NCBI RefSeq assembly: GCF_018143015.1
Contig: NC_054741.1
Coordinates: 61,501,197-61,565,196, forward strand
Reading direction: 5' to 3'
DNA length: 64,000 bases
DNA from: Lytechinus variegatus
Taxonomy: Eukaryota; Echinodermata; Echinoidea; Temnopleuroida; Toxopneustidae
The notes below the pieces were generated by a model, which saw nothing but the letters and a program-made list of their open reading frames with translations, did not search any database and had not been told where the DNA came from. This document shows, piece by piece, positions 1-64,000 of this stretch. Each line of letters begins with the position of its first letter. Within the stretch, counting starts at the first letter, position 1. Position numbers and translations under genes: made by a program.

Positions 1-99
1 AGAGACAGGTGATTCAATCAGAATAGCATTGAAAGAATTGATAGATTAATTCAACGGACTGCAAGAGTTTGACATGGTAAATAAATTAAAGTTGAGAAA

Positions 100-663
100 T
101 TTATCGGCGGGGATCTGAAATATCTAAATCAGGTGACAGGTATTGGAGGATTTGCTTCGACATTTTCATGCCTTTGGTGCAAGTGCCCAAAGAATGAAAT
201 ATCAGACACAAGTAAGAAGTGGTCAATGACTGATATCACAAAAGGAGCTCGAACGATAGCCGAAATCGAAGAATGTGCCAAAAAGTCCAGAAACAGTAAG
301 GCAAAGTTTAATTGCAATAGTTCCCCACTATTTTCATCTGTACCAATTTCAAAGGTAACACCTGACACTTTACACTTATTTTTGAGCATTATGGACAAGT
401 TGGTTTATCAAATAACCTATTATTCACAGCAATGCGATAACTGCATTTGTTTGAACCCAAATCTAAATATTGAAAAGTGTGATAACCGAATGCATTTTCA
501 GACCTTCATAGGTTCAATTGGAATCAGGGAATGGAAATTCGTAGTAAATTCATTTCAACAAGCCATGTCCATTGCCAGGTTGTGGGGCAATCGCTGGCAA
601 GCTCAAGTGGCATGTATAAAACTCACATGCCTGAATGCTTCCAGGAATATAGAACCAGCATAA
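100..663 (+). pseudogene. transposase fragment, unclassified DDE-like family
   Basis: The reading frame opens with GGDLKYL about 11 residues after the first in-frame codon and continues into a C-L-W-C-K-C-P zinc-like motif, then SKKWSMTD, KGARTI and PDTLHLFL. I recognise this order from a widespread family of uncharacterised invertebrate transposase-like proteins, but cannot name the superfamily. The frame degrades after about 560 and stops at 661-663. The 5' part lies outside the window or is lost. No terminal repeats can be assigned. The general plan (Cys pair, then a PLF..VP...D-LH block) is loosely like the RAG1/Transib core, but I do not claim homology. Confidence 0.5.
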
Positions 664-3615
664 ACCCCCGCCTGACCTTGGTGGTTTGAGGGAGCGAGTG
701 TAAGAGATCTCTGTGTCTGATAGGCACAAGGTCCTTGGATGCTCTGTGTCGAATTTTGGACCACGAGCATCTGGATGCAGTGGAACAGCTCACCCCGCGA
801 GTGCAGGTCAAGATGGTCGCCTTTGCAAGAAATAGAAGCTGGGAATGCTCGGTTCCGATAGGCCTAAGCCCACTGAGTTCCTGGGCTGCTCTCATTCATT
901 GGAGAGTACTGGGATTTCTTCTTTTTGAGGCATGCATGAGATTCTAGCAGCAGCTGGTAGGCCAGACGAAGCGGAAGCCGGTGGGCTAGATGAAGCTCTG
1001 TTCTTCCACTGGTAGAGTCGATCCTTGAGGATTTGTTGGAAACTCCCATGGAGGTACAGAGGGAAACACCAGTACCAGATCTGAAGAATGGGGAAGGTTC
1101 TGAAGAGTTGCTTGTTGACTCCCAACTGAACTTCCCTCGAGCTGGCTATTTTAAGGGGGCTAGGAAACTACCTCCCACAGAGAATGGCAGGGCCAATGTT
1201 TGCCCAGTCATCCCCACAGACGAAGCCCAGGTTTAGTTTGGCGGAAGGGTTTCCCAGGTTGGGAGCCTCATCGCCTGTACCTACCAAGGAGACGGGGATT
1301 ATCGAGTCTTTTCAGAGGGTGAAAGTGGTTTGAGTAAATGTGGAGTACGTATACATCATTTAAAGTGGCAGTTACAAGTTAAAGAAGTCAGTAAATGCGC
1401 ACACATGGCTAAAGTAGACAGGAGTTTAGCTTTTGATGCCTCTACTGCCAGAGTAATATTATATCAATAATTATAACAATAATTATTTCATATTTTTAAT
1501 AATAGAAGAATTGTAAATGGCAGCCAGAGCTAAAGGCTGGAGAGTTCTCTGAGAGACTCTCTATCATCTTGTGTTGTATGAATGCAATTTTCCTTATTTC
1601 TATTATTACTATCAATAGCATTATTGCTATAATGAATAGAATTATATGAGAATGCTAAAAAGATATAAGAAACCCCCTACAAAAAATCTCCCCAAACCTT
1701 GCACATTTTGCATGTGCCTGTGGAAAAAATACCATCAAATGGGCCGGTGCTAGTTCAACCCTTTTTTTTTACATGATCAAAAGAATTATTCCTTTACGTA
1801 CAACAAGAACAACACAGCATATGAAATATATTTTTTTAGCTATGAAGTTAGCAAAACAAAAACAAGTTAACGTATTTGACCAACTAGAACTAGATTGGAG
1901 GACAGGGTTATGGGCAACTATTGCTGCCAACGACACAGAGAGCTAAACACTACACAGCATTTAGACTGACAGGCTGATTCTGGTGTGGACTGTGGGGTAG
2001 GAAATCAATAATACTTACTGCAAGTATACATCAAGAATATGGGAATTGGCAGGAATCTTCAATCCATAGTAAGGTTCTTAGACCTCTTGCTGAAGAGAGC
2101 ATATCATATGGATGGCTCAAATGGAGCCATAATACAATCCTAAGACTGAGAAACTCCAAGGCTTCATCGAAGAATTGAAATATATAAATAAAAAAAAATG
2201 TAAAAAACAACATATCTCCAATCATGTAGATGGCAGATCATCTAGATGGCCCAAGTGATGCTAAAATACAATCCTAAATGGGTTTTTGGTTCAATTAAAA
2301 AATTCAAATTTCAAGGACAGTACAAACTATACACTTAATACTTGGAAATGATCCTTTGAAGAGGAAAGAAAAAATGATGCAAGCATTCCAATTATAGAGA
2401 TTGCAATAAACATGCATTTGAACATGTTTTTGTGGAAGTGAAATAATAGAGAGATAAATCAGTACACAGACAGTTTTCAAGAATATTCCTCAGATTCTAT
2501 AGAACCTGAAAGCTTGAATGCGCAGTTTTAATTACCAGGCCCGAAAAGAAACCAGAACATGAAAAAAAACTAGGAAGTATAATACCAAGCCTGAAAAAAA
2601 AAATAGAAAAGTTGTCAGGGCTTGAAATCAGGCAAAAACCTGAAGACTAGAATCTCTGAAAATTGTGTAAGGAAGCATTTGAATAGGAAGAAGAGTCTTT
2701 AATGGATAAAGCATCTTTTCAGCCGTTACAACAAATCCATCAAGTAGATACAGACAAAAATTGTGAAGGATTGTGACCATATTGTGGGTAAGACGATGTC
2801 CAAAGACTACCACCAATTCTCTTGCTTGACACAGTCTTCATGAACTTAAAAGATTTCATTTTGGTAAATCGTTTGCATCAAGATGCAAAACCACATATAT
2901 TTTCTCTAAGCAATTTGCTATTTATCTTCCATCACTTGCAATGGCCAGAATGCAAAAAAACAAAATTGATAACTAGTTTAATTCAAGGACTCCAACGTTA
3001 TGTCATAGACAGATCAAAAGCAGATATTATCATCATAATGAAACTGATTATGTCTTTCACGTATTATATTTATAATGTTGATTTAGAATCATTTACCATC
3101 AAACTATCTATGACATTACCTATGATAAAGACAGGAGGCTTTAGAGCCGTTGCCTTGTTCGAGTGCGTGGCAACACATTCGCCTTACAGGCCCATTACAG
3201 AAAATGTCAAGGCTGAAGTAATATCATAAACAAGTAGCTGCTTCCAAGTTATATCTTATGATTCCAACAATCTTTCTTGATTAGATTGGACGATAAATTA
3301 AGTCACAAAAATAAATTAGTACTGGCAAAGGCAATGCAGTCTAGAAAATACAGATTGATTAAAAAAAAGAAATCTGCAATAAAATTCTGAAATATGATTA
3401 GTTCATGTTAAACAACAATCTAAATTTCATTTTTGTCAAAAAGTAAGATTAGGAAGAAGACGCAGATTCCAAGCTTTATCTTATGACCCCATCATTCAAT
3501 TTGATTTATATGGGAAGAACAGACAGTCATGAATTAGTACTGGGAAATTCCATGGAAATACAATGAAAAAAGTGAAAGAGTACATTTGCATAAATTTATG
3601 AAGTACAGTGTATTC
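664..3615. other. no recognisable gene
   Basis: Only short unsupported open frames occur here. 700-1330 is more GC-rich than its surroundings and may be decayed coding sequence (short frames at 735-947 and 1033-1236), but I recognise no domain in it. 1340-3615 is AT-rich; a 135-residue frame at 2822-3229 has no recognisable motif and low-complexity hydrophobic stretches. No inverted-repeat ends were found. Confidence 0.5.
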
Positions 3616-3965
3616 ATTAAAGCATGGACCTACTACTCTGACTGGACGAATTGACGACCTCTAGCTGTTTATCACCCACTGAGCGAGCTGATAACGTTTT
3701 ACTTTCCTATTGCACACTTTTACGACCAATCACAGCGGGGCATTGGCCTTTAGAGCCTTCATAGCCGCCAACAAAGTCCTGCCCTGTTTCAGTGAAAGCC
3801 AAGACATTGTTGTTCTTCCAGTCTCTCTCTCTCTCTTTCTCCCTCTGAAAAATTCCTTCCTACAATGCAACATGTTTATTTCCACTACTTTTTTTTATTG
3901 AACTGTGAATTTTGAAGACGATTTAATAATGTACATTCTTGCGAAAATCTGATAAAATTTGGACA

Positions 3966-5660
3966 ATGTCAATACAAATAAAGGATGAAGGCGACAACAT
4001 TTTACCGCCATTTATTTGCATACTGTGTGAAAGGAAATTGGCACGGTTCAAGTCTTTGCAACGGAAAAAGAAGGCCTGCACAGTCAACATCATCCTGAAG
4101 GAATACAAAGAACACAATAGTGAATGTGAAATTTGCATGGATGGAATCCTGCCAATTGATGATATATTTGAAGCTAGGAAAAAGGCAGCCAAGGAACATG
4201 GACTTTCTTCCAGTAGGCAGCATGATAAGATGTTGTTCTTTTCAATCGCAGTACAAGGCAAGAAGATCAGCGTCCCAAAGAGCATAACAATCTACAATGA
4301 TGGCACCTGGGATATAACAGTTGTTGGGAAGGACTTGAGCAGTTGGGCAAGCAGTATTCCTAAGATATTGAATACTGAAGTCATCTTGGAGCTGGTTAGC
4401 ATGGTAGCTAATGCGAAGATCCACTAAGGCAATGCATATTATACGGAATATGTAAGGAAACATAGCTTCAGAAACTATACTATCGACTCCCACCTTTCTG
4501 AGGAAACAGTGCGTCACATTGCTTGCAAGGGCCTTGTTGTTGATGGAGACAGATGTAGTGTTTGTAAAACAACCAGAAGTGATCTCAATTCAATGCTGAA
4601 TAGGAAAAAAGAATCCACACCCATGAAATCCAGAGTCTCATCTCACACCAGGTTGAATATGCTTGCGAAAAACCAATTGACATTCGGGGCCAAAAAGATC
4701 CAGAAGAACTGGAAAAACCTGAAACTTAGAGCAGATTGCAGGTGAAGGTGCGGACCATTTTCCAAAAAGAAAGTGTAGAGATGGCTTATCAGAAGAACGC
4801 TGACATTGAAACAATTGTGGACAATGCTGCCGAGGAAATACAGAATAATCTGAAAGATAATTCACCACAGATGTTGATATGGGAGGAGCAACTGAAGGCA
4901 CGAAAGATGACAAATAGAGCATCGGATGGCACCCCTTCATCATTCGATGGGCTATTGCCATCCACAGCAAGTCCCCAGCAAGCTACAAGCTTATTAAGAA
5001 TAGTGGTCTTTTGATGTTGCCAGCTGTTGGGACTTTGCATAAATACACCCACTATACAGATGCAAAGCCTGGCGTCCACCAAGACGTCATCGACGAATTT
5101 GTAAATGGAATCAAGTTCAGCAATGAATACCAGAGGAACGTATCCCTGCTCTGTGACGAAATGAACATCCATTCTGGTGTGGTCTACTCTGCATCCACTG
5201 GATCTCTCCTCAGATGTGTGGAAGTGGGGACGATAAATACCGAACTTGGGGCATTTGAGAACAAAATGGAAAGTAGTAATGACTTGGCAAGTCATGCCTT
5301 TTTGATAATGGTGCGCTGCATATTCCTGTCCCACAAACAAGCAGTTGCTTTATTCCCCACATCAAGTATGAGGAGCGGTGACCTATATGAATGCATTCTC
5401 CAAACAGTTTCAGCCGTCGAAACAGCCGGATTGAAAGTTCGAGCAATAGTCTCAGATGGTGCTACATGCAACAGTAAATTTTATGAACTTTGCACCCAAT
5501 CCACTGGAAACTTTTCAGTTAATCCCATTGATGAAGAGAGGAAAATATACTTTTTTGTGGCGTTCCACATCTCCTTAAGACGGTGAGAAATAATCTGGAA
5601 AACGCAGGATTCAACAGGAAGAGCAGGAACTTACAAGTGACTTTGTTTTACTTGTCTTCC
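3966..5660 (+). pseudogene. P-element-like transposase with RAG1-N-like zinc module
   Basis: The frame starts at ATG 3966. An N-terminal module has C-x2-C at 4017/4026, H at 4113 and C-x2-C at 4125/4134; the spacing C-x2-C-x28-H-x3-C-x2-C is within one residue of the pre-RING zinc module of vertebrate RAG1. Next comes a C-x2-C segment near 4556-4570 typical of this transposase group, a lysine-rich linker, then the catalytic core with LLMLPAVGTLHKYT, CDEMNIHSGVVYS (first Asp at 5155) and VSDGATCNSKF (second Asp at 5455), and a final HLLKTVRNNLEN motif. An in-frame TAA lies at 4425-4427, and the frame changes near 4735, 4925 and 5565. No THAP domain was found. The transposase would bind the element's ends in the nucleus and cut them. 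Confidence 0.8.
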
Positions 5661-6589
5661 TAATTTTTGTATTTTGTGTACTTTCATCTTTAAACAATAA
5701 ACTTAGGCCTACCACATATCAACAATTAGAATGTATCCAATGCTGATGCTTCAAGGATCTCAAGGGTGTTTTCACTTTGGGGGAGTACAGCTGACTAGAA
5801 AGCAGGATATTGCAGTTCCTAGCAGTTTTTGTGTTATATATTGTCCAACTTAAAAATGCCTAAACAGTGACCTACATGTATTCATAAGCATAATTGTTTT
5901 ATGTTTCATTTATCAACTGATAAGCCTTATTTCTTTTTGTTTGAATACTGTAACTTAAGATTGGAAGAAATCATTTATCATGGGACTGGTAAACACTTTA
6001 CTAACATGAATATCAGTATGTGGGACTAGAGTGAAATTTCAGATCAGATAATTGGTATCTTTGGAAGAGTTTTAAAAGATGAAATTAAATATCATTTGTT
6101 AATTTTTTGTTTCAGTCATATTTGCTTATATTGGAGATAGTTGCAATGAAAGTTTGTTATATCTGTGCTTTAATGACAAAGTTTAATATATCTATTTCAT
6201 GTTATTGTATTCAAAATCACATAATAGCTTGTAGAATGCTAATTTTTGGTGAATTTTAACATTCTAACAAATATTTACAATTTTTAGTTTGTCAATGGTA
6301 TCGTGTTATTTTTGCCATGACTTAATAATAATAAGTCTTTCACATATTTTATTCTTTTATGAAATTCTTGTGTACAACTGTCTATTTGATTTGACCATTT
6401 TTGTCCATTGTTTTTAAATGAACTATGTTGGGGACGCTTTTTCTATAATAAATAGCATGCAATAAATCCATTTAATCCCCCAAAAGTAATAATCATACAT
6501 AATATTTTTGAATGAAAAACCAACTTGCATCAATGTTCACAAAACAACATTCTTTATAGTAATTTTGGGTTTGAAGTATTGCTCTTACA

Positions 6590-6700
6590 AAATGTTATTC
6601 AATTTCAGAACGATGTACCCGGGCATCGCAAAGTTGGTCTTAAAAGATGCGCAAGACTTGAAAGTAAAAAGTCAATATGTTAACGTATCGGATTGCCAAA
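6590..6700. repeat. fragment of the piggyBac-like MITE family
   Basis: The stretch around GTACCCGGGCATCGC followed by AAGACTTGAAAGTAAAAAGTC matches internal parts of the elements at 11803-13536 (inverted) and 24123-24671 (same orientation). Neither end is present, so it is a truncated copy inside the P element. Confidence 0.55.
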
Positions 6701-7169
6701 GCCTCTCTGATTCCCTTCATGATGTACTAAGCGCAGTATTTATCACACAGATATGTGCGTGGCGAAAAATCAGCTGTTTCTTGCATCACGTCGCAGCGAG
6801 ATGATTCACGACTAGTTGATGCGTTTCAGCTGTGCAGAGAGGATTTTGAATTACTGTCGGCGACTGTGATGGATACAGTCAGAGCTGCTCGATGAATGTC
6901 CAGTCAGGGTAGTAGGTCCATGATTAAAGCAATCTGAATTTCATTTTCCGAGAGACACATCAAAACTTCAGAAGCATGACAAAAGTCTTATTTTGACTGT
7001 CAAATCATTATAGTATTCTGTAATCAGTTTGAATCTATCCAAAATGCCATATAATATCAAAATGCATAAATAATCTGAATAGAAGTCAAGGTGTTTGTAG
7101 AAATGATGTACTATAAAGGGCTACACACCCATTAGCTTGGCACTCTTCCATAGCTTGTAATATTGATAG

Positions 7170-7590
7170 AGATTGTTTTGGAGTGCTAATAGAGGTCCGA
7201 AGTGTGACGTCATCAATTTTCACTTTTGGCATTTCAGCATTTTTTATACCATATTCTGGTAGAGCATGATGAAAAACCCCATTTTCAAAATTTGGTGAGA
7301 ATCGGTCAATGGGGGTCTGAGATATAACCTCATGAATACATAATTAGCCCCTTATAAAGTCAATATATAATTGGCCTGGTTCCAAACATTTAGAACCAGG
7401 CCAATAATACATTGACCATCAATGGGGCTAATTATGTATTCATGAGGTCATATCGATTCCCACCATATTAAGGTTGTGGGGGTTTTTCATCATGCATTAC
7501 CAAAATATGGTATAAAAAACGCCGAAATGCAAAAAGTGATAATTGACGTCATATTTCGGTACCCTCGATTGTTTCTGAGGGCTAATAAAT
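7170..7590. repeat. palindromic MITE
   Basis: The two halves are inverted copies. GACGTCATCAATTTTCAC near 7206 pairs with a copy around 7536-7555, and GAACCAGG pairs at the centre near 7373-7402. There is no coding content. The outer ends are blurred and no clear target duplication is visible. Confidence 0.6.
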
Positions 7591-7992
7591 GCAGACAAGG
7601 ATACAATAATGCACAAATGATTTATGTAAGTCAATCCAAATGAACTCATTTTAAAATGGCTTATTAATGCCTCTTGTGACAGAAACACACTTTGTTTATC
7701 CAGTCCTACACTCATTATATGTGCTAAATTAAGTGTAACTTATGTATGTAATCTGTTGAAGCCATGGTTTGAAACCACAGACTCCAAAGCCATATTTGCA
7801 CAAATGTAACACCACTGATTCAAAGAATATTATCAGCATTACACTTTATAAAAAATACATTATATTTTCACTCTGTATACAGATTTTTGAACAAGAAAAC
7901 CTGACTAAAATAAAAAAGAAACACAAGCAACAACAAAAAACAAATCTAAATAAAAAAAAATAAATAAACTTCAACAATATCAGGTAATTAGT

Positions 7993-8201
7993 GTCAGGCA
8001 ATTCCATAAAATATGTACATCCAACCCCCTATATGTACATGTAGGACCTTTGTGTGAAATATTCCGTCTTTGATTTCTGGTTATTTTGACATTCTGTAGT
8101 GTCAAATGATGACTTGATCAGTTTATTAAGTGAAGTAAGAATTGAGAAAATCGGGGGACAGACGTACAAATGGGTTGACAATTTTATGGAATCGCCCTGA
8201 T
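7993..8201. repeat. small MITE with 20-bp inverted ends
   Basis: It begins GTCAGGCAATTCCATAAAAT and ends with a diverged inverted copy, ATTTTATGGAATCGCCCTGA. It is about 210 bp long and non-coding, and lies directly upstream of the RAG1-like remnant. Confidence 0.55.
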
Positions 8202-8234
8202 AATAAATAATGACTTGTGGCAATCACTTTATAG

Positions 8235-9047
8235 CGGGCCCTGCATGACAATGTTATTACTTCCCTTTACCATGCCAACCGCCTACAAGGCAGAAGGTCT
8301 CCTTTTTTAAAGGTCTTTAAGAAGGTTGTCATCAGGGAGATTGCAGGGGTACAAGTATGGGAACAGAATCAGGATTTCAGAGTGTACATTAGTGATGCCG
8401 AGAAGAGGCTCAATGACCACATTCGTTCCCAAATTGACTTGGCACCAACCCTAATGATGCCAGGCAATTATGCAAGAGAACTTTTCGATCTCAAGAATGA
8501 GGAATGCTTCCTTGAACTCATCTCTTCAGCTCAGATGAGGCATCATCTATCCTCTGTACTTGAAAAATTCAGATCACTTAGGAAGGTCTACAGAGCTCTT
8601 AAGCCAGTTCGAGACAAGGTCACCAAATATAAGGCCACTGCAGTGAAGATGGGCCAAGAACTGCTAGATGACTTTGGTTATGTTATGTGGCAAAATTACT
8701 TGCACAAAGTGATTGAACATGTGCAAGAAATCCTCGATAACCCAGATGGCCCAGGCAGCATTGGAGCTCTTATTGGAGAAGGGAGTGAGGCAGCAAACAA
8801 ACTGTTTCGTCATCTCAGGGATTGTGCTTCAAGGAGAAGTACAGTTGAGGAAAGCTTGCGAGATGTCCTCTGGTTTCTTTGGATGTATACATCCCCGAAG
8901 CTGCGTTGCCTTGCGAGCAGCAAGTTTGGTCAAGAGAAAGTATCACTGTTCAATTTGTGGAGAGGAGGGAAACAGCAAGCCCTAGTACCAGCAAGTGAAA
9001 TATTTGTCTTCGTTCATTATGCAAGTCAACATAGCATTTTCAGTTGA
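8235..9047 (+). pseudogene. RAG1-like (ProtoRAG/RAG1L) C-terminal remnant
   Basis: The translation follows the last third of the RAG1 core. An ALHD motif (8238-8249) sits where RAG1 has ALHCD with catalytic D708. AEKRLNDHIRS-(x)-L-(x)-NYARELFD matches the RAG1 ERKRW...GNFARKLM region. GSIGALIGEGSEAANKLFR matches the RAG1 GSIGAWASEGNESGNKLFR block; Glu codon 8787-8789 aligns with the catalytic E962 position. DVLWFLWMYTSPKL matches DVLKHHWLYTSKYL. Everything upstream of the ALHD motif (the RAG1 N-terminal half and first catalytic Asp) is absent here. About 50 codons after the Glu the frame appears to slip: an overlapping frame reads KYHCSICGEEG and then stops at 8983-8985, which looks like the zinc-knuckle tail of RAG1L proteins. 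No RAG2-like partner was seen nearby. It could be a transposon fossil or the last exon of a decayed gene. Confidence 0.8.
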
Positions 9048-9084
9048 TTATCCAATGATAAGAAAGTTGTAATTAGGCTCGAGC

Positions 9085-9732
9085 CTGTAGTATTTTCCAA
9101 ATTTCATCCTATTTCATTTCTCAACTTTGCCTTCTATTACTCATCACCTTTGAGAGGACATTACCCTTCGATATCAGTTACTTCCACTCCCTGTTTAATA
9201 AACATGTCAACAAGCGGTCAAGAATGACCCTCAGCAGAGCACATTCACCTGTGACTCACCATAAATTCTCCGAATTGGTACCTCTCTCTCCCCTCTCTCT
9301 TTGTTCATTGTTTTTGCATCCTGCATCTCTTTTGGGATGAAAAGCTACCACTTTCTTTTCGAACACTTCTCAAAGTTTTCTTATCCAGTAAACACGCGTT
9401 TTTGAGAAAGTCATCAAATCACTATATACTTGTGTGGATCTCCTTCATTTCACTTGGAGAAAATTCAAGCATTTCATCTTCCACCGCATCATTTCAAATT
9501 TGTGTACTACCCTTATTTCTCCGTCATTTACACTAAGAGAAATCCAAATACGCTTGTGCTAGCCAAGTTATTTTTGTGATATAATCTTGTGGTGATTTTG
9601 TGTCATTGGGATCGTGCAATATTTGGAACAATTTGTTATATTGGATTGTCTGTCGGACCTCTACACGCCTAAAGTCGGTAAGTGGAGATTGGATTATTCC
9701 CATTGCACCTTATAAACCAGCCCCCGCTTCAA
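9085..9732 (-). repeat. dispersed repeat, copy 1 of 2
   Basis: About 650 bp matches 59665-60318 in inverted orientation at high identity, including GATTGGATTATTCCCATTGC at one end and GTAGTATTTTCCAAATTTCA at the other. The minus strand carries a decayed frame (VEVRQTI...ILHDPNDT...) that stays open longer in the other copy. The family is not recognised. It abuts the RAG1-like remnant. Confidence 0.7.
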
Positions 9733-10467
9733 GCCGAATCGCACCTGGAGAGTTTACATTGGTATGAACTATGAAGCCCGTGACACTTATGAAAAATGGA
9801 TTTTAAACAGCCTTGATACATTACAATCATGAAGCATTATGTCAAAATTATGGAGTTGAACTTAGTTCTTACAACTGTTGTAATGGACCTATCTGAGTAT
9901 AGCTCTAATATTTTCTAGTATTTCTAGAAAACAGAAAACTAAAAAAATATTGAGTTTTTGATACACATGTTGTTTGTGACCATTGTTTTGAGTCTTTTTC
10001 AGATATAAAAAAAGTACAAAATATGATTTAATAGATTACTTTTAGTATGTTCATGTTTTGACCTGACAGATAGGTGATGATCTGACCTAAAGAATGTCGC
10101 CTTGCAACCAATTCTCAGCCAAGGGTCAGGCTGATGACCTTCTGTTCCTAGGGAGAGTACTCCATCACTGAGCCACCATGCAGTTTAATTGTATATACCA
10201 TGGATATCCGTAACCCTCCGTCATGACTCACACCTATCTGGACAAGGGCTTTTACCAATAATGTTATCCATGTGTGATAAAATATAACATATGACTGGAT
10301 ACACAATCAATCACCTGACCAGATACAGAGTAATCACCTGACCTCACACACAACATAATACTGGCCACATACTTCTAATGTAAACACATTAGTATGGTGG
10401 ATGTGTGTGGAAGTAGAAGAACAAATACTGCCAGTGATGAGGAGTGTGGTTTGTCGGACGGACTGGT
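9733..10467. other. 3' flank of MPHOSPH9, no gene seen
   Basis: AT-rich sequence without an open frame of note. It lies downstream of the minus-strand MPHOSPH9 stop at 10468-10470 and should contain its 3' UTR and polyadenylation site. A CACCTGACC motif recurs near 10312-10343. Confidence 0.4.
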
Positions 10468-10563
10468 CTAAAATGACATATTGAGGGCGTTGTACTTCCT
10501 AAGGAGCATGCGGACTGATCCAAGCTCTCTTGTCACCTGGTCTAGCCTCTCCTCAAGTTTTTC
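10468..10563 (-). CDS. MPHOSPH9: MPHOSPH9 terminal coding exon 20 (1282-1312)
   Basis: EKLEERLDQVTRELGSVRM is the most conserved C-terminal block of the family. The protein ends YNALNMSF at TAG 10468-10470. Acceptor GTCATTTTAG. Confidence 0.94.
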   Translation of the reverse strand, partial: EKLEERLDQVTRELGSVRMLLRKYNALNMSF

Positions 10564-13500
10564 CTAAAATGACAAAGTGGAAGTGATTTTGATATGAAAG
10601 ATGATAACAGTTATAAATTATATTAAGTGGAAAATGACAATTATAACTAAATTAAATCATATGTTTTATAATGATGAATATCCAATCATCAAATTAAACA
10701 AAAACTTCATTCTATCCATCGAAGAATGATGAGCTAATTTGTAATGAATTAATTCATAATTTAATTAAAGTAAATTATGAATTAATTAATTACTAATAAT
10801 ATTAGTAACATCCTTTCTCAATAGCAATGACAACAAAAATATTTTTCACTTTTGAAACCAAATATTTAATTCATTGGTGACAAATATAGAACATTTGGCT
10901 TGGCATTTCATTCATTCAATTAGGATTAGACAGGTGCAGTTGGTATCCAACTTCCTGCAAATTAGTATCAAATAAATGATAGATACAATTTCTTGACTAA
11001 TTATTATGATTTCTGTAATTATTATGCATACCTGTTGTTCAATTCTCTTGGCATTAGCAGGTCCGGAGTTTGGCAGATGAGATAAGGCACTCTCCAACTG
11101 AAAGGGGAATTAAATAAAAGCATATTAGTCAAATAAAGAAAGAATAAGCTGGTCAAACTCTGGTGGTTTTTCAAAGAGCTGTTTGTTAGCTATCTGGTAG
11201 ATTAATGGCCAAGGGAATTCCTACAATCTCAGGAAAAGGAAAATCCTTAATTATGAACCAATTAAATTAAAACAGGCCTAAAGAGTAATGCAAAACTTCA
11301 ATAACTGTTACCACTTGAAAAATCACAATATGAAACAAGGCAAGAGCGATATTGTGTCTCGCCCACTTGTGAAAATGACCAGAAATATCATGATTTGCGA
11401 GGGCACGCAACAGAATTGTATCGAAACTTCATTGTGAAATGATTGGGATGATAACACTTGTCATTAGAGCCTTGCACGCAAACTTTAATGTTGACCTAAA
11501 AATGACCTTTGACCTTACCATGTGACCTCCGACTGCAGCATAACATGCAGGTCGCCTAAGTACATCTACCATCCAAGTTTGGTTGAAAAGTGACTTACGG
11601 TTGCGAAGTTAGGTGTCATAAGGGAGTCTTGCATGTAAACTTTAACGTTGACCTGAAAATGACCTTTGACCTTACCATGTGACCTCTGACCGCAGCATAA
11701 CATGCAGGTCTCCCAAGTCCATCTACCAGCCAAGTATGGTTGAAAAGTCACTTACGGTTGCGGAGTTAGGTGTCATAAGAGAGTCTTGCATGTAAACTTT
11801 AACCCTAAAAAGACTGGGGGGGGGGGGGCTGATACAGCCCCCCCTCGGCATTTTTCGTGATAAATCTGCCGCGCAAATTTTTTTGACCCCGTCGCTCTCT
11901 GACTTTTTACTTTCAAGTCTCGCACAACCTTTGAGACCAAAATTGTGACCCCCGGGTACGCGATTCGGAAATTACGCAACATTTTGTAAGTGCATGCAGA
12001 CCCAAAATTACTCAAAAAACATGAATTTGTGTACAAATCTAATGCAAATAGTGTTTTTTAGCCAAAATTCATAAATGTATCATTATTTTTCCTTTTACTG
12101 CTTAAAATCAATTAATTTTATCTTTTTTATGGTCAAAATGAAGTCCCCGACAATTTCCATTGAAAAAACAATAAAAAACAAAGAAATACATAAGAAATTT
12201 AGAAAACAATAGAATACATAAGAAAATAATTGTGATGTTGAAATTTTTTAAAAATAAATTTGATCAGGTGCCTATCTAGAGTATGTGAAGCAAAAATTAG
12301 CATTTCAGGGGCATTATTTTATTACCGGTAATTAGAGCAAACTTATGATTTTAAGCATAAATTAGCATAATTAATGAAACGTGAGATTTTTTGCAGAATT
12401 TGATGTTATACAGTGCGTATCAAAAAAAAGTTTACACTTTGAAAAAGCCCTGGGAATTAAAAAATATACAACATGTGGGTAATTTTTTCACATATGATTA
12501 TGGGTTTGGGTCTCATCTATCCAATGAAGGTAAAAGTTTTGACAGAATGTTACACTTGAGTGAGCACTGTCCATTTTTGTAAAGCTCGCAGAAATCTGTT
12601 TGCGCAGAAATGCTTGTTTTCACGCTGTGTCAAGGGGAAAGGGCGAAATCAAACTTACCCTGTGAAGCATTTCTCATAAATTTCCCTAGCACTTTTAGCC
12701 AATTGAAATAAAACGGATACATTTAAGCATTTTGTAACAATTTTGCCGCCCAAATTTGAAATGTCAACACTTAGTAAGCACAACCTTTACCCTTTTTGTG
12801 CCAGCTGGATCTGAGGACATAACTGAATCTAAACAAAAGTTTATATCAGACATCTCCAGCATTTTTCACTAAGTTTTTATCATTTAAAGTCGGTTTACAT
12901 TTCATTTTCATTTAATACTTGTTTCTCCACACTTTTCCCAAGCTTGGCAATGATTAACAAAATGAAAATCAATCCTTACCCATTTCATGTAAATCACAGC
13001 TCAGTGTAAAGCAAATATCGTCACGATGGACTCGGTGTGTGGGGGAGTGGGATGGGGCGCAATGCACTCTTCGAAGTGTTCGGGCAAGGAAACAAGTTTA
13101 AAAAGGTAAAAGATATCTCCATATCAATTTTACTTGCTAATTTCCACGTGTTCTTCATGATTAAGGTCTACTTTTATTCGCATAATTATTTCAAAGTTCT
13201 GCGCAAATCATTTTTCACCAACTTTTCAAAACTAAGTGGTGCTCACTCAAGCGGAAATATTTTTCGACAGTTATATCGTCATTTGCTTAAATGGATCTGT
13301 ACCAATGCTAAAATGTGGAAAAATCGTCAGGATATTACAAATATATAATTTTACAGGATTTTTTCTAAGTGTAAACTTTTTTTTGATACGCACTGTAGTT
13401 TCGTAGATAATGCCATGGGTAATGCGTGTGCCAATTTTCGTAGTGATCGCGCGATCGACGGCCGAGATCATAAGGGGGGGGGCTGAATCAGCCCCCCCGT

Positions 13501-16500
13501 CTTCTTAGGCGTCGAAATAGCCCAGGCTATTTAGGGTTAACGTTGACCTGAAAATGACCTTTGACCTTACCATGTGACCTCCGAGTGCAGCATAACATGC
13601 AGGTCCCCCAAGTCCATCTACCATCCAAGTTTGGTCGAAAAGCAACTTACAGTTGTGGAGTTATGTGTCATTAGGTTTGTGACGGACGGACGACGGACGA
13701 CATTTGGATCCCTAAGTCTGTCTCGCCTTCACCTCTGGTGGGCGAGACAATTATGATAATGTACATACATATAAAGCTTTAGTTTTATGAGAATGGATTA
13801 ATTCTTTATTTAGCTTACCTTTCTTTTCTCTAACATGAGGTCATCTAGTTTCTTACTCTCTTTAGAAAGCCTTTTTAAAATGGCTTCTGGCGTCTCTGCC
13901 GTTTTGGATGTCATCTAGCGGGAAAAATCATAACCCAAATACGTAACATGTTTGAGACATTCTCATGACAAAAGACAGGGAAATGATGACAATAGAATGA
14001 TTTCAAACAACAATGCATTAATAAAGCACAAAGCAGGATGCAAACAGAGGAAACATTTCTTGAGGCTTTAATATCATGAAGCACGCAATAATAATATGCC
14101 AGAAATTTGTGTGAAAAGGTGAAGAAAAATAGCCATGAAACGGTTTCACATTAACGATTTATTGCAAATAATGTTGGGGACCTTTTAGGCCTCCCCCCTT
14201 CAAGTCTTTTTAGGGTTAAACAGCTAATAGCCTTGATAATTTGAACAGCCTTTCCTACAATCATTACGTGTATTTTCCATTCCATTCAATTTTTTGTATT
14301 TCATCAAAATCAAATAGATTCTGAGTTATAAATTCAGATTATACTACTTCATCCCCCACAAAAACCCCAAAAGTTTATGTGGGAAAACTGTTGACAAAAG
14401 ACCTCACCCTTTTGGCATTCTTGTCAGCAGCTAACCTGCTCTCTGCAAATCCATTCTCCCAGTCAGCCCTTGTGATCACATGACCCTCCCTTACATTCTG
14501 CAACGTCGCCTCAAGAGAGTCTTCACCAGCTGGCAAAAGAGAGAAAGAGAGGAAGAAACATAAAGAGTGCATGTGCCTAAGAAAGACACAGATTTGTTCC
14601 ATATCTCATAGAATTCATGATACCAATTTTTCTTCTGAACCACGATAAGTAGCTATTTCAATTGGCATTAGACACTCCTAATTGGGCAATCATTTGTAAA
14701 TAAATTTTGGGAGATGATTCAGAGACATTCTCCTACATGAATATATATAACTCTCCAAGGCCTGGTAATATAGGTGTTTGTAAAGTTAATTGATTTCACG
14801 AATGATTGGAACATGTTCTCATGCTGAATGAAATATCTCAGTTTTTTGTAGTGTTTTTACAAAGCAAGATTGATTATAGTAAAGCCTTAATGAAATTTTG
14901 ACACAACTGTTGACAAGAATTTTTCCAAATTTATTAAAATGCTTGGGAATATGAATTAACACCCAAAAAGGTTCCAGTAATTTATAAAATCATTCATAAA
15001 ATGCTTGTGAATATGAATTAACACCCAAAAAGGTTCCAGTAATTTATAAAATCATTCATAAAATGCTTGTGAATATGAATTAACACCCAAAAAGGTTCCA
15101 GTAATTTATAAAATCATTCATACCTATACTAACAGCTCAAGAAAACAGCACTTGAGTTAAAGCCGAATGATTTTTAACTCACCACCTGGTGTTTGGACTG
15201 ATTTACTACTCATCTCTCCCTTCCTCAGATTCATCCCATCCTTGTTTTTCTTCTCCGAAGCTTGGAAGCTGGCTGACAGATTCCTCCTGGGGCTTGTCCT
15301 CTTCTTCCTCTCGCTTCCTCCCGTTCCACCTCCATCCTTGAGGGAATACTTCGCAAGGTTCTTCCTTGCAGCCTGACTTGGTGAGTCCGCTACCCCTTGC
15401 CTCGGGCTTGCCTTAGAGTTCCTGGTCTTACTGGACATTGCAGTGTCTGGACTTTGGTGCAAGGCCCAGACATGGAGACTGGAGTCATTCTTTCCAGGTT
15501 GGATGATATCTGCGATTGTCGACAGTTTCTTGTAAGAAGCAGTCTTTGCGGACCTCTCCTTCTCTTTGTCAAGAACAGGTGCTGCAGATACTCTCACCCT
15601 AAGTCCTATATTTTCATCTTTACTCTCAATTTGCCTACCCTTGTCTCTTCTCCCACCATTCTTCTCATCCTTTGTCCTCTTTTTATACGACACTAATTGG
15701 TCAACATTTGTCTCATTCTTCCTTACTGGTAAATCTCTGACAGGGATTTCAGTAGAATTCAAATGGGAACTTATGCCTGGCACTGTAGGTGATTGACTCG
15801 ACTTATACTGGCTGCGTGGTGACTTGCCACTGCTCTGCCATCTATCAAACTGTGCTGCTGCTTTCATCATTGGTGAAAGAGGGCGCTCTTCAAGGTCAGA
15901 GTCAAAGGGGGCATGAAGTGTGTCGCGAGGTGAGGTTATTGCTTGAATTGGGGAAATGACATCACGTTGCTCAGTAGTACTGTGAACATTGAAATAATAA
16001 CAGGAGAGTTTATCCACTGATTCGATTTTGACAGTTTTAAACAAGATTGTTTCAGATGTGCATAAAAACAAACTTGGAAAATTTCAATCATTATTCAAAC
16101 AATCATATCCCAAGAGTGCACAGAATGGTGTGTTAGTGATGGTGCACTAATTTGTATTTCAAATGGTGAAACAAGTATGAGGTTTTGGCACCAATTGCTT
16201 TTGCACAACATTGAGTACCTACAATGCTTCCAATGCGACAATGCATGTCTGTACAGTATGAATTCATAGAACAAACATTGCTGAAAGGTTATTGAGTAGA
16301 ATATCTCTTACCTGTTTGTAACATCGATGCTAGGAGCCTTTGCTCCTGAAAACCCTCCGGTCAATATATTGTAGTTTGCTCCTGATCGAAGGAACTTCCT
16401 GTCTTCCACACTCAGACGCAGACTGTCTCCTACACTCGATGGGCTAAGGAACAGAATGAAGAGATGTTAACATGTAAAGGCAAATCAATGACAAATTGAG

Positions 16501-19500
16501 CATGAACAAGATTGTCTTACATGTATATTTCTTGACATTCATGATTATACAACACAGTCTTCAAAACATAACTTTAGAATAAGTTAACAATTTCATTTAT
16601 TTACTTTTGTTGTAATGGCATAAAAGTCTGGGTCATAGAACAATATACCAACTTGAATTTTGCAACTTTCACAATTTAAACCGAGGTCAATATTGTTAAA
16701 CTTGATATTTTGGGAAAAAAAAGCAATACATTCATCCATTTCAACTAGAACATATTGGTGCAGTCGTTGTATAGAAAGGATCAAGTTAGAATTGATTGGT
16801 TCAGGGAATTGTTTAAAAAAATAATAAAGTTAAACATGACTTTATAAGTAGCTTATAAATGAATGAAAAATATATCCTTGGTTAAAATGGAATTCTCTAT
16901 CACTTGAAGTTGCATTAGCTAAATCTAACAATATACAAACATACTATTTAACTTTTGTTGTCATATCGATAAGCACTTCAATGCAACAATTCAAAATTTG
17001 TCAGAACTAGATTAGAGGAGACTGGGATCTCCCATTAAGCACAAAAACATGTGTCTGTGGTGTGTGAAGGCACACATAACTTTAAAACAGCTTTATAAAA
17101 AAGAAACACAAAAATTCTAAGTTACACATTCACTCTCTCTAACTTACCTCTTTGCAGATGTTGCATCATGATGTGGACTGCCCTCTGATAGATTTGGTCT
17201 TGTTTCACTGGGACTCCTCAGGGAGCTGTTCACACCATTGAGATTCTTCACCGACTGCTGGGTTTCACCAATCCCACTTTGGAGGCGGGTACTGGATGGA
17301 AGGGGGCTGGTGGGGAAAGGACTCACCATGAGACGAAGGTCGTCATGGTGATTGAGGAGTTTCTTCTTTTCACCTTCAAGCTGTCTGATCTCCAGTTCCT
17401 GCCTGACAGCTGTCCTGAAATTTGAAGAAAAAAAACAAGAGCAAACTGTCAATATACCTGAGAGAGAGGGGAAATACCATGGATCATTTACTAGATCCCA
17501 TGCAATTATATTCTACAACTCATAGTAAAAAACCTGGGGGCTGTTCTCTATAAAAATCCCTCTTATACATGAAATGTAAAATTCATGAAAAACAAACCAA
17601 CACAAAGATATCCCTATGAAAAGGGAATATGGAGAACTGTTCTCATCAATTTGAACTATCTCCATGATAATGTCCAAATAAGCAATGACTAGAGCACCAC
17701 TATGCAGTGTGAGTTGCGATATCTCATGATTTGAACGCCATATTCATCAACAATAATTATACAATGCGTCTTTTCAAGTTCAATGAACACCCAAGGCCAT
17801 TTACTATGGTAGTAACTTTGCAATAAAATGGTAGCTACCATAACAATAGCCAATCAGAATCAAGGGTTCTCTACACTCAAATTTTATGCAACAGGGCCTA
17901 TCTTTGAAAGAAATGCCCATGTTACCACTCTTTCATATGAAGGGACTCTGGCAAAGATGACACCCTTTTCCTTTTGAATCAAAACTCACCTCTTCAGATC
18001 AGTTATTGAGAGATTTGCCTCTTCTAGTTTCATTTGGACCTTCAGAAGCTCAGCCTGGAAGGATTCAAGGTAAGATTTAAACATATATTAGTCAAATGAA
18101 CAAGATACATGAACTTTTATGTAAATAATGACCTCTGTGACCTGTGAACTCAAAACCTAATCAGATCATTGTCACTCTTATATACATGATTGGACCAAGC
18201 TGGTCCATCAATCCATTACTTATTTATCGTGAGAATTGAAATTGGAGAGATGGATGGATGGACATCCAACAAATATAGTGGTGGGCAGACGCATAAAACC
18301 AATTAAAAGTGAAAAAGAAAAAATTACAGAGGCTATTATCACCATATACCTCTTCCTCACTAAAACAATAAACATTAAACAATAATACAAAGTTACAAGT
18401 CCTCACATACTCTTTTCAATAGTTCATTTTTCTTCTAAATTCCCCCTATTAAAAACATTTGTGGTTATCAGATCACTTAAAAAGTCACAATAAAGGTGGT
18501 CACCCCCTCTGCCATACCCTGAAATATTAGCAACTATGGGGGCTACAAGAATCCTCTGTTGCAAATTCTTTTACGTGTATATTCCCTGACAAATAGGTAT
18601 TAAATTTATTACCTGTGTATTATCATGCTGCTCAGTCAGCTGAGTGAGCTTTGCTATCAACTGTATATCGTAAAAGAGAAGAGAGAGAATGATTATAATG
18701 ATAAAAGAACAAAAAAATGAGATATAAGTTAGATATCATTTGGGACATTGGATTCTTTGAAGTTTTATTTGATAAGCTTTTATGATACAAATTGGCAACA
18801 TCATTGCGAGGTTTTATCTTTTACAATTTATGCAGCCAAAATCAATAGTCTTTAAAAAAAAAGTTAATTGAAAGCAGCAAATTTTAAGAATCCATGACAT
18901 TGTCAATTGAATGAATATGTGGTTGTTTTCCTTTAAATATTTTAATAGAATTGGTATTATGCTTCAAATTAGCAACATTTTCATTTGGTTTCATAGCAAC
19001 ATTTTTTTTTTTACAATTATTGCAGTCTTTATAAAATAAATAAAATTGTCAATTTGCATGGAAAGCAGCAATTCTGAAGTATCCATGACATTAATAATAA
19101 TAGTACATTGGTTGTCTAGCGCATATCATTGCCCATGGGCACTTTAAGACAAAGAAAGAGGATTAAAGCTATATGGAGACTGTCTCAATCATAAAACCGC
19201 TTAAACAAATAAGTTTGGAGGCGAATTTTGAATGCAGAGCATGTAGATGCCTCCTTTATGGAAGGAGGGATTGTATTCCAAAGTTTGGGGCAGCACGAAA
19301 AAAAGATCTCTTCCCATAGAACTTGGTCTGAACAAAGGAAACAAAGAAACTAAAAGATCACAAACAAAATCTGTTTCTAATCACAAGCACCCCCTGAAGA
19401 ATTTAGAGTGATTATATTGGATTTCATCAGCAGAGAAGTTGAGCTCCATTCCTAAAAACTGAACGATTGATTGTATATTTGATTGTACAATTAATGCAAT

Positions 19501-22500
19501 CAATTGCTAAGCTTTGTCTTACAGGGCACTGATGGTATTCTTATAGCTTTGACCAAGTTATCCCTAGGTTTACTTAGACCACACTTCTATGGAGTGCCAC
19601 TTGCCAAGTACCACAAGACTATTTTAATCCTGCACTGGAACAAAATAACATTTTTGCAATGAAATTTATTTAAAACAATAATAGCAGATAAATATCAACA
19701 AATTTTCCTCAACATTGAGTCCAGCAGGTAAATCATAGCATTCAAAAGAAGAGTAGGCGAATATTATGCTTAGAAGATACACAAATCTGAAATGTTACCT
19801 CGGATCAACTGTTAAATGAATACATTGATTGTTAATTCAATTACAATGGCCTACCTTACTCAGCATAACCTGATCTCTCTTGCCTTCATTCTGCTGTGAT
19901 TGCTGTTGCTGTAAAGTACAAAATACAGAGCATATCAAAATAAAGGGAGCCAAAATTTAGAGGGTTGATTACTTAAAACAATTTTAACTCATCCATTCAA
20001 ATCTGTCTGCATTTCATTGATACATCATTCGAAATATAGAATTCATGCCTGAATACAATAATATTTTTGTCTGACAAGTTGTGAAATCTTTGATTTTGAT
20101 TGGCTGAGTAGCACTGTTACTATGGTCAATTTGATGTGTCAAAGATAAAATGGGACTTGTCAGATACAAAATCTGACATTTTACGAAATGCTTCCCAGGA
20201 AGACAGCAGGAACAAGTTCTATATTTTGTTGGGGGGGGGGGGGGGTGGGGATTGCATTGTTTGGTATTGGTATCTGCAGCTTTAGAGTACTTTTTTACCT
20301 CTTGAGCTTCAAGGAGCTCATACTGTAGCTTCCTATTCTCTCTATCCAGTTTGTTGAAGTCATCTTCTCTTTGTTTGACCAATTTGATGTGTCAAAGATA
20401 AAATGGGACTTGTCAGATACAAAATCTGACATTTTACGAAATGCTTCCCAGGAAGACAGCAGGAACAAGTTCTATTTTTTGTGGGGGGGGGGGGGGGATT
20501 GCATTGTTTGGTATTGGTATCTGCAGCTTTAGAGTAATTTTTTACCTCTTGAGCTTCAAGGAGCTCATACTGTAGCTTCCTATTCTCTCTATCCAGTTTG
20601 TTGAAGTCATCTTCTCTTTGTTTGACCAAGTGAAGAAGGCCGTCAGCTCTCTTCTGAAGGATCTCAATGTTGGTATTAGCAAGACTGTACCTGTCCGGCC
20701 ATTCCAACTGCAAAAGTAACCCAACAAATAAACCATCAATTTAATTTCAATTTCAATTCAATTCATTTATTTTTCTCTTTTAATCTTTTCACACTTACAA
20801 CGATAGTTCAATTTACATACAGCGTGCTCAAAAGTTAGTGAACCCCACCCAGAAAATGATCATATTCAAAGTGTTCAGGTTCTGCCATGTTTTAGATATT
20901 GAATTCTGACTTAGGTGATAATAAAATATTGCATTCCACAAAGTTTGTTTCTCTGGACTCGCCAAACAAGTAGTATTGTTGTCAGGGGTTGTTGTCTACA
21001 TTCAACACTCTCAACATGAAGGAGTGCATTTTGTGGTGGGGTTTACTAACATTTGAGCACAACTGTATATACGACATATAACATTTAAATCAATTTCTAC
21101 TGGGCGTTGTGGCGTGCGCCTGTAATCCAAGCTGTGGGGAAGTTACAAATTGATGCAGAAGTTCGAGGTTCGAGCCCTGGTCACGTCTTTCGGATGGTGA
21201 CGTTAAAGGTCGGTCCCAGACGTAAATAATCATATCTGATTGATACATTTTTTTTTTGTTTTGAATACATGTCTGACAAAACTAAAATACACACACACTA
21301 CAATAATGGCATGAAATCGAAAGGTAAGAAGACCTACTAATGAGCAGAGCTCAGAGGGTGGAGGTCCCCTTTTCTGTAAACATTTTATATATCATAACAA
21401 ATAATACCAAATTGAAATAAAATAAATACATACATAAATAAAAAATGAAAAGAAATAAAAAAATTAAAAAGAGAAAATATAAGATATTGAGAAGTAGCAG
21501 ATGCAGGAGGGGGCGGGTGCAAGGAGCACATGCCCCCTCTACATTTTGAGATTCACCAATTGAACATACATTTTGATAGAGCCGAGTCTAAGAAAATTTG
21601 TAATCTGCACCCCCTCTATTTCAAAGTCATAGATCTGGCACTGTCAAGGGTTGAGAAAGAGAGGGATGACTCATAATGTTTTTAAAGAATGTGGTGCAGT
21701 GCAGCTGTTGGAGGAAGGCTGGCTTTGCTTTCAGTTTCTTGCGATCTTGAAAAAAACAGTATAAATCAAGTAAACATTGAAAGGTCTCATCAAGTGTAAT
21801 CAATTTACCGCTGTAACTGAGACTGTAGGCAAGTAACAAGTTAAAATGGTCTATATCATCACGATACAAAATCCATGACTAGGATTTGAACTTATATTCT
21901 TGTGCAGCAGAAAGGGTGTATAATCAAATTTAATTTTCAATTCGATAGTAAGAGCTCAAAATACTTACCAATCTGGATTCCAGCGCCTTCACTGTATTTT
22001 CCAGATCCTGTATTCGACTGAAAAAGAGAAATTATAACACAAATCTTTATTAAAATGTTCATCCATCTCCCCCCTTCCTTATCTTCATGCTGGTATTACT
22101 TTAAGAAGAAATGATATTCCATTGATGATACAGGTAGCATTATTCTAATAGTGACACAATATCCTATGAGTCAATATAGTTCCAACCAAGCACCTTTGTG
22201 AGACTTTTGACTAAAATTAGTCCAAACTTATACCTTACATGTAATTTACAACATCTAATTTCCTGTCAAACACAAAAAACCTTACTCAACAAAAGTGTTA
22301 ATTAAAAGGAAAGATGTTCATCAAGATAATATGTTTGAAATTCTGCAACTCATCCCGCTCCTTCATTCCATGAATATGAGTGTTGCTGTACAGTCAAGTC
22401 TGGGTGCACTTGCTTGTATCTCCTATGAGATTCACACTGGTCACGTTTTCTCACTGATAATAGGGGGTAGACTCACCTATTAGCAGCAGCGAGGCTGGTC

Positions 22501-25500
22501 TGTAGCTGCTGGCAATGCCTATAGAGCTTGCTCGTATCCGCTCCCACCAGCTCTTCCCCATGACCATTCCCGATGGCAGATGATGCTAGCCTGGCCTGAG
22601 CAAGCTGCTTACGAAGATCCTCAAGCTCTCCCTCATAGTATGCCTCCATGTCAGCGATGTGTCTAGAATACTTCTCCTGAAGGTCGATGCGACTGGATGA
22701 AAGATTGAGGGTTGATAATAAGAATGGTGTTCATGTGGCTATCATTAATAGATTTTTGCACAGAATAATCTTGATTAAAAACAAAATACCTTATAAGTCA
22801 AAATACCATGTAAAGAGATTATTCCTTCATTGGCCTCTTTTTTCAATTTTACATATATGCTTTCGCTCCTTGCTATTTTTACCTATAGGTGAAACCAGAG
22901 GTTTAAACCATGTTTCTAACTTTTTTTTACTCCCTTTGTTGATATTACTAAAAGAACATAACATGTCCCCCCCCCAAAAAAAATAGTTATCTGCTCACTT
23001 TGAAGATGTCCTCGGACTTTCCACAAGCTTGGCTCCATTTGAGTTCTTATTCAAATGCTTGGATGATACCATTTCATCCTGAGGGGTGTTCTGTGCATCA
23101 TCTGACAGCAGGGAGTCCCTCTCCATGGATGGTTGCCCTCCCCTCGGTTTAGAATGGGGTAGGTCCTTGTAGGTATCTCCTTCCTCCAGCTTCCAGTAAG
23201 TAAAATCTGAATAGATGGAACTGGTTTCTTCCGCATCTTTCCGGAGGAAAAAAAAAAAGAATGGAACAGAGGTTAAAATGTCTCAGGTAGGATCTGAATA
23301 CATCTACCTGGTTTATTCCGTATCTGTTTGGAGAAAATGAAATGGCACTGGAGTCATACATGTTGTCTAATACACTAAAAAAAAAAGAAGAGTATTTGGC
23401 TTGGATGACATTTTTAGCACTGACAAACTAGGAAATACCAGAAGCACCCCTGTAACTGTAATTTATATGTTCATTGCACTCTAAACTTCAGAAACTAGCA
23501 GAACATAGAGGAAATGTAGTGCATAACATTGGCTCGAAACAATATTTATTAGCCAAGGGTTAGATGACACACATGTTTTTCACTGTGCTACACCAGCATG
23601 TCTAGTGTTACTAAACTGAAATGAAATGAAAGCTCAAGGCGAATAAGACCACAGTGAAGATAATGCGTAAGTATCAACATTTGTCTTTTTTTTTTTTACT
23701 CGAGTTGGCAATAATTGCTTTTGTTTTTATTTCAAATAACATTTACAATGGTGGGAAAAAAATCATAAGTCTAATTTCCAATCAATAAGCTGTATTCCTC
23801 CTTCTCCTCTCAACCAGAGTCAAACAGCCCATTAAGATAAAGTAGGAGAAAGCTAGCAAACACCTTTACTATTAAAATATGTAAAGTAATTCATGTCATG
23901 TCAAAGGATTTGCTTCTTAAATAAACTCTTCTGCAGATATAAGGTCAGCTCTAGTGATCTTCTTTCATAGATAGAATAGGGTTGTTTTGTTTTTATCTGT
24001 TTTTCTGTATTGTTTATTACTTTTTCTAATCTAATGAAGGGCTCAAGCTGGTATGACCTAATGTAACTGGAAAAATCACAAGCAATGTTTGATGGGGGTA
24101 GCACTAGCCATTGCATCCTTGACCCTAAATAGAATGGGCTATTTTGATGCCTAAGAAGACTCGGGGGGGGGGGGGGGGGGGGGGGGGGGCTGAATCTATG
24201 ATCTTATGATCTCGGCCGTCAATCGCGCGATCGCGACGAAACTTGGCACACGAGTTGCCCATGGCATAATCTACAAAACTACAAGATCAAATTCTGCGAA
24301 AAATCTCATTGCTAATTAATTATGCTAATTTATGCATAAAATAAATATTTTGCTTTAATTAACTAAATAATGCCCCTAAAATGCTAATTTTTGGTAGACA
24401 GACACTTTATATGAATCTGATCAAATGTATTGAAAAAAATTTTCAAAATCACATTTAAAAAAATGTATTTTATTGTTTTCTAAATTGCTTATGTATTTCT
24501 TTGTTTTTTTACTTCGCGTACCCGGGGGTCGCCAATTTGATCTCAAAAGTTGCGCGAGACTTGAATGTAAAAAGTCAGTGAGCGACACGGTCAAAAAAAT
24601 TTGCGGGGCAGATTAATCACCAAAAATGTCGAGGAGGGGAGGGCTGATTCAGACCCCCAGTCTTTTTAGGGTTAAAGCAACAGCTTACAAAGTCAACTTT
24701 GTTCTGCATTTGGCCAAATAAACAGGGCCTTTGGGGATGGAGGGGGGGGAGGGTGAATTTTGTTAAGTGACAGAAAGAGACAGGATAACCGCCACACCTT
24801 TTTGAAGTTGCGTCATCTGTTGCAACCTCTTTTCTTGTTGCTGCAACATATCCTCAACCAGTTGTTTCTGGTGTGTCTGCATCTGTTGCTGGGTCAACCA
24901 CTCTTGCTGTAATCTGTTGACCTGGGACTGGTATTCCTGATGCAAGGCAGCTTGCTCCAACTCAAAGTTACGCTGCATCTCCTCCAGTATGGCTGCCTCA
25001 GTTGCTGTAGCTGCTTCAAATACAAATTTAAAATACATGGGATTCTTGACAGCACATTTTATGTCTCTGCCATTGCCAGACACCCAATTTAAACAAGTGG
25101 AATGCCTCTGGATGTCTCACCTGCATCATGCGATTCAAAATGCAGCAGTGCTGACTTTGAAAACTACTATAACTCGCAGAAGATGTTCAGTGATACTTGG
25201 TTACTCTATGTCCATGTTTTATGAAGTAGACCAATACACTTATAGATATGATGGTAATTCAACAAATACCCCCAACATGGCTTAAGTTCATTGACCTTAC
25301 ATGACCTTTGACCTTGATCATGTGACCTGAAACTAGCACAGGATGTTAAGTGATACTTGATTACTTTTATGTCCAAGTTTCATGAGTCAGATCCATAAAT
25401 TTTCAAAGTTATGATGGTAATTCAACAGATACCCCCATTATGGCCAAAGTTCATTGACCTTTGACCTTAGTCATGTGACCTGAAATGCGCACAGGATGTT

Positions 25501-28500
25501 CAGTGATACTTGATTACTATTATGTCCAAGTTTCATAAATCAGATCCGTAAACATTCAAAGTTATGATGGTAATTCATCAGATTCCCCCAAATCGGCCAA
25601 AGTTCATTGACCCTAAATGACCTTTGACCTTAGTCATGTGACGTGAAACTCATGCAGGATGTTTAGTGATACTTGATTAACCTTATGTTTAAGTTTCATG
25701 AACTAGGTCCATATTCCAAAACTTAACCTTGGGTTAAGATTTTGATATTGATTCCCCCAACATGGTCCAAGTTCATTGACCCTTAATGACCTTTGACCTT
25801 GGTCATGTGACATGAAACTCAGGCAGGATGTTCAGTATTACTTGAATAACTTTATGGCCAAGTTTCATGAACTAGGTCCATATACTTTTAAGTTATGCTG
25901 TCATTTCAAAAACTTAACCTTCGGTTAAGATTTGGTGTTGACGCCTCCGCTGTCGGAAAAACAGCGCCTATAGTCTCACTCTGCTATGCAGGTGAGACAA
26001 AACTTGTCAAATGACTTCTGCGATTTTGAGCTCTTTTGAGCTGAAATTCACATCTTCTCATTATTACTATTATTTTGAAAAGTTACATCTGAATTTGTAT
26101 CTTTTCAACAAACGCTGCCAATCTGAAGAGCAGAAGCAGATTTATTTTGATCCTCCAAGCTCTGTGCAGCTCTATACTGAAGCAAGCAATCTTTGATAGT
26201 GTTACCTTGCTGATGTAGGTTTCTATGAGCCTCTCCTGACTGCCTATGACCATGAACATCTGACCACGTGGTCATCTGGGTAATGTCCAGAGAGCTGGAC
26301 ACACAAGTGGAGGTCTCCGAGTTGTTTTCTGCCTGGTCAAGGAGTGGCACCTCCTCCAAATTCACTTGGCCTGTATCAAATCAATACATCAAAATAATAC
26401 CATTCCACACTTTGATGGTTAATAACCAAAAGGTATAATTACGTATTCTAAACCCTGGTTTAATTTAACCCATGGTCTAAATCTGTGGTGCCAAGCAATA
26501 TCTCTAGGTTTTTATGAGACATCAGTCAAGATAGACAAATATCTAAGTAATCAATTTATAAATCATATTTAGCACTCAAATAATTGCAAAAAATTGAAAA
26601 ATATGATAGGTTTCTTCACCATTAAAACATAGCCCAGTAAAAACAACTGGAAATAATAAATATAATACATTTCTTCATCAGTAAAACTTGGAAAACAGCA
26701 CAGTAAACACAAAATGTACACAGTGCAGAATGATATCAGACACTTGTAGCTTACCATAATTTTATCACAGACTAAGACCATGGTTAAAGTTAAAGCACAG
26801 TTTCGAATCTTGGCCATATACTGTAGTTTATCGTTTTTGCAATTACCTGTATCGGCCAGACAGAAACAATATTACCCTAACAGAGCACGAACATTAGACC
26901 CAGTCACATCTTTCAGATTGCAGAGATGCTAACTGATAGCTCAAAAAAATCCTGAAAACCCAGGCCGGGGGTCCAGGGGCCCGCCCAGGGCCCCTGGCGG
27001 GGTCAAGGGCGAAGCCCCCTGAAGCTGGAACGTTTTCTTATTCTTTAGAGGGCTGAAATCATTAATCTACAGTAGTACATAACAAATAATTAATGACATA
27101 ATAAACTTCATATCATAGGCAGGTGCTCAAAAAAAAAAAATCATGTAACCCGTACTCATTACGGTACAGGTTAACCTGCTGCGGGTTAATATGCTGCGGC
27201 CAATGGGTGCGACTCGGGACGGGTGTATGTAGCAGCTGGGGTGCCCTTTTTCACTCACTGTACTCATCAACAAGACAATCCTATACTATTGAAAATCCAT
27301 AAATCACAATTTCTATCAAAATGATGGATAGTTCACACATATGAATTGATGAATACGCACCAGAGAACACATGGGAAATCAGGGTCGAAATGCAGTCCAC
27401 GCCGATTACCGGTAGCTGAAATCCCGCGGCAGACAACCAATCACTCATGCAGCAGCAGGCAATTGCAGCCACACCGGGCCGTGCTTCGAGCGGTTCTACC
27501 GGGCGATCGCCCGACTGGGATAGCGCTGACACCCGTATCCCTGCAGGGTATAGGGCGGCGTTTGCAACTGCTACAATGTATTGCTCGCGCGTACCGTGCA
27601 AGTACAGTACCAGCTAAACTTCATGCTGCGCACAACGCTAATAATTTTCCGTCTGCGCAAATTGGCCATCCAAAATTGAAATTGCGCTCTCCGTAGCGAA
27701 CTCCGTGACAAGATTTGGAGGGGAAATTTTTACGGATTTCACTTTGACAATCGATTTTTTTTCCGGAATATTTTTCAGCAAAGGAAAAAATCCGGAATTC
27801 CGGAAAAATCCGGAAAATAAGCAACTCTGAGATTGTGATACCAAGCGTTGATCCAAGATGTAAATAACACATTGTTGTGACATCAGGTATCGCTGTAACA
27901 TTACCGATTGTAACAGGGCCTCTGCGAGACCATTGTTGGCACTAATAAAGTTTCTGTGCGGCTGGTACTGGATAACAAAGGGGAAATCCTCAGCTTTTCA
28001 TTAATACCTTTCATGCACCATTGATACTATGCATTAAACTTGAAAACAGGTACAGATTCCAACCTTTACAAGTCTTAGTAAAACAGGTGGAGCGAAATAA
28101 CTGATGCCTCACAGTCAGAGAAAAAAACCTTTTCAGTCTCGCATTCATTAGCATAATATGCAAAAAGGCTCTCGCAAGTGATGTTCAGTAACAAAAAAAA
28201 AATGACTCAGCTGGAGCATCAGTGAATTTTTTCCTGCCTATTTTCCAAAACTTGCAAAAATGTAATTTTGCACCTGTTGCCTTAGCCCAGAGAGGTACAC
28301 AGCTTTCACAAGGCCAAAGGTGAATTCAAAGTAAAGATCTGACATAGCAACACACCATGCAAATATTAGTGTGTTATTTTTCTTAAATCCCCAGCTATGC
28401 CTGGCATGACTGGAACTAAATACATGTACTGACCATGCAATGGATCTGGCTCAATTCATATATTTTTATGTTATTTTTTTGTTTTTGTTTCAAAATTCTT

Positions 28501-31500
28501 AGCAATGGCTGGCATGACTGTGCTTTGGAACTAACAATGCACTTGTCATTTTACATATTTCATTGTCTATTTCTCTTTTTTGTTTGTCTTAGAAGCCCCA
28601 AGCAATGACAATGAGATACATTCTTTAAAACAAAAGATACTGACAAAGAATACAGTTGAGGGGGGGTGTGGGGTAGGGGCACTACTCATAACAAGATAAT
28701 ACCCCATCGATCTGTGCATACCTGATGCATGTGCGGAGTCTACGTCTTGAGACTGTGTTTCGCCACTATCTCCTTCCTCTGTACTGGCACCTTGGACGTG
28801 TGGTCGGACCCCTGAGGTAGCAGGTCCATGATCAACAGCACCATTCTGAAAGCTCTCTATTCCAATGTGTGTGGGATGAGAAAAAAAATAGAATTATGAA
28901 GCAAATCATCCAAAATATTCACAAAATCTTCTTGAGTTATGGAGATTGAATGGATACATCTTGGACATTTGTCAGAAATCAGAAGTACTAGGTTCATGAT
29001 CAATGGCATCACTCTCATGGCTCTCTATTCTAATGATTGAAGGAGAGAAAATAGAATACCATAGCCCATTATATAAAAAAAGGAAAAAATAACAGATTAG
29101 TCTTCAAAATTCAATCAGATATAAAGGATAAATTTGTGTATGTGCATTACCGGTAAATTGATATAAACTACTTGCCCATTTTGATGATCTAACTCAACTT
29201 AAATACCTTGACATATACACAGAAGTCTGTATTCTAGCATTGACCATAGTGTAAACAATGAGAACAAAATTTATCAAAATAGGGGCAGGTATTGGTATTT
29301 TTTTCTCACCATCATTTCTTTCAGTGATGAGTTGGTTTTTGAGCCATTGAAGCTGTTTTCTATGGTGATCCTGCTGGGCTTTCATTTGTTCTTCATGCTG
29401 AAGCCTAAGGGTTGTAAATAGCTCACCAAGATTCTCATCATCTTCTCTAGGTCTTCCTGTAATGAAAATAATGGGATTGTCAACAGATACTGCCTATCAT
29501 TAAGAAAAAGCAGAGCGACGCTTTTATGTCCCAAGTCAATCAGATATCGTGAGTGATTTTAACAAAGTGTTACAGAGGCAACCAACCTCTTTTTAGCACA
29601 TTTTCAACAAAATGTAATGCAATTATAAGTTAGCACAAATTAAAATAAGCTAGTGCAAAATAGTTTGGGGCAAGATTAAGCAAGATAGTGGAACAGATGG
29701 GTGAGAGATTTCAGACTGACTTGGGAACTGGGTGTGATGTTACCACACTCCTTACCAGGTATGTGTGACATGGAATAAGAGGGTTGCATTTTCAATTTTT
29801 GGTTGTCTAGATAAGTGGTGTTAAATAATGAAATCGATATTCACCTATTTTCTTTATTTCACCAAGGGGTAGAGAGGAATGATTACTATATTTTGAAAAC
29901 AACATGAAATTTCCAAACTCTACAACATTTATTGTTATTTTCATTTTTTCTGCCAATTTATTATGCCCATTGTGTAAGTCCTGATTTCATACTTATTCAT
30001 TTGTCAATGTTTTGTGATTATCTTGTTACTTTAGGGTAATAGACATGTTTGACAGAAGTACTTATGTGTATTCATGCACATATTTTGTTTGTGTTTAGTT
30101 ATTCTCAAGCACAAACAGGGTATTAGATGGACCCTTGTTTCATGTTTAATCATAAAAAGGTGCACTCAGGCATATGGGGGTTAAGGGAACATTATCGTCT
30201 GCCCTTCAAATATCTGACCAGTTACCTTCTTTGCAACTTTGACTTTCAATATTGTAGTCATTGTAGAGTCCTTCGTCCTGGTCATTCCCAGTGAAATTGC
30301 TTCCTGAATCAGATTGATTGATGTCCAAACTTGGGGCACCAGCAAACAGATCTCCCATGACAGCATTCAGTGAGGTAGGACCGAGGGATGTCGGACCAAG
30401 GGAAGTGGGTCCCAGGAATCCAAACGAGGGTAGGTACATCACCCTTGACTGCTGGAATTGACTGGTTAAACAAGGAACACTCGGCATCAAATATTTCACA
30501 TAATGTCAAGCATAGCCTATGCATTAATAGACCAAAGGGGCATTTCATGAAAGTTGTCAGCAATGACTGAATTGTCACCGCTGATGATTTCAGTGGAATC
30601 CTTGGTTGTGATTGGCTCAGTAGCTTTGACTGTTGCTATGGTAACTATCAGAGAAAGACAGCTTGTTAGCAGGCCTGTTGTTAGTGCCAACAACTTTTAT
30701 GAAAAGGTCTCCCGTTAACCATCTTAAAGAGGAATCCAACCCTAGAGTCCAATTCATAAAGCTGTTTGTAATTTATGCATGACTTACATGTAATACCTGA
30801 GAAATTACTCTTTCTTGTGCTAAATGAGATACCCCAATTTTCCACATATTCCTGAAATCAATCCCTAACAAATGTCATTATATCAAAATGTTTGTTAAAA
30901 CAATAATTTTTATAAATGAAGATAAGAATGACCTTTTTCTGATAGGGATAAACTATTGAGAATCTTATTTGGCAAAAATAAAGATCACCTGTCATGCATC
31001 AAGTTGTGCATTAGCTGTATTTCACCAACATCATAAAATAATTTGTGAAATCACAATAATAGTAGCAAAAGGATGGCAGAATTACAGATGTTAGAGAGAT
31101 AAGACCACCAAATCAATGCAAACCTTGAATTGGCAGCTTTTATAAACTAGAACATGCCCATAAATATTAAACAGAGCAATGAACAGCTGGACCATGTGAC
31201 ACAATAATTTGCAATCAACTGCAACTAGCTCTCATTGGCTGTTGTGGGTGGGTAAAAAAAGCTGTGCAACTAACTACTAATTTGGTTGGCCATTGTAAAT
31301 TTACAATAAATTGTTCTGATGTGTGATGCAGTAAACAGGTAGGCACTGTATAATTTGAATTTTTGCTGAGTAAATCTGTTTAAAAACTGCAACATGTACA
31401 TGTAGAAGTAAATAGAAGTACTACATTGTATAACAATGTCTTTTGTGACAGTTTATTTATACATGTATAACATCACCTGTATAAATAAGAAAACTACACA

Positions 31501-32197
31501 AACATGTATAATTGTAGTGCAGTTACGTCATAATACTACACTGTGCTGTAACTTACCTTTCTCCATTATTCATCCTCAAGAAATTCTGTTGAAGATGTTC
31601 TCTGGTAAGATCAATTTCTTCAATGTCTTCCTCCTCTTGATCTTCCTTCATCCCATCATCATTCTTGTCTTCCCTCCCAAACTGCTCTTGTCCCTTGTAA
31701 ACTTTGGAAGATATCTCATTTGAATGCACCTCTCCATCTCCTTCTGATGCTGTGCTTCCATCTTCCTCTTCCTGTCCATTATCAAGGTCATCGTCAAGGT
31801 CATCACTGCCACTGGCACGATTGCTCCGGTGATGTCCACCACCATTTATCTGAGCTCTAACTCCACCATCCCTCAAACCGCTTCTGCCTTCCATCCTCCT
31901 TTCTCGACCCGCTTCTCGCTTATCTCCGTTATCCAGACCAACCCTGAACATCTTGCCATTTTCAAGTTTTCCTTCCATGTTGGAATTGGGGTCTGGATCG
32001 TCCTCGTCGCTGCCACCAGACTGACTAACATCTTCAGGTTGACCCCTGACTGGGTGATATTGTCTGCTTGACTTCTGCCTCTGGGTCACAGGATCGCTGT
32101 CCCATGCACTGGTATCATCCGATGACTCTTCTTCAGAAGTTTGCACCATGTTGTCATCTTGATAGATGCTTTTTTTCTCCATTACCCTTTCCGCCAT
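10468..32197 (-). CDS. MPHOSPH9: M-phase phosphoprotein 9 orthologue, 20 coding exons
   Basis: The spliced product is 1312 residues (human is about 1183). The identification rests on three blocks. First, SRHIADMEAYYEGELEDLRKQ corresponds to human SRYVADLRAYYESEINSLKQK. Second, RKFLRSGANYNILTGG corresponds to RKWLIPGAEYSIFTGQ. Third, the C-terminus LESALSHLPNSG...LEERLDQVTRELGSVRMLLRKY corresponds to IEAALSRMPSPGG...LEDRLERINRELGSVRMTLKKF. Exons: 32197-31557, 30461-30226, 29456-29310, 28856-28722, 26371-26216, 25013-24798, 23236-22999, 22692-22477, 22017-21969, 20707-20546, 19908-19855, 18660-18613, 18054-17990, 17414-17148, 16443-16312, 15979-15183, 14529-14408, 13914-13819, 11097-11032, 10563-10468. 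All lengths agree with their phases and sum to 3939 bp. In human cells MPHOSPH9 is a centriolar protein that holds CP110-CEP97 at the mother centriole and restrains cilium formation. Confidence 0.95.
11032..11097 (-). CDS. MPHOSPH9: MPHOSPH9 coding exon 19 (1260-1281)
   Basis: LESALSHLPNSGPANAKRIE matches human IEAALSRMPSPGGRITLQ. Acceptor CCCTTTCAG, donor GTATGC, phase 0/0. The preceding intron holds the piggyBac and mariner insertions. Confidence 0.92.
11480..11802. repeat. TGACCT-rich repeat array, left part
   Basis: Two imperfect copies of a roughly 150-bp unit (GTTGACCTGAAAATGACC..., then CATGCAGGTC and AGTTAGGTGTCATAAG). Each has an exact TGACCTTTGACCT (11503-11515 and 11660-11672). 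The array is interrupted by the piggyBac element and resumes at 13537. Confidence 0.75.
11803..13536. mobile_element. non-autonomous piggyBac element
   Basis: It begins CCCTAAAAAGACTGGG and ends TATTTAGGG, with TTAA on both sides (11799-11802 and 13537-13540), the hallmark of piggyBac. Neighbouring repeat units carry the uninterrupted site AAACTTTAACGTTGACC, which confirms the insertion point. No transposase is present. A mariner-type MITE sits inside; without it the element is about 750 bp. Confidence 0.85.
12411..13395. mobile_element. Tc1/mariner-type MITE nested in the piggyBac element
   Basis: Inverted ends CAGTGCGTATC followed by an A-run and GTTTACACTT, with the exact complement ending at 13395. 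TA target duplication at 12409-12410 and 13396-13397. The related element at 24123-24671 lacks the insert at the same point. It is non-coding apart from a 103-residue chance frame. Confidence 0.85.
13537..13690. repeat. TGACCT-rich repeat array, right part
   Basis: Continues the array cut by the piggyBac insertion; TGACCTTTGACCT lies at 13555-13567. It ends near GTGACGGACGGACGACGG. Confidence 0.7.
13819..13914 (-). CDS. MPHOSPH9: MPHOSPH9 coding exon 18 (1228-1259)
   Basis: The helix PEAILKRLSKESKKLDDLML starts the conserved C-terminal domain. Acceptor CCGCTAG, donor GTAAGC, phase 0/0. Confidence 0.9.
14408..14529 (-). CDS. MPHOSPH9: MPHOSPH9 coding exon 17 (1187-1227)
   Basis: Contains HVITRADWENGFAESRLAAD, corresponding to the human RTAWEKNKSV region. 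Acceptor TTTTGCCAG, donor GTGAGG, phase 1 to 0. Confidence 0.88.
14937..15122. repeat. 62-bp tandem repeat, 3 copies
   Basis: Three nearly identical head-to-tail units (GCTTGTGAATATGAATTAAC..., starting at 14941, 15003 and 15065) in the intron between exons 16 and 17, ending about 60 bp from the exon 16 donor. Confidence 0.85.
15183..15979 (-). CDS. MPHOSPH9: MPHOSPH9 coding exon 16 (921-1186)
   Basis: The largest internal exon. It is disordered, basic and Ser-rich, with many S/T-P sites (SPIQAITSPRDT, LSPMMKAAAQFDRW, RTSPRRNL) that suit mitotic kinases. Acceptor TTCACAG, donor GTGAGT, phase 2 to 1. Confidence 0.92.
16312..16443 (-). CDS. MPHOSPH9: MPHOSPH9 coding exon 15 (877-920)
   Basis: Carries RKFLRSGANYNILTGG, a short motif shared with the human protein. 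Acceptor TTCCTTAG, donor GTAAGA, phase 2/2. Confidence 0.9.
17148..17414 (-). CDS. MPHOSPH9: MPHOSPH9 coding exon 14 (788-876)
   Basis: The end of the coiled coil (RQELEIRQLEGEKKKLLNHH) followed by a Ser/Pro-rich segment with several S/T-P sites (SPFPTSPLPSS). An internal ATG-GTGAGT at about 17323-17331 looks like a usable donor. Phase 2/2. Confidence 0.88.
17990..18054 (-). CDS. MPHOSPH9: MPHOSPH9 coding exon 13 (767-787)
   Basis: 65 bp of coiled coil: AELLKVQMKLEEANLSITDL. Acceptor ATCCTTCCAG, donor GTGAGT, phase 0 to 2. Confidence 0.88.
18613..18660 (-). CDS. MPHOSPH9: MPHOSPH9 coding exon 12 (751-766)
   Basis: 48 bp of coiled coil: LIAKLTQLTEQHDNTQ. Acceptor GATATACAG, donor GTAATA, phase 0/0. 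Confidence 0.87.
19095..19330. repeat. dispersed repeat fragment, low certainty
   Basis: A stretch starting ATAGTACATTGGTTGTCTAG and reading GGAGGCGAATTTTGAATGCA further on resembles common interspersed repeat tails. No ends were resolved. Confidence 0.3.
19855..19908 (-). CDS. MPHOSPH9: MPHOSPH9 coding exon 11 (733-750)
   Basis: 54 bp: QQQSQQNEGKRDQVMLSK. Acceptor ACTTTACAG, donor GTAGGC, phase 0/0. Confidence 0.87.
20127..20629 (-). repeat. tandem duplication covering part of MPHOSPH9 exon 10
   Basis: Two nearly identical 253-bp units (20127-20379 and 20380-20629) each hold the exon 10 donor, its last ~88 coding bases and intron sequence with a poly-G tract. They differ mainly in poly-G length and a few bases. 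The extra exon part (about 20293-20380) has no acceptor site, so it should not be spliced in. Confidence 0.85.
20546..20707 (-). CDS. MPHOSPH9: MPHOSPH9 coding exon 10 (679-732)
   Basis: Coiled coil (EILQKRADGLLHLVKQREDD, then KLDRENRKLQYELLEAQE). Phase 0/0. Its 3' half is copied in the tandem duplication at 20127-20629. Confidence 0.9.
20820..21065. mobile_element. Tc1/mariner-type MITE
   Basis: Starts CAGCGTGCTCAAAAGTTAGT and ends TAACATTTGAGCACAACTG, flanked by TA (20818-20819, 21066-21067). 246 bp, non-coding. Confidence 0.75.
21095..21240 (+). repeat. tRNA-derived SINE
   Basis: An A-box-like TGGCGTGCGCCTG is followed about 50 bp later by a B box GGTTCGAGCCC, then GATGGTGACGTTAAAGGTCG, a conserved tail block I associate with several invertebrate SINE families. 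A T-run follows. Confidence 0.6.
21969..22017 (-). CDS. MPHOSPH9: MPHOSPH9 coding exon 9 (662-678)
   Basis: A 49-bp coiled-coil microexon (RIQDLENTVKALESRL). Acceptor CTCTTTTTCAG, donor GTAAGT, phase 2 to 0. Confidence 0.9.
22477..22692 (-). CDS. MPHOSPH9: MPHOSPH9 coding exon 8 (590-661)
   Basis: The conserved core helix EKYSRHIADMEAYYEGELED opens the central coiled coil and is the best single family marker. Donor GTGAGT, phase 2/2. Confidence 0.93.
22999..23236 (-). CDS. MPHOSPH9: MPHOSPH9 coding exon 7 (511-589)
   Basis: Contains SSIYSDFTYWKLEEGDTY, a conserved stretch ahead of the central coiled coil, then a Ser-rich linker. Acceptor after a T-rich tract (CTCCGGAAAG), donor GTGAGC, phase 1 to 2. 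Confidence 0.88.
24123..24671. mobile_element. piggyBac-like MITE
   Basis: Same family as 11803-13536 in opposite orientation. Starts CCCTAAATAGAATGGG and ends TCTTTTTAGGG. The right flank is TTAA and the left TTGA (one mutated base). A G run of more than 20 lies near 24165-24190, where assembly length is unreliable. Confidence 0.8.
24798..25013 (-). CDS. MPHOSPH9: MPHOSPH9 coding exon 6 (439-510)
   Basis: A long Gln/Glu-rich coiled coil (EEMQRNFELEQAALHQEYQ, then QQQ-rich heptads). The donor is GTGTGG, weak but the only one that keeps phase 1. Confidence 0.85.
25250..25985. repeat. nuclear-receptor-like satellite, about 4 units
   Basis: Units of roughly 170 bp read GTTCATTGACC...GACCTTTGACCTTGGTCATGTGACCTGAAACTC (in parts), then GATGTTCAGTGATACTTGATTAC and TATGTCCAAGTTTCATG. 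Exact TGACCTTTGACCT at 25302, 25455, 25618 and 25787. It lies in the intron between exons 5 and 6. Confidence 0.8.
26216..26371 (-). CDS. MPHOSPH9: MPHOSPH9 coding exon 5 (387-438)
   Basis: A Ser/Thr-rich linker (NNSETSTCVSSSLDITQMTTW). Acceptor TTGATACAG, donor GTAACA, phase 1/1. Confidence 0.88.
26921..27829. mobile_element. hAT-like non-autonomous element
   Basis: Starts CAGAGATGCTAACT and ends AAGCAACTCTG, resembling the CAGAGTTGC ends common in hAT elements. AGATTG flanks both sides (26915-26920, 27830-27835). The interior has a GC-rich block (26960-27020), repeated CCGGAATTCCGG motifs near 27760-27815, and no transposase. Confidence 0.55.
28722..28856 (-). CDS. MPHOSPH9: MPHOSPH9 coding exon 4 (342-386)
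   Basis: A disordered linker rich in Ser, Glu and Asp (GASTEEGDSGETQSQDVDS). Acceptor TTGGAATAG, donor GTATGC. Both flanking phases are 1, so it could be skipped without breaking the frame. Confidence 0.85.
29310..29456 (-). CDS. MPHOSPH9: MPHOSPH9 coding exon 3 (293-341)
   Basis: Coiled-coil: LRLQHEEQMKAQQDHHRKQL, corresponding to the QQEQFHNQIQ region of the human protein. Acceptor TTCATTACAG, donor GTGAGA, phase 1 on both sides. Confidence 0.9.
30226..30461 (-). CDS. MPHOSPH9: MPHOSPH9 coding exon 2 (214-292)
   Basis: The acceptor TTGTTTAACCAG was chosen because it restores phase 2 to phase 1; the nearby TTCCAG would run into a stop. It contains a fresh triplication of GPTSL. The donor is GTAACT. 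Confidence 0.88.
30535..30715. repeat. small MITE-like repeat
   Basis: GGGGCATTTCATGAAAGTTGTC at the left pairs imperfectly with CCAACAACTTTTATGAAAAGG at the right. A sister sequence with GATTGGCTGAGTAGC occurs near 20098. It lies just upstream of exon 2. Confidence 0.5.
31557..32197 (-). CDS. MPHOSPH9: MPHOSPH9 coding exon 1 (residues 1-213)
   Basis: ATG in the context AACATGG. This is an acidic, Ser-rich, disordered N-terminus: SEEESSDDTSAWDSD near residue 21, and a Glu/Asp-rich stretch ending EEDIEEIDLTREHLQQNF. It ends in phase 2 before GTAAGTT. I see no earlier in-frame ATG with support. Confidence 0.92.
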
Positions 32198-32463
32198 GTT
32201 ACTTCAATCTCACTATTCTATCGCAACAAAGAGAATATTTTTGATACAATTTGGTTGATCCATTGACACTTGTCCAATTATCTGTAGAAAAATTGAAAAA
32301 CTGAGAGTAAACAGTATATGTGGATCTAATAGAAAAACTGTATACATGTAATGGGTGATTCCATGCTAGAAAAATAAGCAATTTTCGCAACATTTTTCAA
32401 CCTACATGTACATGTATTGTCCAAACAAACAAGAAACTTCAATTTGTTTTGTGGTAATAAAAA
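32198..32463 (-). promoter_or_regulatory. upstream region of MPHOSPH9
   Basis: About 270 bp between the start codon and the next transposon, AT-rich, expected to hold the 5' UTR and promoter. No TATA box or other element can be assigned with confidence. Confidence 0.3.
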
Positions 32464-33041
32464 AAATCCGGGGGGGGGGGGGGGGGGGGGGGGCACTTAC
32501 ACTGACAAGTGGATACCATGCCCGACCCCTAAAACACGTAAAAAGGATGTCTTTTTAAGATAGTGCACATTACGTACGTAACGTAATGAGGGTGTCTAAA
32601 ACACTAAAATAATGAAAAAAGGGTATCTATTTTCGCTAGGAAAGCTACATATTTAGGGTCAAGTTTGCGATAAAAAATTAAGACTGAAACGTTTTATAAA
32701 GAATATATTATTTTCCCCAAGAGTCAACACTACGTGTTTAGAGTACGATTTGCACGAGCTTTGGGAGGTGGGGCTGTACTAAACCCAATGATGCAGGTAC
32801 AAGTAAAGTTAAAATCTGTGACATGACAATTGAAATATTGTTGTACTTGTTTAGGGGTTCAATTCAGGGAATACTTGCCAATAGTATCGTTTTGTTTCCA
32901 ATACTTGTGAAGGGTAGAGTTTCACACGCCAATACTTGTTAAGGGGTGCATTTTAAGAATATGGAAAATATGTGTTTAGGGTCCTTTTTGAGACCCACTC
33001 ATCAATGGAAGTGGCAACCCATCCACACCCCCCCCTCCCGG
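32464..33041. mobile_element. G-run MITE, copy 1
   Basis: The two ends are inverted: a poly-G tract, then GCACTTACACTGACAAGTGG at the left; a GGATGGGTTGCCACTTCCATTGATGAG-type end on the opposite strand at the right. The flanks AATAAAAA and AATAAAGA suggest an 8-bp target duplication. Shares GGGTATCT, CTAGGAAAGCTAC and ATTACGTACGTAACG with 48408-48962. Non-coding. Confidence 0.65.
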
Positions 33042-33159
33042 AATAAAGACAGTACTGCTGGGTAGTCATATAAACAAGTGGAATGCCTCACCTGCATCAC
33101 ATCATTCAATATAGCAGCAGTGCTCACATTGAAAACTAGTATAAAATAACTATTCACAA

Positions 33160-33520
33160 AAAACACCATTCACATAATGATAGAATACTACGTTCATTGA
33201 CATTTGACCTTGATCATGTGACCTAAAACTTGTCAGTGATACTTGATTACCCTTATATCCACATTTCATACACTATAAACTTTGAAAGTTATGACAGCAA
33301 TCTATTACCACTAAAATGGCCAAAGTTCAATGACCTTAAATGACCTTTGACTTTGGTCATGTGACCTGAAACTCGCATGAGTTGTTCAGTGATACTTGGT
33401 TACTCTTATGTCCACATTTTATGAACTATACCCCAATACACTTACCGAGATACATGTATGATGACCAGTAATCCAACAAATAACTGCAATATTGCCAAAG
33501 TTAATTAACCTTAAAGTATA
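33160..33520. repeat. TGACCT satellite units
   Basis: Two diverged units of the family at 25250 (GACCTTGATCATGTGACCTAAAACT and a second with GTCATGTGACCTGAAACTCG). The paired hexamers here carry mismatches. Confidence 0.65.
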
Positions 33521-34900
33521 CACACGAAGAAAATTCACGAAAGTGATAATTATAGACAAATTATATATGGATGGAAAGGTATTGTCTTTTAATACACAAA
33601 TATGTCACTAAAAAGTGTTATAGATGTTGTGGAAATGCAAGAAATGAAATTATTAGACACCCTTCTCAGCCCCCCCAGACCGACAATCACGCAGCCGAAA
33701 ACGGTCGAGAATAATGACGTCACACAATCGACGAGCTCATCTCTCTGTGCATCATGCACTGAATCACCTTACTGACATGTTCAAATATCTTCCGAATTTA
33801 CCGTTTTCTTCATGTAATGTGTTATTCAATTTCTGTTTTCGACAACTTCAGACCAAACATGAATCAGAACTGTGTTCTTTTGCCCGTTTTTATTGAATTG
33901 TGGACTGAAAAGACTGATTTTGTCCACTGCAGTCGTCATTGTGTTGCTCCACTCCAGTCAGTGAGTGAGTCGCTGCCCAAATAATCAATCAAGAACTTGA
34001 AAATCAAAAGCAGCAATTAAGAAGATTTAATAAATACAGGACTGAATAGAATCTCACATGAAAATAAAAAGAGAAAAAGGAGCTGGTAGGAACGGGGAAG
34101 GAATATAATTTTTAAAAAAAAATCCCGAACCAAAAAAAAATCAAAGAGTTTCAAACCAGGATCCCTGCACTCATAAAAAAATCTATGTGCGTACAGATTT
34201 GTCCATAGACCGTGTCTCTGTATCTGCCGGGTTCATAATGATATATAAACAAAGTGCGTTTGCTGCTGTTGCCTCGCAATGCTTCGGCAATCCAACTGCA
34301 ATTCCAATCATTTCGCGATGGATATTGCCGTGTTTTTTTTGTGGTTCCTGAACTTGCTACGTAATTAAATTTCATAATTTTTATTCAGTCGTGAAGACGA
34401 ATGTCTATGCTTTATATTGATAATAATATCAATGTGGTGCAAGCATGATTTCTAAGTGAAAATATGCTTTGTTTATTCACGCATATTTCTTGAAAACAAA
34501 TAATTTTTTCTAAGCTAAATATAGGTTACCAAAATATGTTAAATGTGCATTTCATTTTACTGTTCAGAAAATTCAAACTTTTATCTATGTAATAAGACCA
34601 ATCTTGAGAGGAATAAACAATTCTAAGAGCAAAAAACACTGATTGGAAAGATCATCTTCAATGGGCTGCTGTCAGCTCAGCTGCTCACTGCTCTTGGTGT
34701 GACATCACTCAGCTGGAGCTCGCCAGAGGACGGATGAAGGCAGAAATATGCCATGAAAATAAGTCATTTTTGAGAGCTGATTTCTGCAAACTCTAATCAC
34801 TATTTTAAAAAGTGAAGTTATATATCTGATTAGTAATACTTCCCCTTTACAATGATGACCACAAAAAGTCATTATAAAATACTTTTGATTCTTCGGTTGT
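33521..34900. other. no gene seen
   Basis: AT-rich intergenic sequence with short frames only (for example 33714-33896 and 34151-34375), none with a recognisable motif or splice context. Confidence 0.45.
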
Positions 34901-35025
34901 GTACTTTAAATGACCTGTGACCTTGGTCATGTGACCTGAAACTCGGATGGGATCTTCAAAGATACTTGATTGCTTTTATGTCCAAGTTTCATGATTCAGA
35001 TCCATAAACTTTGAAAGTTATGATG
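34901..35025. repeat. TGACCT satellite unit cut by the foldback element
   Basis: Runs GACCTTGGTCATGTGACCTG...CTTTGAAAGTTATGATG, then breaks. The continuation GGTAATTTAACAGATATCCC is found at 44406 after the foldback element. Confidence 0.8.
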
Positions 35026-36651
35026 CCGGGACAGCCCGACCACCGGACAGCCCGACCCTGGACAGCCCGACCCGCTGCCCTGGACAACTCGTCCCGGTCG
35101 AGTTGTCCAGGGTTGGCTCTGAATCGGACAACTCGACCACTTGAATTCTTCTTCAAAATTTAATGAAATAAGATATCAAACTTTACTTCAAAAGTATTTT
35201 CCCGCATAATCCATGTTTCTACAATATATTCTCGACAGAAAAATTGACATTTTGGTTCATTTTGAACTATTTTGAAAGAAAATAGAGCGAGTTCCCTTGC
35301 CACGAGAATAATCCGATACCGCCGGCGAGCTGTGTTCATGCAACTTGCAAGGTCTGCAAAATTGAGTTGATTTTTCCGTCACTTGACATATTTTAATGGT
35401 GAGTGTGTGTTATTTTGTATTTTCATATTCCATTTTCACATTTCCTCTACTTATCTAAAGTCATTGCATTGCACAAAACTGATAATTATTGCAAACTTTT
35501 TTAGATAGTTCGCCTGGAAAGGACACCGATGCGGTGCTTCGCCTCGCCGGCCAGCTGGGCGACCGGCTGTGCTTGTGACTGAGTGAGGCAGTCAGCTCAA
35601 CTAGCTATGCGATTTCGAACTTATTTTAGTTAATTTGTCCGTCTCTTGACATATTGCCCATATTCCATTGGGGAGAGTGTGCTAATTTTGTATTTTCACG
35701 CTTCTTTCACTTTTAAAAAGTTTTTTTATGTCACTAACAAAAGGAAATAGATTTGAAAATGTCTCAGTAGCCGGCCTATGACTATGTAATTATGTATGAA
35801 GTTTACATTTTTTTGTAGGAAAATTTTTCGTTCTTAAATAACTACTACAATTTGTTTTATTGTTTTCTAAGTTTAGAAGAGCAGGGTGGGGTGCACAACT
35901 GACAATAGATTGGGTAATTATAATTATCAAAATTGAATAGTTTATTGAAATATGAAATGTATTCTGCCAAAATTGAAAAACTTACCTTTTTTATCAAAAT
36001 CTAAAAACTTGCTTTTCGTTAGCGAAAAACATGTCTCTCATGTTTTACCTGTCGGTTACTGTCGCAGCTTTTTTTAATGCAACTTCCATTGGTAACAACG
36101 GGTCTTCTGGAGGATACAAGCACTTGGGCTGGTACCAACCTACACCAGGGATGAGAAGAGGTTTCAGACTCAACAAGCGATGGCCTTTCCATTTCCTTCA
36201 CAAGCAGAAATAATACCGAGTTCCAATGACTTAGGCATCAGAGTCGCAGTCCCTTGATGGATGAGGTAAATACAGCTTCTTAGATACAATAAATCAATTT
36301 TTGTGCACGTCATGCAGGCATGTCAAAGTTAAATTTCTGTTTGTTTTTTTTATTTTCAAATTCTTTAAAAGAAAGAAAGTACAATTGAATTGAACAATAT
36401 TTTGTTTTCTTTTATACATTGTTTGAATCGAACAAAAATTTAACTTATTTTTTCTTACATACATTGTATTCATAAAAATTAAAAATTGCTTCTTCTTAAA
36501 AATGTGAGTAACCACTACATTTTTAGGTTAAGTAGAAGTTGTAACATTCTAAATTAATTTTGGGTTTGTAGAGGTTACGCTTAATTCATGTGGAACATTT
36601 ATGTCATACACATCTTCTAGATGATACCAAGTATCGTTCAAGTGAGCTTGA

Positions 36652-36921
36652 AAGGGAAGTTCACCCTGACAAAAAGTTTATTGTAAAAACAGCAGAAAAA
36701 ATAATAAAAAATATTGCCAAAGGTTTGAGAAAAATCCATCAAAGAATTTAAAAGTAATAGAATTTCAATTATTTGATTTGTGATGTCATATGCTAGCAGC
36801 ATTTCTACATATAAATAAATGGTAAAAAATCAAATCTTTTCCTCATACATCCACCAATATTTTTTTATTATTTTTCTGCTATTTTTACAACAAACTTCTT
36901 CAGAGTGAACTTTCCCTTTAA
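36652..36921. mobile_element. MITE in the left foldback arm only
   Basis: Inverted ends AAGGGAAGTTCACCCTG and CAGAGTGAACTTTCCCTT with TGA/TAA at the borders, suggesting a PIF/Harbinger-like 3-bp duplication. The matching place in the right arm (about 42845-42870) lacks it. Confidence 0.65.
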
Positions 36922-37899
36922 GATTGAGTTAGTTGCAATTAACTTAATTTAAATATATTTTAAAAATGTATTTGCTTCTAAATTGAAGGTTGAAATGGTT
37001 TGTTTTTTAGTATAGCAAAAGAGGTGCAGAGCTTCAAGTAGTTGAAAGTACTATAACATTGTCAATAGGTCTACTTTATTTTCTATTTCTATCTTTCCAG
37101 CTCTTTGAGACCACCTGAATTGCAAACTCTGTATTGCCAGTTTATGTGTGACAAAAAAAAAATGAGGGTTGAAAATCCCTCCAGCTAAGTTAGTGATCAT
37201 GTAATTGCCATGGAAACCAAATATAATAATGTATAACAGGTTGTATATTCCTGAAAGTGCAATTGTTGGATAAATGTTAATTCATATTGGCGCTAATGTA
37301 ATTTTAAGATTGTCCTTATTGTTAGCTTTACGTAAACACCAAAATCAGAGGATATTGTTCCCAACTGGAATTGTGTCATATTTATTATCATAATTTGGTA
37401 ATGTAATGCTATTTGAAATTTTGAACCAGTATTTTAAGTGGGATATAATCTTTTATATACAATGAAGTTCAATGTGTGTTACTATGTAACTTTAGATCTG
37501 ATCAAGTTTTCCTTAATGTTACTTATTAAAACCCACTTAACTCCAAAGAAGTATTTTGAATATTCGGTTCTTTCATTCTTGTGTATCCCTTTTCTCGCTG
37601 AATATTTACCTTTTAATGAGAGCTGTGGTGACGATTTCCATGACATTTGCTCTGGCAACAATTGCTCCGCTGTTAATTCTACACCATAATCTTGTGAACA
37701 GCTTTAACCAGTAAGGTCTAAACCTAACTTAAAACCCTATTGCAACCCTAAACCTCTATCATGCGATCGTTTGTGATCACTTATGGTCACAATATTATGT
37801 TGCACAGAATTGCAACGGTGAAGAGTCGCAAGCAGTCGCAGCACCAATTGTGAAAGGGGCTTTAGAAAAATTAAGCCTGGGGCAATTGTCGCAGGAGCA

Positions 37900-38400
37900 A
37901 ATGTTGTATCACATGTGGGGGGGGGGGAGGATGGAGATGATGAAAGGTGGGATGGTCATGAGGAGTGATGAAGTTGATGAGAGGGGTGTGGATGATGAGC
38001 GGATGGAGATGATGAGAGAAGGGATGATTCAAGGATGGATGGAGATGATGAAAGGTGGAATGGCCATGAGGAGTGATGGAGTTGATGGGAGGGGTGTGGA
38101 TGATGAGAGGAGGGATGGGGGATGATGCAAGGATAGATGGATGGAAATGATGCGGGGAGGGATGGAGATGATAAGGTTTAGAGATGAGGATGGAGATGGT
38201 GAGGAGTGGTGATGATGAGAGGAGTAGAGATGATGAGGTGAATGGAGATGATGTGGAAGGGCTGACATGAGTAGGGGGTGAAGATGAGAGGAGGGATTGA
38301 AATGAAATAGGGATGGAGATGCGAAAATGGTTGGAGAAGACGGGAATGGAGATAATGGGGGAATAGAGATGAAAGGGGGGTGATCATGACAAACAGCATT
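37900..38400. repeat. GGATGGAGATGATG minisatellite
   Basis: Purine-rich, imperfect GA/GAT iterations in the left half of the foldback element; the mirror copy on the opposite strand lies at 41630-41940. Open frames on both strands are a by-product of the repeat. Confidence 0.85.
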
Positions 38401-39657
38401 GCCTCTACCAACTTCATCATCATCAATATCATTACCATCATCGTCACCATGACAGTCCACAAACTTCATCATTGGCGTAATGAGTGAAAGATTTTGAGGG
38501 GTAAGGTATGCCCCATCATGGTAAAGTTTGTTTTTTTTAATTGTAAACGAGCAAAAATTTTGACATTTTTATTACGCAAATTCAATTTTTTGATAGATTA
38601 TGACATCATACTAAAACTCTTAGTTTTTTTTAATTCTTTTTTGTATTTTAACTTCTTTTTTCTTATTTTTTTTGGGGGGTGCTCTTGCCCCCAAGACCTT
38701 GATCCCCACCACCTGTATTCCACTGTTCATTATCACCACCATCTACTTCATCACTACTATCGTCATAATCATCAACACCATTTAGCTTCATTCATTCGAT
38801 CGTCATCACCAACATCACCACCACTATCATCGACATCATTACCATCACTATCACCACCTCCCATCTCATCCTCACATCTTGATCATCATCTTCATGATTA
38901 TTTCATCTGTGATTTCATACACAGATACTAGTACTAATGTCACATTATTCATCTCTTACCATGCCTAAGATGGACTTTATATATTCTCACCCCAAAAGGA
39001 CATTTTAATCAATGAAGAGGATTTATATCTCCATTATCAAATCAGCGCAGGTTGAAAAGCTTTGAAAATGGAACCAGATAATAATGTAATTCATAACTAT
39101 TTGTGAGAATAAATGAAAAGTACAATATCAAGATACAAACCCGCAGCTAAAGAAGTCATATTTGCGCTTGAAAAAAGAAATATTTCAAGCTAAAGCTGTT
39201 TGTTGGAATTCTTGTAGAGAATTGGTATGATTATCATTAATCAAAAAGTGGCACGAATATTCATCCTTGGATAAAGACATGCAAGATTCATTTTTAAATG
39301 TGTTGGAAACGGCATTACCATCATGGAAATAACAAAAGACGGGGTATTAATCACCTTCAGTGGTATCCCTTTTCTGCACTTTTATTTATTTTCATTATCT
39401 TTCCTTTTTTCCATATCTTTATTCGCGACCCCCTTTTCTTTTTGCGCCCCCTGAATGTGCCTCCTAGATGCGACCCTGACTGAATACTAGTTTTTTCTAC
39501 TTGAAGTTAGCCCCCAAAAAACTTAACTTTTGACATGGCTGCCAAATAAAAAATATACTTTTTTGGGGCAGCATTATACTTTACTATGTGGATCTCAGCA
39601 ATGTGTTCATGGGAGTCGGGAGAATATGGGGTGAGATTGGACTTAAGTGGGAAAAGT

Positions 39658-40160
39658 AGGTTGATGGAATAAGGTTCAACAGAACATTTAGCCCCCCCCC
39701 CCTCCCTCCCCTCCTGTTGAGAGACTGATTGCTATTACATGTATCATGTACGTATGAAGTCCAGAGCAGAATTGTCGGTAGGTTGATGCATTGGCGGCGG
39801 AAGCCAAAATATTTAGGGGGTGTCCACCTGAAATATTGGGATGGACACAGGTAAAAAAATTGGACACCCAAATTTTTAGAAAAGCAAAAAAAAGGTCATC
39901 AACCTAAATTTTAGGGGGGGACAACACACGTTTCAGGGGGGTCCACGTGACTTTAGGGGGGACGCTGGAAATTGACAAGCAAAAAAATAAATAAAAGTTA
40001 TCAAAAAAAAATTTAGGGGGGGTACACGTCCCCTCGGCTTCCGCCGCCTATGGGTTGATGGAATAAGATTCAACAGAACATTTAGCCTCACCTGCCCCCC
40101 CCCCCTCTTGTTGAGAGACTGATTGCTATTACATGTACGTATGAAGTCTAGAGCAGAATT
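39658..40160. repeat. flank duplication around a short CGGCGGAAGCC palindrome
   Basis: GGTTGATGGAATAAG...GAGAGACTGATTGCTATTACATG occurs twice (from 39658 and from 40053). Between the copies, GGCGGCGGAAGCC (about 39792) and GGCTTCCGCCGCC (about 40037) form the inverted ends of a small element full of TTTAGGGGG motifs. Confidence 0.6.
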
Positions 40161-41045
40161 TTCGGAATTTAATGATAAGTTCCGAAAATTGGGGCTTCAA
40201 CTTTTACCTATCAATCATTTTGTCAAAAATTTATCAATAAATCAACTCAATGTGCAATATGCTCAATCAAACATTCATTTTTTTTTCAATAAATTATTTA
40301 ATAAATCATCATAGGCCTAATCAGTCAATCTCTTGGTAATCATTTGGCGCCCCTTAGTTTGAACATCAATTTTGCACTCCTACATGGATAGAACATGGCA
40401 TGCAGGGGATAGGGTTTTAATGTCAATGACACCCCAAATATTGAGGGGATGTGGTAACCGGAGAAAAAAAACCTTTGAAGAATTTGAATAGTAAAAACGT
40501 TGATTCTAGACCACTAGATGACATGAATGGAATAGTACATTATTCAATACATAATTTGGCCCAAATAAATTATTTTTCTTTGTGGTCGAATTTTTTGGTG
40601 GGGCTTGAGCGATTTTTTTTGAGGGGGGGGCTTTATCCCCCACCCCCCAAAAAACGCGCCTGAAGAATAGAAAAAAAGGAGGGAAAGAAAAACAGAAAAA
40701 GTGAAAAGACAGAGCAAATGAAACAGTGGAAAGGGGGAGAAAGGAAAAAGAAGGGGAATGAGGAAAAGAGAGAGAAAGAAAAAGCAAGAGAAAGAAGAGG
40801 GGAAGAGAGCGACGGTCCTAATTACATCATTTATTCAGGCCTTTTTAGATAACTTAATCGTGTTTTTTTTTTAGAATTAAATTATGATTTTCTTGAACTT
40901 TGGTCTGCAGGACTATCCCATAATTAATCTTGGTGTCCCCTACAATAGTTCAAGGCCCCCAAAGCTTAATAAACCCAGCTACGCCACTGATGAGATCGAG
41001 TCAATTACCTTCGCGATTGTATCATTTCCAAGAGGTTCTCAATAA

Positions 41046-41630
41046 TATTCCTGAGATGATAAAATGGATGTTGGTGGCAATGGTGATGATGGTCATGATG
41101 ATGATGTTTGTGATGATGATGAACATTGGTGATGACGGTGACGATGGTGGTGATGATGATGTTGGTGATGATTATGATGGTGATTATAGTGGTGATACGA
41201 TGATGACAAGAATGATGGATAATGTGATGATGACGATGGTGGTGATGGCAATGACTGTGATGGTGGCGATGTGATGAAGATAATGGTGATAATAATGATG
41301 GCGATGATGGATGAGAATGATTTTGGTGGTGATGATATAGTGGTGATAGCAATGATGGCAATAATGATGGATGATGGTGGTGGTGATGGCAATGATTGCG
41401 ATATTGATGGTGGCGATGATAGACGATGATGTTGGTGATGATGTTGAATGTTAATGCGATGATGGTGATTAAGATAATGGTGGCGATGATGATAGCGATT
41501 GTGGTGATGATGATAATGGTGATGATGATAGCGATAGTGCTTATGGTGATGATGATGGTGGTGATGGCAATGATTTGGCGATGATAGAGATGATGTTGGT
41601 GATGATAATGTTGATGATGCGCCATTCATC
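41046..41630. repeat. GATGGTGAT microsatellite
   Basis: About 580 bp of GAT/GGT/GAC triplets. Translations give His-, Met- or Asp-rich chance frames on both strands. Confidence 0.9.
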
Positions 41631-44405
41631 CTCTCCATCCCCTGATCTCAATTCCTCTTATCTCCATCGCCTCCTCATCCCCTTCATCCTTCCTCTCATA
41701 GTTTCCATCCCTCCTCTCATCTCCATCCTTCCTTTCATCTCCATGCATCCTCTCATCCCCTTCATCCTTCCTCTCATCATTTCCATCCCTCCTCTCATCA
41801 TCTATAATTCCTCTCATCTCCATCCTTCCTTTCATCTCCATGCCTCATCTCATCAACTCTATCCCTCTCATCTCCATCCCTCCCCTCATCATCTCCACCC
41901 TTCCTCTCATCTCCAACCCCCTTTTCATAACCATCCTTTTCATATCATCGTCTATATCCCTCCAATTTCAACTTCATCTCCCAAAATGTCCATCTGATCA
42001 CCACAGCACTTAAAGGTAAAATGTTCAGCAGAAAAAAATATACACGAGAGTAATAGAACCCAATATTCACAATACTTTTTTAGTATACTATTTATTTTCT
42101 ATGTAACAATATGATAAACTTAATCACAACTAAAATTACCAAGTAACACATAATTTTCTGTTATATCTTACAAACAGTATAGCATCACATAACAAAACAC
42201 TGCCTTGTTGTGCTGTTGAAAAAAAAAGAAAATCAAAGTGCACTATTCCTGGTATATTTGTTTACTACTTACATATTATCACAAAGTCATGTGTGCCCAG
42301 TCATACTTTGCCTCATAGTATAATTAGCAATTGCCAGTCCAACATCAGACAAATAATTCCTGCTATACTTCCTTAAAGTCTGTTATATTTGTATACTATT
42401 TGTACATATTCACAAATTTATTTGTGCCCATAGTTATCATAGTTACATTTGTTGATTCTTAACTCCAATTGAGAACAATATCCTCTGCTTTGGGTGCCAA
42501 TGTAACAATATGGACAATCTTAAAGCTACAATTATTATGCTTGTTGGATTTCTCTCTTTTTATTCAAATCAACTTTTTGTTGGAGTGGACTTGTCCTTTC
42601 AACACTTCCTTACAATTTTGTTTTATAAATAAGTACAGTTTGCAATCCATGTTGTCTCAACTATATCAAACAGCTGGAAAGATGAAATGAAGTATGAAAT
42701 GAATTAATGACAAAATTATTGTAATTTCAAATATTTGAAGATCTGCAGTCTGCACCTCTTGATACTAAACAAAACCGACCATTTTCAATCTTCATCTTGT
42801 CTTCAATTTAGAAGCAAATACATTTTCGAATATATCAAAGTTAAGTTAATTTGCTAAACACACTAGAACCATATCTGGTATCCACATAAATTTCGCATTA
42901 CCATATCCACAAATTAATCTGAAATGTTACAACTTCTACCAAACCTATAAGTAAAACAATTAAAATTTTTGTTTAATTCAAACAATGTATAAAAGAAAAA
43001 AATATTGTTCAATTCAGTTGTCCTTTCTTTCTTTTAAAGAATTTGAAAATACCAACAACAAAACAACAGAAATTTAAATTTGACATGCCTGCATGGAGTG
43101 TAAAAAAGTGATTTAATGTATCTAAGAAGCTGTATTTACCTCATCCATCAAGGGACTGCCGCTCTGATGCCTAAGTCATTGGAACTCGGTATTATTTTTG
43201 CACGTGAAGGTAATGGAAATGCCATCGCTTGTTGAGTCTGAAACCTCTTCTCCTCATCCCTGGTGTAGGTTGGTACCAGCCCAAGTGCTTGTATCCTCCA
43301 GAAGACCCGTTGTTACCAATTGAAGTTGCATTAAAAAAAGCTGCGACAGTAACCGACAGGTAAAACATGAGAGACATGTTTTTCGCTAACGAAAAGCAAG
43401 TTTTTAGATTTTGATAAAAAAGGTAAGTTTTTCAATTTTGGCAGAATACATTTCATATTTCAATAAACTTTTCAATTTTGATAATTATAATTACCAAATC
43501 TATTGTCAGTTGTGCACCCCACCCTGCTCTTCTAAACTTAGAAAACAATAAAACAAATTGCAATAGTTATTTAAGAACAAAAATTTTCCTACAAAAAAAT
43601 GTAAACTTCATACATAATTACCGGTACCGGTACATAGTCATAGGCCGGCTACTGAGACATTTTCAAATCTATTTCCTTTTGTTAGTGACATAAAAAAAAA
43701 ATTTTAAAAGTGAAAGAAGCGTGAAAATACAAAATTAGCACACTCTCCCCAATGGAATATGGGCAATATGTCAAGAGACGGACAAATTAACTAAAATAAG
43801 TTCGAAATCGCATAGCTAGTTGAGCTGACTGCCTCACTCAGTCACAAGCACAGCCGGTCGCCCAGCTGGCCGGCGAGGCGAAGCACCGCATCGGTGTCCT
43901 TTCCAGGCGAACTATCTAAAAAAGTTTGCAATAATTATCAGTTTTGTGCAATGCTATGACTTTAGATAAGTACAGGAAATGTGAAAATGGAATATGAAAA
44001 TACAAAATAACACACACTCACCATTAAAATATGTCAAGTGACGGAAAAATTAACTCAATTTTGCAGACCTTGCAAGTTGCATGAACACAGCTCGCCGGCG
44101 GTATCGGATTATTCTCGTGGCAAGGGAACTCGTTCTATTTTCTTTCAAAATAGTTCAAAATGAACCAAAATGTCAATTTTTCTGTCGAGAATATATTGTA
44201 GAAACATGGATTATGCGGGAAAATACTTTTGACGTAAAGTTTGAAATCTTATTTCATGAAATTTTAAATAAGAATTCAAGTGGTCGAGTTGTCCGATTCA
44301 GAGCCAACCCTGGACAACTCGACCGGGACGAGTTGTCCAGGGCAGCGGGTCGGGCTGTCCAGGGTCGGGCTGTCTGGTGGTCGGGCTGTCCGGACCCCTA
44401 TGATG

Positions 44406-44608
44406 GTAATTTAACAGATATCCCCTCCCCCCACATTGCCAAGTCCATTGACCTTGGTCATGTGACCTGAAACATGCACAAGATGTTCAGTGATACTTAG
44501 CTACTCTTATGTCCACTTTTTCTGAACTAGAACAAATACACTTACAGATAACAGTTACAGAGATATGATGGTCATTCAACAAATACCCCCAATATGGCCA
44601 AAGTTCAT
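44406..44608. repeat. TGACCT satellite unit
   Basis: Continuation of the unit at 34901-35025 after the foldback insertion, followed by one more partial unit that is cut by the next MITE. Confidence 0.7.
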
Positions 44609-44611
44609 TAA

Positions 44612-45215
44612 AGGTCAAGTCCACCTCAGAAAAATGTTGATTTAAATCAATAGAGAAAAATCAGACAAGCATAATGCTGAAAATTTCATCAAAATCGGAT
44701 ATAAAATAAGAAAGTTATGACATTTCAAAGTTTCTCTTATTTTCAACATAGTTATTATATATGAACGAGCCAGTTACATCCAAATGAGAGTCGATGACGT
44801 CACTCACTCACTATTTCTTTTGTTTTTTATTGTTTGAATTATACAATATTTCAATTTTTACGATTTTGATGATTAGGACCTCATTGCCTGAAGCACAAAA
44901 TGTTAAAATAATGGAATTCCACGTGTTCAGGGAGGAATGAAACTTCATTTCACATGACAATGACGAGAAAATAAAAATATTTCATATTTCATATAATAAA
45001 ATACAAAAGAAATAGAGAGTGAGTGATGTCATCAACTCTCTCACTTGGATGTAACTGGCTCGTTCATATAACTATTTTGTTGAAAATAAGCGAAAATTTA
45101 AAATGCCATAACTCTCTTATTTTACATCCGATTTTGATGAAATTTTCAGTGTTATGCTTGTTGAATTTTTCTCTTATTATTCGAATCAAGTTTTTGTTGG
45201 GGTAGACTTGTCCTT
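44612..45215. mobile_element. PIF/Harbinger-like MITE
   Basis: Starts AGGTCAAGTCCACC and ends GGTAGACTTGTCCTT with TAA on both sides (44609-44611, 45216-45218). The halves are inverted copies (AAAATCGGATATAAAATAAG and its complement; TCGATGACGTCACTCACTCA near the centre). The interrupted satellite unit resumes at 45216. Related copies: 57204-57777, and a fragment near 42540-42600. Confidence 0.75.
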
Positions 45216-45440
45216 TAATCTTAAATGACCTTTGACCTTGGTCATGTTACCTGAAACTCAGATGAGATCTTCAAAGATACTTAATTACTCTTATGTATAA
45301 GTTTCATGAATCAGATCTATAAACTTTCAGTTATGATGGTAATTCAACAGATACCCTACCACACATGGCCAATGACAAAGTTCATTGACCGCTGATCTTG
45401 GTCATGTGGCCTGAAATTCGCACAGGATGTTAAGTGATGG
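45216..45440. repeat. TGACCT satellite unit
   Basis: TGACCTTTGACCT at 45226-45238, then GTCATGTTACCTGAAACTC and two further partial units. Confidence 0.75.
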
Positions 45441-45664
45441 TCAAATAATGTTAAAAGACTCCTCAAAACAGACGGCTGCCAGCTGTCAAGACCATGACCA
45501 TTTTAGGCTGTCGAATGTGGTGAAAAGGGCGAAATTTTTGCTCTGTGTGCAGTCACCCTAATTTTAGTTAGTCAATGTCAGACTTAGACTTAGAAAAAAG
45601 TCAAAATACAAGCGAGGCCGAAGTTTCATCAATTATTACTACAAAAATGTTAGGAAATATTATA

Positions 45665-46262
45665 GAGCACATTATGCGGTGCTAATGCAGTTTCGCACCG
45701 GCGGTTACCAGCATACCTCATTACCAATATTTGTTCCCAATTGTCATGACAAGTCTCTCAGTCACATTTTGATGTCAATATATCCACCACTTTTCAAAAT
45801 ATCTTGATGGGGAATGGCTGTATATCGGCTTCGATCTCAACGTCGTTGGTCGACACGGCGTAGACATCGCTTCGCGGATAGCTTGGATTCACCGTGCACC
45901 GTAATGTTGTTATGAACTGAAGTTAGCAACCAAATCATGCGAACATACATTCGCATGCGGCATGCTGGCAGTTTGTTCGCCACATTTTCGCATGATTTGG
46001 TTGCTAACTTCAGTTCATATCAACATTACGGTGCACGGTGAATCCAAGCGATCCGCGAAGCGATGTCTACGCCGTGTCGATCAACGACGTTGAGATCGAA
46101 GCCGAAATACTGCCATTCCCGATCACAATATTTTGAAAAGTGGTGGATATATTGACATCGAAATGTGACTGAGAGACTTGTCATGACATTTGGGTACAAG
46201 TATTGGTGATTAGGTGTGCTGGTAATCGGCCGGTGCGAAACTGCATTAGCGCCCATTATGCA
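45665..46262. mobile_element. 600-bp near-perfect palindrome
   Basis: Arms of about 270 bp: GCTAATGCAGTTTCGCACCG at 45692 pairs with CGGTGCGAAACTGCATTAGC near 46231. The innermost pairs are GTTAGCAACCAAATCATGCG and its complement around a loop of about 50 bp near 45940-45990. No coding. A MITE or foldback element of unknown superfamily. Confidence 0.75.
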
Positions 46263-47042
46263 ACTATTGAATTAGAATTCATATTTTTAGCGTAATAAAA
46301 GACAAAAAAGAAGGCTTCAAAAATAAGAAGTGTCCGGACACCCGACCCCCCCCATCCCAAATCCGATGCCGGGATTTAGCCCCCGTGTAATTCGAATTAT
46401 AGTATCACGAAATTTGTGATATCCCGATTGAATAAAGCGTGCATAAAGAATTGCATAGTTTACTGTATGCCATGGCCTGGACCGCTACCGCACCGTCGGT
46501 AGCTGTGCATTGGGCTAAATCAACTTTGGCTTATAATACGCCGGTACCGTACTTAAGTTAATTCCTAGATCTAAAATATATACATGCCGTATCATACCTA
46601 TGCTATGATCCGGAAGATTCCAGTAGCTCAGCCTAAAAGTCTGTAGGTCGGTGAAACGCCATGAAATCACCAAGGATATCTACCTATCGTACCACCACCA
46701 GGCCGTGACATTAGCCTATTCCAACCTACTGCACTGCACAAAATCAAGCTTGTTCTTGGCGCGCGATCGATCGATTTAATTCCCGCAAACTCCTCCTACG
46801 GTAATGCTATTTGAAATTTCATGATATTCCCTATCATATGAGAGGTAACATCAAATCTCCTATATAGAGACTTTCTGAGAACGGGGTTCGATGGAAATGA
46901 CCAAAATGAAATAGTTAAAATTTATAAAGTTTGTGAAAATATTCCAGAAACACATGGAAACCCCGGAATGGAAACACCCGGGAAATACATTTGAAGAAAA
47001 ATGACAACTGACACCTGGTCTTAAAATCTAGAATTTATATAC
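46263..47042. other. no gene seen
   Basis: Intergenic sequence with a CCCCCCCAT tract near 46350. No supported frame or repeat ends. Confidence 0.4.
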
Positions 47043-47475
47043 AAAGGTATGGTTCAGGCTAAATATAGCTAAATAGAAAAAAATCACAGAGCAAAATGCT
47101 GAAAACTTCATCGAAATTGGATAACAAAATTCAAATAAAAAAGTTATTGAATTCTAAAGTTAATCAATATTTTGTGAAGTCAGTTAATTTTTATGTGCAC
47201 ATCGTCATGAGGTGGGCTGACGGTCACATCCCCACATTACTTTTTCTTATGTTATTAAATGAAATCTTACATCTTTCATTTGTTCATACATGTGTAAATA
47301 ATGTGTCTCCACTCTCCATTATGATCATGAAAGTTACGGCAATAATAGGCAGTTGTCAATCAAATTGTTTTTCTTGGTAGAAAATTTTTGAATAAACCTT
47401 ATTTCATATAATAAAATGCAAATAAGAGCAAGTGGGGATATAACATCATCAACCCATGTAATGGGATAATATACA
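47043..47475. mobile_element. left half of a MITE split by the 11.9-kb element
   Basis: Starts AAAGGTATGGTTCAGGCT and contains CTTCATCGAAATTGGATAAC and AAGTTATTGAATTCTAAAG. The mirrored right end is at 59398-59517. Confidence 0.65.
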
Positions 47476-48407
47476 TCGTCGTATGCCCGGCAGAAGGGCG
47501 CTAGCAGGGAATTTCGTCCAAATTTTCACTTTTCATTTTTTTTCATAAATCGATAGGGTTTGGAAAGATCAACATTTAAAAAAAAATCCCGGCTTTGGGA
47601 AATGTTTATTTTTAAAGTTATGGTCAATAATCAAAGGGCACTAGCAGATGGAAGACAAAATCACTTCCCGGCAGAAGGGCGCAGTGCGATCGTGCGCATG
47701 CGCACACGTTACAGCCTTTATACGATAACCGGCTTTGCTAAAATTCAGCCCGGCAGAAAGGCGCTAATTCCGAACGGGAGAAGGAGAGCGTCCGGTAAGC
47801 ATGATAAATTCAGCTTTTCATTATAAATTTTAATTTCATTTTATACAATATCGTTCATTACGAGTATTTTAACCGGCACACTGTGTTTCAATGAAGGCAA
47901 TTCCCCCAAAACAAGTTAAATCGTGAAATTACGCCATATTTTTGTTTGTTTAGATCTCTCAAGTCCCACTTGTCGAAATTCGTGTATTGTTTGTATTTTT
48001 TAATACTGTTTTCTGTTTAATATAATTGTTAGTAATATTACTATGTAATACTAGTAGGACACTTATATAATCACTACATTGTATGTGCAGTACTACTACT
48101 AGATCTAGTAGTAGTACTAGCTGTCAAAGGTAAATGTCAAACTCTCGTCTTCAGTAGATCTTGACCTACTGACATTGTGTGCCTGTATGATTTTGGGCGT
48201 CATTTTGCCTGTGGCTGTTGGCTGGTTGTGGGTCTCTTGTTGTGTTGAGTGGCCAAGTGCAAAGTCTAATTTGTTTAAAAAGTGTTACTTTGTTCAATGA
48301 TACTATTATAGATTTGTATGTTGATGCATGGGATTCAAAGTTTTCTATGTTAATCTTGATCTCTTGACTACAAAAGGTATACTATAGTAAAGGGTCTAGT
48401 TACTACT

Positions 48408-48962
48408 TTGGGGCCGGGGGGGGGGGGGGGGAGCACTTCCATTGACGAGTGGAGATTCCATGCGTGTCCAAAGAAACATGTAGAAAGGGTATCTTTTTCG
48501 AGATTGGGCACGTTACGTACGTATCGTAAGGGTGCCAAAATACTGAAATAAGGGTATATATTTCGCTAGGAAAGCTACGTGTTTCGGGTCAAATTTGTGA
48601 GGGTATAAAAACACTAAAATGTACTCTTTCAATTGCGCCAACACTACGTGTTTAGGGTCCGATTTGAGCGAGGCGTGGGAGGTGGGGCGATACTAAACCC
48701 AAAATATGGTAAGTAAAGGTAGATCTAAAGCAGACGTTTGTGAGTGCTGGAATTGTTTAGGGTGTCAAATTAAGGGAATACTTGTCAAGGGTACCATTTT
48801 TGTTTCCAATACTTAATAAGGGTATGGATTCACACGCCAATACTTGTTAAGGGGTGCAATTGTCAGAACATGGAAAATACTTGTTTAGGGTGCTTTTCGA
48901 AACCCCATGGACAAGCATGGTATCCACTCGTCAAGGGAAGTGCCCCCTCCCCCTCCCCCTGG
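48408..48962. mobile_element. G-run MITE, copy 2
   Basis: 8-bp target duplication TTACTACT (48400-48407, 48963-48970). Inverted ends GCACTTCCATTGACGAGTGG and CCACTCGTCAAGGGAAGTGC bordered by G and C runs. 8 bp would suit a hAT-like superfamily. Same family as 32464-33041. Confidence 0.75.
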
Positions 48963-49171
48963 TTACTACTACTAGATATTACTACCATTTACTAAATGCA
49001 GTAGTCAGTAGACTAGAAAGTCTAGATCTAGTTCTTACAGATCTAGACGAATAATCACCTGGTTCTGACCTGATTATGAGAAAGCCATCATATTTTGTTT
49101 GCATTCACTGTTCACAGATTTTCTGTGTTTTTTTTCCTTCAATTTTCCTAATAAAAAATTCAGTAACAGTC

Positions 49172-49391
49172 ATGGAGCCAGACACACTGCTGCTGATTAG
49201 ATGGTTTAGGAACCAATCAGAGAACGTGGTTGAATATAAAGACATTATATGTCCTCATCGTCGCCATCCGAGGGTCAGAGATGCAGTCGTCATGCCATGG
49301 GGGAGGGAGAGATGGCACGGCAAGGTGCTACAAATTTCGAGAGAGGACTCGGATGAAGATGATGACGATATTCCTTTGAAATTCCTAAGAG
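49172..49391 (+). CDS. exon A: possible Tudor-like N-terminus
   Basis: ATG at 49172, 73 codons plus one base, donor GTGAGA. It reads MEPDTLLLIRWFRNQ...YKDIICPHRR...RVRDAVVMPWGRERWHGKVLQISREDSDED. The alternation of beta-type segments and the W-x-G-K-V-L pattern suggest a small barrel fold (inference). Upstream 48971-49171 is AT-rich and open, so a longer start is possible. Confidence 0.55.
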
Positions 49392-52300
49392 GTGAGAAAA
49401 TCATTTTCTTTATGACCCAGCATTATGCAGACCAGTATTTGTTTGGTCAGGTCAAGATGATTATTATAAATTTATTTAATTTACTGAACCATTAATACTG
49501 TAGCTATTGAAGATAGATGTAGTGTTGTTTTGTTGGAGGTGCTACTTCTTCAATGATTTTCAAACTTGCATGCATGAAAACAACACTCTAAACTGTATTT
49601 GTATCAAACTGTTAACATTTGGGGGGCTAGATGACCCTCTGTATTTTTTTTTAATTGTGATATGCTGGATAGTCTTGGTATTTAAATGTCCCCCCCCCCC
49701 CTCCTCTCCAGGCATGCTGCATACCATTTATCAGATTACTACATACAATCATTCTGTTTTTTTCTCCATTTCTGACAGAAAAGGGAGAGAGAGCTGCAGC
49801 TGTCATAGAGGGAAATATTACAGAAGGTATATATTTGATCTTTATACATACAATATTTATATCATACTATCATCGATGAAGTATTATTATCATGACTTTT
49901 TTTTTTGGGGGGGGGGTTGCTGCACCCACAAATGTAATAACGCCCACAAATGTAATAACGCCCACAAATGTAATAACACTTTACCCACAAATGTAATAAC
50001 GCCCACAAATGTAATAACACTTTACCCACAAATGTAATAATTTTTGATCGCCCACAAATGTAATAATGACTTTACCCACAAATGTAATAAATTTGAAGGG
50101 ATTTTGGGCGAACCCGTTCTAAACTAAAATCCTATAGTAATGCGTTCATATAGCACAAAAGTGCAAAGTCTTTTTTTCAGACCGGGTTAATAAATCATCA
50201 AAATACAAGTCCAAAGTCTTTTTTCCAGACCCGGTTGTTTCAAAAATTATAATATAAATCCAAAGTCTTTTTTCCAGACCCGGTTGTTTAAAAAAATATA
50301 ATAAAAGTCCAAAGTCTTTTTTTCCAGACCCGGTTGTTTCAAAAATTGTGATATAAGTCCAAAGTCTTTTTTCCAGACCCGGTTGTTTCAAGAAATTTAA
50401 TAAGTCCAAAGTCTTTTTCCAGACCCAGTTATTTCAAAATTTATAATATAAGTCCAAACTAAGATACGATAATGATATTCCTGTGGAAAAAATGGGAATC
50501 GAGCTTAGTCTTGTCTCCAGACCCAGTTAATTAAAACTGGTGGAATTAATGTCTTTGTTGTTTCAACTTATACGTTGTATATTGTGAATATATGCACTAA
50601 GAGTAAATTGAGAATCAAGCGTAGTCTTTTCTCCAGACCCGGTTACCTGTTATTTAAACATTATGAATAACAGTTTAAAAACAGTATAAAGACCCCATAA
50701 TCTTATTAATGCTGGATATAGCGTAGTCTTTCAACCCGACCATTTTTTTTCTTAAAAAAAACCGCTAATATTAAGAATTAAAAAAAATCAAAGTCTAAGA
50801 CCAAACAAACCTTCAACCTAAGAACCTGTTTTAAAAGAGGTTTAGAGTGTTGTCTTTATTCCAGACCTAAAACAGTTACGAAAAAAAAAATCTTCTAACA
50901 TAAGACCTTATATTCTTATTCTCGTGGAATAACACGAGTTTTAAAACGTACTCTTTCCTCCAGACCCAGCTATTAAAAAAAAAGTAAATTTCCAAAGTTT
51001 CATCCAGTAAAAATATGTCTTTTTTTAAATAATACTACTACCCCTACAAAACATTGTAATAGCGCGTGGGTAAAGCAGACATCGATCCTTTCTCCAGACT
51101 TGGTTACTATTTGAAAAATAAAATAGTTTTTACAAATATTCTAAAACGAATACCCAATAATCTAATTACTGTGGAACAACGTGAAGACCGATTGTCGAAG
51201 ATCGACTTTCCTCCAAACACAATTATTTCAGGAATAAAAAATCAATAAAACTCAACCCCTAACAACGAATCTAAGAACCAACAATCCTCCAAATTAAGAC
51301 CATGCATGTAGAAAAGCACATGTTTAGAGCGTTGTCTTTATTCCAGACCCTGTGATTTAAACATGATTTAAACAATCCTAAAAACAAAAGACTTATATTC
51401 TTATTCGTGTGGAATATTATGCTTAGTCTTTCGTCTGGACCCGGTTATTTAAAAGATAAAGAAATATTGAAAAAAAATGACAGCTGAGACCAATCTTCAA
51501 AATTAAACCCACTTAAAATGCTTGGGCTTAGAGTGTTGTCTTTACCCCTCACCGACGTACATTATAATTTTTGAAACGACCAGGTCTGAAAAAAGACTTT
51601 GGACGTATATTATAATTTTCAAACAACCGGGTCTGGTAAAAAGACTTTGGACGTATATTATAATTTTGAAAAACCGGGTCTGGAAAAAGACTTGGACTTG
51701 TACTGTAATATTTCATTAACCGGGTCTGGAAAAAAGACTTTGAACTTTTGTGCTATATGAACGCATTACTATAGGATGTTAGTTTAGAACGAATTCGCCA
51801 AAAATCACTTCAAATTTATTACATATGTGGGTAAAGTCATTATTACATTTGTGGGTAAAGTGCATTATTACATTTGTGGGTAAAGTGTTATTACATTTGT
51901 GGGCGTTATTACATTTGTGGGTAAAGTGTTATTACATTTGTGGGCGATCAAAAATTATTACATTTGTGGGTAAAGTGTTATTACATTTGTGGGCGTTATT
52001 ACATTTGTGGGTAAAGTGTTATTACATTTGTGGGCGATTATTACATTTGTGGGTGTAACAGGGGTGCTACTTATTCAATACTTTTCAAAATTGTATGCAT
52101 GAAAATAACACTCTAAACTTTATTTGCATCAACATTTAATGAACATTTTTTGGGCTAAATGGCCCATTGGTTTTTTTGTCAATGTGATATGCTGGATATT
52201 CTCAGTATTAAATTGTAACCCCCCTTTCCTTCAGGCATGCTGCATATGACCTATCATTTTGCTAAATCCATTCTGTTTTTCTGTATAATGTATAACAGAT

Positions 52301-54203
52301 AAAGGAAAGAGAGCTGACCTTGGAGGAGCTGTCACAGAAGGTATGTATTTCATCTTTATGCAGTATTTACATCTTAAATAATTTGGCATATGTTATACAT
52401 ACATGATTAAAGGACATGCATTTTTTAATGGATTTTTTTAAAATGAGAAAATCACTACGGTGAATATGTATAAATATATATATATATTTTAATGTTTTCT
52501 AATAATTGTCACCCTTATGTTGGGATGACAGATTTCATTTGAAATAATACTTTTTTATTGAAGATGAATGTATCAGCATTCTTGGAGAGGTGCTTAGAGG
52601 CAGGCAGGAGCATCATGTAGAAATTTGTGAGCACTTTGGGTGTGCAGACGAGGTGTTTTTTGTTTGTGTCGTGTGTGAGGTTTTCCTGTGCTACAAGCAC
52701 TTCGTAGATGACGACCCATGTTCAGAGCATAACAACTATGCGGTGTGTAAAATTCACATTAATTTCCTTATCAATGTTTTTAAAGAGTAAACACAGACAT
52801 CTGGAGATGCTGTTGCTCAGTTGGATATGAGCTTGACTTCTAATCACAGGACTTGCAGGTCAAAACCTATATAATCAAATTGTTTGTAATTGACAATCCG
52901 GTCTTCTAGTATTCATATTTTAAAAATCCTTAACAGGGTGTATTATATTATTTTCACGAGTTGAAGTAAATCAATATTCAGAACCCACATCAATTTCAAA
53001 CATTTTACAATCAGTATATACAAAACAAATATAATTAGCAATTTCAGTTATCCAAGTTTTCTACTAGTAAGTCTCTTTCATTTTGTGTCTCAAATATTAC
53101 AGGGAGTTGTCAATAGACCCATGGCCTTACCTTGCGAGAAGTCCACAGAATCGGTCAACCCCGATAGACCCATGGCCACACCTTGCGAGAAGTCCACAGA
53201 ATCGGTCAACCCCGATAGACCCATGGCCACACCTTGCGAGAAGTCCGCAGAATCGGTCAACCCTGATAGACCCATGGCCACACCTTGCGAGAAGTCCACA
53301 GAATCGGTCAACCCCGATAGACTCATGGCCACACCTTGCGAGAAGTCCACAGAATCGGTCCATCCCGATAGACCCATGGCCACACCTTGCGAGAAGTCCA
53401 CAGAATCGGTCAACCCCGATAGACTCATGGCCACACCTTGCGAGAAGTCCACAGAATCGGTCAACGCTGATAGACCCATGGCCACACCTTGCGAGAAGTC
53501 CACAGAATCGGTCAACCCCGATAGACCCATGGCCACACCTTGCGAGAAGTCCACAGAATCGGTCAACCCCGATAGACCCATGGCCACACCTTACGAGAAG
53601 TCCACAGAATCGGTCAACCCTGATAGACCGATGGCCACACCTTGCGAGAAGTCCACAGAATCGGTCCATCCCGATAGACCCATGGCCACACCTTGCGAGA
53701 AGTCCACAGAATCGGTCTATCCCGATAGACCCATGGCCACACCATGCGAGAAGTCCACAGAATCGGTCAACCCCGATAGACCCATGGCCACACCTTGCGA
53801 GAAGTCCACAGAATTGGTCTATCCCGATAGACCCATGGCCACACCTTGCGAGAAGTCCACAGAATCGGTCAACCCGGAAGATGGCAAGGTACATTACGTT
53901 ATGTTTTAGAAATATTTGGAACATCAAAGGAAACTCCAAAAATGAAATATAAATATTTTTGAAAACAACTAAATTGTTATTTTTTAGTAAGCAGCCAATT
54001 AAGTAATCAGTTAAACATCAACATTATATTTGGTGACAGAGTTTGGATACCAATACATAATCATTACCTTCCCATATTGAAATTAATTCTCTTTTTATTT
54101 TCGTATGTTTAATTTGTTTTAGATCATATCAGTATCAGCTTATCAATATCACACAACCATGCCAGCTTCTGCACAACCAGCTCAAAACCCAGAAAGGTTT
54201 GAA
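49172..54203 (+). CDS. spliced gene model inside the 11.9-kb element
   Basis: Six exons with consistent GT/AG sites and phases: 49172-49391, 49779-49826, 52299-52340, 52564-52742, 53103-53888 and 54123-54203 (1356 bp, 452 residues so far). Order: an N-terminal block with LLLIRWFRNQSENVVEYKD and VVMPWGRERWHGKVLQIS, which looks like the Tudor/SH3-like start of invertebrate BEN-type proteins; two paralogous short acidic exons; a Cys/His module (C-x4-C-x9-C-x2-C-x5-C-x2-H-x8-C-x2-H); fifteen 17-residue repeats; a short tail. A possible last exon is 55560-55640 (phase 0, stop at 55638-55640). The function is unknown. The model is by eye; only RNA data would settle it. Confidence 0.5.
49779..49826 (+). 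CDS. exon B (duplicated microexon)
   Basis: 48 bp, phase 1/1: EKGERAAAVIEGNITEG. Acceptor TTCTGACAG, donor GTATAT. Paralogue of exon C; flanking intron sequence is duplicated too. Confidence 0.5.
49923..52058. mobile_element. 2.1-kb element with iterated inverted ends
   Basis: The left end carries 8 copies of CCCACAAATGTAATAA in about 170 bp, the right end 11 copies of the complement. Inward, both sides share CCTATAGTAATGCGTTCATA and several copies of GTCCAAAGTCTTTTTTCCAG with ACCCGGTTGTTTC, inverted. The interior keeps repeating CCAGACCCGGTTATT-like motifs. No transposase. Superfamily unknown; no clear target duplication. Confidence 0.7.
52299..52340 (+). CDS. exon C (duplicated microexon)
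   Basis: 42 bp, phase 1/1: DKGKRADLGGAVTEG, paralogous to exon B. The upstream intron (from 52061) matches that before exon B (from 49536), including TGCATGAAAA.AACACTCTAAACT and GTGATATGCTGGAT. Confidence 0.5.
52564..52742 (+). CDS. exon D: Cys/His-rich module
   Basis: Starts DECISILGEVLRGRQEHHVE and continues ICEHFGC...CVVCEVFLCYKHF...PCSEHNNYA. Eight spaced Cys/His residues suggest a B-box-like zinc fold. The donor GTGTGT (52743) is weak but joins exon E in frame; without it the frame stops at TAA 52788-52790. Confidence 0.5.
53103..53888 (+). CDS. exon E: fifteen 17-residue repeats
   Basis: A 51-bp unit repeated 15 times (53116-53880), translating as RPMATPCEKSTESVNPD with changes at few positions (P/L, N/H/Y, T/A). 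Acceptor AAATATTACAG, donor AAG-GTACAT, phase 0/0. Because 51 is a multiple of 3 and the unit has no stops, other frames on both strands are open too; splice phases favour this one. Confidence 0.6.
54123..54203 (+). CDS. exon F
   Basis: 81 bp, phase 0/0: IISVSAYQYHTTMPASAQPA, then QNPERFE. Acceptor TTTGTTTTAG, donor GTAAGT, the strongest splice pair of the model. Confidence 0.5.
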
Positions 54204-55854
54204 GTAAGTGCTTGTCAACTTCTATAGTCATCCACATCTATAATCTAGACCTCGGACAAATATATATATACTCAAATAATCTGAATAGCTGTTGACATCC
54301 GAATATGCCATGTTGTACTATTTGGATACCTAGAGAGTGTCTACCCTTTACTTGCTATTTAATTATGTTAAATATAATGGTGTCTATTTTTTTGATATTC
54401 ATTTATGCCTTTAGGATTTATATTCATTTTTTATTCTTAGATATTAGGAGATTTGATTGAATTATAGAATCATAACAAAATAAAAATAAAGTGTCTTGTG
54501 ATAATGTATAATATTCTAATTTAAAAGTTTGTGATCAAAACATATTGATAACATTATCAGAGCTCCACAACTTTAAACTAAACAATTAAAAGATACTTTT
54601 TCAATATAGTATTTACAAATGTTATCTGTTATCTGTGCTAGAAATGTTAATGCTCTATGACATTTGTGTGTATTGTAACTCGCAAAAATGCGAGCTTGGC
54701 ACCCAAGGAGTTAAACACTGCACCCCCCCCAAAAAAAAATCATTTTAAACCACCTTAGTCATATTGTTCAAATACTCATAATCAGATTGAAATTCTAGTT
54801 TTCTTTTATATTTTATTTGTATTAAGAATTAAAGCATGGGGCAGGTTTAAGTTTTCATTTCCGTTCAAAAGATTGTTACTATTGAAATGTTCGGATATGA
54901 AATTATCTATAGGACCATTTTAGTTGTGTACAAAGTAAGTGCAATGAGCAAGTGAATGTATTGCCAAGTTAAAGAAAGTTCCATCATTGAATGATATTCA
55001 GAGCTTTATTACATGCTAAAACTATAACCACTTTGTATAAGTTTTTTCAGTGTGTGATGTTCAGAGATTTAATTTATTACATGCCATAGATATTGCCATT
55101 TTTATAAAAATAATGTCTTCAGACTGTAATGTTTAGAGAAATAATTATTACATGCCAATATTGCAATTTATAGAAAATTTCTTCAGTGTGTGATGTTCAG
55201 AGATTTAATTTATTACATGCCACCAATATTGCCATGTATAGACAATTTCTTTAGTTTGTGCTGGCAAGAGCTATATGAATATTGCATGCCACACAAATAT
55301 TGTCCTGTATTATAGAAAGTTAGCATTTGATGTTAATTGTCACAGAATATTGTGTTTAATTTGTAATGAACTGTTTTGCATTATTTTGTCTACAAAATTA
55401 TCTGTAAACATTCCTTATAATTATTCAATGTTTTTAATGAAATCAAATACAAGTGCTTCATTTGCCAATATACATAAAGTTGTAAATAATGTATGAGTGT
55501 ATTTTTCATCAAAATGAATTAATATAGATTATTTTATAATAATGTTGTATCATTTGCAGGTGCTTACTGATTATTATCAGTTATCAGATGCTTCTATCTA
55601 TACATTTATCAATATAACCCTGCAATGTTGTTTGATCTAGTATTCAAATCCTCAAAATTTACTAAGACATTTGGGGTACCATTTTTTTTTAATTAATGTA
55701 TATATTAAAAGGTATGTGTGTATGATTTCATTTTCCAGATTTTATAATTCATACTGGATTTTAAGAAATTGTTCGAATTCAGTGCAACGACTTTGTAAAT
55801 AATATAGCGTTTTCGCCAGTCATTGTGCGAGTTCAGTTTCTCAGGACCCGCTTT
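54204..55854. repeat. AT-rich stretch with diverged ~80-bp tandem repeat
   Basis: Between about 54990 and 55320 a unit reading GTGTGTGATGTTCAGAG, then TTTATTACATGCCA and ATTGCCAT, recurs four to five times. The rest has no supported frame except the possible exon 55560-55640. Confidence 0.55.
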
Positions 55855-56417
55855 AAAGGAAACCAAAACCCAATGGGTTAGTCAATTTTATTAGAAAGAG
55901 TTAAATGAGAGGAGCAATCTTAAATAAATTTCACCAAAGTTGGTTATAAAATAAGAGAGTTATGGACGTTTGAAAAGTCTTGCATCACTGTCTACGGGGA
56001 TCATCAAATTGGCAAACATGCCTCAAAATGGTTGATTTTGTTTTGCACACAAATTTTCAGATTTCCACCTTTATTAATACATATTTCTGATTATCTCCTC
56101 CAGCCTGACCTTGACATATGTGGTATGAATTATATTTTCCAAAAGACATGTATTGTGCTCAGTAGGAGGTAGGATGAAATTTTGGAGATGGTGGGGATAA
56201 TCTGAAAAATTTGTGTACCAAACAAATGGAGAGTTGTCCACAAAATCAGCCATTTTGAAGCATGTTTGCCAATTTGAGGATCCCCATAGATAGTACAACA
56301 AGACCTTTCAAATTTCCATAACTTTCTAATTATTTCATAACAAATTTTTATGAAACTACTTTTATATTGATCCTCTCATCTTCTCAGGTTGATTCACTCA
56401 CTGGGTTTCGGTTTTTA
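55855..56417. mobile_element. palindromic MITE
   Basis: Ends AAAGGAAACCAAAACCCAAT and TCACTGGGTTTCGGTTTTT in inverted order. Inner pairs include ATGCCTCAAAATGGTTGATT and AATCAGCCATTTTGAAGCAT. Non-coding. Confidence 0.7.
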
Positions 56418-57203
56418 TGAATACATCCTTCACATTTTTTCAATCTTTACAGGGATAATGATACAGTGGAACTATGAAATTTGATAGTTTTAAGATAAGA
56501 CCATTATGATATATAATTTTTGTTCACCATAGAATTATTATGAAATGTTTGAATGTTTTTTATTTTATCAATTCATAATCAATTTTCAATAAATGTGCCG
56601 GATAATTTGTTAATATAAGCTTTTGACATTGTTTAATCTTAGTGTTACGACAAGAAATTCTTTAATAAAAAATTAACTCTCTAATTTAAATATGTGTGAC
56701 TGTCGTATACCACTTGCAGTTGTGATGTTGGTATGAAAAGGGTAAGGATTGAAGGATGAGAAGAAAACTACAAAGACTGATAAGGGCTTTGATCTGGTAT
56801 TGTATGCTTGGTTGTGCATTATTAAAGTTTGATGAAATAATTGCTGATGTCAATATTATGTTGGGAGGAAGGTTGCAGGCCCATAGCCGGGCTTGGGGGA
56901 GGTGTGTAATTTTCAAACACAGAGATTACTTTCCAAAACATATTTAAGGCAAATACCACAGGCTGAGTCGTGTTACACGGTTAAGATAGTCGAGACCAAT
57001 AAGAAAAAAAGTGGACCCGAGAACAGCAAACAGTTTATCTTTCTGAATGGTGGGGGGATGACTGCCCCTAGTTTAAGCCAAACTTATCAGAGGGAAATAT
57101 AACGGAATACTAAAATTTTATAACTTAACAAATAGAACAAGTGGGTTCAGTAGTATACGTGTGTGAGTGTTGATGAATTAGGAATAGTTTTAACATTTAT
57201 TAA
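56418..57203. other. no gene supported
   Basis: Frames at 56756-56947 and 56893-57102 overlap but show no recognisable motif. They could be decayed coding sequence of the surrounding element. Confidence 0.35.
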
Positions 57204-57777
57204 AGAAAAAGCTGATTTTAATAGAAACAGAAAAATAAAACAAGCATAACACTGAAAATTACATCAAAATCGGATCTAAAATAAGAAAGTAATGACTTAA
57301 AGTTTCGCCTAATTTCACAAAACATTTATATGCACAGCCTGGTCGGGATGCAAATGAGGGGACCGATGACATCATCCACTCACTATTTCTTTTGTATTCC
57401 ATTATATGAAATATGAAATATTTTAATTTTCTCCTAATTATCTTGTGAAACAAAGTTTCATTCCTCTCTGAACATGTGGAATTCCATTGTTTTACCATTT
57501 TGTGGTTCAAACAAGAGGGTCCTAATTGTCAAATCGATAAAAATTGAAATATTGTATAATTAAAAAAACACAAAAGAAATAGCGAGGAGATGACGTCATC
57601 GACTCTCATTTGCATATCACTGAGTTGAGCAAAGAAATGTTTTGAGAAAAATAAGCGAAAATTTAAAATATCATAACTCTTATTTTACATCCCATTTTGA
57701 TATTTTGATATCCAATATTCCTGCTTGATTTTTCTCTATTGATTCAAATCAACTTTGTTCTGGGGTGGACTTGACCT
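57204..57777. mobile_element. PIF/Harbinger-like MITE, second copy
   Basis: Same family as 44612-45215. The right end GGGGTGGACTTGACCTT is intact, the left end diverged. The hAT element is inserted at its right edge. Confidence 0.7.
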
Positions 57778-57782
57778 TTAAA

Positions 57783-58880
57783 CAGTGGCGGCACCAAGGG
57801 GGGCATGGGGGGGCATTTGCCCCCCCACTCAGAAGCTTTGCCCCCCCAGAAATTTTGAGGACTTAAAAGAAAATTATACAGTAATTTGTAAATAAGTAGA
57901 TGCTGTCGTACTACATATTCAAGCTCAGCTGTGAAGTGCTCTAAAATACCATTTTCTGCTCTTCAAAACTTGAAAATTTTCTCACTTAGTCGCTGTTGGC
58001 TTCCTCGCACACTATTAGTTTGTAATAAGTTTATATCGCTTGTTATATCTTGCATTAAGGCAGACATTTCAATGTGTGATACACAAGCTAATGTAAGTGT
58101 TAAACTACAGTACATGGCGTGTATTCTGTCGTCAGCAATGTTTATTCTTTGGGGGGGGGGGGGGGCGTGGAAATAAATATGCATCTACTCATGTAAAATT
58201 TGGATTAAACTCATCGATTTGCTTCATTAACAAATAAGAATGCTTGAACTCTTCGTTCATAATTTGTCACCGTCATGGTTTTTAGTGAAAAAGTAAATAG
58301 GCTATGTAAAGATGTGCAATCTGCGATGGGTGTTCTGTCCCCTCCCTCTTAAATTTTCGACCTTTCCACGAGGGGAATGTCTGTATCTATTAGGCTATAT
58401 TCTCATAACAAGACACCCAACTATAGTATATTTGAAAATAAACTTTACCCTGTGTATTAAAAACTTTCCTGTCTTCGGAAGAAAATTATTAGGCCTATGT
58501 ATGAAAAAAATAAGATATGAAAAAGAGAACAGAAATTAAATATTGAAGTCTTTTACAATGCGATCATGCATTTTTTCTGATGTGATACAAAAATGTAAAA
58601 GTAGAATAGGTCTACGCCTTAAGATTACATATATGTAAATGTTCAGTTCATGATCTAGTTTTGATCAATAACTTTGCTCCATTAAGCATTACCTGATTTT
58701 ACAAAAATTTCTGTTTATATCAAGTGTAACAAAAAAATGTTTATTGGGGCCACTAAAACTCGCGCTTCGCGCTCGATTTTTCCACACATGCAAAAAAAAA
58801 ATTTGACTGCCCTTGCCCCCCAATATTTTCTTTTGCCCCCCATTTGCCCCCCCACTTTGAAAATCCTGGTGCCGCCACTG
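57783..58880. mobile_element. non-autonomous hAT element
   Basis: Ends CAGTGGCGGCACCAAGG and CCTGGTGCCGCCACTG with a perfect 8-bp target duplication CCTTTAAA (57775-57782, 58881-58888). Subterminal TTGCCCCCC motifs at both sides. 1.1 kb, no transposase. Confidence 0.88.
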
Positions 58881-59397
58881 CCTTTAAATAGCAAATTAAA
58901 CAACCAGGAGAAGTATTTTCATAATTTATCAATATTTGTAAATGTAACAAATTGTTTAAAAAAATTGTTTTCATTATAATCCCACAAAATGTGTCGCCAT
59001 AGGCCTAGTATAGTAGAGCACACTGCTGAGCGCTCGCTTAACACTCGCGCCTATGGAAGAGGCCCTTCTGTGACAGCGCGCATCTCGCTTGTTTGCTCCC
59101 GGCAGAAGGGCGCTAGGCGCGTACGGCCCTTCTGCAGGGAAGACGTTCGCGCACTGGCAGTCCCGGCAGAAAGACTCTTGCAGTCAGACGCTCGTAACTT
59201 AAAAAGTATTTAAAATGTGGTTTTCAAATTCGGTATCATGACAAATGTTTATATTTCCCAAACTATATCCTAGTTATAGTCATTCAAACTAAGGAGTTTA
59301 GTTTTGGTAGGCATTCAAAACTTTAAAACGCGATTATCTCGAAAACGTTTTTTCCGCGCGCGCACCGGCTAGCGCCCTTCTGCAGGGCATACGACGA

Positions 59398-59517
59398 CAT
59401 AAAGACATGCCTAGAACTGTTTCACCTGAACTTCATGAAACTTTAAATTCAATAACTTTGTTGTATTTCTTATCGGATTTTGATCAATTTTTTTTTCAGG
59501 CTGGACCATATCCCTTT
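59398..59517. mobile_element. right half of the MITE split by the 11.9-kb element
   Basis: Ends AGGCTGGACCATATCCCTTT, the inverted counterpart of the start at 47043; AAATTCAATAACTTTGTTG pairs with the AAGTTATTGAATT of the left half. Confidence 0.65.
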
Positions 59518-59664
59518 AATGGTAACACTAATTAACAGTTTACCAAGCGTGACATCCGAGAAAATATACAAGGCACTTTTAAGTATTGTATTTGAAATAT
59601 CGTATGCGTTTAGAGAAGAAATATAACCATTCGGTATTCCGAAAAAGATATCTATGCTAAATAG

Positions 59665-60318
59665 TGTGAAGCGGGGGCTGGTTAGTATGCAATGGGAATA
59701 ATCCAATCTCCACTTACCGACTTTATGCGTGTAGAGGTCCGACAGACAATCCTCCAATATGACAAATTGTTACAAATATTGCACGATCCCAATGACACAG
59801 AATCACACAAGATTATATCCCAAAAACTTACTTGGCTAGCACAAGCGGTATTTGAGTTTCCTCTTGCAAATGCCGGAGAAAAAAAGGGTAGTACACAAAT
59901 TTGAAATGATATACGGTGGCGACGAAATGGATGAATTTTCTCCAAGTGAAAAGAAAGAGATCCACACCAGTATTACGGATTTGCTGACTTTCTCAAAAAT
60001 GCGTGTTTACTGGATAAGAAAACTTTGAGAAGTGCTTAGAAAAGAAAGTGGTAGTTTTCATCCCAAATGAGATGCAGCATGCAAAAACAATGAACAAAGA
60101 GAGAGAGAGGGGAGAGAGAGGTACCAATTCGGAGAATTCGGGTGAGTCACAGGTGAATGTGCTGTGCTGAGTGTCATTCTTGACCGCTTGTTGACATGTT
60201 TATTAAACAGGGAGTGGAAGTAACTCGATATCGAAGGGTAATGTCCTCTCAAAGGTGATGAGTAATAGAAGGCAAAGTTGAGAAATGAAGTAGGATGAAA
60301 TTTGGAAAATACTACAAG
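59665..60318 (+). repeat. dispersed repeat, copy 2 of 2
   Basis: Inverted match of 9085-9732. Here the frame 59692-59904 is open for 70 residues (MGIIQSPLTDFMRVEVRQTI... then LQILHDPNDTES); no family is recognised. A GAGAGA tract lies near 60100. Confidence 0.7.
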
Positions 60319-61096
60319 TGCTATATTTTCAAGACCCAGAAACTTTACTCTAATTAATTAAGGAGTGGACATAGTTCAATTCAATATGCTTTATGAACTA
60401 ATATACACGAAGAAATATAAATTCAAAATTTCCTAAATCAGTCGGCAATCAGTGAATTGTTCATCTTGTGGGAATACCATATAAAGAAACCGTAAGGGTA
60501 TCTCATTTGGGGGGGATGCGACTATAATAGACGAGAGACTCGATATGAGGAGGAAAGCGGATGATAATTGAAGAGGAGCGCTGAGGAGGAGCTAGGAGGC
60601 CGGAGGATCGAGAAGGAGAAATTCGGGAGGAGATGAAGCCGAAGAAGACCCCCCCCCCCCCACACACACATGATATCTTATCAACTGTTCTCCCAGCGGT
60701 CCGTTCAATTAGAGGTAAAATAAGAAAGGGAAAGAACAGGAAAAAAAGAAAAAAAAACAGCCATTGAGCCCCTCTCACAAACTCTACTTCAGTGGGGTCC
60801 AAAACATGTCTTGTTTTTCGTTAAATTGTGTAATATGTCTCTTGATTGGTTTAAATAAAACTTGAACTTTAAACTTGAACTTGGATGGAGGTAGCCGCCG
60901 CTCGTAGTGCGTGCGCTCTCGATCGCCGGATCACGAACTCTAGCTATGCTAGCTAGTAATCATACTCATACATGTAGATGCAAATCGATCCATGCTTTTG
61001 TCACTGGGATTAAGGAAGGTTACGTCTCTATCTTCAAAACTTTTTCTGAGAAAGAATATAAGTTTCCAGAGCTTACAGCGACAATATCACCTTACG
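60319..61096 (+). promoter_or_regulatory. upstream region of the BUD23 orthologue
   Basis: Contains a purine-rich stretch (60520-60640) and a C run with CACACA (60650-60670). The CpG-rich segment 60890-60950 (GCCGCCGCTCGTAGTGCGTG) is a plausible promoter. No TATA box is evident. Confidence 0.35.
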
Positions 61097-61141
61097 ATGG
61101 CCTCCAATCGTAGACCAGAACATACAGCTCCTCCAGAACTG
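61097..61141 (+). CDS. bud23: BUD23 (WBSCR22) orthologue, first coding exon
   Basis: ATG 61097 encodes MASNRRPEHTAPPEL and ends exactly at the donor GTAATG in phase 0. Human BUD23 begins MASRGRRPEHGGPPEL, so eleven or more of 15 residues agree after a one-residue gap. BUD23 is the nuclear methyltransferase that makes N7-methylguanosine in 18S rRNA with its partner TRMT112. The next exon (human FYDETEARKY...) was not found before the end of the window, so the first intron exceeds 2.8 kb. Confidence 0.8.
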
Positions 61142-62660
61142 GTAATGATTTTGAAGAGAAACACAGGATGAAGAGTAATTCGAAAAATATTTTGGCCCAG
61201 TCCCATACACTAGAAATTATGTTTGTAAAAGTGAGTCGAGATCGAGCTAGGAATATTTTTAAGATCGGTGTATAGTGACGTATTGTATTACCGGACACTA
61301 TCATATTTCCGGACGCGCATATAACTGCGTAGGAAATCAATTTCGTACCGTAAGACATCCGCAGTTCAATATCACAGATCAATTCAAAGAACGAGATTGC
61401 AAAAACAAGGCGAAAATATAACTTTCACCTTATTTTTCTCTAAAAATGACAGAAAATGCTTGAAATAACATATAACACAGTTCTGGCATTAACAATTGAT
61501 CCCAATTGATCTATTTTCTGATTGAAATACGGACCTGATTTGCCGAATTTCAATCTCGTACGCTCCATCGATTAAATCGTCGACGGCTAGTTCTCAATGT
61601 TCCCGGTACCCCGGCCGGCCGTGCGCGAGGTTTACCGTGTTGGAGAGCCATCAATGATCGACAGCGCATCGATAGAACTTAACTTGATGACTGAGTCTTA
61701 CGATATGAACGAGCATCATTAACACTTGGAAGTGCAATATCGAACGCGCAATAAAAAAAAGGAAATTAGTTAGCAAACGCAAATTTATAACAAAGATCTG
61801 ATCAGAATCGTTATAAGAAAGCAAACAAAAACTTAGAATTTACTCATGAGATGATATAATCTCGAAAAAAATCACACCAATTCTTTCTTAGATCATTATA
61901 ATCAAGAATATTTTTACCCGTCCGGCGCGCGTCCGGAATTACAATATAATTTGTCACGCACGAAAATAATTGTTTTTCGCGGAGGGGTATGCGGCAAGTG
62001 CGGTGCAAAGAAAATGGTTGGAAAATATAAAATAATTTCATCATATTCATGATTTTCAGAATATTTGGAATAGCAAGTGATAATTTTTCTTGATTGTATT
62101 TCCTCTAGTTGTCTTTTTTAAAGCACTGAAATGAAAGTGTCCGGCAATAGGATACACTGCCATACTGATCGTGTTAGAAGTTAGATGCCCTGACACTTTA
62201 GCAGATAAACACATGATCCTTCTCTTTAGATTGTCTCACATTTCATGCATTGAATAGCCAAAAATTATTGTGAATAATTTATTTTTTCTAATATTGTCTG
62301 ACAATGACTGAATCTGAGACTGAGTGACAGTCTGTCACTTTAGTTTGTGCCATTGACATTGTCATTGACAATTATTAATCCAGCTTACCTCAACTCTCAA
62401 GCGAAGTTCGTGCAGGCTCCACTTCACTACTGCTGCACTACACTCCACCTACCGAACTTCGGGACGGTGAACTCGATCAGATATTCCAAGTGACAAAGGT
62501 GGCATGGAAATGTTATTTATTGTAAAAACTACAGAAAACAATATGATAAGAAAGAAAAATAGCTTAATTTCTTACTCTTCACCCATATTTCACTCCGTAT
62601 CCATTCGGTTATCCTCAAAATTGGTGATTTTGGGCCAGTATCTTTTCCTCACATGTATTA
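61142..62660. other. first intron of the BUD23 orthologue
   Basis: No supported exon or repeat ends. Moderately CpG-rich to about 61650 (GGCCGGCCGTGCGCGAGG near 61615), AT-rich afterwards. Confidence 0.4.
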
Positions 62661-62790
62661 TTCACGGCCGATTTCAAAACATCTCATGCGATCGATCGCA
62701 GGTCAAACAGCATAACCGATCGATCGCATGTGATGTTCTGTAATCCTTTTGTAATCGATCGCATGCGATGTTTTGTAATCGGCCGTGAAT
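62661..62790. repeat. 130-bp palindromic repeat
   Basis: TTCACGGCCGATTTCAAAAC at the left pairs with GTAATCGGCCGTGAA at the right. Inside are several GATCGATCGCATG motifs. A small MITE. Confidence 0.65.
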
Positions 62791-62802
62791 ATTACGGAAT
62801 GA

Positions 62803-62860
62803 CTGGTTTTAGACACCAGACATTTTGATGGCATGGGTTCGAATCCCACCGCTGCCACCA
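62803..62860 (+). pseudogene. tRNA-Leu-like 3' half ending in CCA
   Basis: CTGGT-TTTAGAC-ACCAG folds as an anticodon stem-loop with anticodon TAG (Leu). After a variable region come GTGGGTTCGAATCCCAC-like TPsiC sequence (TGGGTTCGAATCCCA) and the acceptor strand CGCTGCC plus CCA. The 5' half (D arm, acceptor 5' strand) is missing, so it is not a working gene. An encoded CCA points to a reverse-transcribed tRNA fragment or SINE part. Confidence 0.6.
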
Positions 62861-63573
62861 GTTATAACATGAACATTTGAACACTCCAAAATCATAAACT
62901 CTTGCACTTCAGTCTCCTATGCTCTCCTGTAAGTTCTACTCTACTCTAGTTTAATTATACAAAGCTCTCCTTTGGAGAGCTTTGGAGAATTAAATTAGAA
63001 TTATTAAACTGAACACAGAATAAATTAGAACTGAACATGATGAAGTCCAGATCAGCACTGCATTTACTTTCCAATCTAATCTTCTGGGAAGTTCTGCCAA
63101 TGTACCCACATTGGATAATCATAGAAATCAACCAATCAAAGACAAGGAAAATGGTATGAACTATAAAATGAACTAAACCTTTTCAGTCAGACTGCAGGTC
63201 CCAAGAAAGTGGCTTCTTTCATCCAAGTGATATTCATGACTTGAGATGTTTTGCATATTTAATGAGCTTGATGCGGACCCAAACACCTCTTTTCATTCGG
63301 TCATTGCTGCTCTAATTGTGCATCGAATTTTATGAATTTGGTACCATTGTAAAGAAGAATCATTCTATAAGGTCATGTGTTTGGATTTCTTCAAAAATTT
63401 TGTAATATAGGTTAAAATTTTGATCTAAAATATGCTACAAAATAAATATTTTCACCTGACAAAAGCTGCTATTTTCACACTTTATTTTTGTTTGAGCCCA
63501 AATGATTTTTATATCATGATAAAGCTGAATATGTATGCTTTGAAATGATATAGGTTTCAAAATAAGAATTGGC
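62861..63573. other. no gene seen
   Basis: AT-rich intron sequence; CTCTCCTTTGGAGAG near 62966 is a short hairpin. Confidence 0.35.
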
Positions 63574-63864
63574 TTAATCGGGTCAAGATCACACTTTTCA
63601 TTTGCCAAGTACGTAAAGCAGCTTGAAAACAAGATTACTGCTCTCTGATTGGTCAAAGAGACCACACAATAGCAAATTCCAATGGTTCCAGTGCCTGGGT
63701 TCATGGGAAGGTCACACTTCCCATGTGGTAATCTCCTCAAATTACCCGCACCTGTTATGTAAACCTTATCCAGCCAATCAGAACTCTGGATTTCATGCAA
63801 GTACAAAATTTCAGAAATCTCGTCTTGTACCTTGGTGGGAAAAGTGTGATCTTGACCCGATTAA
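63574..63864. mobile_element. MITE with 28-bp inverted ends
   Basis: TTAATCGGGTCAAGATCACA at the left and its exact complement at the right (63837-63864). Inside, GGAAGGTCACACTTCCCATG forms a second hairpin. 291 bp, non-coding. Confidence 0.75.
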
Positions 63865-64000
63865 AAGGTGCCGCATATCAAGAGTGGCATTGTGAGAAAG
63901 TACATGTACAGATGTTCAGCTTTATGGTTATATAGATATCATTGAGGCTCATAATAAAAAGTTTTGCACAATTTGCAAAAGAAAACAGAGGAAGAAAATT

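Follow-up and report, generated by a model that had tools for sequence, protein, structure and literature searches.

Within a 64,000-nucleotide window of the Lytechinus variegatus genome (C2:61501197-61565196), we find a RAG1-like (RAG1L) C-terminal block that is truncated on its 5' side at about position 8316, is frameshifted, carries a broken zinc knuckle, is followed by an LTR lodged between 9083 and 9732 and has changed in a near-neutral manner (Table 1). Very probably this is a dead, 5'-truncated sea urchin RAG1L copy from a RAG-like (TransibSU/RAGL) transposon, and it most likely has no present function. All positions without a contig prefix refer to this window, and the genome searches covered 869.6 Mb in 33 contigs.

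Table 1. Coordinates of the RAG1L relic, its parts and the repeats around and within it (window positions).
Feature	Position	Strand	Basis and remarks
Fold-back repeat, MITE-like	7196..7560	.	75% identity to own reverse complement
MITE-like repeat	7997..8197	.	16-nt inverted ends
Truncated tRNA-derived SINE, body	8233..8318	-	Gives ORF residues 1-28 incl. ALHD; repeat matches and Rfam
RAG1L C-terminal block	8316..8906	+	197 codons in frame, ORF residues 28-224; protein and DNA matches
GAG, Glu in RAG1 catalytic-Glu column	8787..8789	+	Alignment; ORF residue 185
TT, frameshift in window copy	8906..8907	+	One base fewer in 4/4 aligned copies
RAG1L C-terminal tail, shifted frame	8908..8985	+	ALRAASLVKRKYHCSICGEEGNSKP then stop; broken knuckle
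RAG1L end with neighbouring 3' sequence	8986..9083	+	Homologous to C13 copies (blastn)
Solo LTR, Ty3/gypsy-type	9086..9731	+	TG...CA ends; AGCC at 9082-9085 and 9732-9735
RAG1L relic 3' flank, resumed after LTR	9732..10109	+	79% identity to C13 over 383 columns

The block lies in an open reading frame (ORF) of 270 aa present at 8235-9047. When this ORF is searched against the PDB at E ≤ 1, RAG1L or RAG1 proteins account for 16 of the 22 matches listed (E = 2.6e-52 to 4.7e-20), the closest being amphioxus RAG1L (6b40, E = 2.6e-52, ORF residues 27-228), together with 15 vertebrate RAG1 sequences (E = 1.9e-21 to 4.7e-20). The rest consists of 6pqn, a DNA-mediated transposase which we take to be Transib (1.5e-4), and five unrelated proteins with E values of 0.29 to 1. 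In line with this, the Pfam RAG1 profile (PF12940) scores 84.9 bits on the ORF at a cut-off of 25. By sequence similarity, the C-terminal portion of the core is thus related to the RAG1/RAG1L family far above chance. The initial annotation, which had recognized a RAG1-like C-terminal remnant here, had made this reading depend on the placement of the segment in profile and protein searches and on the alignment of its GEGSEAANKLF block; both came out in its favour, as the segment falls with RAG1 and the block aligns in the PDB as well as the Pfam comparison.

Three of the motifs from which a RAG1 core order had been read are found where they were annotated, namely NYARELFD (8466-8489), GSIGALIGEGSEAANKLFR (8754-8810) and DVLWFLWMYTSPKL (8862-8903); a fourth, ALHD, belongs to the SINE described below. 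As proposed, the GAG codon falls in the catalytic-Glu column: in the PDB alignment its counterpart in vertebrate RAG1 is the Glu of SEGNESGNKLF, and the catalytic Glu there is presumably E962. Likewise, NYLHKVIEHV of the window pairs with NYFHKTLAHV of the match, a segment which we take to contain both zinc-binding His of ZnH2. The sole RAG1 profile match in the window, as obtained from the PF12940 genome search, covers profile positions 442-625 of 653, and both catalytic Asp presumably sit upstream of this part. Of the complete triad of two Asp and one Glu, the window copy holds the Glu alone. Since the matched part starts past both Asp, the term 'catalytic' remnant overstates what is preserved.

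On the 5' side, DNA homology to the closest RAG1L copies begins at about 8316 (blastn), and a MAFFT comparison of 8233-8315 with four RAG1L copies yielded no convincing alignment. The SINE stretch of Table 1 recurs at 29 other places in the genome with 72-78% identity (all 30 candidates scored match, one of them being the window itself). Five examined matches share about 230-260 bp among themselves, as an interspersed repeat, and Rfam, run on three of these five, gives a tRNA match in two (45.3 and 43 bits), while the third, at 22.6, stays below the gathering score of 29. ALHD (8238-8249) was therefore rejected as a RAG1 motif, being encoded by the antisense SINE 5' of the RAG1L homology. As read from these alignments, ORF 8235-9047 is a chimera of SINE and RAG1L. 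The MITE-like repeat at 7997-8197 has 905 candidates in the genome; each of the 40 scored is a match, one being the window copy and the others showing 78-80% identity.

Several other elements were observed in the window. A tRNA-like match at 62781-62857 (+) reaches 30.4 bits against a gathering score of 29, while ARAGORN makes no call; it is perhaps another SINE head. A transposase fragment at 4918-5583 (+) matches the TNP-like RNase H profile PF21787 with 82.1 bits and is presumably of the P-element/THAP9 type. At 52965-54017 both strands carry long open frames that overlap; built of a repeated unit (PDRPMATPCEKSTESVN), they have the look of a minisatellite. Finally, a 192-aa open frame at 85-663 (+) with LWCKCPKNE has no Pfam match at E ≤ 0.01 and in the PDB resembles, only weakly, a Rab family protein (E = 0.0013).

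Towards the 3' end, past residue 224 (after KLR), the ORF departs from the RAG1L frame. KYHCSICGEEG, which had been likened to the zinc-knuckle tails of RAG1L proteins, is indeed read in an overlapping frame, from 8938 onwards, with the knuckle broken. The tail motif of invertebrate RAG1L is Cx2Cx3GHx4C (PMC7204232); in the window this motif is out of frame and disrupted, the His being replaced by Asn and the last Cys being gone together with a 17-base gap relative to C13. The C13a tail keeps GHSKLKC but has CSIS in place of CSIC, and a copy of the C2 cluster reads CSKCGPEGHSK, the final Cys being absent from the expected place.

Further downstream, homology to the C13 copies breaks at 9083 and restarts at 9732, at adjoining C13 bases (blastn). 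The sequence in between belongs to a family with at least 42 matches from 40 scored of 158 candidates, one of them the window copy. At one place (L059), two copies 97.8% identical to it bracket reading frames for reverse transcriptase, RNase H, integrase and protease, and we infer that the remaining frame between them is gag. Because this pair brackets pol domains, and because the window element has TG...CA ends and a 4-bp AGCC duplication, 9086-9731 is a solo Ty3/gypsy-type LTR inserted into the RAG1L relic. The flanking repeats of the initial annotation, a MITE and a 650-bp repeat hugging both sides, thus exist, but the latter is this LTR, situated within the relic; its reading as an element end was rejected, as the relic's flank resumes at 9732. 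Of the segment 10040-10420, where the resumed flank ends, just the first 70 bases have matches, and these are confined to the two C13 copies. A second copy of the LTR family is found in the window at 59667-60316 (-), 91% identical to 9086-9731.

A protein search of the genome gave 21 matches at six places, i.e. the window, C13:15.70M, C13:21.94M, C2:79.83M (four copies), C9:25.54-25.56M (three copies) and C2:51.35M. The DNA identity to the window is 88.2% over 786 columns for the C13:15.70M copy and 87.0% over 787 columns for the C13:21.94M copy, and of 186 block residues 153 are identical in C13a and 144 in C13b; at the protein level, the C2 cluster shows 42-52% and C9 45-49% identity to the window block. 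Unlike the window copy, the C13 copies retain more of the 5' side, covering profile positions 233-625 and 232-507, and are without LTR and SINE at the corresponding places; they have stops and frameshifts of their own. The widest RAG1 profile coverage in the genome is 233-625 of 653, with seven stops in that match. C13a and C13b are 93% alike across 3.6 kb and may represent one locus or haplotype assembled twice, so that we do not treat them as independent witnesses. RAG1L (L022/L023) and bindin are each found twice on C13 at a spacing of about 6.2-6.3 Mb, bindin (PF02084, best E = 4.0e-66, four matches) occurring at 18.60M and 24.95M. Bindin is a marker of sea urchins, and its presence points to such a source. 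The copies at C2:79833000-79839600 (L024) form a small tandem cluster of four partial RAG1L sequences on one strand, about 1.9 kb apart and with stops. Open frames were also listed in the 6 kb 3' of the C13a copy (L060).

A tree was built from nine of 13 gathered sequences; C2_51 (73 aa) failed the 90-aa filter, and C9_3, C2cl_1 and C2cl_4 were also omitted. In this tree, which is without an outgroup or an invertebrate family A row, the window joins C13a and C13b with a support of 91/94, under the starred level. In the same outgroup-less tree, the seven sea urchin rows are split from amphioxus RAG1L plus RAG1 with 98/98.

The changes between the window block and its relatives speak for decay. 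Compared with C13a, they number 22, 17 and 20 at the three codon positions, compatible with equal rates (p = 0.72), and 41 of 57 are nonsynonymous at a nonsynonymous site share of 78.7% (p = 0.20; 45 of 61 with C13b, p = 0.35). Compared with the C2 cluster, the block shows 65, 40 and 118 changes, for which equal rates are rejected (p = 5e-10), and the window-C13a pattern departs from this deep pattern (p = 0.0097). Neither the codon positions nor the nonsynonymous share thus reveals the purifying selection on the frame that a domesticated gene should display. The data fit unconstrained decay, summed over both lineages and preceded by older strong constraint. Since Ka/Ks is below 1 (0.67 with C13a, 0.74 with C13b), the block may have experienced weak or early constraint after the split. 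Polarised by the C2 copies, the window lineage has 7, 6 and 8 changes by codon position (5 synonymous, 16 nonsynonymous) and the C13 lineage 7, 4 and 5 (5 synonymous, 11 nonsynonymous), with 13 ambiguous; these carry little weight, their number being small and the saturated outgroup introducing a bias. In 2000 neutral simulations, the frame stays open in 42, 31, 21 and 9% of cases at 20, 30, 40 and 60 substitutions, respectively, so that 197 open codons are unsurprising.

RAGL transposons of the TransibSU/ProtoRAG type are characterised by a convergent RAG2L next to RAG1L and by terminal inverted repeats that start with CAC, with target duplications of 5 bp. With regard to a link to a transposon, neither the PF12940 genome search (a single place) nor a whole-window blastn detected other RAG1L pieces in the window, and a translated search gave none among hits starting in 5500-16000. 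Exact matches to CACTATG number two in the window (17698 and 29245; 7.4 expected) and those to CACAGTG five (the nearest at 23581; 6.25 expected), the relic itself being truncated; within the window, no exact RSS/TIR heptamer thus lies near the relic. The RAG2 profile PF03089 has no match in the genome and none in 14 controls either, and the ten genome matches of the RAG2-PHD profile PF13341 are all below the cut-off and outside the window. RAG2L is known to elude profile searches of this kind (PMC7204232), and it is with such profiles that none was detected beside the window RAG1L.

How the segment arose can be pictured as follows. The ancestor would have been a mobile element encoding RAG1L, from which the window and C13 copies would both descend; as is established for amphioxus ProtoRAG, its protein would have been a DDE transposase that cut at CAC-ended terminal repeats, which the C-terminal knuckle would have helped to bind. 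The SINE and the MITE would have reached the 5' break through insertion or deletion. The reading as a relic is supported by the stops and frameshifts that the C13 copies hold as well, and by the lack of any upstream RAG1L piece in our searches. Counted against it are the 197 open codons, a Ka/Ks below 1 and the fact that no terminal repeats or RAG2L link it directly to a transposon. If, instead of being a DNA transposon relic, the segment were a processed copy that a LINE-type reverse transcriptase had made from a RAG1L mRNA, its 5' truncation would explain why the 3' side alone is retained. We regard this origin as very unlikely, given that past the homology limit at 10109 there is no poly(A) either in the window or at the corresponding C13a site.

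The open frame of 270 codons, an acceptor-like TATAG (TTTATAG before CGGGCC) just 5' of it and the Ka/Ks values of 0.67-0.74 could also point to a short exonised or domesticated gene, in which the SINE provides a splice acceptor and the RAG1L block is incorporated into a host protein that lacks nuclease function; such a fate has been argued for another sea urchin RAG1L, P. lividus RAG1Lb (PMC9885083). However, the codon-position changes match equal rates and depart from the constrained pattern, the tail is frameshifted with its knuckle broken, and residues 1-27 derive from an antisense SINE, which makes such a gene highly improbable. That the exonised SINE-RAG1L chimera yields a small C-terminal RAG1L protein, and with it a new, nuclease-free form of domestication, is extremely unlikely.

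Similar sea urchin RAG1L copies are in print. An inactive L. variegatus RAG1L (LVRAG1L) that adjoins RAG2L (LVRAG2L), and TransibSU, are named in PMC4411706; LVRAG1L/TransibSU resembles the window copy in being inactive, with stops and frameshifts and with termini that escape detection. In contrast to the window, where only the C-terminal part is present and RAG2L went undetected, LVRAG1L lies beside RAG2L in an intron of an Elongator gene and keeps most of the core (PMC4411706). Echinoid type II RAG1L sequences are, like ours, solitary, partial and scattered or clustered, and about 60% of all RAG1L sequences were set aside as potential pseudogenes in that survey, which counts three L. variegatus matches scoring above 100 (PMC9885083). 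With amphioxus ProtoRAG RAG1L (6b40), the window shares 95 of 197 residues, including NYARELF, NYLHKVIEHVQE and EAxNKLFR, but the amphioxus protein is a working transposase of full length whose Cx2Cx3GHx4C tail is intact (PMC7204232). Vertebrate RAG1 is identical to the window at 56 of 164 residues, among them the catalytic-Glu block, and its tail is acidic and without a zinc-knuckle motif (PMC7204232). No description of this fragment was found in the open-licence literature, which leaves its unpublished status unproven.

In conclusion, the segment is an ordinary fossil, and L. variegatus relics of such kind are already in print; it has no bearing on the origin of V(D)J recombination. It offers a caution for reading by eye, since an unrelated SINE supplied part of a convincing one-frame RAG1 motif order. 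To the inventory of sea urchin RAG1L it adds one dismembered copy, with a clear later LTR insertion.
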